From contig JASBSS010000001.1 of the NCBI GenBank assembly GCA_030148805.1, positions 124,001 to 188,000 of the forward strand: a DNA stretch of 64,000 bases, written 5' to 3'. Positions 1 to 64,000 of the stretch are shown here, piece after piece. Position 1 is the first letter of the stretch. The number at the start of each line of letters is the position of its first letter. The stretch is from Thiogranum sp. Lineage in GTDB: Bacteria; Pseudomonadota; Gammaproteobacteria; DSM-19610. A program made the translations under genes and the position numbers. Below the pieces are notes generated by a model. That model searched no databases, was not told the DNA's origin, and was given only the letters and a program-made list of their open reading frames with translations.

Positions 1-1078
1 GCGAATCGGCGTGCATCTCGACGATGCGTCCGATGCGTTCGGTCTTGCCGGTGAAGGTGTTCAACACCGTGGTGCCTTTCTCCAGCCGACCGGAGTAGAT
101 GCGGATGAAGGTCAGGGCGCCGAAACGGTCGTCCATGATCTTGAACGCCAGCGCACGCAAGGGCTTGTCAGGATCGACCACGGCGACGTTACCGGTCTCG
201 TTACCCTCCAGATCCACCTCCGGCTGGGGCGTGACTTCGGTCGGATCGGGCAGGTAGTCGACCACGGCGTCCAGCACCAGCTGGATGCCTTTGTTCTTGA
301 AGGCCGAACCGCAATAGGTCGGAAAGAAGTCCAGGGCAATGGTGCCCTTGCGGATGCAGCGCTTGATATCCTCGATGGCGGGCTCCTCGCCCTCGAGGTA
401 TTTCTCCATCAGCGCATCGTCCTGCTCGACCGCGGCTTCGATGAGCTTCTCGCGCCATTCCTCGACCAGCTCGGCCATCTCGGCTGGCGGATCCTGGATT
501 TCATAGTTCTCCGGATTGCCGGAACTGTCCCACACCCAGGCCTTGCGCGTGAGCAGGTCGACCACGCCCTTGAAATCGTCCTCGATACCGATGGGCAACG
601 TCATCACCAGCGGAGTGGCCGCCAGAACGTCCTTGATCTGCTGCACCACGCGATAGAAATCCGCGCCCATGCGATCGAGCTTGTTGACGAAGATGACGCG
701 CGCGACTTCCGATTCGTTGGCGTAGCGCCAGTTGGTCTCCGACTGCGGCTCGACACCGCCGGAGCCGCAGAACACCCCCACGCCGCCGTCGAGCACTTTG
801 AGCGAGCGATAGACCTCGATGGTGAAATCCACGTGGCCGGGCGTATCGATGATGTTCAGGCGATGGTCCTTCCACTGACAGGAGGTGGCGGCGGACTGGA
901 TGGTGATGCCGCGCTCGCGCTCCTGATCCATGAAGTCCGTGGTGGCCTCGCCTTCATGAACCTCGCCGGTTTTATGGATTTTACCCGTGAGCTTCAGAAT
1001 ACGTTCGGTCGTGGTCGTCTTGCCGGCATCGACGTGGGCGAAAATCCCGATGTTTCGGTATTTGGATAAATCAGTCAT
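1..1078 (-). CDS. fusA2: Elongation factor G, FusA2-type, N-terminal part (gene runs off the left edge)
   Basis: A translational GTPase that would drive ribosomal translocation or recycling in the cytoplasm. About 359 residues are visible, roughly half of a normal EF-G of about 700. The G1 loop AHVDAGKTT is at residues 14-22, DTPGH at 78-82 and NKLD at 132-135. The stretch [18 protein letters not shown] and the start [13 protein letters not shown] match, as I remember them, the second EF-G (FusA2/FusB) of Shewanella and Vibrio better than canonical FusA. The ATG at 1078 gives the standard EF-G start. No str-operon genes (rpsL, rpsG, tuf) are adjacent, which also fits a second EF-G copy. EF-G identity is near certain; the FusA2 subtype is from memory. 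Confidence 0.9.
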
Positions 1079-1179
1079 TACTCTACTCTGCGTCTATTAA
1101 TCAATAACTTACACGGCAATCTGAGCACGGCCTGGGTCACGCGTCCGGCGCCGCTGTGCATGGGGAACAACGGCGCGGA

Positions 1180-1208
1180 ATTATATAGGAATGCAGCGGG
1201 GATGTGTA
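1180..1208 (-). promoter_or_regulatory. Candidate sigma70 promoter for the EF-G gene
   Basis: On the minus strand a perfect -10 box TATAAT (1180-1185) lies 17 bp downstream of TACACA (1203-1208), which matches 4 of 6 positions of TTGACA. Transcription would start near 1172 and leave a leader of about 94 nt before the ATG at 1078. This is motif matching only. Confidence 0.45.
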
Positions 1209-1248
1209 AGGGAATCGCATGAGCCCCAGGCAGGCGGTTCCTGTCGCG

Positions 1249-3375
1249 TCAATTCCATTGCCGGGGGAAGAGCGCGGGCACATCCGCCTCCGGCAACGGG
1301 CGACTCAGACAAAACCCCTGCGCCAGATCGCAATCATGCTGGCGCAGGAAAGCCAGCTGGCTTTCGGACTCGACCCCCTCGGCGACGATCTCCAGGCCGA
1401 GCTTGTGCGCCAACGAGATACTGGCCTCGACGATCACGGCATCGCCCGGATCGGTATCCAGGTCGGTGACGAAGGTCCGGTCGATTTTCAGGACGTTCAG
1501 CGGAAAGCGCTTCAAATAGCCCAGGGACGAATACCCCGTGCCGAAATCGTCGATCGCGGTGCGCACCCCCAGGGCATGCAGCTCGCACAGCAATTCAGTG
1601 GCGGCAACCGGGTCCTGCATCACTACGTTTTCGGTGATTTCCAGTTCGAGCCGCTGTGGCTGCATGGCTTCCTCGCGCAGCGCCCGGCGGATCTTGCCCA
1701 GAAAATCGTCATCGTTGAACTGCGCCGCGGACACGTTGACGGAAATCCGCTGGCTGCCAAAGCCGGCCGCGCACCAATGTCGGTGCTGTCGGCACGCTTC
1801 GCGCAACACCCACTCCCCCACGGGAATGATCATGCCGGAATTCTCCAGCAAGGGAATGAAATCGTTCGGTGGCACCATGCCCCGCTGGGGGTGGTGCCAG
1901 CGGATCAGTCCTTCGATACCGGCCACGCGCCCGCTACGCATATCGATCTGCGGCTGCCCGTAGAGGCGGAACTCCCCTTGTTCGATCGCCCGACCCAGAT
2001 CGGCCTCCAGCAACAGGAACTCCTGTCCCCGGGCGTTCATCTCGGGTGAGTAAAAACGATACTGACTGGAGCCGGAGGACTTCGCCCGGTACATCGCGGT
2101 GTCGGCGTGGCGCAGCAAGTCGTCGACGTTGTCGCCATCGTGGGGGTAGAGCGCGATACCGGTACTGAAAGTCACATAGACTTCGTGCGCCCCCACGTCC
2201 ACCGGCGTGCTGAACACGGTGTTGAGCTTGCTCAGTACGCTGAGGGCGCTTTCGGCGTGATTGAGATCATCGACCACCAGGGTGAATTCGTCGCCGCCGT
2301 GCCGGGCGACGGTATCGTTGGGCCGCAGACAGCGCTTCAGGCGCCGCGCCACCTCGCGCAGCAACGCGTCGCCGGCGGCATGCCCCAGACTGTCATTGAC
2401 CCGCTTGAAATTGTTCAGGTCCAGAAACAGTACCGCCACACACCGCCCGTGGCGACGGGCGCGTTGCAGCGCGGAGCTGAAGCGATCGATGAGGAAGTGG
2501 CGGTTGGGAAGGTCGGTGAGCCCGTCGTGCGACGCCCGGTGCTCGAGTTCCGCCTCGAACCGTTTGCGTTCGGAAATGTCCCGGGCGATGGTCGAGAGGT
2601 ATTCGATCCTGCCTGACACATCGCGGTGCGCCAATACCACCTGGGACACGGGCAACTCGGAATGCTGCCCGTTGAGCAGAGCGGTTTCGCCCGACCAGGA
2701 GCCTTCACGACGTACCCAGGGGAAGATTTCCGTGGTCAGGCGCCGCACCACTCGCTCGGGGAACAGGTCCGCCAGGCCCAGCGGTCGCTCGGCCGAGGCT
2801 TCGGGCAATCCCAGGAGCGCGCGCCCGGCCAGATTCAGATAACGCACCCCGCCGCGACGATCCAGAATGGCGACCAGATCGGTGGTCGCCTCGAGGATGG
2901 CGGCCAGCCGACGACGCTCCTGCTCCGCCGCCCGGCTCTCACGGCGCGAGCGCGCCTCGCGCAGCTCCCGGTCGACCGTGGGCAGGAGGCGCGCGAGATT
3001 GTCCTTCATGACGTAATCGTTGGCGCCGGCCTTGATCGCCTCCACCGCCGCCCTCTCGCCAATGGCGCCGGAGACCAGGATGAACGGAACGTCGGGATCA
3101 CGCTCGCGGACCATGTCCAGGGCGTGGGAGCCGCTGAACCCCGGCATCGAATAATCGGACAGAACGATATCCCAGCAGCGCTCTGCCAGGGCCTCGCGCA
3201 GGCCGCCGGCGCTATCGACATGGCACCATTCAAAATCCCATCCACCCGCCCGCAGGTGATCGACAAGCAACAGCGCGTCGTCCTCCATGTCCTCTACAAT
3301 CAACAGACGCAGCAGCCCACTGTGAGCCGACGCCAACGGCATGCGGTTCTCCTTGTCGACAAGGCTTATTGTCAT
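1249..3375 (-). CDS. Response regulator with PAS, GGDEF and EAL domains (cyclic-di-GMP turnover)
   Basis: Predicted cytoplasmic c-di-GMP enzyme of 708 residues. Order: receiver domain (about 22-140, phospho-acceptor D74 in LSDYSMPGF), PAS (about 155-265), GGDEF (about 275-440) and EAL (about 450-700). The cyclase motif GGDEF is intact at 360-364. An inhibitory I-site RxxD (RPND) stands five residues before it. The EAL signature reads EGLIRW (488 on), and the metal and catalytic motifs NVSAAQF, LELEITE, DDFGTG, LKID and EGVE are kept, so both activities look possible. The ATG at 3375 follows GAGGGA. It lies 37 nt behind a CheY-like gene and a histidine kinase gene, so it is probably the output of that phosphorelay. 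Confidence 0.92.
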   Translation of the reverse strand: MTISLVDKENRMPLASAHSGLLRLLIVEDMEDDALLLVDHLRAGGWDFEWCHVDSAGGLREALAERCWDIVLSDYSMPGFSGSHALDMVRERDPDVPFILVSGAIGERAAVEAIKAGANDYVMKDNLARLLPTVDRELREARSRRESRAAEQERRRLAAILEATTDLVAILDRRGGVRYLNLAGRALLGLPEASAERPLGLADLFPERVVRRLTTEIFPWVRREGSWSGETALLNGQHSELPVSQVVLAHRDVSGRIEYLSTIARDISERKRFEAELEHRASHDGLTDLPNRHFLIDRFSSALQRARRHGRCVAVLFLDLNNFKRVNDSLGHAAGDALLREVARRLKRCLRPNDTVARHGGDEFTLVVDDLNHAESALSVLSKLNTVFSTPVDVGAHEVYVTFSTGIALYPHDGDNVDDLLRHADTAMYRAKSSGSSQYRFYSPEMNARGQEFLLLEADLGRAIEQGEFRLYGQPQIDMRSGRVAGIEGLIRWHHPQRGMVPPNDFIPLLENSGMIIPVGEWVLREACRQHRHWCAAGFGSQRISVNVSAAQFNDDDFLGKIRRALREEAMQPQRLELEITENVVMQDPVAATELLCELHALGVRTAIDDFGTGYSSLGYLKRFPLNVLKIDRTFVTDLDTDPGDAVIVEASISLAHKLGLEIVAEGVESESQLAFLRQHDCDLAQGFCLSRPLPEADVPALFPRQWN

Positions 3376-3412
3376 TGTCGGAATCCCTCTGTCTAAGTCT
3401 CAAACCCTCTGT

Positions 3413-3850
3413 CTAATCCGGAGGCGGCTCGTTCAACAACAGCCAATAAAGCCCGAGCTGACCGGTGGCCCTGATAAATTCGTCGAAATCGACCGGTTTG
3501 CGCACATAGCTGTTCGCCCCGAGCCGGTATCCGCGCAGACGATCCTCTTCTTCCACCGAGGAGGTGAGAATCACCACCGGCAACAGACCGACCCGCTTGT
3601 CAGAGCGAATCTTACGCAATACCTCCAGGCCGTCGATCTTGGGAAGATTCAGATCCAACAGCACCACCGAAGGTATCGCCGGCGGTTCGCCCTCGGCATA
3701 GGCACCGGTGGCAAACAGGTAGTCCAGCGCCTCCGCCCCGTCGCGCGCCACAACCACCTTGTTGCCAATGTGGTTCGCCTCCAAGGCATTGAGCGTCAGC
3801 AGTTCATCGTCCGGATTGTCCTCCACCAGAAGGATCGACTTTTCGATCAT
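3413..3850 (-). CDS. Single-domain response regulator, Rcp1/CheY-like
   Basis: A 145-residue receiver domain with no output domain. The acidic pair is in LLVEDNPDD, the phospho-acceptor is D66 in LLDLNLP, and the switch Thr and Lys are in VILTSS and RKPVDF. The length and the inserted segment before the acceptor are typical of Rcp1-type regulators that pair with phytochrome-like kinases. Its ATG overlaps the stop of the upstream kinase (ATGA, 3847-3850), so the two are translationally coupled. It likely takes phosphate from that kinase and either passes it on or acts by protein contact on the downstream GGDEF-EAL protein. Confidence 0.92.
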   Translation of the reverse strand: MIEKSILLVEDNPDDELLTLNALEANHIGNKVVVARDGAEALDYLFATGAYAEGEPPAIPSVVLLDLNLPKIDGLEVLRKIRSDKRVGLLPVVILTSSVEEEDRLRGYRLGANSYVRKPVDFDEFIRATGQLGLYWLLLNEPPPD

Positions 3851-6417
3851 AACTCCTCACTTTTCCCCAGTGTGAAATAGAACGTGGCACCTTCGCCGGG
3901 CGTGCTTTCGGCCCACACGCGGCCGGCATGTTTGCTGATGACCCGCTGCACGGTCGCCAGGCCGATCCCGCTGCCGGGAAACTCGCGACTGTCGTGCAAG
4001 CGTTGGAATGCGCCGAACAACTTGTCGGCGTAGGCCATATCGAAACCCGCCCCGTTGTCCCTCACATGGTAAATATAGCCTTCCGGCCCGGCCTTTCCAC
4101 CCATCTCGATCTTCGCCTCCTCGCATTTGGCGGTAAATTTCCAGGCGTTTCCCAGCAGATTGGCGACCAGGATCCGCAACAGGCGCGGGTCGCCCGAGGC
4201 GATGAGATCCGGCTGCACCGAAAACTCTACCTTGCGCGTGCCGTCGGCCTGCTTGAGATCCTCGATCGCCTCGTGGGCAAGTGAGGTGAGATCGACCTTC
4301 TGCCACACGATTTCAGAGCGACTCACACGCGACAACTTGAGCAGATCGTCGATCAGGATCGCCATCCGCTGCGCGGCCGACCGGATCCGCCTCAGGCGAT
4401 CCTTACCCTTTTCGTCCAGGAGTTCGACGTAATCGTGGAGCAGCGACTGACTGAACCCGTCCATCGCCCGCAACGGCGCCCGCAGATCGTGAGACACCGA
4501 ATAGCTGAAGGACTCCAGCTCCCGGTTGATGGTCTCCAGCTCTACGGAGCGGGCGCGCAAGCTGGCGTTCAGCTGCCGGATACTGCGCTCGTTTTCCTTG
4601 CGTTCGCTGACATCTTCCACAATCCCGTCGAAATAGACCCGGCCGCTGCTGTCGCGCTTCCTGACCGCGGTGATCGCGGCGTGGAACGCGCGCCCCTTGA
4701 GCGTCTTGAGATGCAGCTCCTGAGATTTCGTATAGCCTTGTTCCATCAGCCGTTGACTGAACAGCCGACGCTCGTCCGGGTTGCAGTACAGATCGCTGAC
4801 GGGACGCTCCAGCAGTTCGTCGGCCGAATCCGCTTCGAAGATCTCCAGCATGGCGGCGTTGACTTCGATGAAGCTCCCCCGCTCACCCGGCGTATTCCGG
4901 TACACGCCGATCGGCAGGTTGTTCACCAGCTCCTGGTAGCGCAGCTGCAACTGGCGCTGCGCCTCCTGCGCCGCGTTGCGGGCGCTGACGTCGCGAATGA
5001 TCGCGATGATCAACGTCCCCTGTTCGGTCATCAGCGGGCTCAGGCGCACTTCCACCGGATACTCCTCGCCGTCGCCACGCAACATGTGCATCTCCGAGTC
5101 CAGCCCCATGCTGCGCACGGCGGGATTGCTCAGATAGGTGGCGAAGTCGGCGCAGTATCGCTGGCGCAAGCGCTGCGGCACCAGACGCACCACGTCCCGA
5201 CCCTCCAGCTCCTCCCGGCTCAGGCCGAATCCGCGCTCGGCCTCGACATTGACCAGCTGTACCCGGCCGCGTTGATCGAGAATCACGATGGCATCGGGGG
5301 CCGCGTCCAACAAGGCCCCGAAACGTGTTTCGCTGTCGCGCCGCCTGGCCTCGCTCTGGCGCCGTTGCAGATCCTTGTAAGCGATGACCCCACTGGCGAA
5401 AACCAGCATCAGCGCCAGCACCGCGTAGGCGACGCCGAGGTGCCGGGCATAGCCGGCCATCTCCTGGCGCAGGAACCGGCGCGGACTGTGCACCACCAGG
5501 ATCCAACCCTGCGCTTTCGGTGCACTGACGCTTTGAGGGTCGATCCTGGCGTAGGTGAACAACGCCTGGTCCAGGTTCAGTTGCGCCAACGGCGGACCCG
5601 ATACGATGGCCTCCCAGACCTGTGGGTAGTCGCGTTGGAAACGCAACTCTCGCCGCTGCGGATACATGAAGCCCCACTCCTGTTGCCGCGACGGACCCAG
5701 CAACCAGTAGCCGTTGGTGTCCAGCAGCCACAGCTCGCCGTCGTTGCGCTCGCCGATCTGCCGTAACCGATCCAGGAGCCGCTGCCCGCGGTAACTCAAC
5801 ATCACCAAACCGCGTTTGCGGCCGTCGCCATCGACTACCGGCGTCCCCACCCGGATCACCGGCATCAGGGGTTCGGCGATGACACCTTTCTCGACATTGA
5901 GATCGAAGGGAGAGATATAGATCTGACCGGCGTCGAGACCGAGCGTCTCCTTGACATAGTAGCGCGCGGATTTGTCCTGGAGCTGGTTCTCTGCGACCAC
6001 GCTCGGCTGTCGGGCGCCGTCCCCGGCGTTGATGCGCACCACCTCGTGACCCTGGGCGTCGATGAAGCGGGCTTGGTCGTAGTTCGTGTGATGGCGGATG
6101 AATGCGAGGAAATCGGTACCCACTCGCGCCCGGTCGGCGGGGGCGCCACGCTCGATCCAGCTGCGTAGAGACACCTCCTCGGCCAGATAAAGAACGTCGC
6201 CCCGCAATCCGCCCAGCTCCGCCTCGATCGCCTGCCTGGCCAGTTGCAGCGCACTTTCGGCGCCCGCCACCTGCCTGGTCTGACGCACATTCCATTCGCC
6301 GCGATAGAGCAACCACAGCACGGCCGCCAACAGCAGCAGCAGCGGCACCGAAATACGTATAAACCGCAATGCGAACGACCAGGCGAGCACCGTATTTTCG
6401 TTATGTATGCGCATCAT
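3847..6417 (-). CDS. Membrane sensor histidine kinase with extracytoplasmic sensor and two PAS domains
   Basis: An 856-residue inner-membrane kinase. TM1 is at about 20-39 and TM2 at about 326-347, enclosing a periplasmic sensor of about 280 residues of the Cache type (it contains RGLVMLSYRG and a second lobe). PAS domains lie at about 362-480 and 490-610. The HisKA H-box SYSVSHDLRAPLR puts the phospho-acceptor at H643. The ATPase N-box LLGNAWKFT, G1 DNGAGFD and G2 GSGIGLA are intact. The HisKA/HATPase pair resembles bacteriophytochrome kinases, but no chromophore (GAF/PHY) module is present. It is first gene of the kinase, regulator and GGDEF-EAL operon. Two adjacent ATGs at 6417 and 6414 are possible starts. 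The ligand is unknown. Confidence 0.92.
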   Translation of the reverse strand: MMRIHNENTVLAWSFALRFIRISVPLLLLLAAVLWLLYRGEWNVRQTRQVAGAESALQLARQAIEAELGGLRGDVLYLAEEVSLRSWIERGAPADRARVGTDFLAFIRHHTNYDQARFIDAQGHEVVRINAGDGARQPSVVAENQLQDKSARYYVKETLGLDAGQIYISPFDLNVEKGVIAEPLMPVIRVGTPVVDGDGRKRGLVMLSYRGQRLLDRLRQIGERNDGELWLLDTNGYWLLGPSRQQEWGFMYPQRRELRFQRDYPQVWEAIVSGPPLAQLNLDQALFTYARIDPQSVSAPKAQGWILVVHSPRRFLRQEMAGYARHLGVAYAVLALMLVFASGVIAYKDLQRRQSEARRRDSETRFGALLDAAPDAIVILDQRGRVQLVNVEAERGFGLSREELEGRDVVRLVPQRLRQRYCADFATYLSNPAVRSMGLDSEMHMLRGDGEEYPVEVRLSPLMTEQGTLIIAIIRDVSARNAAQEAQRQLQLRYQELVNNLPIGVYRNTPGERGSFIEVNAAMLEIFEADSADELLERPVSDLYCNPDERRLFSQRLMEQGYTKSQELHLKTLKGRAFHAAITAVRKRDSSGRVYFDGIVEDVSERKENERSIRQLNASLRARSVELETINRELESFSYSVSHDLRAPLRAMDGFSQSLLHDYVELLDEKGKDRLRRIRSAAQRMAILIDDLLKLSRVSRSEIVWQKVDLTSLAHEAIEDLKQADGTRKVEFSVQPDLIASGDPRLLRILVANLLGNAWKFTAKCEEAKIEMGGKAGPEGYIYHVRDNGAGFDMAYADKLFGAFQRLHDSREFPGSGIGLATVQRVISKHAGRVWAESTPGEGATFYFTLGKSEEL

Positions 6418-6497
6418 TCCGTACGCATCCCCATACGCTCCGGAGTGTCAATTCCTATCGCGACGAATTCGAGAACCGAGAACCCGGATCTCGCAGC

Positions 6498-6522
6498 AAA
6501 AAAACACTGTGGGGCACAGTGT
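6498..6522 (-). terminator. Rho-independent terminator upstream of the kinase operon
   Basis: Arms ACACTGTG and CACAGTGT enclose a 3-nt loop. On the minus strand the hairpin runs straight into seven Ts (As at 6498-6504). It lies 165 nt after the Sel1-repeat gene and 80 nt before the kinase start, so it most simply ends the DUF599-Sel1 transcript. It could also act as an attenuator if a promoter lies between. Confidence 0.75.
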
Positions 6523-6686
6523 GGAGCGCCTGAAATCCGTTCCAGCTTCTCTCAGTCCTTGCATCCGTTTTTTTCGTGTCGCTTTTCTAATTAACTATAG
6601 ACCAAAAAAAACCTGTCGTTCTTCTCTCTCGGGGTAGGAGGGAGTGATTCCTACTGAATGTAGGAAAAAGAGGAAGGGGGCGCGCG

Positions 6687-7637
6687 TTATTTGTCGCTGC
6701 CCAAAAGGGGTGCAGGCGGCGGGGGCGGACTGGGCAGGGGGGCCGCGGCCTGTGCCCGCGTCCGCCAAGCGGCTGCCATCGCCGCGTCGGGCACGACGCC
6801 GAGCGCCCCGCCGGAATAGACATGCGACAGCGTCAGCATGGCCTGACGGTTGCCGTGTCGCGCCGCCCGATCCAGCCACTGCAAGGCCAGGCGCTCGTCG
6901 CGCACCACGTCCCAGGCGCCACTTTCGTAGCGCAGTCCCAATTCATATTCCGCCTGGGGGTCGCCCTTGGCGGCCTTCTCCAGCAGCACCTCGGCGGATT
7001 GCTGATACACCATGGTGGTGTATTCGGCCACGCGCTCGGCCACGTTGAGCAGGTTGATCGCCTCGCTGTGGCCCTGCGCCGCGGCCTGCGCCAGCCAGTT
7101 CCTGCCCAACGTCTGATCCTGCGGGACGTTGTAACCTTCATAGTACATTTTACCCAACAGGTAACGGGCCTGACTGTCGCCCTGGGAGGCCGACTGTGTG
7201 AGCCAGTGGACGGCCTTGTTCGCGTCCCTGGCGACGCCGCGCCCTTCCAGGTAGGCCTGGCCAAGGCTGAATTCCGCCTGAGGATTGTCCGCCAGCGCCG
7301 CCTTCTCCCACCAGTAGACGGCCTGCACCGGATCTGCCGTAACGCCTCTACCCTCCTGGTACAGGTTGCCCAGCAGCATCTGCGCATACGGCTGACTGTC
7401 ACGCGCGGCGCGTTTGAGCCAGTAGGCGGCCTTGGCGGCGTCGGCGCGGAGGTGGTAGCGGCCTTCGAGATAGGCCAGACCGTAGAGCAACTGGGCGCCG
7501 GGATCCCCCTGCGCGGCATGCTGGGCGATCATGGTCAATTCTATCGGCGGCGGCGCGGGTGGTCCGGCCCACAGGCTTGCCGAGGCCCCCGTCAGGGCCA
7601 GGCAAAGCACGACCGCGCTCCCGAAACGCCGCCTCAC
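6687..7637 (-). CDS. Exported Sel1-repeat (SLR/TPR-like) protein
   Basis: A 316-residue protein with a cleavable-looking signal peptide (RRRFGSAVVLCLALTG then ASLWA) followed by about six Sel1-like helical repeats. Examples of the repeat are AYWLKRAARDSQPYAQMLLG, YWWEKAALADNPQAEFSLG and HWLTQSASQGDSQARYLLG. Such repeats usually form a periplasmic or secreted protein-binding scaffold; no catalytic residues are seen. The GTG at 7637 overlaps the stop of the upstream DUF599 gene (GTGA), which decides this start over a longer frame lacking a signal peptide. The tail is proline-rich. Coupling to a membrane protein gene suggests shared function, but the role is unknown. Confidence 0.85.
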   Translation of the reverse strand: MRRRFGSAVVLCLALTGASASLWAGPPAPPPIELTMIAQHAAQGDPGAQLLYGLAYLEGRYHLRADAAKAAYWLKRAARDSQPYAQMLLGNLYQEGRGVTADPVQAVYWWEKAALADNPQAEFSLGQAYLEGRGVARDANKAVHWLTQSASQGDSQARYLLGKMYYEGYNVPQDQTLGRNWLAQAAAQGHSEAINLLNVAERVAEYTTMVYQQSAEVLLEKAAKGDPQAEYELGLRYESGAWDVVRDERLALQWLDRAARHGNRQAMLTLSHVYSGGALGVVPDAAMAAAWRTRAQAAAPLPSPPPPPAPLLGSDK

Positions 7638-8326
7638 AGGCCTTCTCCGAGTGTCGTGACGCCGGCGGTTGCCTTGTCCTTCGGCGCCCGGTCCACGTGG
7701 TAGAGCACCCCGATCAACACCAGCGTGGCAACCACCATGAAGTGCGGACCGAACAACCAAAATACTAGGGGAACGGCGAAATAATAGGCCCGCATGCCCA
7801 GGCTGTAATAATAGCCCGCCCGATTGAGATGCACGGCAACACTGTTGGGATTGACCGAAGGCGCACGGTCCTTGAGCGGAACGTTCAGTTGATAGCCCAC
7901 ATGGTTGTAGACCCGAACCGACATGGCGAAACTGAAGAAGGCCAGGAAAAAATTGGACAACAACAGCAGAAGCTTCGCCGTCCAGAGTCCGGGATGCAGT
8001 GACCCGAGCATATTGAGGGAATGCCAGGTGTTCTCCAACTTGTCCGTTTGCTCGCTCAGGGTCAAGGTGCCGATGATCAACAGTACCGCCGTGGAGGCGA
8101 GAAAGGTCGCGGCCATGGTGGAATTGCGCAACGTCTGCACCCCGAGGATGCCCTTGGACTCATCCTCCATAATGCCCCTGACCCAGGCGCTGCGGGCGGC
8201 GTGATTGACGGCCTGGATGGTGTAGTGGGGATTTCGGCGCAGCTTGAGGCGCAAGTAGAGATGATAGCCCACCAGCAAAGCGGAGCTAATGGACAATCCA
8301 ACCACGTCGTTCAGAGTTCCGGTCAT
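7634..8326 (-). CDS. DUF599-family inner-membrane protein
   Basis: A 230-residue protein with about four membrane segments (near residues 10-25, 80-100, 120-145 and 185-215). The core with SKGILGVQTLRNSTMAATF, then a second hydrophobic block and SVRVYNHVGYQL, matches my memory of DUF599. No function is established for the family. I chose the ATG at 8326; an in-frame TTG six bases upstream is possible. It is the first gene of a two-gene operon and overlaps the Sel1-repeat gene. Confidence 0.8.
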   Translation of the reverse strand: MTGTLNDVVGLSISSALLVGYHLYLRLKLRRNPHYTIQAVNHAARSAWVRGIMEDESKGILGVQTLRNSTMAATFLASTAVLLIIGTLTLSEQTDKLENTWHSLNMLGSLHPGLWTAKLLLLLSNFFLAFFSFAMSVRVYNHVGYQLNVPLKDRAPSVNPNSVAVHLNRAGYYYSLGMRAYYFAVPLVFWLFGPHFMVVATLVLIGVLYHVDRAPKDKATAGVTTLGEGL

Positions 8327-8663
8327 AGGCAAGTCTTCGATCCAATGTCTGTAAGGGATGGCAATTCAGCAGACCATTATACCCTGCGGAATGATCTGCG
8401 CCCACTGGGATCCGGTACCGCTTCCGGTGCCCCGGCGTGGGAACGCCCTTTCGACCTATTATAAAAGGATAAAAAGCCTGCAAGACCGACGCGCACCCCA
8501 CAATCAGTGCGCGCTTTAACATTTTTATAACGTGCGTAATTTTTTTATTCAGAGGGACGCAAGATCAGTGGTCGTCGACCAGGGTGCGACCGGGCCGGGG
8601 AACGACGCCGCGGTGAATACCCGTCGACGCCGCCGGGAAAAAAGCGTTCAACCATTTCAACCG
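8327..8663. other. Intergenic region of about 340 nt
   Basis: This holds the leader and promoter region of the DUF599 gene and the 3' side of the downstream-facing GGDEF-EAL gene. A perfect TATAAT on the minus strand (8458-8463) has no convincing -35 partner. Arms GCGCAC (8491-8496) and GTGCGC (8507-8512) form a weak hairpin without a T tract. No coding frame is supported. Confidence 0.5.
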
Positions 8664-11477
8664 CTACCGGATCGCGTGCACATGCTGGCGCAGGAACTCG
8701 ATAAACCGATTGCCCTCGAGTGGCTTGCTGATATAGAACCCTTGCACGAGGTCGACGCCTTCGCGGGACAGGTAGTTCCATTGTTCCTCGGTCTCCACGC
8801 CTTCGGCAATCACCTCCAGGTTCAGACTTCCCGCCATCGCGGTGATCGCCTTGCACAGCGCCGTGTCCTCAGGATTGGCGGGCACGCCGGAAACGAAGGT
8901 GCGGTCAATTTTCAGCACATCGAAAGGATAGCGCTTGAGATAACTCAGCGATGAATACCCCTTGCCGAAATCGTCCAAAGACAGCCTCACCCCCAGCGAC
9001 TTCAGGTCGTCCAGAATCCGGCTGGTGCCGGGATTGTCCCTCACCAGCACGTGTTCGGTGATCTCCAGTTCGAGCAGCGATGCCGGCAGCGCGCTTTGCG
9101 CCAGCGCCCGCGATACGGTCGCGGCGAGATCGCTGCCGCGAAATTGAACCGGCGAGACATTCACCGAAAGTCGCAGCGGCTCGCCCCCTATCCCCTGCCA
9201 GGTCTTCGCGGCGCGGCAGGCGTGCAACAGTACCCACTCGCCGATGGCGTTTATCAACCCGCTCTCCTCGGCCAGCGGTATGAATTCATCCGGCGGCACC
9301 AGGCCCAGCTCCGGATTGTGCCAACGCAGCAGGGCCTCGGCGCCCAGAACGCGACGTGTCCTTATATCCACCTGGGGTTGAAAACAGATCCGCAGTTCCT
9401 CTCTATCGACGGCGTAGCGCAGCCGCGCCTCCATATCGAGCCGTTTCAGCAACTGGGTATTCATCTCGGGGGTGAAGAACCGGTAGGTATTTCTGCCTGC
9501 CTCCTTGGCGCGATACATCGCGGCGTCGGCGTTGCGCATCAGAACATCCGCCTGCTCGCCATCTTCCGGATACCCGGTGATGCCGATGCTGGCGCTTAGA
9601 AACAGCTCCCGGCCGTTCAGTGAGCAAGGTCGACTCAGGCTGTCGAGTATCTTCTCGGCCACCACCTCCGAGGCGGTGAGCGAATCCAGCCCGTCCAGAA
9701 TGATGAGGAATTCATCGCCGCCCAGGCGGGCGACGGTATCATCGTCGCGCACGCACCGACTCAGACGCTGGGCGATCTCGATCAAGAGCTGATCACCGAC
9801 GGCATGGCCCAGGGTATCGTTGATATTCTTGAAGTTGTCGACATCGAGAAACATCAATGCCAGCGACTTGCGGGTACGGCGCACCCGCGCCATGGCCTGG
9901 GGCAGGCGATCCGCCGCCAACGAACGATTGGGCAGACCGGTCAGATCGTCAAAGTTGGCCTGCTGCAACAAGCGGGCTTCGGCCTGCTTGCGCTCGGTGA
10001 TGTCGCGGATCGAGCTGGCGACCAGCAGGCCGTCCGCCGTCTCGATTGGAGCGAGACTGATTTCGACCGCGATCTCCGTACCGTTCTTGTGCAAGGCAAA
10101 CAGTTCGAAGCCTTCGTCGATCGGCCGGACACTCGGTTTGGCGAAAAACCCGTCGCGCATGGCCACGTGTCCGCGACGATGGCGCTCGGGAAGCAGCATC
10201 TCCACCGGCTTGCCCAACAACTCGGCGCTGCGATAACCGAACAACCCTTCGGCCTGCAGGTTGGCCAGCGTGATCTTCCCCGCCTGGTCGATAATGACAA
10301 TCGCATCCGGGGCGGATTTAAGCAGCGCCCTGAACTTTTCCTCGGCCTGTTGACGTTCGTGGATATCATCGACCAGTTCCTGCGTCATCCGATTGAAGGC
10401 TTGGGCGAGCAGGCCGACTTCATCGGCCGTGCTCACATCGGCCCGTTCCTCGAGCGCGCCGCCGCTGACACGTCCGGCGACCCGGGTAAGCTGGGTGATG
10501 GGCCGGGTTATGCTGTTGGCCACGTATAGGGACACCAATACGATAGCCACCGCGAACACACCGCTCAAGAGCATCAAGGTATGGCGCAGGGCGACGATCG
10601 GGGCGTAGGCGTCGGCTTGCCGCCGCTGCACCACCAGACCCCAGCCGGTGCTGTCGAAGTACCGGGTCACGGCGATGACCGCATTGCCGGTGTAGTCAAC
10701 GGCATCGGTGAACAACTGTTCCTGCTTCATCAGCGCCTGCACGTAAGGCGACTGCAGGTTGCCCGCGAATATCGTCCGGGTCAGGGCCGCGTTGGGATCG
10801 AATCTGGCGGGCGTCAGAAACAAGGCGTCGTCGCCATTATCCTGGCGGACCAACAGGGTTTCACCCGTCTTTCCCAGGCCGTGGTAATCAGTGATCGAGG
10901 CAATGATGTTCGCGGCGTCGGCATCGATGACCAGCACGCCTAGCGGCTGCTCGTGCAGATAAAGCGGTCCCGCCAAATACAGACCCAAGCCACCGTGGCC
11001 GTGGCGATACCGATGCCCTTCGTCGCGGTGAAACAGGCTGACCGTGTTGCCGAGTCGGCCGGCACGGAAATAATCGGCGGTGGCGTGAATCTGGCCGATC
11101 AGTTCGGGGTCGGTCGCCGCGACGATACGACCGTCGTGGCTTTGGACGAAGAGTCCCTGAATGTCGGAAATGGAAGCCGCGGCGTCGGTCAGAATGCGAT
11201 TCATGGTGTCGCGCGAGGTGGCGCTGGGTCTGTCGATATGGTCACGCAGGCTGAGTCGCAGCTGAGTGCGCGAGGCCACCAGCCCGAGACGTTCCAGGTT
11301 GTGCTCGATGATACTTTCGAGGCGATGTTTCTGGGTGGCGGCGACGCTTTCGAGATTTTCCAGCACCTGCGCGGCCAACGCTCCCTTGGCGCTATAATAT
11401 GCAGTGCCCCCTAGCGCGATGAGGGTTACGAGCGCGATCGCGACCGACGTCGACACCAATTTGCTTTTGATATTCAT
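8664..11477 (-). CDS. Membrane Cache-HAMP-PAS-GGDEF-EAL protein (c-di-GMP turnover)
   Basis: A 937-residue inner-membrane enzyme. TM1 (about 8-28) and TM2 (about 300-322) enclose a double-Cache sensor (about 30-295). HAMP (about 320-375), PAS (about 378-495), GGDEF (about 505-665) and EAL (about 675-930) follow. GGDEF is intact at 586-590, and an I-site RDDD lies five residues before it. The phosphodiesterase part keeps EALLRW (714 on), NVSPVQF, LELEITE, LKID, EGVE and QGF. The loop reads DDFGKG where DDFGTG is usual, as in many active members. It appears monocistronic. Both a cyclase and a phosphodiesterase reaction look possible; the sensed signal is unknown. Confidence 0.92.
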   Translation of the reverse strand: MNIKSKLVSTSVAIALVTLIALGGTAYYSAKGALAAQVLENLESVAATQKHRLESIIEHNLERLGLVASRTQLRLSLRDHIDRPSATSRDTMNRILTDAAASISDIQGLFVQSHDGRIVAATDPELIGQIHATADYFRAGRLGNTVSLFHRDEGHRYRHGHGGLGLYLAGPLYLHEQPLGVLVIDADAANIIASITDYHGLGKTGETLLVRQDNGDDALFLTPARFDPNAALTRTIFAGNLQSPYVQALMKQEQLFTDAVDYTGNAVIAVTRYFDSTGWGLVVQRRQADAYAPIVALRHTLMLLSGVFAVAIVLVSLYVANSITRPITQLTRVAGRVSGGALEERADVSTADEVGLLAQAFNRMTQELVDDIHERQQAEEKFRALLKSAPDAIVIIDQAGKITLANLQAEGLFGYRSAELLGKPVEMLLPERHRRGHVAMRDGFFAKPSVRPIDEGFELFALHKNGTEIAVEISLAPIETADGLLVASSIRDITERKQAEARLLQQANFDDLTGLPNRSLAADRLPQAMARVRRTRKSLALMFLDVDNFKNINDTLGHAVGDQLLIEIAQRLSRCVRDDDTVARLGGDEFLIILDGLDSLTASEVVAEKILDSLSRPCSLNGRELFLSASIGITGYPEDGEQADVLMRNADAAMYRAKEAGRNTYRFFTPEMNTQLLKRLDMEARLRYAVDREELRICFQPQVDIRTRRVLGAEALLRWHNPELGLVPPDEFIPLAEESGLINAIGEWVLLHACRAAKTWQGIGGEPLRLSVNVSPVQFRGSDLAATVSRALAQSALPASLLELEITEHVLVRDNPGTSRILDDLKSLGVRLSLDDFGKGYSSLSYLKRYPFDVLKIDRTFVSGVPANPEDTALCKAITAMAGSLNLEVIAEGVETEEQWNYLSREGVDLVQGFYISKPLEGNRFIEFLRQHVHAIR

Positions 11478-11605
11478 TTAGGCTTTGATCCCTGCAACTA
11501 TCACCACGCAGGAAGTATGCCATGTTTGCGGTTACTGGTTGACCATGGGAGGGAGCTTTCGCGATCGGGCTACCGGCAGCGGCTGCCCAGGCAGCGGGCA
11601 ACGGC

Positions 11606-12799
11606 TTACTCGCGCAATTGAACGCGCTCTTTCTCGATCAGATAATCCGCCACTGCCAGCATTTGCGTCAAACCACCGGCGCGCATGCGGTCAATGCGAT
11701 ATTTGCCATTGATCACGATTTCCGGTGCGCCGGCGGGCCGATAGTGTTTCACGCGCTCCTCGGCCGAGCGGACCTGGGCGGCCACCGCGGGCGAGTCGAA
11801 CGCGCGCAGAAACGCCTGCCTGGCCACTCCCTGGGCGATAAAGAAATCCATCAAATCCTGCTTGTCCCGCAGGTTTTTCTGTTCGACCACGATGGCTTCG
11901 AACAAGGGCACATGGGTTTTCCCGGCCACCTTCAGCTCACGCGCCACGTAATAGGCCCGGGCATACAGTTTCATCGCCTCGTTCCAGACCGCCGGGAGGG
12001 TCCAGAAGTCCACGTCGCTGTGCTGTTGACGCTTCCACTGTTCCAGCAATGGACCCAATTCGTAGCAATGGGGGCAACCGTAGGAGAACATTTCCAGCAC
12101 CTCGACTTTCTCGCGATCGCGGGTCGGCACGGGCGGATCGAGAACGACATAATGTTCGCCGGCGATAAACCGCGCTTGAGCAGCACCGGAGTCGGCGGGA
12201 TGCTTGCCACCCATCCGCCTGGCCGAGAACACCACTACAGGCTCCCGTGGGATGTCTGCATAGTGACCTCGCGTCTGCGTGGGAACGGCAGCCAGTTTCT
12301 CGATCACCGACCGCCCCTCGCTCACCTCGCCAAACACAGTGTAGCCCGGTTTGATGCCCTGATGGTCCAGACCGGGATTGGACTTGAGATTGATGAAAAA
12401 CTGCGACGTGGCGCTATCGGGGTGACTTCGACGGGCCATGGCCAGGCTGCCGCGCAGGTTCTTCAGCCCGTTGTTCGACTCGTTTTCCACCGGCGCGTGC
12501 GTCGGCTTGCTGGCCAACGCCTCCGTCAGCCCGCCCCCCTGCACCACGAAGTTGGGAATGACGCGATGGAACAGGGTGCGATCGTAGAAGCCCTCGTCGA
12601 CATACTGAAGAAAGTTGCGAACCGTCTTGGGCGCCTTGTCGGGATACAAGCGCAAGACGAAGTCGCCAAGCGATGTCTGGAATTTCACCGCTACCGGTGC
12701 CCGCGCCACGGACTCAGGCACCTCGCCGGCGCGCGCCGAAACCCCGGGATGGAGCACAGCGGCGAGCAGCAGGCAGCGAAGCGTGAGGCCTGGTTTCAT
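11606..12799 (-). CDS. Exported cyclophilin-DsbA fusion (prolyl isomerase plus thiol-disulfide oxidoreductase)
   Basis: A 397-residue periplasmic folding factor. After a signal peptide (about 1-24) comes a bacterial cyclophilin (about 36-195) with LFHRVIPNFVVQGGG, AMARRSHPDSATSQFFINL and YTVFGEV. A complete DsbA-like thioredoxin follows (about 212-390) with redox motif CPHC at 242-245, the helical insert LPAVWNEAMKLYARAYYVAR and the cis-Pro loop GAPEIVINGKY. Both halves look catalytically complete. I know these as separate proteins (PpiA and DsbA), so the fusion is notable. It is third gene of an operon after the multicopper oxidase and a copper-chaperone fusion, which suggests it folds and oxidises those exported proteins. 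Start ATG 12799. Confidence 0.88.
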   Translation of the reverse strand: MKPGLTLRCLLLAAVLHPGVSARAGEVPESVARAPVAVKFQTSLGDFVLRLYPDKAPKTVRNFLQYVDEGFYDRTLFHRVIPNFVVQGGGLTEALASKPTHAPVENESNNGLKNLRGSLAMARRSHPDSATSQFFINLKSNPGLDHQGIKPGYTVFGEVSEGRSVIEKLAAVPTQTRGHYADIPREPVVVFSARRMGGKHPADSGAAQARFIAGEHYVVLDPPVPTRDREKVEVLEMFSYGCPHCYELGPLLEQWKRQQHSDVDFWTLPAVWNEAMKLYARAYYVARELKVAGKTHVPLFEAIVVEQKNLRDKQDLMDFFIAQGVARQAFLRAFDSPAVAAQVRSAEERVKHYRPAGAPEIVINGKYRIDRMRAGGLTQMLAVADYLIEKERVQLRE

Positions 12800-12833
12800 C
12801 GCCCGCCTCCGCCGGCTTCAACCGTCCAGGACA

Positions 12834-14195
12834 TCAGCGCGCTGCCACATTCACCGAAACGGTTTGCTGTTTGCCCGATTTGAACACCAGCGTCATCGCC
12901 ACCCGCTCCCCGGTGCTGAGCGGTGTCTTCGGCCCCATCAGCATCAGATGTCTGCCGCCGGGGGCGAAACGGATCTGGCCTTGCGCGGGAATCCGCATAT
13001 TCCGGACCTCGCGCATTTCCATCAGCCCGTCGACCCTGACCATTTCATGCACCTCGATGCTCTCGAACAGGTCGCTTTCCACCCGCACCAGCGTGACATC
13101 CTCGCTGCCGGTGTTCACCAAGGTCATATAGCCCGCGTTGACCTTTGCCGCCGCGTGCGTTTTCCGCACCCAGGCGTTCATGATCGCCACCACGTCGGCG
13201 ACACCCGCTTCGCCCGCGCCCACGGTAAACACCGCCTCCACGGCGTTGGCGGGCGGATCCTCGGGGGGGGCACCGATCAGCCGGCGGGTCTCGTCCTCGA
13301 TGTAGTCTAGCAGGGCCACCGCCTCTTCCTGGTTTAGACGCATGTTGGGCATGGCCAGCCGGTTGTACTTGTCATAAAGCGCCATCGCGATGGGGTCTTT
13401 CTTTTTCAGCATCTGATCGGGCGCTTTCAGCCAGTCGAAAAGCCAGCGCGGCTCGCGTCGTCGGGTCACCGCCAGCAGATCCGGTCCGAGCGCGTCCTGC
13501 GCCTCCTCGCCGGTCAGGGAATGACAGGTCACGCAGCGCGTGCGAAAGATCTGTTCGCCGCGGGGAATGTTGCGCAGCTTCGGCGCATCGGCATAGTCTC
13601 CGCCTTTTCTGGCCGCCTTCCATCCGCTAAGCCAGTTCCCCAGCTGGTCGGCAAGCACATACGGGTTTTCAAACGGCGAACGCTTCATCCAGCGACCGGT
13701 GCTCTGGTTGCCGATCATCATGTTGACGTTATGGTTGTTCGAGCCGTCCTGAATTTCCTCGATATACAAGCCCAGTTTCTTGCGCAGCAGAACGATGTCG
13801 GACTTTTTCCCCGTAAGGAAGGTCCAACGGGCGTTGAATCTGTCGCGGTACTCGCTGAGGACCTGCGGCGTGTCGTGTTCCGGATCGATGGAAATGGAAT
13901 AGAAAAAAACGTCCTTGCCCAAGCGCTCGCCCATGATCTTCTGCACCCGGACCAGTTGCGCCGTTTCCAACGGACAGGTGTCGGGGCAGCGTGTATAAAT
14001 GAAGTTGATCGCCACCACTTTGTCCTTGATCAGATCATCGAAGAAGCGGACGGTTTTCCCGTCGTGCGTCGTCAGCGGCACGTTGGGAAAATAATTCGCT
14101 CCCCAGGGCGAGCCCCGCGCGATACCCCACCCCAGGGCCACAAAGAGGAGTGCAAGCAGCGCCACCGCGCCGTGGATACGCCGTACCGGTTTCAT
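12834..14195 (-). CDS. SCO1-cytochrome c-PCuAC triple-domain copper and heme protein
   Basis: A 453-residue exported or membrane-anchored protein. A hydrophobic N-terminus (9-24) is followed by a SCO1/SenC thioredoxin fold with the copper CxxxC in CPDTCP (C70, C74) and a candidate His ligand H155. Next is a class I cytochrome c domain (about 205-305) with CVTCH at 221-225 and a candidate axial Met in MPNM (282/285). Last is a PCuAC-like domain (about 315-450) with VHEMVRVDGLMEM and GGRHLMLMG, the His/Met copper ligands. It is the middle gene between a multicopper oxidase and a cyclophilin-DsbA fusion, so copper loading or electron transfer for the oxidase is the likely job. The ATG at 14195 starts the signal sequence; a longer frame to 14291 has no clear ribosome site. 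Confidence 0.88.
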   Translation of the reverse strand: MKPVRRIHGAVALLALLFVALGWGIARGSPWGANYFPNVPLTTHDGKTVRFFDDLIKDKVVAINFIYTRCPDTCPLETAQLVRVQKIMGERLGKDVFFYSISIDPEHDTPQVLSEYRDRFNARWTFLTGKKSDIVLLRKKLGLYIEEIQDGSNNHNVNMMIGNQSTGRWMKRSPFENPYVLADQLGNWLSGWKAARKGGDYADAPKLRNIPRGEQIFRTRCVTCHSLTGEEAQDALGPDLLAVTRRREPRWLFDWLKAPDQMLKKKDPIAMALYDKYNRLAMPNMRLNQEEAVALLDYIEDETRRLIGAPPEDPPANAVEAVFTVGAGEAGVADVVAIMNAWVRKTHAAAKVNAGYMTLVNTGSEDVTLVRVESDLFESIEVHEMVRVDGLMEMREVRNMRIPAQGQIRFAPGGRHLMLMGPKTPLSTGERVAMTLVFKSGKQQTVSVNVAAR

Positions 14196-14336
14196 AGGTT
14201 CACTCTTGTCGCTGGACACACGAGTTCCACGGCGTCCTCGAAGACGACAGCGTGGACCCGTGCTGCTGTTGTCATCGAGCGCCAGCCCCAAGCTTCGCTA
14301 GCTTTCGACCGCCTGACCTGCCTTCCATCGCCCGAT

Positions 14337-18158
<3,822 letters not shown>

Positions 18159-18301
18159 TGTCCCTCTCCCTGTAGACTGTTTTCTTATGTCTCGAACGCG
18201 CGGTATGCGGGCCTGCCAAAACCCGTTCCGGTGCTGCCATGGACGCCGCGCGCAGCCGGTTTGCTCAGCTGCGAGAATGCAGGAGATCGGCTTTTGGGTC
18301 T

Positions 18302-18315
18302 GTAACCCAGGTTAC
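18302..18315. promoter_or_regulatory. Inverted repeat upstream of the multicopper oxidase gene
   Basis: Perfect 6-bp arms GTAACC and GGTTAC are separated by CA, about 145 nt before the oxidase ATG. It could be an operator half-pair. It is short and could be chance. Confidence 0.25.
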
Positions 18316-18356
18316 CCCGAGGGAATTATTTTTCGCCGCTGCATCTTTTGTCGCGC

Positions 18357-18380
18357 AAAAAAGCCCGCCTCGCGGCGGGC
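18357..18380 (-). terminator. Rho-independent terminator after the secreted 420-residue protein gene
   Basis: A 7-bp GC stem (GCCCGCC with GGCGGGC) and a 4-nt loop run into six Ts on the minus strand (As at 18357-18362). It lies 40 nt past the stop at 18422, separating that gene from the oxidase operon, which must have its own promoter in 18159-18356. Confidence 0.85.
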
Positions 18381-18421
18381 TACGTTCAAGGATATGGCGC
18401 GACCGATCGCTAATCGGCGCC

Positions 18422-19684
18422 TTACTCCACGATCAGCGTGGTCACCGCTCGATTCCCGTCTTCCAGACTGACGCTGACGGTATAGACACCGGGTTGGGAA
18501 CCGACCCGCACGGGGACATTCAACAGGCTTCCGTTGGCGCCGCTGACACCATCCCCCGACACGGTGAGAATGGCGTTGGGCAGCAACATCCCGCGCGAAT
18601 CTCTTGCCGGCCCGCGCATTTCGATCTCGCCGACTTCCTCGTCTTCTTCGTCGGCGACACCGTTGCCGTTGGCATCTCTCACCAGCTCCGCCTTCCAGGG
18701 TTTCTCGGGGTCCACCAGGTAACCGACTCCGGCGATGCCTTTGAACGGTATGAACGAATCGGGCTGGCCGGCGAGCTCCTCGAACAGCAGAAAACGTGGC
18801 GCGTAGGGCGCCCCCGAGGAAAACGAGCCACTGCGCACGGTGTTGGTCAACTCGGTATCCGGCGCCACGTGCTGAAAGTTGACCGACTCCACCAGCTCCG
18901 CCGAAACCGTCGCCGGACTACCCTGCGCGCCGGTGGCCAGCCCGGCGTTGGTCGATCCGACCACCCGCCCGACCGATTCCGGGAACCAGACTTCGCCCTT
19001 GCCTTTTTCCACCAGCTTCCCCTGGCTGTCGTAGAACCGGATTTTCAGCGTTCCCTTGCTGCCCTGGGGACCGTTGGTGAATGGCGCCGGTCCCGCGTTG
19101 GTGTTGGGTCGCGGTCGAATATGCACCACCTTGAAACCGATCTGCGCGGCCCGCGCCTGTTCCAGTCCATTGGCGCCGCTGCCGCCCAGGGGCGTCACCG
19201 TGATCAGCTTGTCGCCGTCATCGGAAATGCTGTAATTGCCGTGCTGGACCCCGGCGCCGGCCGGCGCGGTGATGGGCATCTGCGGCAGACCGGTCACGAG
19301 CACGAAGAACGCGTTGCTGTTGATCGGCACGAACGGCTTGTCATTGTCCACGCCGTTACGCTGAAAGCTGCCGCCCAGCTCAACCTCCATCCGCCCCCCG
19401 GCAGGGATCTGGTGGCCGAAGTTGTTCGGATCCGCGGCGAGGTTGTTCGGCACCCCTGGGGCGTTCAACATCGCAATGACTTCCGTGGGTTCACCGGCGA
19501 TCAGGCCGTTGCTGACCACCGGCGGCGCCACCAGCGCGGTAATAATATTATCGAAGCGACCGCGCTCGCCCTTGTCGTCGTCGTCCTTGTCCTTGGCCAC
19601 GACCGGCGCCCCCATGGTGGACACCAAAATGGCCGCCATAGCCGCGGACTTCAAAACACAATGGGTTTCCTTTTGACCAATCAC
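18422..19684 (-). CDS. Secreted protein of unknown function in the multicopper oxidase island
   Basis: A 420-residue exported protein I do not recognise. A signal peptide (about 9-30, ending near GAPVVA) is followed by the acidic run DKDDDDKGE. The remainder is a Gly/Pro-rich, probably beta-rich chain without cysteine pairs or heme motifs. A possible calcium loop DANGNGVADEEDEE lies near residue 345. The C-terminal 60 residues (TVSGDGVSG to VYTVSVSLEDGNRAVTTLIVE) read like an Ig-like or Big-type fold. The start is the GTG at 19684, supported by GGAGGAG upstream. It is divergent from a di-heme cytochrome gene and next to the oxidase operon, suggesting a partner in the same extracytoplasmic process. 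Confidence 0.8.
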   Translation of the reverse strand: MIGQKETHCVLKSAAMAAILVSTMGAPVVAKDKDDDDKGERGRFDNIITALVAPPVVSNGLIAGEPTEVIAMLNAPGVPNNLAADPNNFGHQIPAGGRMEVELGGSFQRNGVDNDKPFVPINSNAFFVLVTGLPQMPITAPAGAGVQHGNYSISDDGDKLITVTPLGGSGANGLEQARAAQIGFKVVHIRPRPNTNAGPAPFTNGPQGSKGTLKIRFYDSQGKLVEKGKGEVWFPESVGRVVGSTNAGLATGAQGSPATVSAELVESVNFQHVAPDTELTNTVRSGSFSSGAPYAPRFLLFEELAGQPDSFIPFKGIAGVGYLVDPEKPWKAELVRDANGNGVADEEDEEVGEIEMRGPARDSRGMLLPNAILTVSGDGVSGANGSLLNVPVRVGSQPGVYTVSVSLEDGNRAVTTLIVE

Positions 19685-19790
19685 CGTTCAGCTCCTCCAT
19701 CGTCAGAAAAAAGCGGACGGTCAGTCCTCCACCGCCGGCTTACATAACACACGACACGATGTCGCGCGTCCAGCCCGGGTAGAGACTCTG

Positions 19791-19818
19791 GAGGTGAAAA
19801 ATATTCATTTTTCACCTC
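19791..19818. repeat. Perfect 12-bp inverted repeat with 4-nt loop
   Basis: Arm GAGGTGAAAAAT (19791-19802) and its exact reverse complement (19807-19818) flank ATTC. No T tract follows on either strand, so it does not look like a terminator. It lies 107 nt upstream of the GTG at 19684. It may be an operator or a 5' leader stem-loop. Confidence 0.7.
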
Positions 19819-19894
19819 TCGTCGGAGCCCATGGATCCGAAACGGCGTCACGCCAACGGTGATCGATCGACCCAGCCGAGGCACAAGCTTGGTA

Positions 19895-19910
19895 TGTGCG
19901 AATTGTCACC
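19895..19910. promoter_or_regulatory. CRP-like site (8 of 10 core positions)
   Basis: TGTGC-N6-TCACC fits the TGTGA-N6-TCACA consensus except for the fifth base of the left half and the last base of the right half. It is 186 nt upstream of the di-heme cytochrome start and 211 nt upstream of the secreted protein start. A Crp/Fnr-family regulator gene is 3 kb away. Confidence 0.4.
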
Positions 19911-20095
19911 AGTGACTGCGGTCATGACTCGGCCTATGCGTGTGACAGAAAAATGTTTCGTCCGCACGAAAAAGCCTATTCAACGCGTAACAAAAAACAC
20001 AGACATGTTAGTTTTTCGTCTATAAATTTTCCCTGCCCGACTTTTGCGGCGAAGTGGCAGTACACAATCGAAGTTAAAGCATGTGGAGAATAATC

Positions 20096-21544
20096 ATGAA
20101 ACGCACACTTATAGGCACCACAGCCACACTGGGATTGGCATTCTTGCCAGGAACGGCGTTGACCCACGAGGATCACAGCTGCGCCCCGGGATTTCCGGAC
20201 GCTCCGGTACTGCCGGGGCACGTGCATCAAAGCGATATCGTCAGCGGAAAAATGAGTTTCGAGGAAATCACGGCCGCCGGAAAGGCGCTGTTCGTCGGGC
20301 AGTTCAATACCTGCGACGGTCAGGGCAGACCCTCGGCGACAGGAACCGGCAACAAGCGTCTGCCCGACGAACCGGCCTTCATCCGCACGTCCGCGCCGGA
20401 GTCGAATTCCTGCTCAGGCTGTCATGCCCAGCCGCGAGCGGGCGGAGCGGGCGATATCGTGACCAGCGTGTTCGTCCTCGCGCAGGCGTTGGACCCGGTA
20501 ACCTTCTCAGTCGCCCCCGAGTTCAGCAATGAACGCAACACGCTGGGCATGAACGGCTCGGGCGCCATCGAGATGCTCTCGCGCGAGATGACCGTGGAGT
20601 TGCAGGCGCAAGCCGACGCACTGCCGGACGGGACGCATACATTGACCACCAAAGGGGTGGAATTCGAGATCACCAAGACCGGCGGCGTGGTCACCGAGAG
20701 CAAGGGCGTGGACACTGACCTGGTCGTCAAGCCTTTCCATCAGGCCGGCGTGGTGGTCTCCCTGCGCGAGTTCTCGACCAACGCCATGAATCACCATCAC
20801 GGCATGCAGGCCGAGGAACGCTTCGACATGAATCCGGCCAAGGGGTTTGAATCCGACTTCGACGAGGACGGCATCCATCGCGAGCTTACCATCGGGGACA
20901 TGACCGCGAACACCCTCTGGCAGGCCCAGCTCGGGGTGCCGGGACGCGTGATGCCGGAGGAGCGGTCCGAGCGCGCCAGGGTCGATCATGGCGAGGCGAT
21001 GTTCGACGATCTGGGTTGCACCTCCTGCCACGTCCCGAAAATGACCCTCGAAAGCCGATATTTCGTCGAGCCCAATCCGTTCAACCCTCCAGGGACCTGC
21101 AGCGACCTGACGGTCTGTCCCGAGTACCGCTTCGATATGACCCGGCAAGGGGAAGGCCCCCACCTGGAAAAGGGCAAGAAAGGCGGCGCCATCGTGCGCG
21201 CCTACACCGACCTGAAGCGTCATAACCTGTGCGACGATGTCAGCCACCCCGATCCGATACGCCACTTCTGCAACGAGCAACTCGCTCAGGGTCGTCCGGA
21301 TCAGGATGGCAAACCCGGTACGGAATTCTTCCTGACCCGCAAGCTGTGGGACGTCGGCAATTCCGCGCCTTACGGGCATCGCGGCGATCTGACCACGATT
21401 ACCGAAGCGATCCTGGCGCATGGCGGCGAAGCGCGAACCACGCGCGATGCGTTCGTCGCCAGCGATACGCAAGATCAGGCGGCGGTAGTGAGCTTCCTGA
21501 AGACCCTGCAGGTGCTGCCTCCCGAGGAGGACGATGACGATTAA
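20096..21544 (+). CDS. Exported di-heme c-type cytochrome (DHOR/DUF1111-like)
   Basis: A 482-residue secreted cytochrome. After a signal peptide (about 1-22) it has two CxxCH heme sites, CSGCH (106-110) and CTSCH (308-312). A C-terminal block, DVGNSAPYGHRGDLTTITEA and then ILAHGGEA, is characteristic of the di-heme oxidoreductase/MauG-related group as I know it. A calcium-type stretch FDEDG lies near 255. It ends in EEDDDD. The ATG at 20096 has GGAG nine bases upstream; an earlier ATG at 20081 overlaps that site and is less likely. Its place beside the multicopper oxidase island suggests electron transfer in the periplasm or outer membrane. The substrate is unknown. Confidence 0.88.
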   Translation: MKRTLIGTTATLGLAFLPGTALTHEDHSCAPGFPDAPVLPGHVHQSDIVSGKMSFEEITAAGKALFVGQFNTCDGQGRPSATGTGNKRLPDEPAFIRTSAPESNSCSGCHAQPRAGGAGDIVTSVFVLAQALDPVTFSVAPEFSNERNTLGMNGSGAIEMLSREMTVELQAQADALPDGTHTLTTKGVEFEITKTGGVVTESKGVDTDLVVKPFHQAGVVVSLREFSTNAMNHHHGMQAEERFDMNPAKGFESDFDEDGIHRELTIGDMTANTLWQAQLGVPGRVMPEERSERARVDHGEAMFDDLGCTSCHVPKMTLESRYFVEPNPFNPPGTCSDLTVCPEYRFDMTRQGEGPHLEKGKKGGAIVRAYTDLKRHNLCDDVSHPDPIRHFCNEQLAQGRPDQDGKPGTEFFLTRKLWDVGNSAPYGHRGDLTTITEAILAHGGEARTTRDAFVASDTQDQAAVVSFLKTLQVLPPEEDDDD

Positions 21545-21571
21545 AAACGGCCTTTCCACGCGGTAACCAGG

Positions 21572-21597
21572 ATGCCGGCCTCCGCGGCCGGCATTTT
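21572..21597 (+). terminator. Rho-independent terminator after the di-heme cytochrome gene
   Basis: Arms ATGCCGGCC and GGCCGGCAT with a 5-nt loop are followed by TTTT. It sits in the 55-nt gap between two convergent genes and probably serves mainly the plus strand. Confidence 0.8.
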
Positions 21598-21599
21598 CA

Positions 21600-22121
21600 T
21601 TACCGCATTCCGTTGAGACTCAACTCCGGTTGGTCCAGGGACCTGAGATGGAGATTGTAGTTACGCACGACGTTGGCGAAATTGTCGCGCACGCGCTCCG
21701 CAAGGCGATCGCTGAGCGGCAGCAGCTGTCGCATCACCTCGGAGCCCTCGCCCCAACGGGCCTCGCCGGCCAGGCTCAGCGCCAACTCCAGCAGACGGTC
21801 GGCGATCGCCGCGGCATTCTGTCTCGGCTGTCGCCGTTCGAGCGCCAGCGACTCACGCAGCAAACGTTCGGCCTCTGAAAACCGGCCCCGCTGCCGCTCG
21901 AGCCGACCCAATTGATAAAGTATCGCCGAGTGTTTGGCCTCGGGGTAACTGTCCCGCTCGGCGATCTCCAGGGCATTGCGGCAAGCCGACGCCGCCGTGG
22001 CAAGCAGTCCCTGCGCCGTGGCGGCATCGCAACTGGCCAGGTGCCGCTGGTACTCTTTGCCGTCGCCGCAGGCACCAAGCGCGCACAACACCAGGGCCGG
22101 CAGCGGGATCCGCGCCCTCAT
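21600..22121 (-). CDS. Small TPR-like lipoprotein
   Basis: A 173-residue predicted lipoprotein. The leader ends in the lipobox LGAC, with lipidation at about Cys 18, so it should be membrane-anchored facing the periplasm. The rest is helical with TPR-like spacing (ACRNALEIAERDSYPEAKHS, then ILYQLGRLERQRGRFSEAER). Function is unknown. The ATG at 22121 is chosen over a GTG two codons upstream. It follows the Crp/Fnr regulator gene on the same strand after 21 nt, so the two may be co-transcribed. Confidence 0.75.
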   Translation of the reverse strand: MRARIPLPALVLCALGACGDGKEYQRHLASCDAATAQGLLATAASACRNALEIAERDSYPEAKHSAILYQLGRLERQRGRFSEAERLLRESLALERRQPRQNAAAIADRLLELALSLAGEARWGEGSEVMRQLLPLSDRLAERVRDNFANVVRNYNLHLRSLDQPELSLNGMR

Positions 22122-22142
22122 CGTCACGCTGGCCGGCTGGCG

Positions 22143-22841
22143 CTAACCGGCAATGCCTTGCAGCGTTTCGCCGGACAGGACCTCGATGCTGCCGCGACGC
22201 AATTTGATACACCCCATATGCTCGAAGTCCTTGAGAATCCGGCTGACGACCTCGCGCGTGGTGCCCAACTCGTTGGCGACCTCCTGATGCGTCACTTTCA
22301 ACATGGGCGACGGCGAGGGTTCGGCCTGCGCCAGCTTGCCGATCAGGCAGGCCAGTCGCAATTCGAGACGTTGGAAACTGACATGCGCCACCAGCTGTAG
22401 GACTTCGTTGAAACTCTCCGCGATCGAGCGCATGGTGTAGCTTCTGAACGCGTCGGACTCGGCCAGCAAACGGTGGAAATACTCCATCGGCATCGCCAGC
22501 GCTCGCACATCCTCATCGGCGACCGCCTGGGCACAGACGTTTTTCGTCGTCAGTAGCTTCGTCAGCGTCAGGACACAGATCTGTCCCCGGCGGACCCGAT
22601 ACAAACAGATTTCCCTCCCAGTCTCCGCCGTTTGAAACACGCGCACGACGCCATGTATCACAATGACGAAATGGGTTGCGGAATCGCCACAATGCACCAG
22701 CTTGGTGCCGGCGGGAAAATTGACTGTTTCTGACTCCTTGAGGGCTTCCTGCCAAATTCCGTCGTTTATCTGCTTTAAACCGGGGATTTCGTCGAGCCAG
22801 GTATGGTCGTGGTTGGCTCTGGCTGCTCGAACCTCATTCAT
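22143..22841 (-). CDS. Crp/Fnr-family transcriptional regulator
   Basis: A 232-residue regulator with an N-terminal cyclic-nucleotide-binding-type barrel (about 20-130), a dimer helix and a winged helix (about 170-225). The barrel lacks the N-terminal cysteine cluster of FNR, so an Fe-S oxygen sensor is unlikely. The recognition helix TTREVVSRILKDFE aligns with CRP (R-E-x-x-x-R) and predicts TGTGA-type half-sites. The ATG at 22841 has a long purine-rich site (AGGAGAGGAGAG). A perfect TGTGA-N6-TCACA palindrome lies 286 nt upstream and a near match lies in the oxidase-island divergent region, so it may regulate itself and the island. The effector is unknown. Confidence 0.9.
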   Translation of the reverse strand: MNEVRAARANHDHTWLDEIPGLKQINDGIWQEALKESETVNFPAGTKLVHCGDSATHFVIVIHGVVRVFQTAETGREICLYRVRRGQICVLTLTKLLTTKNVCAQAVADEDVRALAMPMEYFHRLLAESDAFRSYTMRSIAESFNEVLQLVAHVSFQRLELRLACLIGKLAQAEPSPSPMLKVTHQEVANELGTTREVVSRILKDFEHMGCIKLRRGSIEVLSGETLQGIAG

Positions 22842-23208
22842 CTCTCCTCTCCTGTTGTTGTTCCCCTTTTACCAACGGGCGCGGATTATCTTCCCTTCCG
22901 CCATTATTGTTATCGTAATAGAACCGCCATACTGAAAGACGGGTATCGGCATTCGTTTAATCCATTACGAAGGCACGATTTCGTGCGGCACCCGTGTCCG
23001 TTGCGTCCTTCCACCTGCCAATAGAATCGACGCAGGAAGACACTATGCCGGAGTCCGCCGTATGGGAGTGTTTTGCGCGGGGAATTATTCGGAATTTTTT
23101 GCCCGTTGCCGGGTCGCGATATCGTATGTGACAGATATCACACAAGGGACCGTGGGCACGGACGCGATGGCGCCGGCTCCCGTTTCCGCGGCTTAGGCAC
23201 AGGCGCGG
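22842..23208. other. Intergenic region upstream of the Crp/Fnr gene (about 370 nt)
   Basis: It contains the regulator's promoter region and the CRP-type palindrome at 23127-23142. Nothing coding is supported. No clear terminator for the sigma factor gene was found. Confidence 0.55.
23127..23142. promoter_or_regulatory. Perfect CRP-type palindrome TGTGACAGATATCACA
   Basis: All ten core bases of TGTGA-N6-TCACA are present. It is 286 nt upstream of the Crp/Fnr-family gene and 67 nt past the sigma factor stop. It is the best such site I found in the window and a candidate for autoregulation. Confidence 0.6.
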
Positions 23209-23760
23209 CTAGCGAATTCTTCGCAACGACACCGAGGTCGCCGGCTGGGATGCCAAAACGCGGATGAGGTCCTTGTGCAACAGCTGACGGGCGGTATGCA
23301 GCCGACTCATCACGGTCCCCAGCGGGATGGCCAGCACCTCGGCGACCTCGGCATAGCTGAACCCCCCCAGGTCCACCAGCGTCAGCGTCTGGCGCTGACC
23401 CGGCGGCAGTTTGAGGATGCATTGGCGGACCAGGTCGACGGTCTCACGCCTGGCGCAATCGGTTTCCACGTCGGGGCTGGCCGTCAGCGCGACATCGTCG
23501 ACATCCAGCAGCGGTCGCGTCCGGCGCAGATGCTGATTCCAGTTGTTGCTCAATATCCGGTACAGCCAGGCGTTGAGGCGATTCCCGTCGCGCAGCTGGC
23601 TCACCCGCTGCAGGGCGAGAATCAGCGTTTCCTGCACCAGGTCGTCGGCCACCATGGGATCGCCGCACCAGGACAGCGCCATGCGGTAGAGACGATCGCG
23701 GTCGTTGGCAATGCGCCTGCGCAGGTCGCGCTCCGCGAACACTTGTTTCACCAGACCCAT
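23209..23760 (-). CDS. ECF-type RNA polymerase sigma factor
   Basis: A 183-residue group 4 sigma factor. Region 2 is at about 20-90 (LYRMALSWCGDPMVADDLVQ, then ETLILALQRV, RLNAWLYRIL). Region 4 is at about 110-165 (LPPGQRQTLTLVDLGGFSYA, EVAEVLAIPLGTVMSRLHTA). The linker between them is short and there is no C-terminal extension domain. No anti-sigma gene is adjacent; the neighbours are the Crp/Fnr gene and a divergent secreted-protein gene. Control by a distant anti-sigma or by transcription is therefore likely. The ATG at 23760 has no clear ribosome site. Its position within the oxidase island suggests it controls some of these export genes. Confidence 0.9.
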   Translation of the reverse strand: MGLVKQVFAERDLRRRIANDRDRLYRMALSWCGDPMVADDLVQETLILALQRVSQLRDGNRLNAWLYRILSNNWNQHLRRTRPLLDVDDVALTASPDVETDCARRETVDLVRQCILKLPPGQRQTLTLVDLGGFSYAEVAEVLAIPLGTVMSRLHTARQLLHKDLIRVLASQPATSVSLRRIR

Positions 23761-24037
23761 AACTTTGTTGACGTCGCACCGGCGGCATTATTTCTGCTGG
23801 GAAACGCAATATACACAGATTCGTCGGCAAACATCTATCGCTCATTTGCGCACCGCTCTATTCGCGGCGTCAGTGACAGAAGTTCCATAGATCAGCTATG
23901 TGCCTTATGGCGCTAAGTAAATCCGAATAAACGCGCGACCCGACGACTCCCTAATGCTAGCAGCGGCCGTTCTGCGTTCCGTATGCCTGTTCGCTAAAAA
24001 ATCCATTCATCACCCAGTAAATTGTGAGGAGCCCACG

Positions 24038-25585
24038 ATGAAAACAACCAAACAACTCACGAGCCTGGCCTATGGCCTCGGTCTCGCCATGTTCGCCGGC
24101 GGTGCCGCTGCGCATGGTCTTGACGAGGTCGGTCAGCCCGCCTGCCTGGAGGCCAACTTCATGATGGCCGATGCCATGAACGCTCCGTTCGGCGTCAATG
24201 GGCCCGGCCAGGTACTGGAAGTCAGCATCGTGACAGGAGCGCGCGGCATCACCGTCCACAATCCTTTCGGACCCACCGCCGACCCCAACGGACCGGTGTG
24301 CGAAAACGGCAGCGGCAACCTGGAATGTCCCGGACCGTTCAAACCCACCGGCGTTCTGTCCGGCGGCCTCAATGGTCACGCATTCATCACCAGCGCCGGA
24401 CAACAGGCGCTGGTGGAATTCCACCGCGACGGCACCCCGATCCGTACCGTCTCCTACCGCCCCCTGCTCGGCAACCCGACCGGTCCGGCCGGACGCGGCA
24501 CGGTGCCGCGTCCACTGGGTACGCAGATGATGCCCAACGGCAATCTGGTACAGGCGATTTGCGACGCCAACTTCTTCAACGCCTCGAACTCCGATGTCGC
24601 CCCCGAGGGCGGGCTCGAAGCCAACCAGTACTTCCCGCCGGTCAACGCCACCGCCGAACGTAACGCCAACAGCCGTGTCCTGGTGCTCGACCAGGAAACC
24701 CTGAAGGTGATCGACGAGTACAGCCAACCGAAAGACAAGGATCCGCGCTGGACCTGCATCGCCGGTATCGCCTTCAGCAGCGAAGGCATGGGCTTGAGCA
24801 TGTTCCATGGCGCGGCGATCGCCATGGTGGATTGGAAAAAAGGGCTCGATGACGATGTCGCCGGCGTGGGCTCCAACGAACTGGATGATGACGACGAGTT
24901 CGAACTGGGCAAGAAGAAAAACCGCGCGCACGTCACCCGCTGGATCGACATGCGTCCCGGAAAGCCAGCCGACGATCCGTCGCGCCGCGATTCGTTGCGC
25001 GCCTGGGGCTTCGACGAGGACGGCACCATCTACGTGACCGACCGGGCGCGTTCGCGCGATTGCCTGCGTGGAGAAATTCCCGGCACACCCGGCGGCTGCA
25101 ACCCCAGCGTATTCCGTCAACGCGTCGCGGTGGTGGATTTTGGCGACGATTCACCCTCGCGGACCATTGGCCTGGATCCCGGCGTCAACGTCATCGCGGG
25201 CATCCGCCCCAACCGCATGTCCGCGGTTGCCTGTGACAACATCGGCGGCCCCACCGCCAACGGCAGCAACCCCGCCGGCACCGCCTGCGATGTGGAGACC
25301 CTGTTGATCGCCTCTTCCGCCTACAACCCCGGATGCACCGTCACCGGTTCGGTGCCGCCCGCTCCCTGTTTCGTACCGGGCGGCGGTGTCGGCGAGTACT
25401 CCATCGCACCGCAGGACGCCGATGCCCAGGATGGCACCTGCACCGGCGACCAGGCACCGGGCGCCGACAACAGCGGTTGCGCGCAGCCACTGGCCACCTA
25501 CCTGGGTCGCAACAACGTCACCGGCAACACCGACTTTGTCGACCCACGCATGTTGATGGTCATCCACGAAGCGTTCGTTCAGTAA
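24038..25585 (+). CDS. Secreted protein of unknown function, 515 residues
   Basis: I do not recognise this family. It has a clear signal peptide (KTTKQLTSLAYGLGLAMFAG, then GAAA), mature start HGLDEVGQPAC, an acidic/basic patch (ELDDDDEFELGKKKNR near residue 290) and about a dozen cysteines that could form disulfides. Segments such as ANSRVLVLDQETLKVIDEYS and LRAWGFDEDGTIYVTD look like strands of a beta-propeller or scaffold-type protein, but this is a guess. The ATG at 24038 follows GAGGAG. It is divergent from the ECF sigma gene and followed by a terminator, so it is probably transcribed alone. Confidence 0.82.
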   Translation: MKTTKQLTSLAYGLGLAMFAGGAAAHGLDEVGQPACLEANFMMADAMNAPFGVNGPGQVLEVSIVTGARGITVHNPFGPTADPNGPVCENGSGNLECPGPFKPTGVLSGGLNGHAFITSAGQQALVEFHRDGTPIRTVSYRPLLGNPTGPAGRGTVPRPLGTQMMPNGNLVQAICDANFFNASNSDVAPEGGLEANQYFPPVNATAERNANSRVLVLDQETLKVIDEYSQPKDKDPRWTCIAGIAFSSEGMGLSMFHGAAIAMVDWKKGLDDDVAGVGSNELDDDDEFELGKKKNRAHVTRWIDMRPGKPADDPSRRDSLRAWGFDEDGTIYVTDRARSRDCLRGEIPGTPGGCNPSVFRQRVAVVDFGDDSPSRTIGLDPGVNVIAGIRPNRMSAVACDNIGGPTANGSNPAGTACDVETLLIASSAYNPGCTVTGSVPPAPCFVPGGGVGEYSIAPQDADAQDGTCTGDQAPGADNSGCAQPLATYLGRNNVTGNTDFVDPRMLMVIHEAFVQ

Positions 25586-25613
25586 GTCAGCAGACACCCC
25601 GCTGACGGTTTTT
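25586..25613 (+). terminator. Probable rho-independent terminator
   Basis: The 6-bp stem GTCAGC/GCTGAC with a 9-nt loop is followed by GG and five Ts. It begins directly after the stop codon at 25585. The stem is short, so confidence is moderate. Confidence 0.6.
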
Positions 25614-25653
25614 CCATCTGGCGTCGCCGGTGCACGCCGGCCGCGCCAGATGG
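25614..25653. repeat. Long imperfect hairpin between two secreted-protein genes
   Basis: Outer arms CCATCTGGCG and CGCCAGATGG pair perfectly (10 bp). Inside, GCCGG and CCGGC pair around a 6-nt loop. No T tract follows. It stands directly behind the terminator and 38 nt before the next start codon. It could be an mRNA stabilising stem, an operator, or the relic of a small repeat. Confidence 0.6.
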
Positions 25654-25691
25654 CCACCATGAACCATTACTACAAATCGAGGGAATCAATA

Positions 25692-26396
25692 ATGGCTAAT
25701 CTCAAACTCACGACACTAGCGGCAAGCCTTTTCGCAATGACAGTCGGCTCCTCCGCGGTTTTGGCAGGTTCTAGCGTGATCGATGACAACATGACCCGGC
25801 GTGCGCCCGGCTCCGCCAGTGGCAGCGGCGACACCGTGGAGGCAAATTGCGCCACCGACCCCAGCGGCAACGCCTGGCAGAATGCCACGGCGAGCCTGGA
25901 AGTGAGTCAGAAAGGCGACAGCAGCAAAGTCGAGATCGAAGTCGACGGCGCGGTACCCAACACCCTGTTCACCGTTTGGGTACGCATCAAGGGCGTCAAC
26001 GGGTTGAACCCGGCAGGAAGTCCGTTGACCGGCGGCGGTGCCACGCCGCTGGCTCCCGGCTCGGCCCTGGACGCTCTCAACGCCATCAGCCCATGGGTCG
26101 ATCCGGCGGGCGCGCCGAGCTCGGCCAACGCCTTCAGCACCAACGCCTCCGGCGAAGGTGACATCGAAATCAACCTCGACTTCCCGCTGGTACGCGGTGC
26201 TTACCCGTTCCAGATGACCACGACATCGCGGCCCGGCCACGAGAATCATCCCAATGTACCCACGGCCATCGCCGATCCGAGGGAGCCGGGGCAGGAAGGC
26301 ACGCCGTTTCTGATTCGCGTGGTGTCCCATTGCACCGACAACGCCAGTCATGGTCTGTCGCCGGCGACCCGCGAAGCCTGGTTTCAGTACCCCTGA
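25692..26396 (+). CDS. Secreted protein of unknown function, 234 residues
   Basis: This carries a signal peptide (MANLKLTTLAASLFAMTVGS, then SAVLA) and a mature chain with the beta-rich pattern SLEVSQKGDSSKVEIEVDGA, NTLFTVWVRIKG. The chain ends at FLIRVVSHCTDNASHGLSPA and a short tail. Two cysteines near the ends of the mature chain could form one disulfide. No catalytic or metal motif is evident. The ATG at 25692 follows GAGGGA. It lies between the 515-residue secreted protein and a lipoprotein gene, and is closed by a strong terminator. I assign no function. Confidence 0.78.
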   Translation: MANLKLTTLAASLFAMTVGSSAVLAGSSVIDDNMTRRAPGSASGSGDTVEANCATDPSGNAWQNATASLEVSQKGDSSKVEIEVDGAVPNTLFTVWVRIKGVNGLNPAGSPLTGGGATPLAPGSALDALNAISPWVDPAGAPSSANAFSTNASGEGDIEINLDFPLVRGAYPFQMTTTSRPGHENHPNVPTAIADPREPGQEGTPFLIRVVSHCTDNASHGLSPATREAWFQYP

Positions 26397-26468
26397 ACCG
26401 ATTTTTGGGGAACCGACGAGCTGAAAACAACAACGCAGTCGATCGACTCCGATCCGTCTGCACCGCTT

Positions 26469-26500
26469 GCGGCGCTGCCTCGGCAGCGCCGCGTTTTCTT
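26469..26500 (+). terminator. Strong rho-independent terminator
   Basis: A 10-bp GC-rich stem (GCGGCGCTGC with GCAGCGCCGC) and a 4-nt loop are followed by GTTTTCTTT. It closes the 234-residue secreted protein gene and precedes the lipoprotein gene at 26596. Confidence 0.9.
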
Positions 26501-26595
26501 TCCCGACATCGGGCTGTCGCCGGTCAAGGCGACATTCGGGCCGCACCGGAGCAGGGCGCGGCAGGTCGGTAGCGACAAACCTTGAGGTGGCTCCC

Positions 26596-27225
26596 ATGCA
26601 ACGCCTGTTCGCGCTTTTGCTGATATCTTCCCTGACCGCCTGCGACAACACCCCGGATGCAAGCGCGCCGATACCGCGCTTCGGCGACGACACCGCGATG
26701 ACGGCGACGGCGGATTCCAGCGGCGGCGAAACCACACCCGCCGCGACCCGGGCGCATGTTTTCCAGTTCGGGCTGTACAAGGCGACCGCCGCCGGCCAGC
26801 TCATCGACAGCAGCAGTACCAACACCGGCAAGGTGGTGCGCAAACCGACGCTCGAACACGTCTCCATGACCGACCGGGTCCCGCTGCTAAAAGGAACTTA
26901 TTTCGGCTATCAGTACCGACTGTTCAAACTGCCCCCCGCGGTGGCCATCAAACCGTTCATGCCATTGCGCAAGGTGCTGATCCATCCGCCGATGACCCTC
27001 CCGGATGGTTCCACGACCACCGGCTGGGACCGCACCTTCACCGGCCGGGTCGAAACCCAGCAGGTCATGGGCTTCGACGGCTACGGGTTTCACGAGGACT
27101 ACGAGTTGGTGGAAGGCGAATGGATCTTTCAGCTCTGGTACGAAGACGAAAAACTCATCGAGCGTAGATTCGTCAGTTATCGTCCCGACGTGGCGCAGGC
27201 CGGCCTCGATCTGGCAAACGAATAA
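26596..27225 (+). CDS. Lipoprotein with a DUF3859-like domain
   Basis: A 209-residue protein. The leader QRLFALLLISSLTAC gives a lipobox LTAC with lipidation near Cys 15. A Thr/Ser-rich linker follows, then a domain (about 50-200) with VFQFGLYKATAAG, GTYFGYQYRL, VLIHPPM and EGEWIFQLWYEDEKLIERRF. This fits DUF3859 as I remember it; no activity is known for that family. The ATG at 26596 has GAGG eight bases before it. A terminator separates it from the secreted protein upstream, and an ABC transporter operon starts 84 nt downstream. Confidence 0.72.
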   Translation: MQRLFALLLISSLTACDNTPDASAPIPRFGDDTAMTATADSSGGETTPAATRAHVFQFGLYKATAAGQLIDSSSTNTGKVVRKPTLEHVSMTDRVPLLKGTYFGYQYRLFKLPPAVAIKPFMPLRKVLIHPPMTLPDGSTTTGWDRTFTGRVETQQVMGFDGYGFHEDYELVEGEWIFQLWYEDEKLIERRFVSYRPDVAQAGLDLANE

Positions 27226-27309
27226 AATCGCCGTCCACAACGTCTTTTTCGTAGCAGCTGATAGACCGGAAACCTCCGGCCCCTGGACGCCCTCGGTCTC
27301 TTGAAGAAT

Positions 27310-28287
27310 ATGCAAGCCAGCAGCAACCCGGCAGCGGTGGAAGTCACTTCGCTCTCCAAGGAGTTTGGCGGCTTCGCGGCCGTGAAGAATGTTTCCTTCC
27401 GGCTGCGACGCGGCGAAGTCCTGGGGTTTCTCGGCCCCAACGGCGCCGGCAAGTCGACCACCATGAAGATCATCACCGGCTACCTGCGCCCCACGCGCGG
27501 CAGCGTGCGGGTGTCGGGCCGCGATCTGGAACGCAGCCCCATCGAAGCCAAGCGCCAGATCGGTTACCTGCCGGAGGGGGCGCCGGCTTACGCGGAAATG
27601 TCGGCGCATACCTTTCTTGAGTTCGTTGCCCGCGTGCGTGGCTTTGGTCGGCGCGAAGGGCGCCGCAGAGCGCAAGCGGCGATCGAGCGGGCCAATCTCG
27701 GCGATGTCGTTCACCAGCCGATAGAGACATTGTCCAAAGGTTTCAAGCGACGCGTCGGCGTGGCCCAGGCGATCCTGCACGACCCGCCCATCCTGGTGCT
27801 CGACGAGCCTACCGATGGCCTCGATCCGAACCAGAAACACGAAATGCGCGGCCTGATCCGTCAAATGGCCAGCGACAAGGCCATTCTGATCTCCACTCAC
27901 ATTCTGGAGGAAGTGGGCGCCGTGTGCGATCGCGCCCTCATCATCGCCCGGGGGCGTTTGGTGTTCGACGGTACCCGCGAACAGCTGGCGCGCCTGTCGG
28001 AGCGCCACAACGCCGTCAAAATCAGCTTCGACTCCGAGATCGCGCCGAATTATCCGGTCGCGCTGCGTGCCCTCGACGGTGTCGCCGACGTGCTCGCCGA
28101 CGCCGATCGTGCCGAGCTGACCGTCATCGCGGCCGGCGGCAGGTGCATTATCCAGCAAGTGTCGCGCCTGGTGCAGCGCGAAAACTGGCCGCTGAAATCA
28201 CTCTATGTCGAGAGCGTGCAACTCGACGATGTGTTCCGTGACATCACCCGGTCGCGACCCGGCGCGGGTGCGGAAACCTCGTCATGA
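27310..28287 (+). CDS. ABC transporter ATP-binding protein, GldA/ABC-2 type
   Basis: A 325-residue ATPase that would power a two-component ABC-2 exporter or motility/envelope complex. Walker A is GPNGAGKSTT. The signature motif is LSKGFKRRV, the variant often seen in GldA/NodI-type ATPases. Walker B is ILVLDEPTDGLDP and the switch His is in ISTHILEE. The C-terminal 80 residues are the usual extra domain of this subgroup. The ATG at 27310 is preceded by GAAG; a TTG nine bases earlier is possible. It overlaps the permease start (ATGA) as first gene of a four-gene operon. Confidence 0.92.
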   Translation: MQASSNPAAVEVTSLSKEFGGFAAVKNVSFRLRRGEVLGFLGPNGAGKSTTMKIITGYLRPTRGSVRVSGRDLERSPIEAKRQIGYLPEGAPAYAEMSAHTFLEFVARVRGFGRREGRRRAQAAIERANLGDVVHQPIETLSKGFKRRVGVAQAILHDPPILVLDEPTDGLDPNQKHEMRGLIRQMASDKAILISTHILEEVGAVCDRALIIARGRLVFDGTREQLARLSERHNAVKISFDSEIAPNYPVALRALDGVADVLADADRAELTVIAAGGRCIIQQVSRLVQRENWPLKSLYVESVQLDDVFRDITRSRPGAGAETSS

Positions 28288-29018
28288 CGCCTGTCGGCGC
28301 GGTCTTCCGGCGTGAACTGGCGACCTACTTCTCCACGCCGGTGGCATACGTCTTCATCGTCATCTTCCTGGTGCTAGCGGGCGTGTTCACTTTTTATATC
28401 GGCGGGCTGTACGAGCGCGGCCAGGCGGATCTGCAACCGTTTTTCACTTTCCACCCCTGGCTTTACTTGTTTCTCATTCCCGCCCTGTCGATGCGGCTGT
28501 GGGCCGAAGAGCGCAAGAACGGCACCCTGGAGCTGCTGCTGACGCTGCCGCTGTCGGTCACCGCCGCCGTCGTGGGCAAGTTCCTGGCCGCCTGGGTATT
28601 CACCGGCATCGCCCTGGCGTTGACCTTTCCCGTGTGGCTGACGGTCAACTACCTGGGGACGGTGGACAATCCGGTAGTGGTGCTGAGTTACCTCGGCAGC
28701 TTTCTGATGGCGGGGGCGTACCTCGCCGTCGGCGCCTGCATCTCGGCGTTTACCGCCAACCAGGTCATCGCCTTCGTCGTCTCGTTCACGCTGTGCCTGG
28801 TATTCGTGCTGGCCGGGTTTCCCCTGGTCATGGATGCGCTGCAAGGCTGGGCACCGCAGGCGCTGGTCGACGCGGTGAGGAATATGAGTTTCCTGAGTCA
28901 TTTCGAGGCCATCACCAGAGGTGTGATCGACCTCCGGGACGTGATTTTCTTTCTCTCCTTCATCGCCTGCTGGCTGTTCGCCAACGGCGTCGCCGTGGAA
29001 ATGAAGAAATCCGAGTGA
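28284..29018 (+). CDS. ABC-2 type permease, GldF-like
   Basis: A 244-residue inner-membrane permease with six hydrophobic segments, starting with YVFIVIFLVLAGVFTFYIGG. The conserved cytoplasmic stretch RLWAEERKNGTLELLLTLPL lies between TM2 and TM3, typical of GldF/NosY-type ABC-2 permeases. Its ATG overlaps the stop of the ATPase gene and it precedes a GldG-like gene by 25 nt. The cargo is unknown. Confidence 0.9.
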   Translation: MTPVGAVFRRELATYFSTPVAYVFIVIFLVLAGVFTFYIGGLYERGQADLQPFFTFHPWLYLFLIPALSMRLWAEERKNGTLELLLTLPLSVTAAVVGKFLAAWVFTGIALALTFPVWLTVNYLGTVDNPVVVLSYLGSFLMAGAYLAVGACISAFTANQVIAFVVSFTLCLVFVLAGFPLVMDALQGWAPQALVDAVRNMSFLSHFEAITRGVIDLRDVIFFLSFIACWLFANGVAVEMKKSE

Positions 29019-29043
29019 TGAATAACCTACCGAGCACCCTGCC

Positions 29044-30936
29044 ATGTTGAAGACCCACCGGCTGACGGCCACCTCCGCGCTGGTCATCGCCGCGTCGCTG
29101 CTGTTGGCGGTCAATCTCCTCGCCGGCCTGACCCTCAAGGGGTGGAAGCTCGATATGACGGAGAATCGCCTGTATACCCTGTCCGACGGAACCCGTCGGA
29201 TTCTGGCCCAGCTCGGCGAGCCCGTCACGCTGCGCTTCTACTTTTCGCACCAGCAGTTCAGCGACAACCCGGTGATCGCCACCTACGCGCAACGGGTCGA
29301 GGAGTTGCTCGAAGAATACGCCGCGGCCAGCGACGGCCGCCTACGCCTGATCGTGGAAGACCCCGATCCGTATTCCGAGGCCCAGGAACAAGCCGCCCGC
29401 TTCGGGCTGCAAGGCGTGCCGGTCGATACCCATGGCGGTTTTGCCTATTTCGGTCTGGTCGGCAGCAACGCCGTCGACGACATCCGGCGCATCCCCTTCT
29501 TTCAGCCGGAACAGGAAGACGCGCTCGAGTACACGGTGTCGAAAATGATCTACGCCCTGGCGCATCCCCGCAAACCGGTGGTGGGACTGATTTCCGGTCT
29601 GCCGATCAGCGCCGGCTCGGGCGGAGACAACCCGTTGTTCGGCGAACAGTCGCGGGACTGGTTCGCGCTCAGCCAGATCAAGCAGTCGTTCGAGGTGATG
29701 CCGCTGCAGGCCGACAGCACGCAGATTCCCGCCTCGGTGGACGTGCTCATGCTGGTCTACCCCCGCGATCTGTCCGAAGGGCTCCTGTTTGCCATCGACC
29801 AATACGTGCTCGCCGGTGGGCGGGCACTGGTTTTCCTCGACAGCTTCTCCGAGACCGACACCTCGTTGCCGCAGGTCACCAGCGCGGATCAGGGTTATGT
29901 GGAGGCGGTGCGCAGCGCCGACCTGCAACCGCTGTTGCATGCCTGGGGACTACAACTGGTACCCGACCAGGTCGCCGCCGACCGCCGCGTGGCCACCAGC
30001 GTGACGACCAGCAGCGGCACGGCGATCGACTACATCGTCTGGTTGACCCTGCACCAGCAGTACCTGAACCCCGAGGATTTCGTCACCGCCGATCTGAACA
30101 CCCTGGTCATGGCCAGCGCGGGCTACTTATACAAACGACCGGACGCGAGCACCCGGATCACCCCTCTGATCCAGACCAGCGATCAGGCCATGTCGTTGGA
30201 AGCCGGGTACATCAAGTACGGCACCAAGCCCACCGATCTGTTGCAGATGTATAGCGTCGGCGGCTCCCCCCTGGTACTGGCCGCCCGGGTGCGCGGCGAG
30301 ATCGAAAGCGCGTTTCCCACCCCGCCGCCAACCGTCGCGACGTCGCAGCGGCTGCTGCGCTCCCGCGAACCGGCGAATCTGATCGTGGTGGCCGACAGCG
30401 ATCTGCTCGCGGACCGTTTCTGGGTGGATTTTCAGGACTTTTACGGCCGTCAGGTGGCGGTCACGCGCGCGGACAACGGTGCCTTTGTCCTCAATGCATT
30501 GGAGAATCTTAGCGGCAGCAACGATCTGATCGGCCTGCGCAGTCGCGGCCCTTCGGCACGGCCGTTCACCAGAGTCAGCGCGCTCAAGGAAGCCGCCGAG
30601 CGACAGTTCCGCGCCAAGGAGCGAGCCCTGCAACTGAAACTCGGTGAAACCGAACAGCAGATCAACGAGCTGCGCCAACAGAAAGAGACCGAGGGCAAGC
30701 TGATCATCAGCCCAGAGCAGCGCGCGAGCCTGCGCGAGTTGCAGCTCGAGCAGCTCGGGATCCGCAAGGAACTGCGCGCCGTGCAGCACGATCTGACCCG
30801 CAGCATCGAGGAACTCGGCAATCGGGTCAAACTCCTGAACCTCGGCCTGGTCCCGCTGCTGATCGTTCTGCTGGCGGGCGTCATCGGCAGCCTGCGGCTG
30901 CGGCGCCGGCGGCGCGTCAGTTGCGCACCGGACTAA
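29044..30936 (+). CDS. GldG-like ABC-accessory membrane protein
   Basis: A 630-residue protein with one N-terminal membrane segment (about 12-32), a large periplasmic domain starting LDMTENRLYTLSDGTRRIL and a C-terminal segment (about 600-620, LGLVPLLIVLLAGVIGSLRL). This is the layout of the GldG/ABC_transp_aux family, which partners GldA and GldF-type subunits. A coiled coil (about 515-595, rich in Glu/Gln/Arg) precedes the last segment. It ends in TAATG, the ATG being the start of the next gene. In Bacteroidota such proteins serve gliding; in proteobacteria the role is not settled. Confidence 0.88.
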   Translation: MLKTHRLTATSALVIAASLLLAVNLLAGLTLKGWKLDMTENRLYTLSDGTRRILAQLGEPVTLRFYFSHQQFSDNPVIATYAQRVEELLEEYAAASDGRLRLIVEDPDPYSEAQEQAARFGLQGVPVDTHGGFAYFGLVGSNAVDDIRRIPFFQPEQEDALEYTVSKMIYALAHPRKPVVGLISGLPISAGSGGDNPLFGEQSRDWFALSQIKQSFEVMPLQADSTQIPASVDVLMLVYPRDLSEGLLFAIDQYVLAGGRALVFLDSFSETDTSLPQVTSADQGYVEAVRSADLQPLLHAWGLQLVPDQVAADRRVATSVTTSSGTAIDYIVWLTLHQQYLNPEDFVTADLNTLVMASAGYLYKRPDASTRITPLIQTSDQAMSLEAGYIKYGTKPTDLLQMYSVGGSPLVLAARVRGEIESAFPTPPPTVATSQRLLRSREPANLIVVADSDLLADRFWVDFQDFYGRQVAVTRADNGAFVLNALENLSGSNDLIGLRSRGPSARPFTRVSALKEAAERQFRAKERALQLKLGETEQQINELRQQKETEGKLIISPEQRASLRELQLEQLGIRKELRAVQHDLTRSIEELGNRVKLLNLGLVPLLIVLLAGVIGSLRLRRRRRVSCAPD

Positions 30937-31934
30937 TGTCGGGGAAAGCATTAATTGCCGGCTTGGCGCTGCTGCTGTCGATCAGTGTCTACCTGTACTA
31001 CCGTGCCCCGCCGGGAGCTGACGCCAGCGCCAGCGGACCGTTGCTGTTTCCCGAGCTGGAACAGCAACTCAACACCATCACCCGCATCAGAATCAGCCGC
31101 GAGGGGAACCGCTACGAGCTGGAACGACGCGCGGGCAAGTGGCTGCTGCCCGGCAACGGAAACTACCCGGCGAGCCACGCGCGCGTCAAACCCGTGTTGC
31201 TCGATCTGGCGCGCCTGACAGTCGTGGAAGCCAAAACCGAGCACGCCGAGCAGTACGCCCGCCTGGGCGTGCAAACACCCGCCCCCGGCAGCGACAATAC
31301 CCGTATCGACCTGTTCAGCGCCCAGCGAACCCGCGTCGCCGCGCTGATCGTCGGACGCGTCCGCCCCGGCCTTATCGCCGGCGGCAGGGACGGTATCTAC
31401 GCGCGCGAACCTGACCAGGCGCGCGCCTGGTTGCTGGCCGGAAACCTCGACGTGCCGCAACGCCCGGTGGACTGGGCCGAGCGCCGGATCATCCATATCA
31501 CGCCCAAACAGGTGCGCCGCGTGACCATCACCCATCCCGACGGGACCCGCCTGCAGGTGGAGAAAGCGTATCGCGGCGCCCCGGATTACAAGTTGATCGC
31601 CACCACCTCCGGCGACCCGGCCCTCCCCCCCGGCGGCGCCCTCAATCTGCTGGCGCGCGGCCTGGCGGCCTTGGACCTGGAGGATGTCATGCCGCGCACG
31701 GCCGATCGATGGAACCCAAAGGACGCCGTCCAGGCCGACTACGAGACCTGGGACGGGATCCGGATCAAGGTGTATACACTGGAACGGCAGGGACACATCT
31801 TCGCCTGGTTCGACATCGACAACGACGCCACCGGCCTCGGGACCCGGCTCGACGGCTGGATCTTCCGTCTGAGCAGAAACCGTGGCGAGCCGTTGCGAGC
31901 ACGACCCGGCGATCTGACGTTGCCCGCCTCCTGA
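30936..31934 (+). CDS. DUF4340-family membrane-anchored protein
   Basis: A 332-residue protein with an N-terminal anchor (ALIAGLALLLSISVYLYY) and a periplasmic domain of repeated strands (TRIRISREGNRYELERRAGK, RVTITHPDGTRLQVEKAYRG). This is typical of DUF4340 proteins, which accompany GldG-like genes. The ATG at 30936 overlaps the previous stop (TAATG), so translation is coupled. Function is unknown beyond membership in this ABC operon. Confidence 0.85.
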   Translation: MSGKALIAGLALLLSISVYLYYRAPPGADASASGPLLFPELEQQLNTITRIRISREGNRYELERRAGKWLLPGNGNYPASHARVKPVLLDLARLTVVEAKTEHAEQYARLGVQTPAPGSDNTRIDLFSAQRTRVAALIVGRVRPGLIAGGRDGIYAREPDQARAWLLAGNLDVPQRPVDWAERRIIHITPKQVRRVTITHPDGTRLQVEKAYRGAPDYKLIATTSGDPALPPGGALNLLARGLAALDLEDVMPRTADRWNPKDAVQADYETWDGIRIKVYTLERQGHIFAWFDIDNDATGLGTRLDGWIFRLSRNRGEPLRARPGDLTLPAS

Positions 31935-32185
31935 GACCCGAGCGCGTCGACGGCCACGCGGCGGCCAGTTTCCCAGGCACGCGACCCGGGTCAGGGTATC
32001 GACAGCTGGCGCAAGACCGCGTAGGCCAAATACAACGTCGCCCCGCTCCCAACGCCGGGCACGCGCTCGGACATAGCCCTACAAGTCACCGGCTTTTGCG
32101 CCGCTATAAGGACAGCGCGTTTCTGGCATACTGCCGGCTGTTTTGGTGCCGCCGACGCACCGGCCCACCCGCGCAAGGATTTCGC

Positions 32186-33430
32186 ATGCTTCGAAGCATA
32201 CTTTCAATCTATTCCCTCCTGGCTGCCACGGCGGTGCTGCTGCTCGGCTCCGGCCTGCTCGGCACGGTCGTCTCCCTGCGCGCCGCGCTGGAGCACTTTT
32301 CGCGCGGGACCATCGGCCTGATCATGTCGGGGTTTTTCCTCGGCTATGTGCTGGGCTCTTACCTGTGCCCCCGGGTGGTACACGCCGTGGGCCACATCCG
32401 CAGCTTTTCGGCCTTCGCGGCCGTCGGCTGCGCCAGCGTCATACTCCACGGCCTGTGGATCGATCCGGTGGTCTGGCTGCTGCTGCGCGTGATCACCGGC
32501 GTCAGCATGCTGGGCATGTATCTGGTGATCGAGTCCTGGCTCAGCAGCCTGTCGGAAAACCGTAGCCGCGGCAGCCTGTTCGCCGTCTACATGACCATCA
32601 ACCTGCTCGCCCTGGGCGGTGGTCAGTACCTGCTGCTGGTCTACGACGTCGGCACGCTGGCCCCCTTCGCGCTCACCGCGCTGTTCTTCTCGCTGGCGCT
32701 GGTGCCCATCGCGCTGACGCGCATGACCCAACCGACCCCCGTGCCAGCGGGCCATCTGGGATTGCGTAATCTTTATGCCACCTCCCCGCTGGCCGTAACC
32801 GGGGCACTGATATCGGGCTTGATCGGCGGCGCGCTTTGGGGCATGGGGCCGGTGTATGCCGCGAGCGTGGGCTTCGACACCGCCGGTATCGCCATGTTCA
32901 TGAGCGGCATCATTTTCGGCGGCGCACTGCTGCAGTGGCCGCTGGGGCATCTTTCGGATCGTCACGACCGCCGACTGGTCATCCTCTTCGTCTGCCTGTT
33001 TGCGGGTACCGCCGCCATGGGCGTTTACTTTCTCGTCGACGCGCATCCGCGACTGGCGCTGCTGCCCGCGGTACTGTTCGGCGGCGGCGCCTTCTCGATC
33101 TATTCGCTCAGCGTGGCCCAGGCCAACGACCACCTGCACGCCGAACACGTGCTGGAAACCACCCGCGGGCTGTTACTGCTCGGCGGCATCGGTTCGGTTA
33201 TCGGCCCGCTCGCCGCCGGGCTGCTGATGCAGTGGCTCGACACCCATGTCCTGATGCTCTATTTCGCCGCGTTGATGGCCTTGCTGGCGACGATCGCCTG
33301 GCTGCGCCGCCGGACGGGGGAAGCGATCAGCCCGCGGGAACAGGCCGAGTTCGTCATGATGGCGCGCACCTCGCCCGCGGTTCTGGAGCTGGATCCACGC
33401 GTCGAACCCGAAGAGCCGTCAGCGCCCTGA
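32186..33430 (+). CDS. MFS transporter, YcaD-like
   Basis: A 414-residue inner-membrane carrier with about 12 membrane segments. It has the MFS-type loops GFFLGYVLGSYLCPRVVHAV (between TM2 and TM3) and PLGHLSDRHDRR (between TM8 and TM9). The repertoire and the Arg-rich cytoplasmic tail resemble the YcaD branch of unknown substrate. The ATG at 32186 has AAGGA six bases upstream; the frame runs open further upstream but that part overlaps the previous gene and has no membrane character. It is separated from the Gld-type operon by 250 nt in which I see nothing definite. Confidence 0.87.
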   Translation: MLRSILSIYSLLAATAVLLLGSGLLGTVVSLRAALEHFSRGTIGLIMSGFFLGYVLGSYLCPRVVHAVGHIRSFSAFAAVGCASVILHGLWIDPVVWLLLRVITGVSMLGMYLVIESWLSSLSENRSRGSLFAVYMTINLLALGGGQYLLLVYDVGTLAPFALTALFFSLALVPIALTRMTQPTPVPAGHLGLRNLYATSPLAVTGALISGLIGGALWGMGPVYAASVGFDTAGIAMFMSGIIFGGALLQWPLGHLSDRHDRRLVILFVCLFAGTAAMGVYFLVDAHPRLALLPAVLFGGGAFSIYSLSVAQANDHLHAEHVLETTRGLLLLGGIGSVIGPLAAGLLMQWLDTHVLMLYFAALMALLATIAWLRRRTGEAISPREQAEFVMMARTSPAVLELDPRVEPEEPSAP

Positions 33431-33438
33431 GGCGCCGC

Positions 33439-34212
33439 TCAGGCGTCGCGCCGCTCGGCGGCGATGCTCCGCAGGCGGGGCACGGCCAGACCGCCCGCAT
33501 CGGCCAATGTCAGCGCCCGCTGCAGGCGCGCCGGGGCGCTGCGACCCATGCACTTGTGCGCCGGATCGCCGGCGAAGGCCTGCAACATTCCCTGAATCAG
33601 CACCTCGCGCTCGAAGCTTTGCCCGCATAAGTGCTCTTGCAGGTCGATCACGTCGTTGGCGACCTCGCGCGCCAGCCTCTGGTGCTCGTCCCACAACTGG
33701 CTGACCGTCCCACCCACCACCAGACCGGCGATGTTGGTGGTCAATATGTACAGGTTCTTTATCACCAGCTCGACCAGCAGCGCCTCGGCATCGGGCAACA
33801 CCCTGACCGGTATGTCGATACTCTCCAGCGCGGTCTGCAACAACACCGCCTGTGGCCCGAAAGCCGGAGACGGCAGCAGCACCTTCGCGTCCATGCCCTT
33901 CTTCTTCTCGAACCAGACGGAGATGACCGTCGGATTGGCGATCTGATGGCGTTGCCAGTCCGCCGGCAACAGTTCGTTTTGCAGCAGTGCCAGGCGCTCG
34001 CGCCAGGGTCCCGGGATTGCTTCCAGGCCCGCGTGCAGATCCTTTTCCGCCACCGCCAGCAGGACCATTTGCGGCTCGGGCAACCGAGACGCCTGCGCGG
34101 CGATGTCCATATCGCGGGTCACCGGAAAAACCGGGTGACCGCTGCGTAACAGACCGCGCGCGAATACCGCGCCAAGTTCTCCGATTCCGATTACGACTAC
34201 AGGTTGTTTCAT
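33439..34212 (-). CDS. Rossmann-fold NAD(P)-binding protein, ketopantoate-reductase-like
   Basis: A 257-residue cytoplasmic protein. The N-terminal dinucleotide-binding motif is VVVIGIGELGAVFARGLLRS (GxGxxG). An all-helical C-terminal half follows (VELVIKNLYILTTNIAGLVV), as in 2-dehydropantoate reductase-type enzymes. The family's catalytic Lys/Glu cannot be assigned with confidence, so it may have another substrate or be non-catalytic. It converges with the MFS gene (8-nt gap) and follows the FNT channel gene on the same strand. Start ATG 34212. Confidence 0.75.
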   Translation of the reverse strand: MKQPVVVIGIGELGAVFARGLLRSGHPVFPVTRDMDIAAQASRLPEPQMVLLAVAEKDLHAGLEAIPGPWRERLALLQNELLPADWQRHQIANPTVISVWFEKKKGMDAKVLLPSPAFGPQAVLLQTALESIDIPVRVLPDAEALLVELVIKNLYILTTNIAGLVVGGTVSQLWDEHQRLAREVANDVIDLQEHLCGQSFEREVLIQGMLQAFAGDPAHKCMGRSAPARLQRALTLADAGGLAVPRLRSIAAERRDA

Positions 34213-34271
34213 GCTGCGCCCTTTGTGCTCCTGATAGGAGCATCGAGTTGTTTGACCAGTGTCCATTATAA

Positions 34272-35117
34272 CTATTTACCGTTGCTGCGCGTGTGGACCT
34301 GCGCGTAGTTGATGGCCGCCACCAGGGCCACGCCGCCGAGCGTGTTGCCGATCAACGTCGGCACAAAGAAGGCCGTGAACGCGTCCCCGGGCGAGACCAG
34401 CTGATTGAACACGGCATAGAACATTTCCGTGGACCCGGCAATGATATGCGGAAAACCGGCGATACCGACCAGATAGGTGATGATGATGATGACGGTGACC
34501 CGCCCGGTTTCGGCCACCGGCAGCAACCACACCATCAGCGCGATCAACCAACCGGCGAATATCGCCCGCAGCAGCGTGTTGCCGAAGCTTCCCTCGAGCG
34601 CCTCCAGGGCGGTGACATCGAGGGTGGCGAATTGTTTCGCCTCGATCAGCGCTCCGGCGGAAAAGGCGAAGGCGAACACCAGAGTACCGATGAGATTGGC
34701 GCCCAATACGACAGCCCACAGACGGGCGGTGTTGAGCGCCACCGCCAGGCTCTTCTTGTGCAGCACCTGCAGCACCGGCACCAAGGTGTTTTCGGTGAAC
34801 AGCTGCTGCCGGCCCAGAATCACAAACAGAAAACCGACCGAATAGCCGAACTTCGACACCAGGCTTTGCCAGGACGCCTCGGGCAGACCGGCGCGCAACA
34901 GCGCCTCGGCCAGAAAGGAAAAGCCCATCGACAGCCCCGCCGCCAGGCCCGACCAGAACAGCGCGTGGTTGGGACGGCTCAGTTCGTTCTCGGCTTCCTG
35001 GCGGATCGCTTCGTAGACCACGGCCACCCCGGGAGCGCTGCGCCGATGCGCCTCGTGGCGTTCGCGCGCCGACAGCGCGATATCGTCCCCGTTCCTGTTT
35101 TCCTCGTTCTGATTCAT
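34272..35117 (-). CDS. Formate/nitrite transporter family channel, YfdC-like
   Basis: A 281-residue inner-membrane protein with six membrane segments and a polar N-terminus of about 45 residues. The FNT hallmarks are seen as LFWSGLAAGLSMGFSF (first helix), GRQQLFTENTLVPVL (where the break after TM2 occurs) and HIIAGSTEMFYAV with FVPTLIGNTLGG. These details match the YfdC branch rather than FocA/NirC. The substrate is unknown. It lies between transaldolase and a Rossmann-fold protein gene on the same strand. Start ATG 35117. Confidence 0.88.
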   Translation of the reverse strand: MNQNEENRNGDDIALSARERHEAHRRSAPGVAVVYEAIRQEAENELSRPNHALFWSGLAAGLSMGFSFLAEALLRAGLPEASWQSLVSKFGYSVGFLFVILGRQQLFTENTLVPVLQVLHKKSLAVALNTARLWAVVLGANLIGTLVFAFAFSAGALIEAKQFATLDVTALEALEGSFGNTLLRAIFAGWLIALMVWLLPVAETGRVTVIIIITYLVGIAGFPHIIAGSTEMFYAVFNQLVSPGDAFTAFFVPTLIGNTLGGVALVAAINYAQVHTRSNGK

Positions 35118-35207
35118 ACCGAAGCACCTCCAGGGGTCGAATGATTTCCCGACGCGTGCCGGCCTGCCGGTCGATGCGCTCGGCGTTCAGGGGCAAAAGC
35201 GGGGGTC

Positions 35208-36335
35208 TCAGGCGCCGGCGTGCGCGCGGCCCAGCGTTTCGAGCAGCGACTGATAGGGTTTGACGAATTTCTCGATGCCTTCGCGCTCGAGCCTGTCGGT
35301 GATCGCATGCATATCGATGCCGAGCTCGCCGAGCCCTTTCATGACCGACACGGCGTTGGCCATCGCCGCGTCCAGGCGTAAGGCCGGTTGGCCATGGTCG
35401 CGATAGGCGCTGAGCGTTTCCAGCGGCAGGGTGTTGACCGTATCGGGGGCGATCAGCGCCTCGACGTACTTGATATCGCTGTAGCTCGGATCCTTGGTGC
35501 CGGTACTGGCCCACAGCGGGCGTTGCACCCGGGCGCCGGCGGCGGCAAGCGCCTGCCAACGCGCCGACGCGCTGATTTCGCCAAACCGCTTGTAGGCGAA
35601 CGCCGCGCTGGCGATCGCCGCCTGGCCGCGCAGCTCCCTGGCTTTCTCGGCACGCGGATCGTCCCCGGCGGCGATGGCATCGAGCAGCGGGTCGACCATC
35701 ACGTCGATACGGCTGAGAAAGAAACTCGCCACCGAGGCGACGCGCTGAAACGCCAGTCCCAGCTCGCGCCGCTCTTCCAGGGCATCCAGGTAGGCGTCCA
35801 GGGCCTCGACATAGCGCCCCACCGAGAACAGCAGGGTGACATTGACGTTGATGCCCTCTGCCAGCAACTGACGTATCGCGGGAATACCTTCCACGGTCCC
35901 GGGCACCTTGATCATGATATTGGGCCGCTCCAATCGCCGCCAGAGTTCGCGCGCCTCGGCCACCGTCGCCTCGGTGTCGCGCGCCAGCGTCGGCGAGACC
36001 TCGATGCTGACATACCCGTCTCGCGCGTCGCTGGCGCGATACACGCCGGCGAAACTGTCGGCGGCGCGGGCGATGTCGCCGAGCACGATATGCTCGTATA
36101 AGGCGCCACGCTCGGCGCCCGCGTCACGCAGCCGTCTGATGTCTTCGTCGTAACAGGTATCGTTACTGATCGCTTTTTCGAAGATCGCGGGGTTGGAGGT
36201 CAGGCCCGTCAGGCGGTCGTCCCGGATCAGGCGCTCGAGCGTGCCGTCGACCAGGATGCGACGGTCGATATAGTCGAGCCACAAACTCTGTCCGAGATCC
36301 GCCACGGCGGCGGGGGGCGTAGGAGATGTTTCCAT
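35208..36335 (-). CDS. tal: Transaldolase
   Basis: A 375-residue cytoplasmic enzyme of the non-oxidative pentose phosphate pathway, exchanging a dihydroxyacetone unit between sugar phosphates. The Schiff-base lysine is K143 in NIMIKVPGT. TSNPAIFEKAI (47-57), TLLFSVGRY and WASTGTKDPSYSD are all conserved. Its length fits the longer transaldolase type of about 370 residues. It is first gene of a possible run with the FNT channel gene 90 nt downstream, though a functional link is not obvious. Start ATG 36335. Confidence 0.93.
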   Translation of the reverse strand: METSPTPPAAVADLGQSLWLDYIDRRILVDGTLERLIRDDRLTGLTSNPAIFEKAISNDTCYDEDIRRLRDAGAERGALYEHIVLGDIARAADSFAGVYRASDARDGYVSIEVSPTLARDTEATVAEARELWRRLERPNIMIKVPGTVEGIPAIRQLLAEGINVNVTLLFSVGRYVEALDAYLDALEERRELGLAFQRVASVASFFLSRIDVMVDPLLDAIAAGDDPRAEKARELRGQAAIASAAFAYKRFGEISASARWQALAAAGARVQRPLWASTGTKDPSYSDIKYVEALIAPDTVNTLPLETLSAYRDHGQPALRLDAAMANAVSVMKGLGELGIDMHAITDRLEREGIEKFVKPYQSLLETLGRAHAGA

Positions 36336-36490
36336 GCTGAGTACTCCCGTGTGAATGGATGCACCGGCGTTCGGTCACCCGTGGTGGACCACCGGAGGCG
36401 AACGATGGCCCGAAAGGCAAAGACCACCCGTCCATCAAGTCTAGTCGGCCGGGGGTCCTATGCAACGACCCATCAGGCCACGCGCGCTTA

Positions 36491-37513
36491 CTAGTGACCA
36501 TGGGCGGGATCGGGGGTTCCGGAGGCGGCAGCGCACGCCGGTGGCCTGCCCCGGTGCCACAGCTCACGCAACTGCGCCAGCGCCGGCTTGGGGGTACCGT
36601 CGTGGCGATAAAACCCCCAGTGGGCCTCCTCGGGGTGATGCCCGAATTCAGCGCGTGCGTTCTCGGTTTTCCAGGGGTGATCGAAGGCCTCGAAGTACAC
36701 GACCCCAAGACCGGAGCGCTCCGGCAGACGCGCGCACAATTGGCGCCAGAACTCGGCCTGACGGGCCGCTGAAAACCCTCTGGCCTGCGGTCCGCTCGGC
36801 AGGCCTGTTTCCTTTATCAGGATCGGTTTGGCGGATTGTTGCCGCAATCGCTGCGCCACATTGAGGACGAAGTCGACCGCCTGAGTCGTGTTCTCCGGCG
36901 CAAACCAGGGCTGGAACAACGGATGCACGCTGGGCAGGAGAAAATCCTGCTGTTGCAGAAAATCCGGCGGCCCGCCGTCCAGATAGAAGTAAAACGGCTC
37001 CGAGGTCGCCACCGCCACGCCCGGCAATTGCGCCCGCAGCTGGTGCATGGCGGCGCGCAGCAAAGGCCAGGAATGACGCCCGGCGAGCAGCGTCTCGTTG
37101 CCGACGGCCACGGCGACCACCAGCTGCGGCCAGCGGCGGGCAAGCCTGACCGCGGCGGCAAGTTCCTGTTGCGAGGTCGGGTCCCAGACCCCGAGGACGA
37201 GGGCACGGAAGCCCAGATCCGCGGCGATGGCGGGGACCGCTTCCAGGCCGCCGCCGCTGGAATACGTCACCAGCCCCTGAAAATCCCCGCGCAGACGCAG
37301 CAGATCCTGTCTTATCTGCCGCGCCGACGCCGCGCGCACCTGGCCATCGACGATGTTCAGATCGGTGGGGGTATAGGCGACGAAACGCACGCTGTCGATG
37401 GCCCGCGACAGGGCTTGCGGGTCGGTCTGCGACTGCGCCCGCAACGGCGCCACGATCACCAGCGCCAGCAATGCCAGCACCGCCACCCGCTCGGACTCAG
37501 TTCGCCGCCGCAC
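36491..37513 (-). CDS. GH17-like exported glycoside hydrolase
   Basis: A 340-residue protein with a signal-like N-terminus (RVAVLALLALVIVAPLRA) and a (beta/alpha)8-type domain. The candidate acid/base is E140 in VAVAVGNETLL and the nucleophile is E235 in ILIKETGLPSGP, matching the VGNE and ETGWPS blocks of GH17 beta-1,3-glucanases. The C-terminal WGFYRHDGTPKP is also typical. The start is the GTG at 37513, overlapping the PA2778-like gene by 17 nt; a GTG at 37486 is an alternative. Likely acts on beta-glucan in the periplasm or outside. The tail is short and low in complexity. Confidence 0.75.
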   Translation of the reverse strand: MRRRTESERVAVLALLALVIVAPLRAQSQTDPQALSRAIDSVRFVAYTPTDLNIVDGQVRAASARQIRQDLLRLRGDFQGLVTYSSGGGLEAVPAIAADLGFRALVLGVWDPTSQQELAAAVRLARRWPQLVVAVAVGNETLLAGRHSWPLLRAAMHQLRAQLPGVAVATSEPFYFYLDGGPPDFLQQQDFLLPSVHPLFQPWFAPENTTQAVDFVLNVAQRLRQQSAKPILIKETGLPSGPQARGFSAARQAEFWRQLCARLPERSGLGVVYFEAFDHPWKTENARAEFGHHPEEAHWGFYRHDGTPKPALAQLRELWHRGRPPACAAASGTPDPAHGH

Positions 37514-38486
37514 AGACGATCGGCTCGCAATCCGGGGATTCGCGGTGGGTCGCCGCGCCTTCGATTTCCTTCAGACTGTCGCGAAAGTTGCTGTTGTGCG
37601 GCGCCAGTCGTACCGCGCAGGCCGCCGCGCTACGCGCCTCCAGCGGACAGGACGTCTGCAGCAACGCGTAGGCGAGGTTGTTCCAGCCCCGAGGATCGCG
37701 CGGTGCGAGTTCGGTGGCCTGGCGAAACGCGGCTGCCGCGGCGCGATAGTCACCGGCGGCGTAATGATTGTTGCCCAGCGCCAGCGAGACACTGGCGTTT
37801 CTCGGCCAGCGTTGTTGCGCCGCGCGATAGGCGCTGGCCGCCGCTGCAGGAGCGCCCGCCTCCATGTCGTGCACCGCCTGGAGATAGCGAAACGCCCGGG
37901 CCGTCACCGGCATCCGGCCCGGCGGCAACACCACCAGCGCCCAGTAGTCGCCGCGCGCCCAGGTGCGCTCGAAGGCCGCCAGCGACGTGCGCCAACGCCG
38001 GGTGGTGCCCGAGCGCAGAAGGATTTCGTTCTGGTCCAGGTCGTAACCGATCACCACCGCGAAGTGCCAGTCGGGGACCCAGCTCAAACCGAGATTCTGC
38101 AACACCAGCACCGGATGGCCCGCGGCGACTTCGGTCAACAGCGCCGGGAGCGAGGGGTCGAGCGGATAGGCCAGCATGCCGTAACGGCGGGCGGTGGCGG
38201 CAAGCTCCGCCGGCAGACTGCCTTTCAACGCCGGCACGTAAACCGAATCGACCAATTGCTCGGGGCGCACCGCGAGGCCCTGCGCACCGAGCACGGTAGC
38301 CAAAGCCGCTGGTCCACACTGGTACTGTTGCTGCGGCCAGAAAGGTGTCCGCTCCAGCTCGACGGCGCGCGCCAAACCGGTGTCGGACTGTGCCGCCAGG
38401 GCGCGCGACTGCGGCGCAGTCGCGCAACCCGCCAGCCCGAACGCGGCGCCCAGTGCCAAAACCCGCAGGCAGGTCGCGCCGCGCAC
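37497..38486 (-). CDS. PA2778-family lipoprotein with C39-like cysteine peptidase and TPR
   Basis: A 329-residue predicted lipoprotein (lipobox LAGC, Cys 21). A C39-type peptidase domain (about 45-190) has catalytic candidates C57 (YQCGPAAL), H141 (DWHFAVVIGYD) and D149. A TPR region (about 205-300) follows. Together with the gene just upstream this is the pair named PA2778/PA2779 after Pseudomonas aeruginosa. The natural substrate is unknown; surface or periplasmic peptide processing is plausible. The start is the GTG at 38486, six bases after the preceding stop. Confidence 0.85.
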   Translation of the reverse strand: MRGATCLRVLALGAAFGLAGCATAPQSRALAAQSDTGLARAVELERTPFWPQQQYQCGPAALATVLGAQGLAVRPEQLVDSVYVPALKGSLPAELAATARRYGMLAYPLDPSLPALLTEVAAGHPVLVLQNLGLSWVPDWHFAVVIGYDLDQNEILLRSGTTRRWRTSLAAFERTWARGDYWALVVLPPGRMPVTARAFRYLQAVHDMEAGAPAAAASAYRAAQQRWPRNASVSLALGNNHYAAGDYRAAAAAFRQATELAPRDPRGWNNLAYALLQTSCPLEARSAAACAVRLAPHNSNFRDSLKEIEGAATHRESPDCEPIVCAAAN

Positions 38487-38492
38487 CCCGCC

Positions 38493-38882
38493 CTACCTGA
38501 CCGGGTGAATGAAGGGGAAGATGTCGGTCGCGCCGATCACGTCGGTAATGATGAAGATGACGAAAATCAACACCAGGACACCGAGCACGTCGCCACCGGC
38601 CTGCTGACTTTCGATGCCGGCGTTGATGCGCGCCAGTTCGCTATTGCTGAGACTGCTGATACGGGCATCGAGCTGCGCCGGATCGACCCCCCAAGCCCGG
38701 AGCTGTTCGCGCGCCGATTCCTGCGCCAGCAACTGTCGCAGGCGGCTTTCGTCCGGGCGCTGCTGGAGCGCTGGACTGACAATTTCACCGGTCCCGACCA
38801 TCGCCGCCTGCGCAGGTCCGATCGGAAGTATCGCCAACACGCAGGACAACAGCGCTGCCAACGTGCGTCGCATGATATGCAT
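38493..38882 (-). CDS. PA2779-family small membrane protein
   Basis: A 129-residue protein with a signal sequence (RRTLAALLSCVLAILPIGPA, QA), a helical polar segment (about 40-95) and a C-terminal membrane helix (VLGVLVLIFVIFIITDVIG). This is the layout of PA2779-type proteins. The ATG at 38882 has GAGGAG eight bases before it. It directly precedes the PA2778-like peptidase gene, and the conserved pairing suggests that it is a partner or substrate. No enzymatic motif is present. Confidence 0.85.
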   Translation of the reverse strand: MHIMRRTLAALLSCVLAILPIGPAQAAMVGTGEIVSPALQQRPDESRLRQLLAQESAREQLRAWGVDPAQLDARISSLSNSELARINAGIESQQAGGDVLGVLVLIFVIFIITDVIGATDIFPFIHPVR

Positions 38883-39072
38883 ATCAGAGTCTCCTCATTG
38901 GTTGTAGGGTATAGACGGTCTGGGCCGTCGACGCGCTCATGCGTCGGCGACAGTATATCAATTCCGCACAATCCATCCTGACATCAAATGACATACCCGC
39001 GGTCCGTGGATTTCCGCCGGCCTCTGTTTTATGCTTTTGATAAACGATGGTTAATCAAGCTGAGAGGTAGTT

Positions 39073-39366
39073 ATGGAATTGCCGCAACGTGACGGGGACG
39101 GTTACCTGGTGGACATGAGCGCGTGGACACCGGAAATCGGGCGCGCAATGGCCGCCGCCGACGGTGTCGAGCTCGACGAATCCCAATGGGAACAGATCCT
39201 GAAAGCGCGGGAATACTACGACGAGCACGCGGTGGTGCCGCCGATCCGCAAGTTCGCCAAGTACATCGGCCAGGATCAGAAGGCCATGTTCAAGCAGTGG
39301 ATGAGTGGACCGATGAAACCGATCACCAAATATGGCGGTCTGCCCAAACCCACGGGGTGCGTCTGA
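39073..39366 (+). CDS. tusE: TusE/DsrC-family sulfur-relay protein
   Basis: A 97-residue protein of the DsrC/TusE/DsvC family. It keeps DGYLVDMSAWTPEIGRAMAA, VPPIRKFAKYIG and the C-terminal arm PKPTGCV with the penultimate cysteine that carries sulfur. The second arm cysteine of true DsrC, about ten residues earlier, is absent (PITKYGG there). TusE-type transfer to tRNA 2-thiouridine synthesis is therefore more likely than dissimilatory sulfite reduction. GAGAGG precedes the ATG. It overlaps the start of the L,D-transpeptidase gene by 10 nt. Confidence 0.9.
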   Translation: MELPQRDGDGYLVDMSAWTPEIGRAMAAADGVELDESQWEQILKAREYYDEHAVVPPIRKFAKYIGQDQKAMFKQWMSGPMKPITKYGGLPKPTGCV

Positions 39367-40280
39367 AGCGCGCGCGGGCGCTGCCGGCCGCCGCCTTGCT
39401 CCTGGCGCCGGCCGGCGCCCACGCCGAAACCCTGATCCGACCGCCGCTGGACGTCGATCTGATCGGTCAGGTGCGCTACGTCGAAGCGCAACCCGAGGAC
39501 ACCTTGCTCGACATCGCCCGGCGCCACGACATCGGTCAGGACGAGATCCTGCACGCCAATCCCCAGGTCGACCGCTGGCTACCCAGGGCCGGCACCCAGG
39601 TGGTGCTGCCTGCCCGCCATATCCTGCCCCTGGCCAAGCGCGAAGGGCTGATCCTCAACGTCGCTGAAATGCGGCTGTACTATTTCCCGCCGTCCCAGGC
39701 GGGCGAGACGGACGTGGTGCAGACCTACCCGGTCAGCGTCGGCCGCATGGATTGGGATACGCCCCAGGGGACCACCCGGATTGTCGCCAAGACCCGCAAC
39801 CCCTCGTGGCGACCGCCGGAATCGATCAAGCAGGAACACGCCGCCGACGGCGACCCCCTGCCCGACGTGGTGCCGGCCGGTCCCGACAATCCGCTGGGCA
39901 AGTACGCCATGCGCTTGGGCCTGCCGGGCTATCTGATCCACAGCACCAACAAGCCCTTCGGCGTGGGCATGCGCGTCACCCACGGCTGTGTGCGCATGTA
40001 TCCGGAGGACATCGAGCGGTTGTTTCCCCAGGTGCCGGTCAATACGCCGGTACAGATCGTCAACCAGCCGGTGAAAGTCGGCTGGCTGGGCGCGACGCTG
40101 TTCATCGAGATCCACCCTCCCTTGGAAGAGGACCGGGAGAAGATCAATCTCATGGCGCGGGCCATGGACCTGATCAACAAGGAACGGGCGCGGCGGCCGT
40201 TCGCGCTGGATGGGGCGGCGTTGAACCGGGCGATCAAGAGCCAGGACGGCATGCCGGCGCCGATCGGTCAGGCCGAGTGA
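39357..40280 (+). CDS. L,D-transpeptidase (ErfK/YbiS type) with LysM
   Basis: A 307-residue periplasmic enzyme. After the signal peptide (about 1-23) comes a LysM-like repeat (about 38-85: VEAQPEDTLLDIARRHDI, ILHANPQVDRWLP) and a YkuD catalytic domain (about 95-235) with YLIHST (H195) and THGCVRMYP (H209, C211). A C-terminal extension of about 70 residues follows, as in ErfK/YbiS/YcfS/YnhG. In Escherichia coli these enzymes attach Braun lipoprotein to peptidoglycan, and an Lpp-type lipoprotein gene lies just downstream on the other strand. The start is a GTG at 39357 inside tusE, which gives a proper signal peptide. Confidence 0.88.
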   Translation: MRLKRARALPAAALLLAPAGAHAETLIRPPLDVDLIGQVRYVEAQPEDTLLDIARRHDIGQDEILHANPQVDRWLPRAGTQVVLPARHILPLAKREGLILNVAEMRLYYFPPSQAGETDVVQTYPVSVGRMDWDTPQGTTRIVAKTRNPSWRPPESIKQEHAADGDPLPDVVPAGPDNPLGKYAMRLGLPGYLIHSTNKPFGVGMRVTHGCVRMYPEDIERLFPQVPVNTPVQIVNQPVKVGWLGATLFIEIHPPLEEDREKINLMARAMDLINKERARRPFALDGAALNRAIKSQDGMPAPIGQAE

Positions 40281-40317
40281 AAAAGGGGCGGCTGGTCCGG
40301 AAACCGGACCGGCCGCC
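40280..40317 (-). terminator. Rho-independent terminator of the Lpp-type lipoprotein gene
   Basis: A 14-bp stem (40287-40300 with 40304-40317, one G-U pair) and an AAA loop lead into CC and five Ts on the minus strand. It overlaps the last base of the convergent transpeptidase stop codon. A strong stem fits a highly expressed lipoprotein. Confidence 0.88.
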
Positions 40318-40344
40318 GCGTCATTGCCGGTGGCGACCGGCGGT

Positions 40345-40635
40345 TTACTTGTACATCGATTTCTTGAACATCCGATCGATCTTCTCGGCCGTGGCGTCGG
40401 CCGAGGCCTTGGCCGCGTCGGCGGTGGACTTGGCCTCATTGGCCGTGGCCGAAGCGGCGGCGGCCTCCTTGCGGGCGGCCGCGGCGTCGGCCGCCGCCTG
40501 CTGGGCGGTTTCGTTCGCCTGACGGATTTCGCTGCGCAGCGAATCCATGCCGGAAGTGCTGGCGCAGCCAGTCAGGCTGCCCAGGGACACCAGCCCGACC
40601 AGGGCCACGGCGGTTCTCAACGGTCTGTGTTTCAT
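40345..40635 (-). CDS. lpp: Lpp/OprI-type major outer-membrane lipoprotein
   Basis: A 96-residue lipoprotein. The leader ends in LTGC, with lipidation at Cys 24, and the mature part is an alanine-rich coiled coil (QQAAADAAAARKEAAAASAT) of the OprI kind. It ends in RMFKKSMYK with a terminal lysine, which in Lpp is the residue joined to peptidoglycan. It would tether the outer membrane to the wall. AGAGGA is seven bases before the ATG. It is bracketed by two L,D-transpeptidase genes, and enzymes of that class perform this linkage. Confidence 0.88.
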   Translation of the reverse strand: MKHRPLRTAVALVGLVSLGSLTGCASTSGMDSLRSEIRQANETAQQAAADAAAARKEAAAASATANEAKSTADAAKASADATAEKIDRMFKKSMYK

Positions 40636-40756
40636 GTCCGGTCCTCTTCTTTAAATGGGTCTGTTGAAAAAATTGTCTGAACCTGCGTTCAGGCGCAAGT
40701 GTAGAACAGCTGGGAACAAAAAGGTTGCACATTTTTTCCCCGGCGACGAGGTCGGC

Positions 40757-41350
40757 TTAGCGCACGACGACCCGCATCCCCAGCCGCACCCAGCGCGCGA
40801 GATCGTCGATCTGCTCGTTGGTGAGCGCGATACAGCCGCTGGTCCAGTTGAAGTCCTCATGGATACGCGGATCGCCGGCGCCGATGCCGTGGATACCCAG
40901 GAAGCCACCCAGGGGGGTTTGCTGCGGCGGCATCCGGGAGTTGGCCAGCGCCTGGCGGATGCGGCGGAATTGTTCCGGCTCGATCACTCCCGCCCGCAAC
41001 GCTCGCTCGGCCTGCGCCAGCGACGGGTAATCAAAACCGAAGAAGCGGTGGAAATGGCTGTCCTCGGCGATGCGGGCGATATGGAACTCGCCCAGGGGGG
41101 TCTTGTCATCGTGGCGGCGTCGATCCTCGGTGGTACCGCCCCGGCCGATGGAGATATTCGGATAACTGCGCTCCACCTGCTCACCCTGCATCACATCGAG
41201 GGTCAGCCGCTGGGTATCGACCAGCAACCAGATCTCTTCTCCCGGCGCGGCGGCAACCGTCCCGGCGGTGGTCCCGAGAGCCGTCGCGACGATCAACAGC
41301 GCGGCCAGCTTGAAAATTGTCAATTTGGTCTCAAGGCGGGCGGGACTCAT
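40757..41350 (-). CDS. L,D-transpeptidase (YkuD domain), short type
   Basis: A 197-residue periplasmic enzyme with an N-terminal signal segment (LTIFKLAALLIVATALGTTA) and a YkuD domain. GIHGIG (H154) and TSGCIALTN (C173) form the active site. A helical insert (about 105-145) stands before the active-site region, and there is no LysM. It is upstream of and co-oriented with the Lpp-type gene. It may cross-link peptidoglycan or act on that lipoprotein. The ATG at 41350 lacks a clear ribosome site; a TTG nearer the hydrophobic core is possible. Confidence 0.85.
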   Translation of the reverse strand: MSPARLETKLTIFKLAALLIVATALGTTAGTVAAAPGEEIWLLVDTQRLTLDVMQGEQVERSYPNISIGRGGTTEDRRRHDDKTPLGEFHIARIAEDSHFHRFFGFDYPSLAQAERALRAGVIEPEQFRRIRQALANSRMPPQQTPLGGFLGIHGIGAGDPRIHEDFNWTSGCIALTNEQIDDLARWVRLGMRVVVR

Positions 41351-41486
41351 CGGCGTTATTGTACCGGATCGACGACAAGGGCGGGAGCTTTCCACCCAGA
41401 GCAACCCGTGATTGCAGGGCGCCGGCCGGTCGGCGATACTCAAGCGCCTGCGTTAGCCCGCAAGATGACCCCGGCGTGAGGCGGTG

Positions 41487-42230
41487 ATGAAAAAAACGCT
41501 TATCGGAATATCGGCCCTGGTGGTCGTGGTCGCCATCCTGGTGTGGCAACTGTACCTGAACCTGGACGCCATCGTCGCCCGCGCCATCGAGGACATCGGC
41601 AGCGAGGTCACCGGCACCTCGGTGACCGTCGAAGGGGTGCACTTGCAACTATTGGAAGGCAAGGCCGCGCTGGCCGGGGTGCGCGTGGCCAATCCCCCCG
41701 GATTCACCGGTCAGACGATCTTCCTGCTGGAAAACATCTCGGTGTCGCTCGCGCTCGATTCCCTGCAGAAAAACCCGATCGTCATCAACCGGCTCGTGGT
41801 CAATCAGCCCCAGGTGTTCCTGGAGTTGAACGAAGAAGGCAAGTCAAACCTGAACGTGTTGAAAAAGAATGTTCAGACCTATACCGCCGACGGTGGGACA
41901 CCGGAACAGGCGCCCACTGAGCCGGTCCGTTTCATCATTCGCAAACTGGTGTTCGCCGGCGGCCGCGTCAGTGCCAGCAGCACTTTGCGACCGGATGAAC
42001 CGGTGGTCACCGACCTGCCACCCTTTGAAATGAATGATCTGGGCCAGGCCCAGGGCGGCGCCAGCGGCGCCAGCCTCGCCCGGGAAGTGCTCCAACGCCT
42101 GCTCCAGCACGCCGCGCGGGCCGCCGGGCGCGTGGGCGCCGAGGCGGCCAAACAACGGCTGGAGGAAAAAGCCCGTGAAACGATCGACAAAAAGTTCGAC
42201 GGTGCGCTCGACGGTTTGTTGGGTAAGTAG
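41487..42230 (+). CDS. AsmA-like membrane-anchored protein
   Basis: A 247-residue protein with an N-terminal anchor (LIGISALVVVVAILVWQLYL). A domain follows (about 30-120: EVTGTSVTVEGVHLQLLEGK, SVSLALDSLQKNPIVINRLV, VFLELNEEGKSNLNVL) typical of the first part of AsmA/DUF748 proteins. The C-terminal 70 residues are helical and charged. It is much shorter than full AsmA, so it may be a small family member. Envelope lipid or protein trafficking is only an inference from the family. The ATG at 41487 follows GAGG. Confidence 0.75.
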   Translation: MKKTLIGISALVVVVAILVWQLYLNLDAIVARAIEDIGSEVTGTSVTVEGVHLQLLEGKAALAGVRVANPPGFTGQTIFLLENISVSLALDSLQKNPIVINRLVVNQPQVFLELNEEGKSNLNVLKKNVQTYTADGGTPEQAPTEPVRFIIRKLVFAGGRVSASSTLRPDEPVVTDLPPFEMNDLGQAQGGASGASLAREVLQRLLQHAARAAGRVGAEAAKQRLEEKARETIDKKFDGALDGLLGK

Positions 42231-42259
42231 AGGCGCCGGCGTGTCACCGGGCTCGCGCC

Positions 42260-43402
42260 TCACAGGCGTTTGAGCAGCAGGCGCAAAGGACGGAGCAGGT
42301 AATACAGAAACGCCAGGCCCCTGGGCAGATCGACTAGGGAGCGGTCCGCGTCGCCCGGCGTCAATGCCCACCGTAGCCAGCCCCCCAATCGGTACCAGGG
42401 TGAATCGGTGAGCGCCAGGTAGTAAGCCGTTTGGGAACGGTGGTACAGCGGTTTCATCGCCTCGCTCAGGGTGTCGGTGTCGGCCGGAAACAGATGCGCG
42501 TGCACCTCGTCGGCCAGCCGCCGGATACTTCTGCGCCGCACCAGCCGCGCCGGTGCGCCTTGCGGCAAGGGCACGTCCAGCAAGCGGTTGGCCAACACGG
42601 CGGCTACCGCCAGCGCCCGCCGGCAGCCGAGTTCGCGGGCGCGCAAAAACGCGCCGCGCCAGTCCTCGGCGCTGTATTCACCCGTCAACCGGGCCATGTC
42701 GCTGAGATAATGCAGCGAAGGTTTCCAGTACTCCTTCACCGCGTTGAGCGCGCAGATCAACAGACAATCAGGTCCGCAGAAAGTCGGGACCGGTTGCCCC
42801 ATGAGCGGCACAGTGCACACCGCGTCCCACAAGCGTTCCCAGCGCAGCGGTAGATTCCTCGGTGGCATACCCCAATGCAGATCGATGGCCGTATGATGCT
42901 GACTGTGCGCCAGACAGGACTGCAAGGCCGCCGGATGACGTTCCTGCACCCGGTAACCAAGGTTCACCAACAAGCGCTCGGCGGCGGCGTGATCGTCCGG
43001 TGACACCAGCAGATCCAGATCGCCGCAGGCGCGCAGCGCCAGATCACCGTGAATCAGCACCGCAGCCACCGGTCCCTTGAACGCGGCAACCCGGATGCCG
43101 GCCGCCGCGAACTGGCGCACCAGTTCCAGCAATTGCGTCGCCAACGCCAGATTGTGACAGGTGTAGGCCTTGTGCAGGCGTTGCAGCTCCTGTCCCAACG
43201 CCGGGCTGAGCAGCACGCCGCCATGCTGCTGCAGATTCACCGACAACAGAGGGATGGCACGATACCCCTCGGCCAGGCGCAATATTCTCGCCCAGTCGAG
43301 GTCTCGTCGCAGCAGGTCGTGCAACCGTGAGACCGCCTGGGCATCCAGCCGGGGCCGGGCGCACAATGACAGCAATTCGGTTTCCGCTAGGCTAGGCAAC
43401 AT
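42260..43402 (-). CDS. Nucleotidyltransferase-fold protein (PF14907 type)
   Basis: A 380-residue protein of the large nucleotidyltransferase family often found in peptide-modification loci. The core reads AAFKGPVAAVLIHGDLALRA, then CGDLDLLVSPDD, giving the catalytic Asp pair D128/D130. Later HTAIDLHWGMPP supplies the third acidic residue. The C-terminal half is helical. I chose the ATG at 43402; the frame extends to 43537 but that part is unlike the family start. It is the outermost gene of a cassette with a PqqD-like chaperone, an HprK-like kinase and a small leader-bearing protein. Transfer of a nucleotide to a peptide or protein is a reasonable guess. Confidence 0.82.
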   Translation of the reverse strand: MLPSLAETELLSLCARPRLDAQAVSRLHDLLRRDLDWARILRLAEGYRAIPLLSVNLQQHGGVLLSPALGQELQRLHKAYTCHNLALATQLLELVRQFAAAGIRVAAFKGPVAAVLIHGDLALRACGDLDLLVSPDDHAAAERLLVNLGYRVQERHPAALQSCLAHSQHHTAIDLHWGMPPRNLPLRWERLWDAVCTVPLMGQPVPTFCGPDCLLICALNAVKEYWKPSLHYLSDMARLTGEYSAEDWRGAFLRARELGCRRALAVAAVLANRLLDVPLPQGAPARLVRRRSIRRLADEVHAHLFPADTDTLSEAMKPLYHRSQTAYYLALTDSPWYRLGGWLRWALTPGDADRSLVDLPRGLAFLYYLLRPLRLLLKRL

Positions 43403-43577
43403 CGGTTGGCGCAGGATTTTGTAGTCGTTATGAACACCAAGATATAGGAAAACCGGGCCGGCCGCACGCTCCGCGCCCGCCTCCAAGCCCGCTGACAAGT
43501 CAGCGCCACCGGGATACGCTAGAATGAGCGGCGCCACCGGCGCCGAGCGTCGTGAACCTCAGCCCAACGGAAGAACC

Positions 43578-43844
43578 ATGTCGCCAAAACTACAAAGCCA
43601 TCTGAGCGTCCAGAAAGTCGCAGACGAGGCACTGGTCCTCGACGTGAACAGCGGCCAGATCCATCAATTGAACGCCTCCGCGGCCTGGCTGTTGGCACAG
43701 TGCGACGGGAACAAACCCGTGGAGCAGCTGATCGAGGATTTCGCCGCCCACTTCGCCCTGGACGAGACCACCGCCCGGCGCGACGTCAACGCCGCCCTTG
43801 CGCAGCTGGTGGAGCTGCGGATCGTGACCCCGGACAGCCCCTAA
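43578..43844 (+). CDS. PqqD-family peptide chaperone
   Basis: An 88-residue PqqD-like domain: VADEALVLDVNSGQIHQLNA, SAAWLLAQCDGNKPVEQLIE, DFAAHFALDETTARRDV. PqqD domains bind leader peptides and hand them to modifying enzymes. It lies between the nucleotidyltransferase and HprK-like kinase genes but on the opposite strand, and its stop is 8 nt from the kinase stop. This resembles what NCBI/TIGRFAMs call the HPr-rel-A system PqqD family chaperone, from memory. The ATG at 43578 has GGAAG six bases upstream. Confidence 0.88.
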   Translation: MSPKLQSHLSVQKVADEALVLDVNSGQIHQLNASAAWLLAQCDGNKPVEQLIEDFAAHFALDETTARRDVNAALAQLVELRIVTPDSP

Positions 43845-43851
43845 GGATCCG

Positions 43852-44688
43852 TTACCCGCCGGCTCTCAAATCCGCGATCAATTCACAGGTCGCGCGCAGC
43901 TCGCCGGCCTCCAACAGATAAGCCGGAACCGCCGAGGCGATGCTCACCGCGGCCTCCAGGCCCTTGGCCGGATGCGCCAGGGCATTCAGCGTATTGGCGT
44001 AGAGCCGCGCGCTCGCCTCGGCCGGAGAAACGCGGGTGCAGCGGGGCGGGTCCGCGCCAGCCGAGCGCTGCAGGAAGACTATCGCGCCCAGCGCTCTGGG
44101 GTCGAACACCGTACGGCCCGGCAAATCGGCGACAGGAACATGCAGGGTTCTTTCGGTGCGGGTGACGGTTTCGGGCAACGGATAGGGCCCCGGCGGCGGC
44201 GTCTTGAGACAAAGGGCGTGCGGATACGCGTGGACGGCGCAACTCTCGGGCTCGAGCACCGCCAGTTCATCGCTTAGATAATCGAAGCCGTGGCTCAACA
44301 GCGCCCACGCCGTGGTCGATTTTCCGGTACCGGACTCGGCGACGATCATCGTCACCCTATCGCCATAGGCCAGGGCCGCCGAATGCACGAAATACAGATC
44401 GGGTCGCCGCCTCTGTAAATCGATGGTCAGCAACTTCTCGAACCCGTAGATGAACAGATACGGCAGCGCGGGATCGTTCTCCTGTTCCAGGGCGATCTGG
44501 TCGCCTCTGCGAACGCGGAAGCCACCATCATCGCTTCCTTCCACCGTATAATCCATATCCGCAGCAGCGTCCTCCGATTGACGAAACGCCTGGTAGTTGA
44601 CCAGCAGCAAATCGTTGAAACGCGGATCGCGGCAACGCACCACGATTCGCTGGTCGAAGATCCGGAAGTGGAATTCAGTAGGAAGCAA
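43852..44688 (-). CDS. HprK-related kinase
   Basis: A 278-residue protein with an HPr kinase/PEP carboxykinase-type core. FVHSAALAYGDRVTMIVAE leads into the P-loop AESGTGKSTT (117-126), and the metal-binding motif SDELAVLEP follows (139 on). The first 90 residues form an N-terminal domain with YLFIYGFEKLL and FEKLLTIDLQ. No HPr or PTS genes are nearby, so the target is probably a peptide or protein of this cassette. It fits the HprK-related kinase A family as I recall it. The start is unclear: a TTG at 44688 is the only candidate before residue 45. A terminator separates it from the small-protein gene upstream. Confidence 0.82.
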   Translation of the reverse strand: MLPTEFHFRIFDQRIVVRCRDPRFNDLLLVNYQAFRQSEDAAADMDYTVEGSDDGGFRVRRGDQIALEQENDPALPYLFIYGFEKLLTIDLQRRRPDLYFVHSAALAYGDRVTMIVAESGTGKSTTAWALLSHGFDYLSDELAVLEPESCAVHAYPHALCLKTPPPGPYPLPETVTRTERTLHVPVADLPGRTVFDPRALGAIVFLQRSAGADPPRCTRVSPAEASARLYANTLNALAHPAKGLEAAVSIASAVPAYLLEAGELRATCELIADLRAGG

Positions 44689-44714
44689 GCGGACTTCTGG
44701 GGGGCAATCTAAAG

Positions 44715-44747
44715 AAAAAGCCGCGCTGTCACCAGTGCGGCTTTTTT
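44715..44747. terminator. Bidirectional-type terminator between the small protein and kinase genes
   Basis: Arms AAAAAGCCGC and GCGGCTTTTT pair perfectly, with CTG/CAG extending the stem inside. There are T tracts on both strands. It lies 24 nt after the stop of the small protein (minus strand) and before the kinase start. This allows high expression of the small gene and limited read-through. Confidence 0.9.
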
Positions 44748-44770
44748 GGCCCTACGAGCCGGAAACGAAC

Positions 44771-45049
44771 TTACTTGGGACGGCCGCCCATTTTCGCGCC
44801 ACTCTGACCGAAGGGAGCGAAATTTCCACCGTCGTTGAAATCCTGGTTCACCTTCTTGGCCAAACCGGGCGGCGGACCGTCGAAGAGACCGCGTTTTTCC
44901 TGCCCGATGCCGTTGTTCCCCCTGAGAATGATATTCGAACCGTTCTTGGCGAACGACGGCATCGCGGTCATGGTCAGAATGACCGGGGCCACGTAGCCGG
45001 CTTTTTTCAGAAAGTCTCGCCGGGATTTCTGATGATCGTCTGTATTCAT
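44771..45049 (-). CDS. Small protein with Tat-like leader, candidate cassette substrate
   Basis: A 92-residue protein I cannot assign. The N-terminus KSRRDFLKKAGYVAPVILTM has a twin-arginine-type motif (SRRDFLKK) and a hydrophobic stretch ending in PSFA, so it could be exported. The mature part is about 58 residues, Gly/Asn/Pro-rich, with ILRGNNGIGQEKRGLF, DGPPPGLAKK and GGNFAPFGQSGAKMGGRPK. It has no cysteine. It is the first gene before the HprK-like kinase, with its own terminator and a good ribosome site (GAGGAG). Size, leader and position suggest it is the substrate of the PqqD/kinase/nucleotidyltransferase genes, which is inference. Confidence 0.78.
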   Translation of the reverse strand: MNTDDHQKSRRDFLKKAGYVAPVILTMTAMPSFAKNGSNIILRGNNGIGQEKRGLFDGPPPGLAKKVNQDFNDGGNFAPFGQSGAKMGGRPK

Positions 45050-45065
45050 GTGAGACTCCTCAAAA

Positions 45066-45095
45066 TACTGATTACCAAATTACTGACTACCAAAA
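45066..45095. repeat. Tandem 15-bp direct repeat upstream of the small-protein gene
   Basis: TACTGATTACCAAAT (45066-45080) is followed directly by TACTGACTACCAAAA (45081-45095), 13 of 15 identical. It lies 17-46 nt upstream of the ATG at 45049, close to or inside the leader. It runs into the AT palindrome CCAAAATTTTTGG (45090-45102). A regulator or RNA-binding protein site is possible. Confidence 0.6.
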
Positions 45096-45343
45096 TTTTT
45101 GGACTGTGCACCCAACTCACCTGGTCACGGGGAATTCTATACGGTTTAAATTTCTTCTCTAACCGTGGTTGCACGAGCAAGCCTGTGCCAGATTGCGATT
45201 GCTGTCAATAGCAAAAGACGCCAATCGCCGCGCAGCCTGTCCATCGAACCCGCCGCCATTATTCATCTTTTTGATTTTAATTAATTTATCTCTGCTATGG
45301 AGCCGTTTCCAGACACCTTTTACCCGCGCTGGCGGACCCTGGC

Positions 45344-46525
45344 CTACAGGGTGATCGACACCTTCCGCGAGACGCTTTCAGCCCGCTCCACGGCCGCCTC
45401 CAGCGTGGCGGCGCGCGCCAGCGCCACGCCCATGCGCCGGCGGCCGGTGACCTCGGGCTTGCCGAACAGACGCAACTGGGTATCGGGCGGGGCCAGGGCC
45501 TGGTCGAGCGCGCCGAAAGTCACCTGCCGCGAGTCCCCCTCCGCCAGCACCACGCTGGACGCCGACGGTCCGTGGAAATGGATGTTGGGTATCGGCAAAC
45601 CGAGAATCGCCCGGGCGTGGAGCGCGAACTGCGACAGATCCTGCGAGATCATGGTCACCATGCCGGTGTCATGCGGCCGGGGTGAGACTTCGCTGAAAAT
45701 GACCTCGTCGCCACGCACGAACAACTCCACCCCGAACAGCCCCCGGCCACCGAGTGCCGCGGTCACACTGGCTGCGATTTCCCGCGCCCGGGACAGCACC
45801 CGCTCCGACATCGGTTGCGGCTGCCACGACTGGCGATAATCGCCGTCGACCTGCAGATGGCCGATCGGTTCGCAGAAGCTCGTCCCCTGCGCGTGTCTGA
45901 CCGTCAGCTGCGTGATCTCGTAGTCGAATTCCACCCACGCCTCGACGATCACCTTGCCGGCACCGCTGCGCCCGCCGGCTTGCGCATAGTTCCAGGCCGC
46001 CTCGATATCAGCGGCGTTTTTCACCGTGCTCTGACCCTTGCCCGAAGAGCTCATGATCGGCTTGACCACGCACGGCAGGCCGATCGCGGCCACGGCGGCG
46101 TCGAATTCCGCGCGCGTCGCGGCAAACCGGTAGGCGGAGGTTTTCAAGCCCAGCTCCTCGGCCGCCAGGCGTCGGATGCCTTCGCGGTTCATGGTCAGGC
46201 GCGTGGCCCGCGCGGTGGGAATGACAGTGAAACCCTCCGCTTCCAGCGCCACCAGCGTGTCGGTGGCGATCGCCTCGATTTCGGGCACGATGTAGTGCGG
46301 CTTTTCCTGTTCGATGATGGCGCGCAGACGCTCACCGTCGAGCATCGAGAGGGTATGGCTGCGGTGCGCTACCTGCATGGCCGGCGTGTTCTCATAGCGA
46401 TCGAGAACGATCACTTCCACGCCGAGCCGTTGCAGCTCGATCACCACCTCCTTGCCCAGCTCGCCGCCACCGCACAACAGCACGCGGGTTGCGTTGGGCG
46501 CCAGCGGGGTTCCTAGCGACGTCAT
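45344..46525 (-). CDS. purT: Formate-dependent phosphoribosylglycinamide formyltransferase
   Basis: A 393-residue ATP-grasp enzyme of purine synthesis that makes formyl-GAR from GAR, formate and ATP. It has [45 protein letters not shown] (ATP-binding loop), GLFGVELFV and [15 protein letters not shown]. It is full length for the family. The ATG at 46525 follows GGAGA. A TATAAT box on the minus strand (46574-46579) lies about 50 nt upstream, without a good -35. It appears monocistronic. Confidence 0.95.
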
Positions 46526-46619
46526 GGACGGGTCTCCTGCATGAATGGGTCTTCTGATAGGCCTGAATCTTCGATTATAAGGCAGGCACAGGCGCAGGGC
46601 CCAACCGATACGCCCGGGC

Positions 46620-47693
46620 TCAGTCCATCAAGGCGACGCTTTTCACCTGGGCATACAACGCCATGCCCGGCCGCAAGCCGAGCGTGTCGCTGGAACGACG
46701 GGTAATCCGGGAAAGCAGCATCTGGCCGTCCCCCAGTTGCAGGCGAACCAGCCGGTGAGCGTCGCTGACATCCTCCAGGGCGCTGACCTGAACCGGCAGC
46801 ACATTGAGAATGCTGCTGTCAGTATGCGCCCTGAGCGCCAGGCTGACGTCGCGCGCGCGCACCTGCACCCGCACTGGCCCCCCTGCCGGCAACGGCGCTC
46901 CGGCCACCGCGACACGCCCCTCGCGCAGCTCGATCCAGTTCAGGGCATAGTCGGGATCGTAATGCGCCACCTGGCCCTGCACCACCGCGGTGGCGTTCTC
47001 GAAGCGCGCCAAGGGCAGATCGAGGCGGGTCAACAGATCGGCGGCCGCCCCGCAGGCAACGACCCGCCCTGCGTCCAGCAACACCAGATGATCGGCCAGA
47101 TGCGCGACTTCGTCCGGATCGTGCGACACGTACAGCGACGCAACGCCAAGCTCGCGTTGTACGCTCTCCAGATAGGGCAGGATGGCGCGCCGGGCCGCCT
47201 GGTCGAGCGCCGCGAGCGGCTCGTCCATCAGCAGCAACCTCGGACTGGTGAGCAACGCCCGACCTATCGCCACCCGCTGTCGCTCGCCGCCGGACAGACG
47301 GCGGGTATCGCGCGCCAACAGGGGGCCGATTCCCAACAGTTCGACCACGGTATCGAAACCGAGCCGGCGCTGCGCCGGGTCGACCCGCCGCCAGCCATAG
47401 AGCAGATTGCGTTTCACCGACAGATGCGCGAACAGACTCGCCTCCTGAAAGACGTAGCCCAGCGCCCGACGGTGCACCGGCACGAAGTGGGTATCCGATT
47501 GCCAACAATCGCCGTTGACCTGCACCAGGCCTTGCCCGACCCGCAGCAGACCGGCGACGGCGCGCAGCACGCTGGTCTTGCCACAACCGGAGGGACCGAA
47601 CAACGCCGTCACTCCGTCTCCGGGGGTGCGGAATTCGACGGCGAGCTGGAAGGTTCCCAGCCGGTGGCGCAGGCGGACGTCGATTGCGTTCAT
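46620..47693 (-). CDS. modC: Molybdate ABC transporter ATPase
   Basis: A 357-residue ATPase of the molybdate importer. Walker A is GPSGCGKTS, the signature is LSGGERQRV, Walker B is [12 protein letters not shown] and the switch His is in [15 protein letters not shown]. The C-terminal 100 residues form a TOBE/Mop domain ([20 protein letters not shown]). Its ATG overlaps the modB stop (ATGA, 47690-47693). The open frame runs on far upstream through modB and modA, but that part is an antiphase artefact. Confidence 0.94.
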
Positions 47694-48352
47694 CGCCAAC
47701 GTTTCTCCACCCGATACATGGTGAAGATGACCGCGAAGGAGAACACCAGCATGCCGGCGGCCAACCAGTGTGCCTGCGCCCACTCCAGCGCTTCGACATG
47801 ATCGTAGATCGCCACCGACAGCACCTTGGTCTCCCCCGGAATATTGCCGCCGATCATCAATACCACGCCGAACTCGCCCACCGTGTGGGCGAAACCGAGG
47901 ACCGCGCCGGTAAGAAACCCGGTGCGCGCCAAGGGTACCGCCACGTCGAAAAAGCGCGCCAGGGGCGAGGCACGCAGGGTGGCGGCCACCTCCAGCGGCC
48001 GCTCGCCGAGCGCCTCGAAGGCGTTGCGGATCGGTTGCACCACAAAAGGCAGGGAATACAGCACCGAGCCCACCACCAGACCAGGAAAGGTGAACGCCAG
48101 GGTTCCCAGCCCCAAACCCTGGGTCAGCCGGCCGAGCGGCCCGTCCGGGCCCAGCAGCAGCAAGAGATAGAAGCCGAGCACGGTGGGCGGCAGCACCAGC
48201 GGCAGCGCCACCAGACTGCCGACGAGATCGCGGCCCCAACTGCGTGTCTTCGCCAACCACCAGGCCAGGGGGGTTCCCGCCAGGAGCAGGATCACCGTGG
48301 TGACAGTGGCCAACTTGAGCGTCAGCCAGACCGGTTCCCAGTACGGTTCCAT
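47690..48352 (-). CDS. modB: Molybdate ABC transporter permease
   Basis: A 220-residue inner-membrane permease with five membrane segments. The EAA-type cytoplasmic loop for ModC contact reads [20 protein letters not shown], and [20 protein letters not shown] is typical of ModB. It sits between modA (21-nt gap) and modC (4-nt overlap). Confidence 0.94.
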
Positions 48353-48373
48353 CAGGCTGCGCGCTCGCCCCCG

Positions 48374-49120
48374 CTAGTCCGTAGCGTAGCCATAGCGCTC
48401 GATGACCGCGCGCGCCGCGCGCGTGCGCAAGTACGCCAGAAACTCCGCTGCCGCCGGTTTGTCGCCGCCGCGCGCCAGCGCGACCGCGTCCTGGTGGATG
48501 GGTGGATACAGGTCCTGGGGAATCAGCCAATAATGGCCCGCGTCGGTGAGCACCACCTGGGCCAGGGCGACAAAACCCAACTCGGCGTTGCCGCTGGCGA
48601 CGAACTGGTAGGCCTGGGCGATACTCTCTCCGGTCACCAGCCTCCTGCGCAGACGCTCCGCGACACCCAGCGCGCGCATCACGCTGAGCGCGGCCGCGCC
48701 GTAAGGCGCGGTCTTCGGATTTGCCACGGCCAGCTTGTGAAAGCCGCCCACCTTCAGGGTCTGGGCGCCGAGCGCCTCGCCACGCTTGGCGCTCCAGAGG
48801 ACCAGTCTGCCGGTGGCATAGGTAAAGGGTTGGCCGGCCAGCCCACGCTGATACAGCAGGCGCGGCCGTTGCTGGTCGGCGGCCAGGAAGACGTCGAACG
48901 GCGCACCCTGCAGGATCTGCGCATACAGCTTTCCGGTGGAACCGTAACTGACCGACAACGGCTGCCCGCTGAGCTGTTCGAAGCGCTCGCCCAGAACCTG
49001 CATTGCGGCGGTGAAGTTCGCCGCCACCGCGATTCGCAGCGGCTCGGCGCCGGCGCCCGCGGCAGAGAAAAGCCCGATCGCGAACACCCAAATCCAACTG
49101 AAGCGTTTTGCGCTGGTCAA
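48374..49120 (-). CDS. modA: Molybdate-binding periplasmic protein
   Basis: A 248-residue solute-binding protein. After a signal peptide (RFSWIWVFAIGLFSAAGAGA) the mature domain starts RIAVAANFTAAMQVLGERF. It contains SYGSTGKLYAQILQGAPFDV, FLAADQQRP and ANPKTAPYGAAA, the oxyanion-binding blocks of ModA. The start is a TTG at 49120 preceded by GGAGG, which puts the signal peptide at the terminus. The frame continues to an ATG at 49309 but that adds a non-conserved 63 residues. No ModE-type palindrome was seen upstream. Confidence 0.9.
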   Translation of the reverse strand: MTSAKRFSWIWVFAIGLFSAAGAGAEPLRIAVAANFTAAMQVLGERFEQLSGQPLSVSYGSTGKLYAQILQGAPFDVFLAADQQRPRLLYQRGLAGQPFTYATGRLVLWSAKRGEALGAQTLKVGGFHKLAVANPKTAPYGAAALSVMRALGVAERLRRRLVTGESIAQAYQFVASGNAELGFVALAQVVLTDAGHYWLIPQDLYPPIHQDAVALARGGDKPAAAEFLAYLRTRAARAVIERYGYATD

Positions 49121-49412
49121 ACATCCTCCCGCGGTAACCGGCCGCTTTCGGCGCCCGCTCAAAAAATGCAAGTATCCGGTAAGCCCGCGGTGGCCTGCAA
49201 CCGTGAACCCGGGCGCGGAGCCGATACAATCCGCGCGTGACCCTGAATCCGGCTGGAACCGCCGCCAGCTTCCTGGAAAGCGCTCTCCGGGGGTGGTTAA
49301 TTGTGTCATCTGTCAAGTATTTTTCTTCTGATTGACGGCTGTGAGAAACTGCCCCACACTTTCCCGGGTCGCCGTCTCGCACGGGTGTGGAATACAGGAA
49401 ACCAAGCCGATC

Positions 49413-50195
49413 ATGACCTATTGCCTTGCCATCAAAGTCCGCGAAGGACTGGTGTTCGCCTCGGACTCGCGCACCAACGCGGGTGTCGATCAACTGAGCA
49501 CCTTCAGCAAGATGTTCACCTTCGGCACCGAAGGTCAGCGGGTGTTCACCATTCTCACCGCTGGCAATCTGGCGACCACGCAATCGGTGATCGGCCGCCT
49601 GCAGCGCGACATCAGAAAGAACGTCGAACCCAATCTGCACAATCTCGAGACCATCGAGGAAGCCGCGCATTATCTCGGCATGCTCAGCCGCGACGAACAG
49701 GCCAAGCACAGCGGCGGTAACATCGACACCAGCGCGAGCTTCATCCTGGGTGGGCAAATCGCCGGCAGTGCGCCCGTGGTCTGCCTGGTGTATCCGGAGG
49801 GCAACTTCATCTGCGCCACCGACGAGACGCCGTACCTGCAAATCGGGGAAGTCAAATACGGCAAGCCGATCCTCGATCGCATCATCCGCCCCGACACCCC
49901 GCTGAACGAAGCGGCGCTCTGCGCCCTGGTGTCGATGGACTCGACCACGCGCTCCAATGCCACCGTCGGCCCGCCGATCGAAGTGCTGATCTATTCGGCC
50001 AACCAGTTGCGCAGCGACCGGCATTTCATTTTCACCGCCGAAGATCCCTACCTTAGCGATTTGAAACTGGCCTGGGACGCCAAGCTCAAGGAAGCCTTCA
50101 CCGAACTGCGCCGTTACAACTGGCAGCCCGGTGAGGCCCAGGTCGACCGTCTCTCGCCCGAGCCAGCGAGCGCCACGCTCGACCCGCGCCGGTAG
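49413..50195 (+). CDS. Anbu proteasome-like peptidase
   Basis: A 260-residue Ntn hydrolase of the Anbu (ancestral beta-subunit, HslV-like) family. It begins MTYCLAIKVREGLVFASDSR, so removing Met leaves Thr as N-terminal nucleophile. The Asp in SDSRTNAG and the Lys in FSKMFTF follow as in proteasome subunits. Anbu genes usually stand with alpha-E, circularly permuted ATP-grasp and transglutaminase genes. Here alpha-E and ATP-grasp genes lie just beyond on the opposite strand (5-nt gap), with no transglutaminase visible. The substrate is unknown. ATG 49413 is chosen because it exposes the Thr. Confidence 0.9.
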   Translation: MTYCLAIKVREGLVFASDSRTNAGVDQLSTFSKMFTFGTEGQRVFTILTAGNLATTQSVIGRLQRDIRKNVEPNLHNLETIEEAAHYLGMLSRDEQAKHSGGNIDTSASFILGGQIAGSAPVVCLVYPEGNFICATDETPYLQIGEVKYGKPILDRIIRPDTPLNEAALCALVSMDSTTRSNATVGPPIEVLIYSANQLRSDRHFIFTAEDPYLSDLKLAWDAKLKEAFTELRRYNWQPGEAQVDRLSPEPASATLDPRR

Positions 50196-50199
50196 ACGA

Positions 50200-51147
50200 T
50201 CAGCGTGCCGCCGGGCGGCGCGCCACCGGCTCGAACCAGGTACGCTGTATGGCCTGGTGGATATCCCCCAGTGCCACCTGGATGTCGTCGATAAAGACAT
50301 GGAAGCGCTGGGGGAAGATTTCGTGCAAATCGCTTTCCCGTACCAGCCGCTCAGCCCGACCCACCGCGCGCAGCGGCACCCCGTTGCGTGGCAGTTGTTT
50401 CAAACAGGCGCGTATCTGCCCCAGCGTGTGCAGCACCGCCCGCGGGAACAGCGAATCGTGTAGCAGATAACCGGCCGCCACCGGGGCGCTGACCTGCCGA
50501 CGCACGCTCTGACGGTAGGCCTGGTGCGCGCTCAGGGCGTTGAGCAGCCAGGTCCAGAGGCGGTGTTCGAGCCGCTCGAGTTCAGCGTCGGAGGCGATCA
50601 GGGTGGCCGACCCCACGTCGAGGATGCGCGTGGTCATATCGGCGCGCTCCAGATTCCGGCCGATGCGCACGAACTGATAGGCGGCGTCCTGGCTCATGGT
50701 GCCGGCCAACAGACCGGTGATCGCCTGGCAGCGCTGCACGATCTGGGAGAGGAATTCATAATTGTGGTCGCCCTGACGCTTCGCGCCGACCCGCCGGCGT
50801 ACGAACATGAGCAACTCGTTGACACTCTCGAAGCTCTCGCTGGGAGCGATATCACGGGTGGTGCGCAGATTCTCCCGCGCCATGTTCAGGCAACTGATGA
50901 TGGAGCCCGGGTTGTCGCGATCGGCCAGCATGAACAGGCGGGTGTTGCGTTCATTGACACTGCGGTAGCGCGCCTTGAAATCGTCGTGGCCACCGCTGAT
51001 GTCGATCAGCTGCGCCCAGGACAGCCCGACGCCGCGCGGCAGGTCCAGCATCAGCAGCTTGAAGGCGTTGAGCAGACGCGCGGTGTTTTCCGCCCGCTCG
51101 ATGTAGCGCGCCGTCCAGTAGAGTCTTTCCGCCACCCGTGACAACAT
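50200..51147 (-). CDS. Alpha-E domain protein
   Basis: A 315-residue all-helical alpha-E (DUF403) protein beginning SRVAERLYWTARYIERAENT, ARLLNAF, with NLERADMTTRILDVGSATLI further on. Its start codon follows directly on the stop codon of the ATP-grasp gene, so the two are co-translated. Members are linked by gene neighbourhood to ATP-grasp ligases and Anbu peptidases and are thought to take part in making or trimming a peptide-type product, though the reaction is not known. Confidence 0.9.
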   Translation of the reverse strand: MLSRVAERLYWTARYIERAENTARLLNAFKLLMLDLPRGVGLSWAQLIDISGGHDDFKARYRSVNERNTRLFMLADRDNPGSIISCLNMARENLRTTRDIAPSESFESVNELLMFVRRRVGAKRQGDHNYEFLSQIVQRCQAITGLLAGTMSQDAAYQFVRIGRNLERADMTTRILDVGSATLIASDAELERLEHRLWTWLLNALSAHQAYRQSVRRQVSAPVAAGYLLHDSLFPRAVLHTLGQIRACLKQLPRNGVPLRAVGRAERLVRESDLHEIFPQRFHVFIDDIQVALGDIHQAIQRTWFEPVARRPAAR

Positions 51148-52602
51148 CTAGGCGCGCCCTCCACTGTCGAGCACCCAGGTGTCCTTGCTGCCCCCACCCT
51201 GGGAGGAATTCACCACCAGAGAGCCCTTGCGCAGAGCCACCCGGGTCAGACCGCCCGCGGTGACATAGGTGGACTTGCCACTGAGAATGAACGGCCGCAG
51301 GTCCAGGTGACGCGGCTCCAGATGGCGCCCAACCACCGTCGGCGCGGTGGACAGCGCCAGCGCCGGCTGGGCGATGTAGTTGCGTGGCCGGCGCTGCACC
51401 AGGGCGGCGATTTTCTCCCGCTCCTTGGCCGTCGATTGCGGACCGACCAGCATGCCATAACCCCCGGACTCGTTGGCCGGCTTGACCACCAGATCCTTCA
51501 GGTTGGCCAGCACGTATTCGCGCTGCTTGGCGTCCTCGCAGCGATAGGACGGGACGTTGGCCAGGATCGGGTCCTCGTCGAGGTAGTAGCGGATCATGTC
51601 GGGGACGTAGGTATACACCACCTTGTCGTCGGCCACGCCACAGCCTGGGGCGTTGGCCAGGGCCACCTTGCCGGCGCGCCAGGCGCGCAACAGACCGGGA
51701 CAGCCGAGCAGCGAATCCTCGCGAAACGCTTCCGGGTCGAGGAAATCGTCGTTGACCCGGCGATAGATGACGTCCACCCGCTGCAAGCCGTCGATGGTGC
51801 GCATATAGACGCAATCGTCGCTACCGACGACCAGGTCGCTGCCCTCGACCAGTTCGGCGCCCATCTGCTGCGCCAGGTAGGCGTGCTCGAAATAAGCCGA
51901 ATTGTAGATTCCCGGCGTCAGGACGACGATTTCGGGGTAGTCCAACGGCCGCGGCGAGAGCGAGGCCAGCATGTCGAACAGGGCGGCCGGATAGTCGTCG
52001 ACCGGCAGAATCGACTGGCGGCGGAACAACTCGGGAAACACCCGTTTCGCCACGCTGCGATTCTGAATCATGTAGGAGACCCCCGAGGGCACCCGCAGGT
52101 TGTCCTCGAGCACATAGACGGTACCGTCGCCATCGCGCACCAGATCCGAGCCGCAAATATGCGCCCAGACCCCGAAACGCGGGCTGAAACCGGCACACTG
52201 GGGCAGATAATCCTTGGAACTGCTGATCAATGCCTGCGGAAAGACCTTGTCGCGGACAATGCGCTGTTTGTTGTAGACGTCGTCGATGAAAAGATTCAGC
52301 GCGGTTATCCGCTGCTGCAGGCCGGCTTCGATCTGGCGCCACTCGCGGAGCGCAATCACCCGGGGAATGATATCGAACGGCCAGGCGCGGTCGATGTTCT
52401 CTCCCTCGCTGTAGACCGTGAAGGTGACCCCCATTTCCTCGATCGCCAACTCGGCGGCGCGCTGGCGCCGGGCAAGCTTCTGGTCGCTCAGGGACTTGAG
52501 ATAATTGGCCAGGACCCGAGCGGCGGCGCGTGGCTGGCCGGGAGAACTGATCAACTCGTCGTAGAAACCGCCAGGATCGTACTGGCTCCAGTCGATGCGC
52601 AT
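51148..52602 (-). CDS. Circularly permuted type 2 ATP-grasp protein
   Basis: A 484-residue enzyme of the circularly permuted ATP-grasp family (DUF404/407 region). It has RIDWSQYDPGGFYDELI, GSDLVRDGDGTVYVLEDNLR, VPSGVSYMIQNR, VKPANESGGYGMLVGPQS and VNSSQGGGSKDTWVLD. It should form carboxylate-amine bonds at ATP cost. It heads a two-gene operon with the alpha-E gene and faces the Anbu gene. The ATG at 52602 gives the conserved start; an upstream frame to 52635 does not add conserved residues. Confidence 0.9.
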   Translation of the reverse strand: MRIDWSQYDPGGFYDELISSPGQPRAAARVLANYLKSLSDQKLARRQRAAELAIEEMGVTFTVYSEGENIDRAWPFDIIPRVIALREWRQIEAGLQQRITALNLFIDDVYNKQRIVRDKVFPQALISSSKDYLPQCAGFSPRFGVWAHICGSDLVRDGDGTVYVLEDNLRVPSGVSYMIQNRSVAKRVFPELFRRQSILPVDDYPAALFDMLASLSPRPLDYPEIVVLTPGIYNSAYFEHAYLAQQMGAELVEGSDLVVGSDDCVYMRTIDGLQRVDVIYRRVNDDFLDPEAFREDSLLGCPGLLRAWRAGKVALANAPGCGVADDKVVYTYVPDMIRYYLDEDPILANVPSYRCEDAKQREYVLANLKDLVVKPANESGGYGMLVGPQSTAKEREKIAALVQRRPRNYIAQPALALSTAPTVVGRHLEPRHLDLRPFILSGKSTYVTAGGLTRVALRKGSLVVNSSQGGGSKDTWVLDSGGRA

Positions 52603-52731
52603 ACCGGCACTATAACCCAATCTGTCTGGACACACACGCCACGCGACCTGCGACAGGCCGTTGCCTTGCGTCGACGATCTCGCCGCATCGCGGTCCGTCG
52701 CGCTGCCCGCCGTCCCCGGGCGATGCCTGGT

Positions 52732-54387
52732 TCAGCGCTCGGGGGAGAGGGACGCGGATATCGCACCCGACTTGTCCGCGGCCTGCGCGGCGTCGGCGCA
52801 GGGCCCACCGTCGCCCAGCAGTTCCGCGCAGACATGATCGGCAAAGCCGGCCCCAGCCTCGGCGTAGAGATTGAACGCGGCGTGCACGCCCGCTGCCATC
52901 AGCGCCTCGATTTCATCGGGATATTTGGCGATCGCGGCGATTTTGCCGCGGTAGCCCAGATCGGTCAGTTGCCGCGCGGCGAAGAGGTTCTCCTGGGTGT
53001 TGGGCATCGCCAGCAGCACCAGCTGCACCGAATCGAAATCCAGCTGGATGCGATCCCAGAAATCAGGGTCGGTGGCACTACCGAGTATCACCCGGCGTTC
53101 GTGTTCCTGCTGCTCGTCGACAGTCACCCGATCGACGTCCACGCCCAGCACCAGATCCCCCATGCGCTGGCGCATGGCGTCGTAGGCGCCGGTGCCGACG
53201 CGGCCCATGCCAAATACGATCACCGAAGTCTCTCCCGGGAATATGCTCTGCTCCTCGGCGATCCGCAAGCGGGTCTCAAAGGCTGACAAACGCGGCCGCA
53301 AGTGGGCATAGATCCGATAAGCGGCGACGTTCAAAGGTGCGGCCAGGATAAAGGAAAGTGACAAGGCGATGGCCAGCGCGATCAATACGTCGCTGCCGAT
53401 CCATCCCTGGGCGACGCCGATGGCACAGACGATCAGGCCGAACTCACTGTAGTTGCTGAGGCTGAGCGCGGCCAACACCGAGGTGCGCAGGCGCAGACGC
53501 AGACGCGTCATCAGCAGGAAATACAACAGCCCCTTGACCGGGACCAGCGGCAACAGCAGCAGGGCCACACTCACCGCCTCCAGGCTGATCGGACCAGACA
53601 GCCCGATCGACAGGAAAAAACCCACCAGAAACAGATCCTTGAAGCCCAGCAACTGGCGCGCCAGCTCCGAGGCCCGGGGATGGCCGGCGAGCAACAACCC
53701 CATGACCAAGGCACCCAGGTCGCCTTTGATATTGACCAGCTCGAACAACTGCGCGCCGCCTAGCGCCAACAACAATCCCAGCAGAATCTGCAACTCGCCG
53801 TGTCCGGATTGTTCCAGAAGCCGCTGGATGAACGGCCTCAGCGCGAACAACAGCACCAATCCCAACGCCCACACCGTAGGCATCTTGCCGATCGAGGCGG
53901 CCAGAAACACCACCGCGGCGATATCCTGCACGATCAGGATGCCCACCGCGATGCGCCCGTAAAGCGAATACATTTCGCCTTTCTCCTCGAGCACTTTCAC
54001 CACGAACACAGTGCTGGAAAAACTCAAGGCGAACGCCAGCAGCGCGATGCTCCCGAGGCTCATCGTCGCGAACATCGGAATACCGACAGCCGCCAGCGCG
54101 GCGATACCGCCCACCGACAGCACGATGGCCGCCCCCATATGCAGCCCGGCCACGGCCCAGATTTGCGGCATCAACAAACTGCCCAGGCGCAGCTTCAGAC
54201 CGATGGTGAACAGCAACAGGGTGACCCCCAGGTCGGAAAGCTGGGACAGCATCGGACTCAGGCGGCTGCCACCGGCATAGAGCGCGAAACCGGTGAGCAG
54301 ATAACCCACCAGGGGAGGCAGGCCGAGCGCGCGTGCCGCGAGGCCACTGAGATAGGCGATCGCCAAGGTGAGGATATCGGACGACAT
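52732..54387 (-). CDS. CPA2 cation:proton antiporter with RCK (TrkA-N) domain
   Basis: A 551-residue inner-membrane protein with about 12 membrane segments (1-375) of the Kef/YbaL type. The CPA2 stretch LSFSSTVFVVKVLEEKGEMY is present. The cytoplasmic RCK domain (about 400-520) has the dinucleotide motif VIVFGMGRVGTGAYD. It likely exchanges K+ or Na+ for H+ under nucleotide control. The tail (about 515-551) is Ala/Asp-rich. It appears monocistronic. Confidence 0.9.
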   Translation of the reverse strand: MSSDILTLAIAYLSGLAARALGLPPLVGYLLTGFALYAGGSRLSPMLSQLSDLGVTLLLFTIGLKLRLGSLLMPQIWAVAGLHMGAAIVLSVGGIAALAAVGIPMFATMSLGSIALLAFALSFSSTVFVVKVLEEKGEMYSLYGRIAVGILIVQDIAAVVFLAASIGKMPTVWALGLVLLFALRPFIQRLLEQSGHGELQILLGLLLALGGAQLFELVNIKGDLGALVMGLLLAGHPRASELARQLLGFKDLFLVGFFLSIGLSGPISLEAVSVALLLLPLVPVKGLLYFLLMTRLRLRLRTSVLAALSLSNYSEFGLIVCAIGVAQGWIGSDVLIALAIALSLSFILAAPLNVAAYRIYAHLRPRLSAFETRLRIAEEQSIFPGETSVIVFGMGRVGTGAYDAMRQRMGDLVLGVDVDRVTVDEQQEHERRVILGSATDPDFWDRIQLDFDSVQLVLLAMPNTQENLFAARQLTDLGYRGKIAAIAKYPDEIEALMAAGVHAAFNLYAEAGAGFADHVCAELLGDGGPCADAAQAADKSGAISASLSPER

Positions 54388-54539
54388 GGGGATTTAGTAT
54401 CCCCGCCCTGGCCGGCGGGCGCAACGCAGACCCGCGCGCATGCTCAGCGTGCGGATCGACGTCGGCCGAGCCAGGCGGCCGCGGGCGCGGGACGGGAACC
54501 TGACCGACCTGGCCAAGCGGCCGGCCGGCAACCCACGGG

Positions 54540-55415
54540 CTAGGAGAGATCGGCGCTCAAAGTCGGGTGTGACACCTGGCCCGATTGGCGATGGCAGGCA
54601 TCGAGTCGCCGCATCATCTCTGCACACAAGACGGCGATCTCTGGCCGTAAGACCGGCGATTCGTAGCGGCAAACGGAACTGGCGTAGACGTCCTCGACGT
54701 AAGCGGGGTTGAAACGCACCCCGATGAAGTCGAACACCCGGCGGCCGTGCACATCGGGTTCGCTGACCAGCGCTTCGTAGCTCAACAGCATGACGCGTTC
54801 CTGCTCTGGCAAGCCCAGATCGAAGTACAAGGCATTTCTGACATACCACAACAGCGCCGCGCCGTCCGGTTCGCTCAGACCGTCGCTACACAGGCCCTGC
54901 AACAAGTCGTGCAGGGCGGGGGTGATCCCCTCGGCGATCGCCTGCTGGCCGGGGTGCAGTTGCCGCCCCTGGGCGATGCCCAGGATGATGTCCCGATGCG
55001 CCCCGCCCCAGCGCCGCAGCGACGAGTTCACGGCATCGCGATAGTCCCGGTAGATCCACAGCAGCCGGGCGGCAGGATGGAAGTTGAGGAAATCCCGCGC
55101 GTATTGCAGGTCGTTGTTGGGCTTGAACACGGCGGTTCTGGTGTAGGAGCGGGTCAGCAGCTTGCGCAAACGGTCGAGCGCGATCAGCCGGCTGCTGCCC
55201 TCGAAAACCAACGGGCGCTTGTTCCCCAGATAGACGTTGCAGTCGGGGCTTTTCGCCAGCAGATCGGCGATCATGGTGGTGCCCGAGCGCTGACTGCCGA
55301 GCACGAATATCGGAACAGCCTCACGTCCCTTGAAGAAAAACATCCACAAAACGCCTCCGTTGACGCCAAGCTGCAACAAATGAGGCATGGCCGAATGTAC
55401 CAGCATGGCATTCAT
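54540..55415 (-). CDS. Sulfotransferase-family protein, canonical PAPS motif
   Basis: A 291-residue protein. The 5'-phosphosulfate loop is LGSQRSGTTMIADLL (residues 40-47 of the motif) and the 3'-phosphate region is LLWIYRDYRDAVNSSLRRWG, both expected of PAPS-dependent sulfotransferases. It begins at an ATG overlapping the stop of a paralogous gene (TGATG). The region HPGQQAIAEGITP and DGAALLWYVRNALYFDLGLP aligns with that neighbour. The acceptor (sugar, lipid or protein) is unknown. Confidence 0.82.
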   Translation of the reverse strand: MNAMLVHSAMPHLLQLGVNGGVLWMFFFKGREAVPIFVLGSQRSGTTMIADLLAKSPDCNVYLGNKRPLVFEGSSRLIALDRLRKLLTRSYTRTAVFKPNNDLQYARDFLNFHPAARLLWIYRDYRDAVNSSLRRWGGAHRDIILGIAQGRQLHPGQQAIAEGITPALHDLLQGLCSDGLSEPDGAALLWYVRNALYFDLGLPEQERVMLLSYEALVSEPDVHGRRVFDFIGVRFNPAYVEDVYASSVCRYESPVLRPEIAVLCAEMMRRLDACHRQSGQVSHPTLSADLS

Positions 55416-56263
55416 CAACGCCGATCCTGCCTCTGTCTGCTGTAAGCGCTGTTCATACAGTCTAGCATATCCTCGCACAGCGCCTCGATTTCGGGATTGA
55501 GACCCGGCAGCGGATCGAGGTCCGGTGACGAACGACGGATGTTTCTGACGTATCGACGCGCATATTTTATCTGGATGAAGTCGAAAATCCCCTTGACACA
55601 GCGCTCCGGATCAGCGACCAGATCATCGTGCTTGACCAGCATCACCCGTTCGTCGCGATCCAGATGGAGCTGGAAGTACATCTGGTTGCGCAGGTACCAA
55701 AGGAGCGCGGCGCCGTCCTCGGCCGACATGGCGTCGCTGACGTGCCGCTCCAGCAGAACCCGGGTTTGCGGGCTCAGCTGTTCGGCCACCGAATGCTGAC
55801 CCGGATGCCTGACAGTGCCGGTGACGATGCCGATCAGCATGTCTTTCTGCGCCTCTCCCCACTTACCCACGATATCGCGTACCACTGCGCGATAATGGCG
55901 GAAAATCCACAGCGCCTGGGAGTCGGGATACAGGTTGAGGTAGCGGTCGGTGTATTGCAGGTCGTTGGCCAGCTCGAAAACCACCCGTTCGTCATCGGTC
56001 AGCTCGATCAGCCGTTTGATGGTGTGATCCGGAAGAATACGGTACTGCTGATAGGCGTGCGGCGAATTCTCGCGATACAAGGTGCATTGGGGATAACGAT
56101 TTAACGCGCTCAGCAACGTCGTCTTGCCCGCCTGGTTACAGGCGATCACCCAGATCACCCGTTTGCGTGCATTCTCCCTCAGGCTGAGCGTTCGTTGGAA
56201 TGCCGATAGACTTTCCAGAAAAGAATCCAGTAACCGTGTCCAGTGGTAGCCGGCAGTGTGCAT
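55415..56263 (-). CDS. Sulfotransferase-like paralogue with altered PAPS loop
   Basis: A 282-residue protein clearly paralogous to the gene downstream: both share HPGQ, DGAALLWY.RN, ERVML and the FDFI region. The N-terminal loop reads IACNQAGKTTLL (39-50) instead of the S-Q-R-S-G-T-T form, so it looks more like a nucleotide P-loop. The 3'-side LWIFRHYRAVVRDIVGKWGE is kept. It may bind a different nucleotide, be inactive, or form a heteromer with its partner. Start ATG 56263. Confidence 0.8.
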   Translation of the reverse strand: MHTAGYHWTRLLDSFLESLSAFQRTLSLRENARKRVIWVIACNQAGKTTLLSALNRYPQCTLYRENSPHAYQQYRILPDHTIKRLIELTDDERVVFELANDLQYTDRYLNLYPDSQALWIFRHYRAVVRDIVGKWGEAQKDMLIGIVTGTVRHPGQHSVAEQLSPQTRVLLERHVSDAMSAEDGAALLWYLRNQMYFQLHLDRDERVMLVKHDDLVADPERCVKGIFDFIQIKYARRYVRNIRRSSPDLDPLPGLNPEIEALCEDMLDCMNSAYSRQRQDRR

Positions 56264-56472
56264 GGTAGTTCAACCTCACCCGGCAGACCTGCGTTCAAGG
56301 TGCGGCTCGGGTCAATGGTTATCGTTTATTCTTCGAGGTGTTCATCGAAATGTCATGGAACGGTCATGACACGGTAATAATCTATACAGGCGCCGGTCAC
56401 CGGGCAAGCGAATTCCTGTCGCGCTGGAGCGCCCGGCTCGCAGGGGGAAAATGTTAAAAAATCGACAAGAAG

Positions 56473-57867
56473 TCAGGGCGCAGGATCATCGCCAACGTCC
56501 GCCAGCGACTCGATCGCGCGGCACAGTCGATCCACCTGCAACGGATCGCCCGTACCCTGCTTGCGCAGCTTGGCGAACACCTTCTCCAACTCCGCGCGCT
56601 GACGATGGCCGGCTGTACGCAGCGATACCGGGGCGGAAACCAGCGCCATCGGCTCGCGGCAGGCGTGGGTCCGTCCTTCCAGCATCCTCAGGTGCAACAA
56701 AGCCCTACCGAGAACCACGTAGGGGAAGTTGAGGTTTCGCATGGGACCGACTCGCAGCAGGTGCCCCCCCAGAGGGCGGCCCAATACCTTGGTCTCGGCG
56801 ATCCGATCCGCGGTGAACCAGGCCGAGGCGCCACCGATCAACGCCCCGAGGCCGCTGCCCAGAAACAGTGAGTGCCCCCCTACCGCGACGTCGATGACGC
56901 TCCCGGCCGCGGCGCCGCCCACGCCTCCCGTGGCCACGAGCTGGCGGCGGGTCAGGCCGAACAGTCGCCAGCTGAGGCTGGAAAACAGATCCTCGTCCAG
57001 AATTTCCACCGCCGTCTCGCGCCGTTGCAAGCGCTCGTAGTGATAGAGCGATTCCACCTCCCGACGGCAGTCCTGCTCCCGGCGGATCAATTCGGCGCGA
57101 TAGGCCTCGCCCAGCTCGGCGCGCTGACGTTCGGTCGACTGCGTCGTGTCCAAGGGGACTTCCCGGACATAGCTGAGCAGGGTGACCAGGCATTCGGCGA
57201 TCAGACGCACTGCGCGGGAACGGCGCTCGACCTGGGCGGCGCGCAGCACCCCTACCGCGCGCTCCAACGGCGCCTGCCAGTCTTCCCGCAACTGCGCGAA
57301 AGCCAGCAGCAGTTGCAGCCGTTTGTCGAAATCGGCATCCATCGCGTTGAACACACGGACAATGCGGAAATACTGGCCGAGCGCGTTTTCCCACTCGCGG
57401 CGGTAATCGCCCGCTCCGATCATGTTGATCAGCGCCAGGCTCGGCTGACCGGTCCAACGCAGAATCTCCATTTCCGCCTCGTACTCGTGGCCGAAAGGGC
57501 GGGAACCATCGACCACGTAGAGAATGCCGGCGCCGCCGATCACGGGGGTCAGCAGTCTGCACTCGGCCTCGAAACGCGCATCTCCACGGTGCTGCTCGAC
57601 AAACCGGCGCACCACCTGTGCCCGCTCGGCGCTGGTGGTGGCGTGGGCCTGCATCCACTCCAGCGCCGCGCGGGCGCGCTGGAAACCGGGCGTGTCGATC
57701 AGGACATACAGGGTCTCGCCATCGACCACCAAAGGGTATTCCTGTGCTTCACGGGTGGTCCCGGAAAGCGCCGAGATCTCTACCTGCTCGTCGCTGGCCA
57801 GCGTGGCGACGATACTGCTCTTGCCCTTGTTGGGATGACCGACGACGGCAAAACGCGGCGTGCTCAT
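56473..57867 (-). CDS. DUF3482 membrane-associated GTPase
   Basis: A 464-residue Era-like GTPase. The P-loop is GHPNKGKSS (10-18), the switch region is ISALSGTTREAQEYPL and G3 is DTPGFQ. The C-terminal half (about 270-460) belongs to DUF3482 and includes a Gly/Ala-rich hydrophobic stretch (VGGAAAGSVIDVAVGGHSLF) that may insert in the membrane. The ATG at 57867 overlaps the stop of the DUF2868 gene (ATGA). The two families commonly occur together; the function is unknown. Confidence 0.88.
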   Translation of the reverse strand: MSTPRFAVVGHPNKGKSSIVATLASDEQVEISALSGTTREAQEYPLVVDGETLYVLIDTPGFQRARAALEWMQAHATTSAERAQVVRRFVEQHRGDARFEAECRLLTPVIGGAGILYVVDGSRPFGHEYEAEMEILRWTGQPSLALINMIGAGDYRREWENALGQYFRIVRVFNAMDADFDKRLQLLLAFAQLREDWQAPLERAVGVLRAAQVERRSRAVRLIAECLVTLLSYVREVPLDTTQSTERQRAELGEAYRAELIRREQDCRREVESLYHYERLQRRETAVEILDEDLFSSLSWRLFGLTRRQLVATGGVGGAAAGSVIDVAVGGHSLFLGSGLGALIGGASAWFTADRIAETKVLGRPLGGHLLRVGPMRNLNFPYVVLGRALLHLRMLEGRTHACREPMALVSAPVSLRTAGHRQRAELEKVFAKLRKQGTGDPLQVDRLCRAIESLADVGDDPAP

Positions 57868-59354
57868 GGCGCGGCCACCCCCAGCGCTTCGACGTGCAGG
57901 TCCGGGTCGTCGAGTTGGCGCAACGCGTGCCGCCATGCTTCCTGGTCACGCTCCACCACCGGCTGCGCACCTCCCCACAGCACCACGACGATCGCCTGGC
58001 GCGCCTGGCATTGGCGGCGCAGGTCGCGCAGAAAATCGCTGAACTCGAGCAAGGGGGGTTCCCAGGCCCGCACCACCACCGCCACCCCGGGTTCCTGTCC
58101 CTGGCACAGGCTTGCCACCAGCGCCTGGTCCTCTTGCAGCGTGCGTCCGCCGCCGGCCTCCAGCCAGTCGAGCGGCTCGATACCCAGCGACCGGAGCCGC
58201 GGCGTGAGCGCCTCGCGCTGGACATGGGTTCCCGACCAGCCGATGACCGGACAGGCGATCGCCGCGCTGTCGCGGTGGGGCGAAGGTAAGCCGTCAGGCG
58301 CGACGACGCCACCCGGTGGCGTGGACGGATGCGGGGAAACCGTGGTCACCAGGGGCGAATTCATGCGCGCCAACAGCTCCGCCGCACCGGGAAGGTGGGT
58401 CAGCGCCCGTGCCAGATGCACCCGCAGACGCAGCCAGGAGATCGCCAGGGTCACCAACCTGGGCAGCAAACCGTAACTGACCAGCGCCACAAAAAGGAAG
58501 GACCACCAGGCACCCAGCTGCGCCGCTGGCAGGGGCGGTAGCTGGGCGAAACCGCCCGAGTGCAAGCGATAGTAACGGCTGGCGTCGATCAGCTCGCGAC
58601 TCGGCACGGCTTGCGGGTACAGCTCGTGCCAGGGCCAGGAGAGCAGTTGCAGCAGGCGATGAAACTCGGCGTTATCCAGATTCAGCGTGGTGCTCCAGGC
58701 AAAGGCGAGGTCGGAAAAGGCGGTCAGATACGCCAGCGCCAGCAGCGCGCCGAGGTTGAACCAGACGGCGAACAACTGCGACCAATACGACGCCAGCCAG
58801 CCCCCCGCCGGGGTCAGGACACGCGCGGTCCGGCCCGTCCACAGGCGGTGCCAGCCCGGGACCCGATCCCGTTCCAGCCGACCCGCCAACCATTGGGCCA
58901 GACGCCCCGGGTGCACCAGGGCCAACATCGTGCGCAGCCCAGCGAACAGCGATCGGGTACCCGGCAGCGCCGTGACCAGCCATAGCGACAACAGCAGAAT
59001 CTGGGGGAGCACCAAGGCGCTGATGGCGTGAAAGACGTTGATCGGCGTCTGCCCACTGTAACTGAGCACCGCGCGCGCCAGGCCCCACCCGGTCAGCAAC
59101 CCGAAAAAAGCCAGTGACACCCCAAGCACGCGGTACAGATGGACGCCGGCACGGCTCTGCCCGGGCTGCCAAGCGGCGATCTCCACCTGTTTCAACCAGG
59201 CGTCGAGCTGCCGCCAGGGCTTGCCGCGCAGCCCCTGCAGCGCTTTGCCGATGCGGCGATCACGCTGCCTGCGCCGCTCGGGATCGGTGGCGCGGTCAGC
59301 CTGGAGAGCGGTACTGAGGGCGATCAGATCAGCGAGCAACGCGGTGGGAGTCAT
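57864..59354 (-). CDS. DUF2868 membrane protein
   Basis: A 496-residue inner-membrane protein with about four membrane segments (near 75-100, 110-130, 200-225 and 305-325) and a C-terminal cytoplasmic domain ending in LDDPDLHVEALGVAAP. This is the DUF2868 layout. It overlaps the DUF3482 GTPase gene by 4 nt, so the pair probably forms one complex. The ATG at 59354 is chosen; the frame runs open to 60326 but that stretch is antisense to the efflux adaptor gene. Confidence 0.85.
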   Translation of the reverse strand: MTPTALLADLIALSTALQADRATDPERRRQRDRRIGKALQGLRGKPWRQLDAWLKQVEIAAWQPGQSRAGVHLYRVLGVSLAFFGLLTGWGLARAVLSYSGQTPINVFHAISALVLPQILLLSLWLVTALPGTRSLFAGLRTMLALVHPGRLAQWLAGRLERDRVPGWHRLWTGRTARVLTPAGGWLASYWSQLFAVWFNLGALLALAYLTAFSDLAFAWSTTLNLDNAEFHRLLQLLSWPWHELYPQAVPSRELIDASRYYRLHSGGFAQLPPLPAAQLGAWWSFLFVALVSYGLLPRLVTLAISWLRLRVHLARALTHLPGAAELLARMNSPLVTTVSPHPSTPPGGVVAPDGLPSPHRDSAAIACPVIGWSGTHVQREALTPRLRSLGIEPLDWLEAGGGRTLQEDQALVASLCQGQEPGVAVVVRAWEPPLLEFSDFLRDLRRQCQARQAIVVVLWGGAQPVVERDQEAWRHALRQLDDPDLHVEALGVAAP

Positions 59355-59450
59355 CGGGCGAGTATATCGTATGTGAGATCCGCCCAGGTTTTCTGTTAAG
59401 GTTGCCCGTATCATCCGCCGGCGATCGGCCGGCGTCAGAGACGCGCGGGT

Positions 59451-60614
59451 ATGGCAGGCAAGCGTTTTAAATGGCTCGTCTATGGTGTGATCATCATAGC
59501 GGCAAGCGTGGCGATCACGCTCTGGCTGGGCCGCCCGGAACCGGTGACGGTGATTGTCAAGTCGGCCGAGCGCGGGCGCGTCCAGGACACCACCGCCAAT
59601 ACCCGTGCCGGCACCATCAAGGCCTGCAGCCGGGCCGGACTGTCGCCGGCCACGGGCGGCCAGATCGCCCGCCTCCCGGTCGCCGTGGGCGATCAGGTCG
59701 AGCGCGGTCAGCTGCTGCTGGAACTGTGGAACGACGACCTCAGGGCCCAGGTCTCGCTGGCCGCCAGCGAGGCCAGGGCGGCCAGGGCCCTGACCCGCCA
59801 GGCCTGCGTGTTGGCCGACGTGGCGGCTCGCGATGCCGCCCGCTTGCGCAAATTGCGCGACAAAGGCCTGACCACCGAGGAGGCCGCCGACAAGGCCGAC
59901 GGCGAGGCGAGCGCGCAAGCGGCTGCCTGCGAAGCGGCGCGCGCGCGCGCGGCGGTCAGCCAGTCGCAACTGGACGTCGCCCGCGCCACGCTCGAGCGCA
60001 CCCGTCTGAGCGCGCCGTTCAGCGGCACCGTGGCTGAGATCAACGGCGAGATCGGCGAATTCGTCACCCCTTCCCCGGTGGGGATCCCCACGCCACCGGC
60101 GGTCGATCTGGTCGACATCAGCTGTCTGTACGCCTCGGCGCCCATCGACGAAGTGGACGCCCCGGGGATCCGGGTCGGCATGCCGGCGCTGATCTCCCTC
60201 GACGCCTTTCCCCGCCAACGTTTCGCCGGCGAGGTCCGGCGCGTCGCGCCGTATGTGCTCGATCGCGAAAAACAGGCGCGCACAGTGGACGTGGAAGTGG
60301 ATTTCGCCGACCCCAAGGACAGCCACGGCATGCTACCCGGTTACAGCGCGGATATTGAAGTCATCCTGGCCGAACACAGCGACGTGGTCCGGGTGCCGAC
60401 GGAGGCGGTGCTGGAGGGCGGCAAACTGCTGGTGTTGCAAGCCGACGGGATGTTGCACGAGAGAAAAATCACGACCGGCCTGAGCAACTGGGCTTACACC
60501 GAGGTCAAGGAGGGTGTCGAGCCCGGTGAGAAAGTCGTTGTATCGGTAGACCGCGACGGCGTGGCCGACGGTGCGCTGGCGCACGTGGAGGCCAGCGCCG
60601 AGAGCGATGATTGA
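59451..60614 (+). CDS. Periplasmic efflux adaptor, HlyD/MacA-like
   Basis: A 387-residue membrane-fusion protein. It has an N-terminal anchor (about 9-26), a lipoyl-like half (ATGGQIARLPVAVGDQVERG, QLLLELW), a helical hairpin (about 105-185) and a second lipoyl half (LERTRLSAPFSGTVAEINGE). Beta-barrel and proximal domains follow (VRRVAPYVLDREKQARTVDV). It links an ABC exporter to an outer-membrane channel. It is the first gene of a four-gene operon and overlaps the ATPase start by 8 nt. Confidence 0.9.
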   Translation: MAGKRFKWLVYGVIIIAASVAITLWLGRPEPVTVIVKSAERGRVQDTTANTRAGTIKACSRAGLSPATGGQIARLPVAVGDQVERGQLLLELWNDDLRAQVSLAASEARAARALTRQACVLADVAARDAARLRKLRDKGLTTEEAADKADGEASAQAAACEAARARAAVSQSQLDVARATLERTRLSAPFSGTVAEINGEIGEFVTPSPVGIPTPPAVDLVDISCLYASAPIDEVDAPGIRVGMPALISLDAFPRQRFAGEVRRVAPYVLDREKQARTVDVEVDFADPKDSHGMLPGYSADIEVILAEHSDVVRVPTEAVLEGGKLLVLQADGMLHERKITTGLSNWAYTEVKEGVEPGEKVVVSVDRDGVADGALAHVEASAESDD

Positions 60615-61290
60615 GCTGCACCAGGTGCACCGCGACTTCCTGGTCGGCGACCAGACCGTGCACGCCCTGAACGACATCAACCTGACCATCACCGCCGGCG
60701 AATACCTCTCGATCATGGGCCCCTCGGGGTCCGGTAAATCCACCTTGCTCAACCTCATCGGTCTGCTCGACCGGCCCAGCAGCGGCCAGTATCTGCTCGA
60801 CGGCGAAGACGTGACCACGCTCGGCGACGTGCAACAGGCGCACACGCGCAATCGCCGCATCGGTTTCGTGTTTCAGGCGTTTCATCTGGTGCCGCGCCTG
60901 ACGGCGGCGGAAAACGTCGAACTGCCGCTGATACTCGCGGCGACGCCGCCGCAGGAGCGGCGCGAGCGCGTCGCCGCGGCCCTGGAGGCGCTGAATCTTT
61001 CCGATCGCGCCCGGCACAAGCCGGAACAACTCTCCGGCGGCCAACGCCAGCGTATCGCCATCGCCCGCGCCACCATCACCGAACCGGCGGTGCTGCTTGC
61101 CGACGAGCCCACGGGCAACCTGGACCACCAATCCGGAGGCGACGTGATCGAAACGCTGGAGCGGCTGAACCGCCGCGCCATCACCTTGATCGTGGTCACC
61201 CACGATGCCGAACTCGGCGCCCGCGCCAGCCGCCGTATTCTGATGCGCGACGGACGCATCGAGTCCGACAAGCGCACGGATCGGGCGTGA
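60607..61290 (+). CDS. ABC exporter ATPase, MacB/LolD-like
   Basis: A 227-residue ATPase with Walker A GPSGSGKST, signature LSGGQRQRI, Walker B VLLADEPTGNLD and switch His in VVTHDAELGA. This is the short LolD/MacB-type subunit that drives FtsX-like permeases. Its ATG lies inside the end of the adaptor gene and it overlaps the first permease start (GTGA). The substrate is unknown. Confidence 0.92.
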   Translation: MIELHQVHRDFLVGDQTVHALNDINLTITAGEYLSIMGPSGSGKSTLLNLIGLLDRPSSGQYLLDGEDVTTLGDVQQAHTRNRRIGFVFQAFHLVPRLTAAENVELPLILAATPPQERRERVAAALEALNLSDRARHKPEQLSGGQRQRIAIARATITEPAVLLADEPTGNLDHQSGGDVIETLERLNRRAITLIVVTHDAELGARASRRILMRDGRIESDKRTDRA

Positions 61291-62495
61291 ACGGGAGCGA
61301 CATTTCGCGCTTCGCCTGGGTGGCCTTGCGTGGCTATCCCACGCGCACGCTGCTGATGCTGATCGCCATGGCCATCGGCGTGGCCGCGGTGATTGTACTC
61401 ACGTCACTGGGAGAAGGCGCGCGCCGTTATGTCACGGATGAATTCTCCTCGCTCGGAACCAACCTGCTGATCGTCTTCCCCGGTCGTTCGGAGACCGCCG
61501 GCATCAACCCTACCACCATGATGGGCGAGACGCCGCGCGATCTGACGCTCGACGACGCCCTGGCGCTGACGCGCAGCTACAGTGTGCGGCGGATCGCGCC
61601 GTTGAATGTCGGCGCGGCCGATATCAGTTGGCGCAACCGGCAGCGGGAGGTCACGGTGATCGGCACCACGCGTGAAATGCTGGCCATCCGCCACTGGGAA
61701 CTGGCCCAGGGAGACTTCCTGCCGGCCACCGATCCGGATCTGGCCACGCCGGTATGTGTGATCGGGGGGCGTATTCGCAGTGAACTGTTCGGTGCCAGGC
61801 GCGCGCTGGGCGAGTGGCTGCGCATCGGCGATCGGCGCTTTCGGGTGATCGGCGTCATGGCATCCGAGGGCCGCTCCATCGGCGTGGACGTCCAGGAAAC
61901 CGTCATGATACCCGTGGCCTCGGCGCAGCAACTATTCAACACCCCGTCGCTGTTTCGTATCCTGGTCGAGGCCAAGAGCCGGGAGGCCATCCAACCGGTG
62001 AAGCGCTTCATCATCGACACCCTGCAAGCCCGTCATCAGGGGGAAAAGGACGTCACGGTCGTGACCCAGGACGCGGTACTGGCCACCTTCGATCGCATCT
62101 TCTCGGCGCTGACCTATGCCGTCGGTGGCATCGCCGCCATCAGCCTCATGGTCGCCGGCATTCTGATCATGAACGTGATGCTGGTGGCGGTCTCGCAGCG
62201 TACCGCCGAAATCGGCCTGCTTAAGGCACTGGGGGCGGCACCGCGGCAGATCATCGTCCTGATCATCGCCGAGGCCTTCCTGCTCTCGTCCCTGGGCGCG
62301 CTGCTGGGCTTGCTGCTGGGTCAGATTGCCAGCGCGGGAATCCGTCATGCCTTTCCGGTGTTGCCGGCGCAAGCGCCGTTGTGGGCCGCCGTCACGGCCG
62401 TGCTGGTCGCGCTGATAACCGGTGTCCTGTTCAGTCTGCTGCCGGCGCGACGCGCGGCGCGGCTCGATCCGGTGCTGGCCTTGTCGCGCAGGTGA
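61287..62495 (+). CDS. MacB-like ABC permease 1
   Basis: A 402-residue inner-membrane permease. One N-terminal membrane segment (about 18-40), a large periplasmic MacB domain (about 45-260) and three C-terminal segments with SQRTAEIGLLKALGAAPRQI form the usual layout. The GTG start at 61287 overlaps the ATPase stop (GTGA). It is paralogous to the next gene, so the transporter is probably a heterodimer. Confidence 0.9.
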   Translation: MNGSDISRFAWVALRGYPTRTLLMLIAMAIGVAAVIVLTSLGEGARRYVTDEFSSLGTNLLIVFPGRSETAGINPTTMMGETPRDLTLDDALALTRSYSVRRIAPLNVGAADISWRNRQREVTVIGTTREMLAIRHWELAQGDFLPATDPDLATPVCVIGGRIRSELFGARRALGEWLRIGDRRFRVIGVMASEGRSIGVDVQETVMIPVASAQQLFNTPSLFRILVEAKSREAIQPVKRFIIDTLQARHQGEKDVTVVTQDAVLATFDRIFSALTYAVGGIAAISLMVAGILIMNVMLVAVSQRTAEIGLLKALGAAPRQIIVLIIAEAFLLSSLGALLGLLLGQIASAGIRHAFPVLPAQAPLWAAVTAVLVALITGVLFSLLPARRAARLDPVLALSRR

Positions 62496-62498
62496 ATC

Positions 62499-63698
62499 GT
62501 GTTCACGCGTGATTTCCTCCGTCTCACCGGTAGCGCCCTGATCGCTCACCGGCTGCGCAGCTTCCTCACCACCCTGGGGATCGCCGTGGGGATTGCGGCG
62601 GTGATCCTGCTGACCTCCATCGGCGAGGGCATCCACCAGTTCGTGCTGGCCGAATTCACCCAGTTCGGCACCACCATCGTCGGCATCAACCCGGGCAAGA
62701 CGAGCACCCACGGCGCTTCCACCGGCGTGTTCGGAACCGTGCGCCCCCTGACCCTCGAGGATGCCCAGGCGCTGCAGCGTCTCCCCTTCGCCCGGGCGGT
62801 CGTGCCCCTGGTCCAAGGCAACGCCGAGGTGGAAGCCGGTAACCGCCGGCGACGCACCACGGTCTATGGCGTCGGCGCGCAAATGCCGCAGGCCTTCAGC
62901 ATGCAGGTGAAATCGGGCCGATTTCTACCGGCCGACGACCCCAGCGCCCCGCGCGCCTTTGCCGTTCTCGGCAGCAAACTGCGGCACGAACTGTTCGCCA
63001 GCGAAAACCCTCTGGGACAGCGTCTGGGAATCGGCGGTAGCCGTTACCGGATTATCGGCGTGATGGAGGAAAAGGGCACCGTGCTGGGTTTCGATCTGGA
63101 CGACACGGTTTACATTCCCGCCGCGCGTGCCCTCGAATTGTTCAACCGCGACTCGCTGTTCGAGATCGACCTGATGTACGCCGCGGACGTCAGATCGGAG
63201 ACCGTGGTCAAGGGCATTCGCAACCTGTTGCTGGCGCGTCACGGCCGCGAGGACTTCACCATCACCACGCAGGAACAGATGCTGGACGTGCTCGGCTCCA
63301 TACTCAACATACTGACCTTCGCCGTCGGCGCCATCGGCGGGATTTCGCTGCTGGTGGGCGCAATCGGCATCGGCACCATCATGACCATAGCGGTCAACGA
63401 GCGCACCGCGGAAATCGGCGTTTTGCGCGCCCTGGGGGCCAGGCGCGCCCAGGTGCTGGGCCTGTTTCTCGGCGAGGCGATGGTGCTCGCCGCGCTGGGC
63501 GGCGTGGTCGGTCTGGTGGCCGGCATCGGCATCGCCCAACTCCTGCACTTGCTGTTGCCCGCGCTACCGGTGCACACCCCTTGGTTGTTCGTGATCCTGG
63601 CGGAAACCGTCGCGCTCCTGATCGGACTGGCCGCCGGTGTGCTGCCGGCGCGCCGCGCCGCGGGGCTGGATCCCGTTGAAGCTCTGCGCGGTGAATGA
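62499..63698 (+). CDS. MacB-like ABC permease 2
   Basis: A 399-residue permease with the same layout as the gene before it: N-terminal segment LTTLGIAVGIAAVILLTSIG, a periplasmic domain, and C-terminal segments with NERTAEIGVLRALGARRAQV. The GTG at 62499 follows the previous stop by three bases. It is the last visible gene of the operon. I see no terminator in the 210 nt after it. Confidence 0.9.
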   Translation: MFTRDFLRLTGSALIAHRLRSFLTTLGIAVGIAAVILLTSIGEGIHQFVLAEFTQFGTTIVGINPGKTSTHGASTGVFGTVRPLTLEDAQALQRLPFARAVVPLVQGNAEVEAGNRRRRTTVYGVGAQMPQAFSMQVKSGRFLPADDPSAPRAFAVLGSKLRHELFASENPLGQRLGIGGSRYRIIGVMEEKGTVLGFDLDDTVYIPAARALELFNRDSLFEIDLMYAADVRSETVVKGIRNLLLARHGREDFTITTQEQMLDVLGSILNILTFAVGAIGGISLLVGAIGIGTIMTIAVNERTAEIGVLRALGARRAQVLGLFLGEAMVLAALGGVVGLVAGIGIAQLLHLLLPALPVHTPWLFVILAETVALLIGLAAGVLPARRAAGLDPVEALRGE

Positions 63699-63908
63699 AA
63701 ATCGATCCGCTCTGCCTTGGGTGTCGGCGCCTGACCCGCACCCGCAAGCAGCACCGGGCGGCATCCGGCTGCTGTGGATTCCTACGCCGGAGGCCTCATT
63801 TCACCGATTCTAAAATCGCCCACCGGCGGTTAGAATGGAGCCTCGGAAATGCCCGGCGTGACCGTGCGCGGGACACTAACGCCTAACCACACAGCGGCCA
63901 CTTTTTTC

Positions 63909-64000
63909 GTGACTCCATGGATCAGACATCGTCTTCCGGCCTTTGTCGTCGCGCTTGCCGTCCTGGGCGGGTACTCCCCCTGCTCGCAGGCATTCAATGT
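63909..64000 (+). CDS. Start of a probable exported protein (runs off the right edge)
   Basis: About 30 codons are visible from a GTG at 63909. They read TPWIRHRLPAFVVALAVLGG and then YSPCSQAFNV, a basic n-region and hydrophobic core like a signal peptide. A different-frame ATG at 63917 gives an Arg/Cys-rich stretch that is less protein-like. After an adaptor/ATPase/permease operon an outer-membrane channel would fit, but the product cannot be judged from so little. Confidence 0.45.
   Translation, partial: MTPWIRHRLPAFVVALAVLGGYSPCSQAFN

Follow-up and report, generated by a model that had tools for sequence, protein, structure and literature searches.

The closest described system to the cassette analysed here is that of the linear polyphosphorylated peptides (LPPs), stated to be restricted to Bacillota, whose loci encode a discrete RRE, an HprK-like kinase, an NTP transferase, an SpI-like peptidase, an MsbA-like transporter and precursors with a YxxP-containing N-terminal part and a variable C terminus (Popov et al. 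2026, PMC13381572). The Paenibacillus kinase LppK places several phosphates on core Ser3, which the S3A substitution abolishes; lasso and LPP RREs bind the leader through YxxPx[IV], for which the RRE LppB uses N33 to hold the backbone at the P and D70 to hold the Tyr (PMC13381572). No activity of the NTP transferase LppN, a homologue of the nucleotidyltransferase described below, was detected in the published test (PMC13381572). HprK-like kinases also modify the phosphorylated lasso peptides Bsf (PMC10368454), paeninodin and pseudomycoidin (PMC8498205); in Bradymonas the kinase BsfK, assisted by the RRE BsfB1, phosphorylates core Ser3 (PMC10368454). A nucleotidyltransferase (NTase) lies beside the kinase in both Bsf and pseudomycoidin, and in the latter it attaches hexoses to the phosphate (PMC8498205).

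We analysed a stretch of 64,000 nucleotides from Thiogranum sp. (the window), in which positions 42260-45049 hold four genes. These encode an NTase (42260..43402, minus strand), an 88-aa PqqD/RRE leader-binding protein (43578..43844, plus strand), an HprK/PEPCK-fold kinase (43852..44688, minus strand; TTG start, ~278 aa, P-loop SGTGKSTT) and a small precursor protein of 92 aa (44771..45049, minus strand) with a Tat-like leader, a YxxP motif, a GS motif and a Gly/Pro-rich core. The NTase start is likely ATG 43402, giving ~380 aa, with GTG 43537 as the longer alternative. The PqqD gene and the kinase gene are on opposite strands and thus not in one operon, which is a point against the reading proposed below. 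In relatives the usual order is NTase (minus), PqqD (plus), small gene (plus), kinase (plus). A terminator-like hairpin (44715..44747, minus strand), whose long stem has a single internal mismatch and precedes a T-run, lies between the small gene and the kinase and would yield precursor in excess of enzyme; equivalent hairpins occupy the same position in the relatives L041 and L042, and 15 of the 46 small genes have a hairpin with a T-run downstream, where 0.65 would be expected. The window also contains two closely spaced YkuD L,D-transpeptidase genes on opposite strands (39123-40280 and 40757-41443) and, as a separate gene pair, a C39-like peptidase with TPR repeats adjoining a DUF6627 protein (37497-38882, minus strand).

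The small gene is real, because its dN/dS is ~0.11 when compared with the same gene in a Thiogranum MAG, with similar values in leader and core, and because homologues lie beside 37 of 47 related kinases. Between the same two genomes the small protein is 90% conserved, as against 66-71% for the three enzymes. An earlier note on this DNA, made from the letters alone, had described these four products and proposed that they form a modification cassette in which the small protein is the kinase target. That identification of the genes was borne out by the searches described below, and the small protein stands out clearly as the most probable substrate.

The PqqD protein matches PF05402 (E 1.9e-15), and among solved sequences it is closest to TfuB1 and TbiB1, both of them lasso RREs. 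Its AlphaFold2 model (pLDDT 92.2) superimposes on leader-bound TbiB1 with a TM score of 0.87. Asn32 and Asp69 are at least 90% conserved among the cassette PqqD proteins, and they profile-align to LppB N33 and D70 with the same 37-residue spacing, so that the cassette RRE carries the Asn/Asp pair that reads YxxP. The kinase is recognised weakly by sequence (Pfam Hpr_kinase_C, E 0.055) and clearly by structure: its AlphaFold2 model, built on 46 relatives (pLDDT 95.6), matches PEPCK and HprK structures in Foldseek. PEPCK and HprK have a common fold. The residues His102, G122-K-S-T125 and D140-E141 are invariant in the 46 relatives; the cassette kinase thus shares with PTS HprK/P its fold, its P-loop and its His (upstream of the P-loop) and Asp positions, differing in having DE where HprK has DD. 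Its catalytic residues are likewise those of the BsfK motif H-G-G-G-K-S-D-D except for DE in place of DD (PMC10368454). The NTase matches Pfam NTP_transf_5 (PF14907, E 8.3e-47); the Asp pair noted earlier is present as GDLDLLV, and the D-x-D and KG motifs are kept across a 39-row alignment of cassette NTases.

We determined the anatomy of the leader from 46 small proteins, with positions anchored on RR and P. The RR is present in all 46, preceded by Ser in 34 and with F as the fourth residue in most; the P is also fixed in all 46, 12 residues after the RR or 15 in the five with a three-residue insertion, and Y stands three before it in 44. A Ser follows at P+16 in 42 proteins and at P+17 in 3, the remaining one having Cys. 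The leader region reads SRRxF[VIL]KKAAYVAPAILTLxAxPSFAxxGS; past the GS the proteins vary in length and composition, and in 7 of the 46 the fixed-register Ser is the sole Ser/Thr of the mature region. In the window protein (P0004) these features correspond to the Tat motif S9-R-R-D-F-L14 (45008..45025, minus strand), the RRE-binding YxxP motif Y19-V-A-P22 (44984..44995, minus strand), which is inside the hydrophobic stretch, and Ser38 of the GS motif (44936..44938, minus strand), the proposed phospho-acceptor, four residues past the predicted cleavage at Ala34. The RRE-binding motif within the Tat-like leader had not been recognised in the earlier note. P0004 scores 13.7 bits against TIGR01409 (cut-off 16.7), the S-R-R-x-F-L-K Tat motif is found across the family, and the genome encodes TatC. 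Among 30 ordinary Tat signals taken from related genomes, not one has Y at RR+9 together with P at RR+12, and the family leader is therefore best described as a Tat consensus plus YxxPx[IV].

The core module of P0004 (44774..44917, minus strand) carries NNGIGQEKRGLFDGPPPGLAKKVNQDFND. Cores of the form NNG[VI]GNGxD..PPG..ND also occur in the window-type precursors of L054, L057 and L068, and in a precursor that accompanies a third type of kinase, again from this genus (G667, L193). The related module N[NE]GxGNGxDxPPPGHxxxxNDGxxTxPGxPG was seen inside giant Ig-like repeat proteins of two other genomes, at L198 (G172:C12, 3578-aa frame) and L199 (G107:C1, 1257-aa frame). That one core type stands behind several leaders and within giant repeat proteins shows that leaders and cores are mixed and matched, and links the P0004-type core to surface-type proteins. 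At L027:8127-8411 (G184:C4) there is a full-length but orphan homologue that shares 74% identity with the small protein, core included, and has no kinase within 8 kb on either side; the G184 cassette is on a different contig, where a broken NNGIGNG remnant (L026:4834-4953) lies next to it.

Scanning the genome contigs with an alignment revealed 47 further loci with a window-type kinase (L041-L087), whereas a single-sequence kinase scan of the contigs gave no match and a kinase profile run over the phylum added only distant kinases. The hosts are mostly Gammaproteobacteria, including Burkholderiales, with a few Deltaproteobacteria, Rokubacteria, Binatia and Acidobacteriota. The cassette has a patchy distribution in the genus, where 4 of 17 genomes have a window-type kinase. 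According to the earlier note, absence of the small gene beside homologous cassettes would refute its proposal, and the outcome favours the proposal. The small gene adjoins the kinase at 37 of the 47 loci, some of which have two or three small genes; at five (L043, L044, L060, L071, L079) the contig ends just ahead of the kinase and the locus is cut short, for two (L056, L072) the assembly has the small gene elsewhere (L081, L085), and at three (L050, L069, L075) it is missing. We also ran the leader profile alone, for which E-values depend on short profiles in the case of such small leaders, and compared its matches with the kinases of 274 genomes of the class. Strong matches were obtained in 7 genomes, 6 of which have a window-type kinase (Fisher p 3.5e-10); in the seventh the copies are near contig ends. 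All 11 genomes with weaker leader matches have a TIGR04352-like kinase close to the leader gene (Fisher p 4e-10).

There was no fifth recurring neighbour gene across the 47 loci: two clusters common to many loci overlie the kinase or NTase and are shadow ORFs, and small clusters shared by 3-4 loci reflect close relatives. Neither a leader peptidase nor a transporter recurs beside these cassettes or is found among the annotated neighbours in the window. A phage or defence system was rejected as an explanation (no PHROG or PADLOC match), as was plasmid carriage (just one distant match). Two loci with truncated kinases and no detectable leader gene, L034 (G196:C126), in which the NTase frame is also broken, and L035 (G170:C35), are apparently decaying cassettes. 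A third kinase/PqqD/NTase type is present in the same genus at L130/L192 (G205:C97) and L193 (G667:C28), with the leader RRxFLKKAGKxAVYTPPAxMxLM.

The cassette therefore resembles the LPP system in its discrete RRE, HprK-like kinase, NTP transferase and precursors with a YxxP-bearing N-terminal part and a variable C terminus, and in both there is no lasso cyclase and a conserved Ser just past the cleavage site, 18 residues from the Tyr in the published LPP consensus and 19 in the window cassette. However, of the LPP motif YxxPxVLxHQxIxFETxxS (PMC13381572) the cassette leaders match YxxPx[IV]L and the Ser register but not HQxIxFET, and they carry a twin-arginine motif where the LPP leader consensus has no RR. 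The SpI-like peptidase and MsbA-like transporter of LPP loci are found neither among the annotated neighbours in the window nor recurrently at the 47 loci, and the hosts are mainly Gammaproteobacteria rather than Bacillota. With two defining genes missing, the cassette works like an LPP system but is not classed as one. With the phosphorylated lasso peptides it shares the HprK-like kinase and, as in Bsf and pseudomycoidin, an NTase beside it. No macrolactam cyclase or B2 peptidase is present among the annotated window neighbours or recurs in relatives, so the product should be linear. We found no description of a window-type cassette, and no report of a RiPP precursor with a twin-arginine motif, in the open-licence PMC literature. 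Phospho-RiPPs whose biosynthesis combines an RRE with an HprK-like kinase and an NTP transferase are already known (PMC10368454, PMC13381572), so the 'new chemistry' expected in the earlier note was too strong a term.

The earlier note had also likened the cassette to the system labelled HPr-rel-A, which has the same kinds of genes. As written, this likeness did not hold: the kinase scores 67 bits against TIGR04352, far below the cut-off of 200, and the PqqD protein 33.3 bits against TIGR04353, narrowly under the cut-off of 35. As both scores are under their cut-offs, the window cassette is a sister of HPr-rel-A and not HPr-rel-A itself. Among 26 loci above the TIGR04352 cut-off (L092-L117), 19 have a Tat-leader protein upstream (18 read directly and 1, in G015, from the leader profile), with a leader that is typically RRKxxKAGLxAPVIMTLxSRPxxGAxCxxSGxxSGNLS followed by a core of ~150-200 aa. 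This protein, of ~200 aa, with the CxxSGxxSGNLS start and a TPGYW motif, is a candidate substrate, and HPr-rel-A, whose gene order differs from that of the window cassette, looks like a sister system with a larger substrate. Searches of the open-licence PMC literature for TIGR04352, TIGR04353 and HPr-rel-A found no naming paper.

These observations suggest that the four genes probably form a RiPP-like phosphorylation set in which the precursor leader doubles as a Tat export signal, i.e. that the product is a Tat-exported phospho-RiPP. The small protein is very probably the client of PqqD. Sequence and structure together strongly suggest that PqqD grips the YxxP within the hydrophobic stretch; bound in this way, the precursor would present Ser38, at its fixed distance of 19 residues from the Tyr, to the active site of the kinase. 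On the model of LppK and BsfK, and with the kinase residues invariant in 46 relatives, the kinase probably phosphorylates Ser38 in the cytoplasm, possibly more than once, although four of the 46 sequences shift or lack this Ser and its conservation could instead reflect a signal-peptidase or leader recognition site. The chances are about even that the NTase then acts on the phosphate, to which, as the pseudomycoidin precedent weakly suggests, it may attach another moiety such as a sugar or a nucleotide. The modified protein would leave via Tat, and the general signal peptidase would cut after Ala34, a site predicted from the consensus, releasing a core with the modification near its N terminus. 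We consider Tat export likely, given the motif, the TatC in the genome and the finding that no peptidase or transporter recurs next to the cassettes.

Because the hydrophobic stretch of the signal contains the RRE motif, binding to PqqD should preclude insertion into Tat and vice versa, and this raises the alternative that the small protein is the client but that PqqD and kinase phosphorylation serve as an export control switch, e.g. delaying Tat transport, with the phosphate absent from the final product. Tat substrates often have dedicated signal-binding chaperones, which fits this idea, but to our knowledge no Tat chaperone known so far is a PqqD protein. The switch would also leave the NTase unexplained, and known RRE-HprK pairs keep the phosphate on the core (PMC10368454, PMC13381572); overall we consider it unlikely. 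It is quite doubtful, too, that the leader serves the RRE alone, with the RR and hydrophobic stretch unused for Tat, the product cytoplasmic or otherwise exported, and GS acting as a protease site. The Bacillota LPP leader consensus indeed has no RR and its system uses a dedicated SpI peptidase (PMC13381572). Here, however, the RR is invariant (46/46, in the pattern S-R-R-x-F-[LVI]-K), no peptidase or ABC transporter recurs at the 47 loci, and the core module is also found in surface-type giant repeat proteins. A point for that reading is that leader peptidases of other RiPPs can cut at GS.

It is very improbable that the kinase acts on PTS HPr or another host protein with the small gene as a passenger. 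The kinase has the HprK/PEPCK fold and, against the earlier statement that there are no PTS genes, which is untrue genome-wide, the genome does encode HPr. However, HPr adjoins its own bona fide HprK on a different contig, which is still consistent with another target for the cassette kinase, and the leader gene co-occurs with the kinase from genome to genome and evolves under purifying selection. We therefore rejected PTS/HPr as the target and retain the small protein as the probable substrate of a Tat-exported phospho-RiPP cassette.

On this interpretation, the range of RRE-guided kinase RiPPs would grow beyond Bacillota and the lasso peptides to include dozens of Gammaproteobacteria as well as a few other phyla, with one acceptor residue in a proposed substrate. 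Because Tat transports cargo that is folded or modified, it would offer a peptide modified in the cytoplasm an exit route without a transporter of its own. HPr-rel-A, so far unexplained, gains a candidate substrate. More tentatively, and with somewhat less than even confidence, the cassettes may represent a class of exported phosphopeptides that is widespread in proteobacteria. A single short signal would then serve either to dock on the RRE, for phosphorylation of Ser in the cytoplasm, or to direct export by Tat, the two roles excluding each other. Phosphate-based decoration would in this way be placed onto surface modules shared with giant adhesin-like proteins, and HPr-rel-A would be a second branch with a 200-aa substrate.
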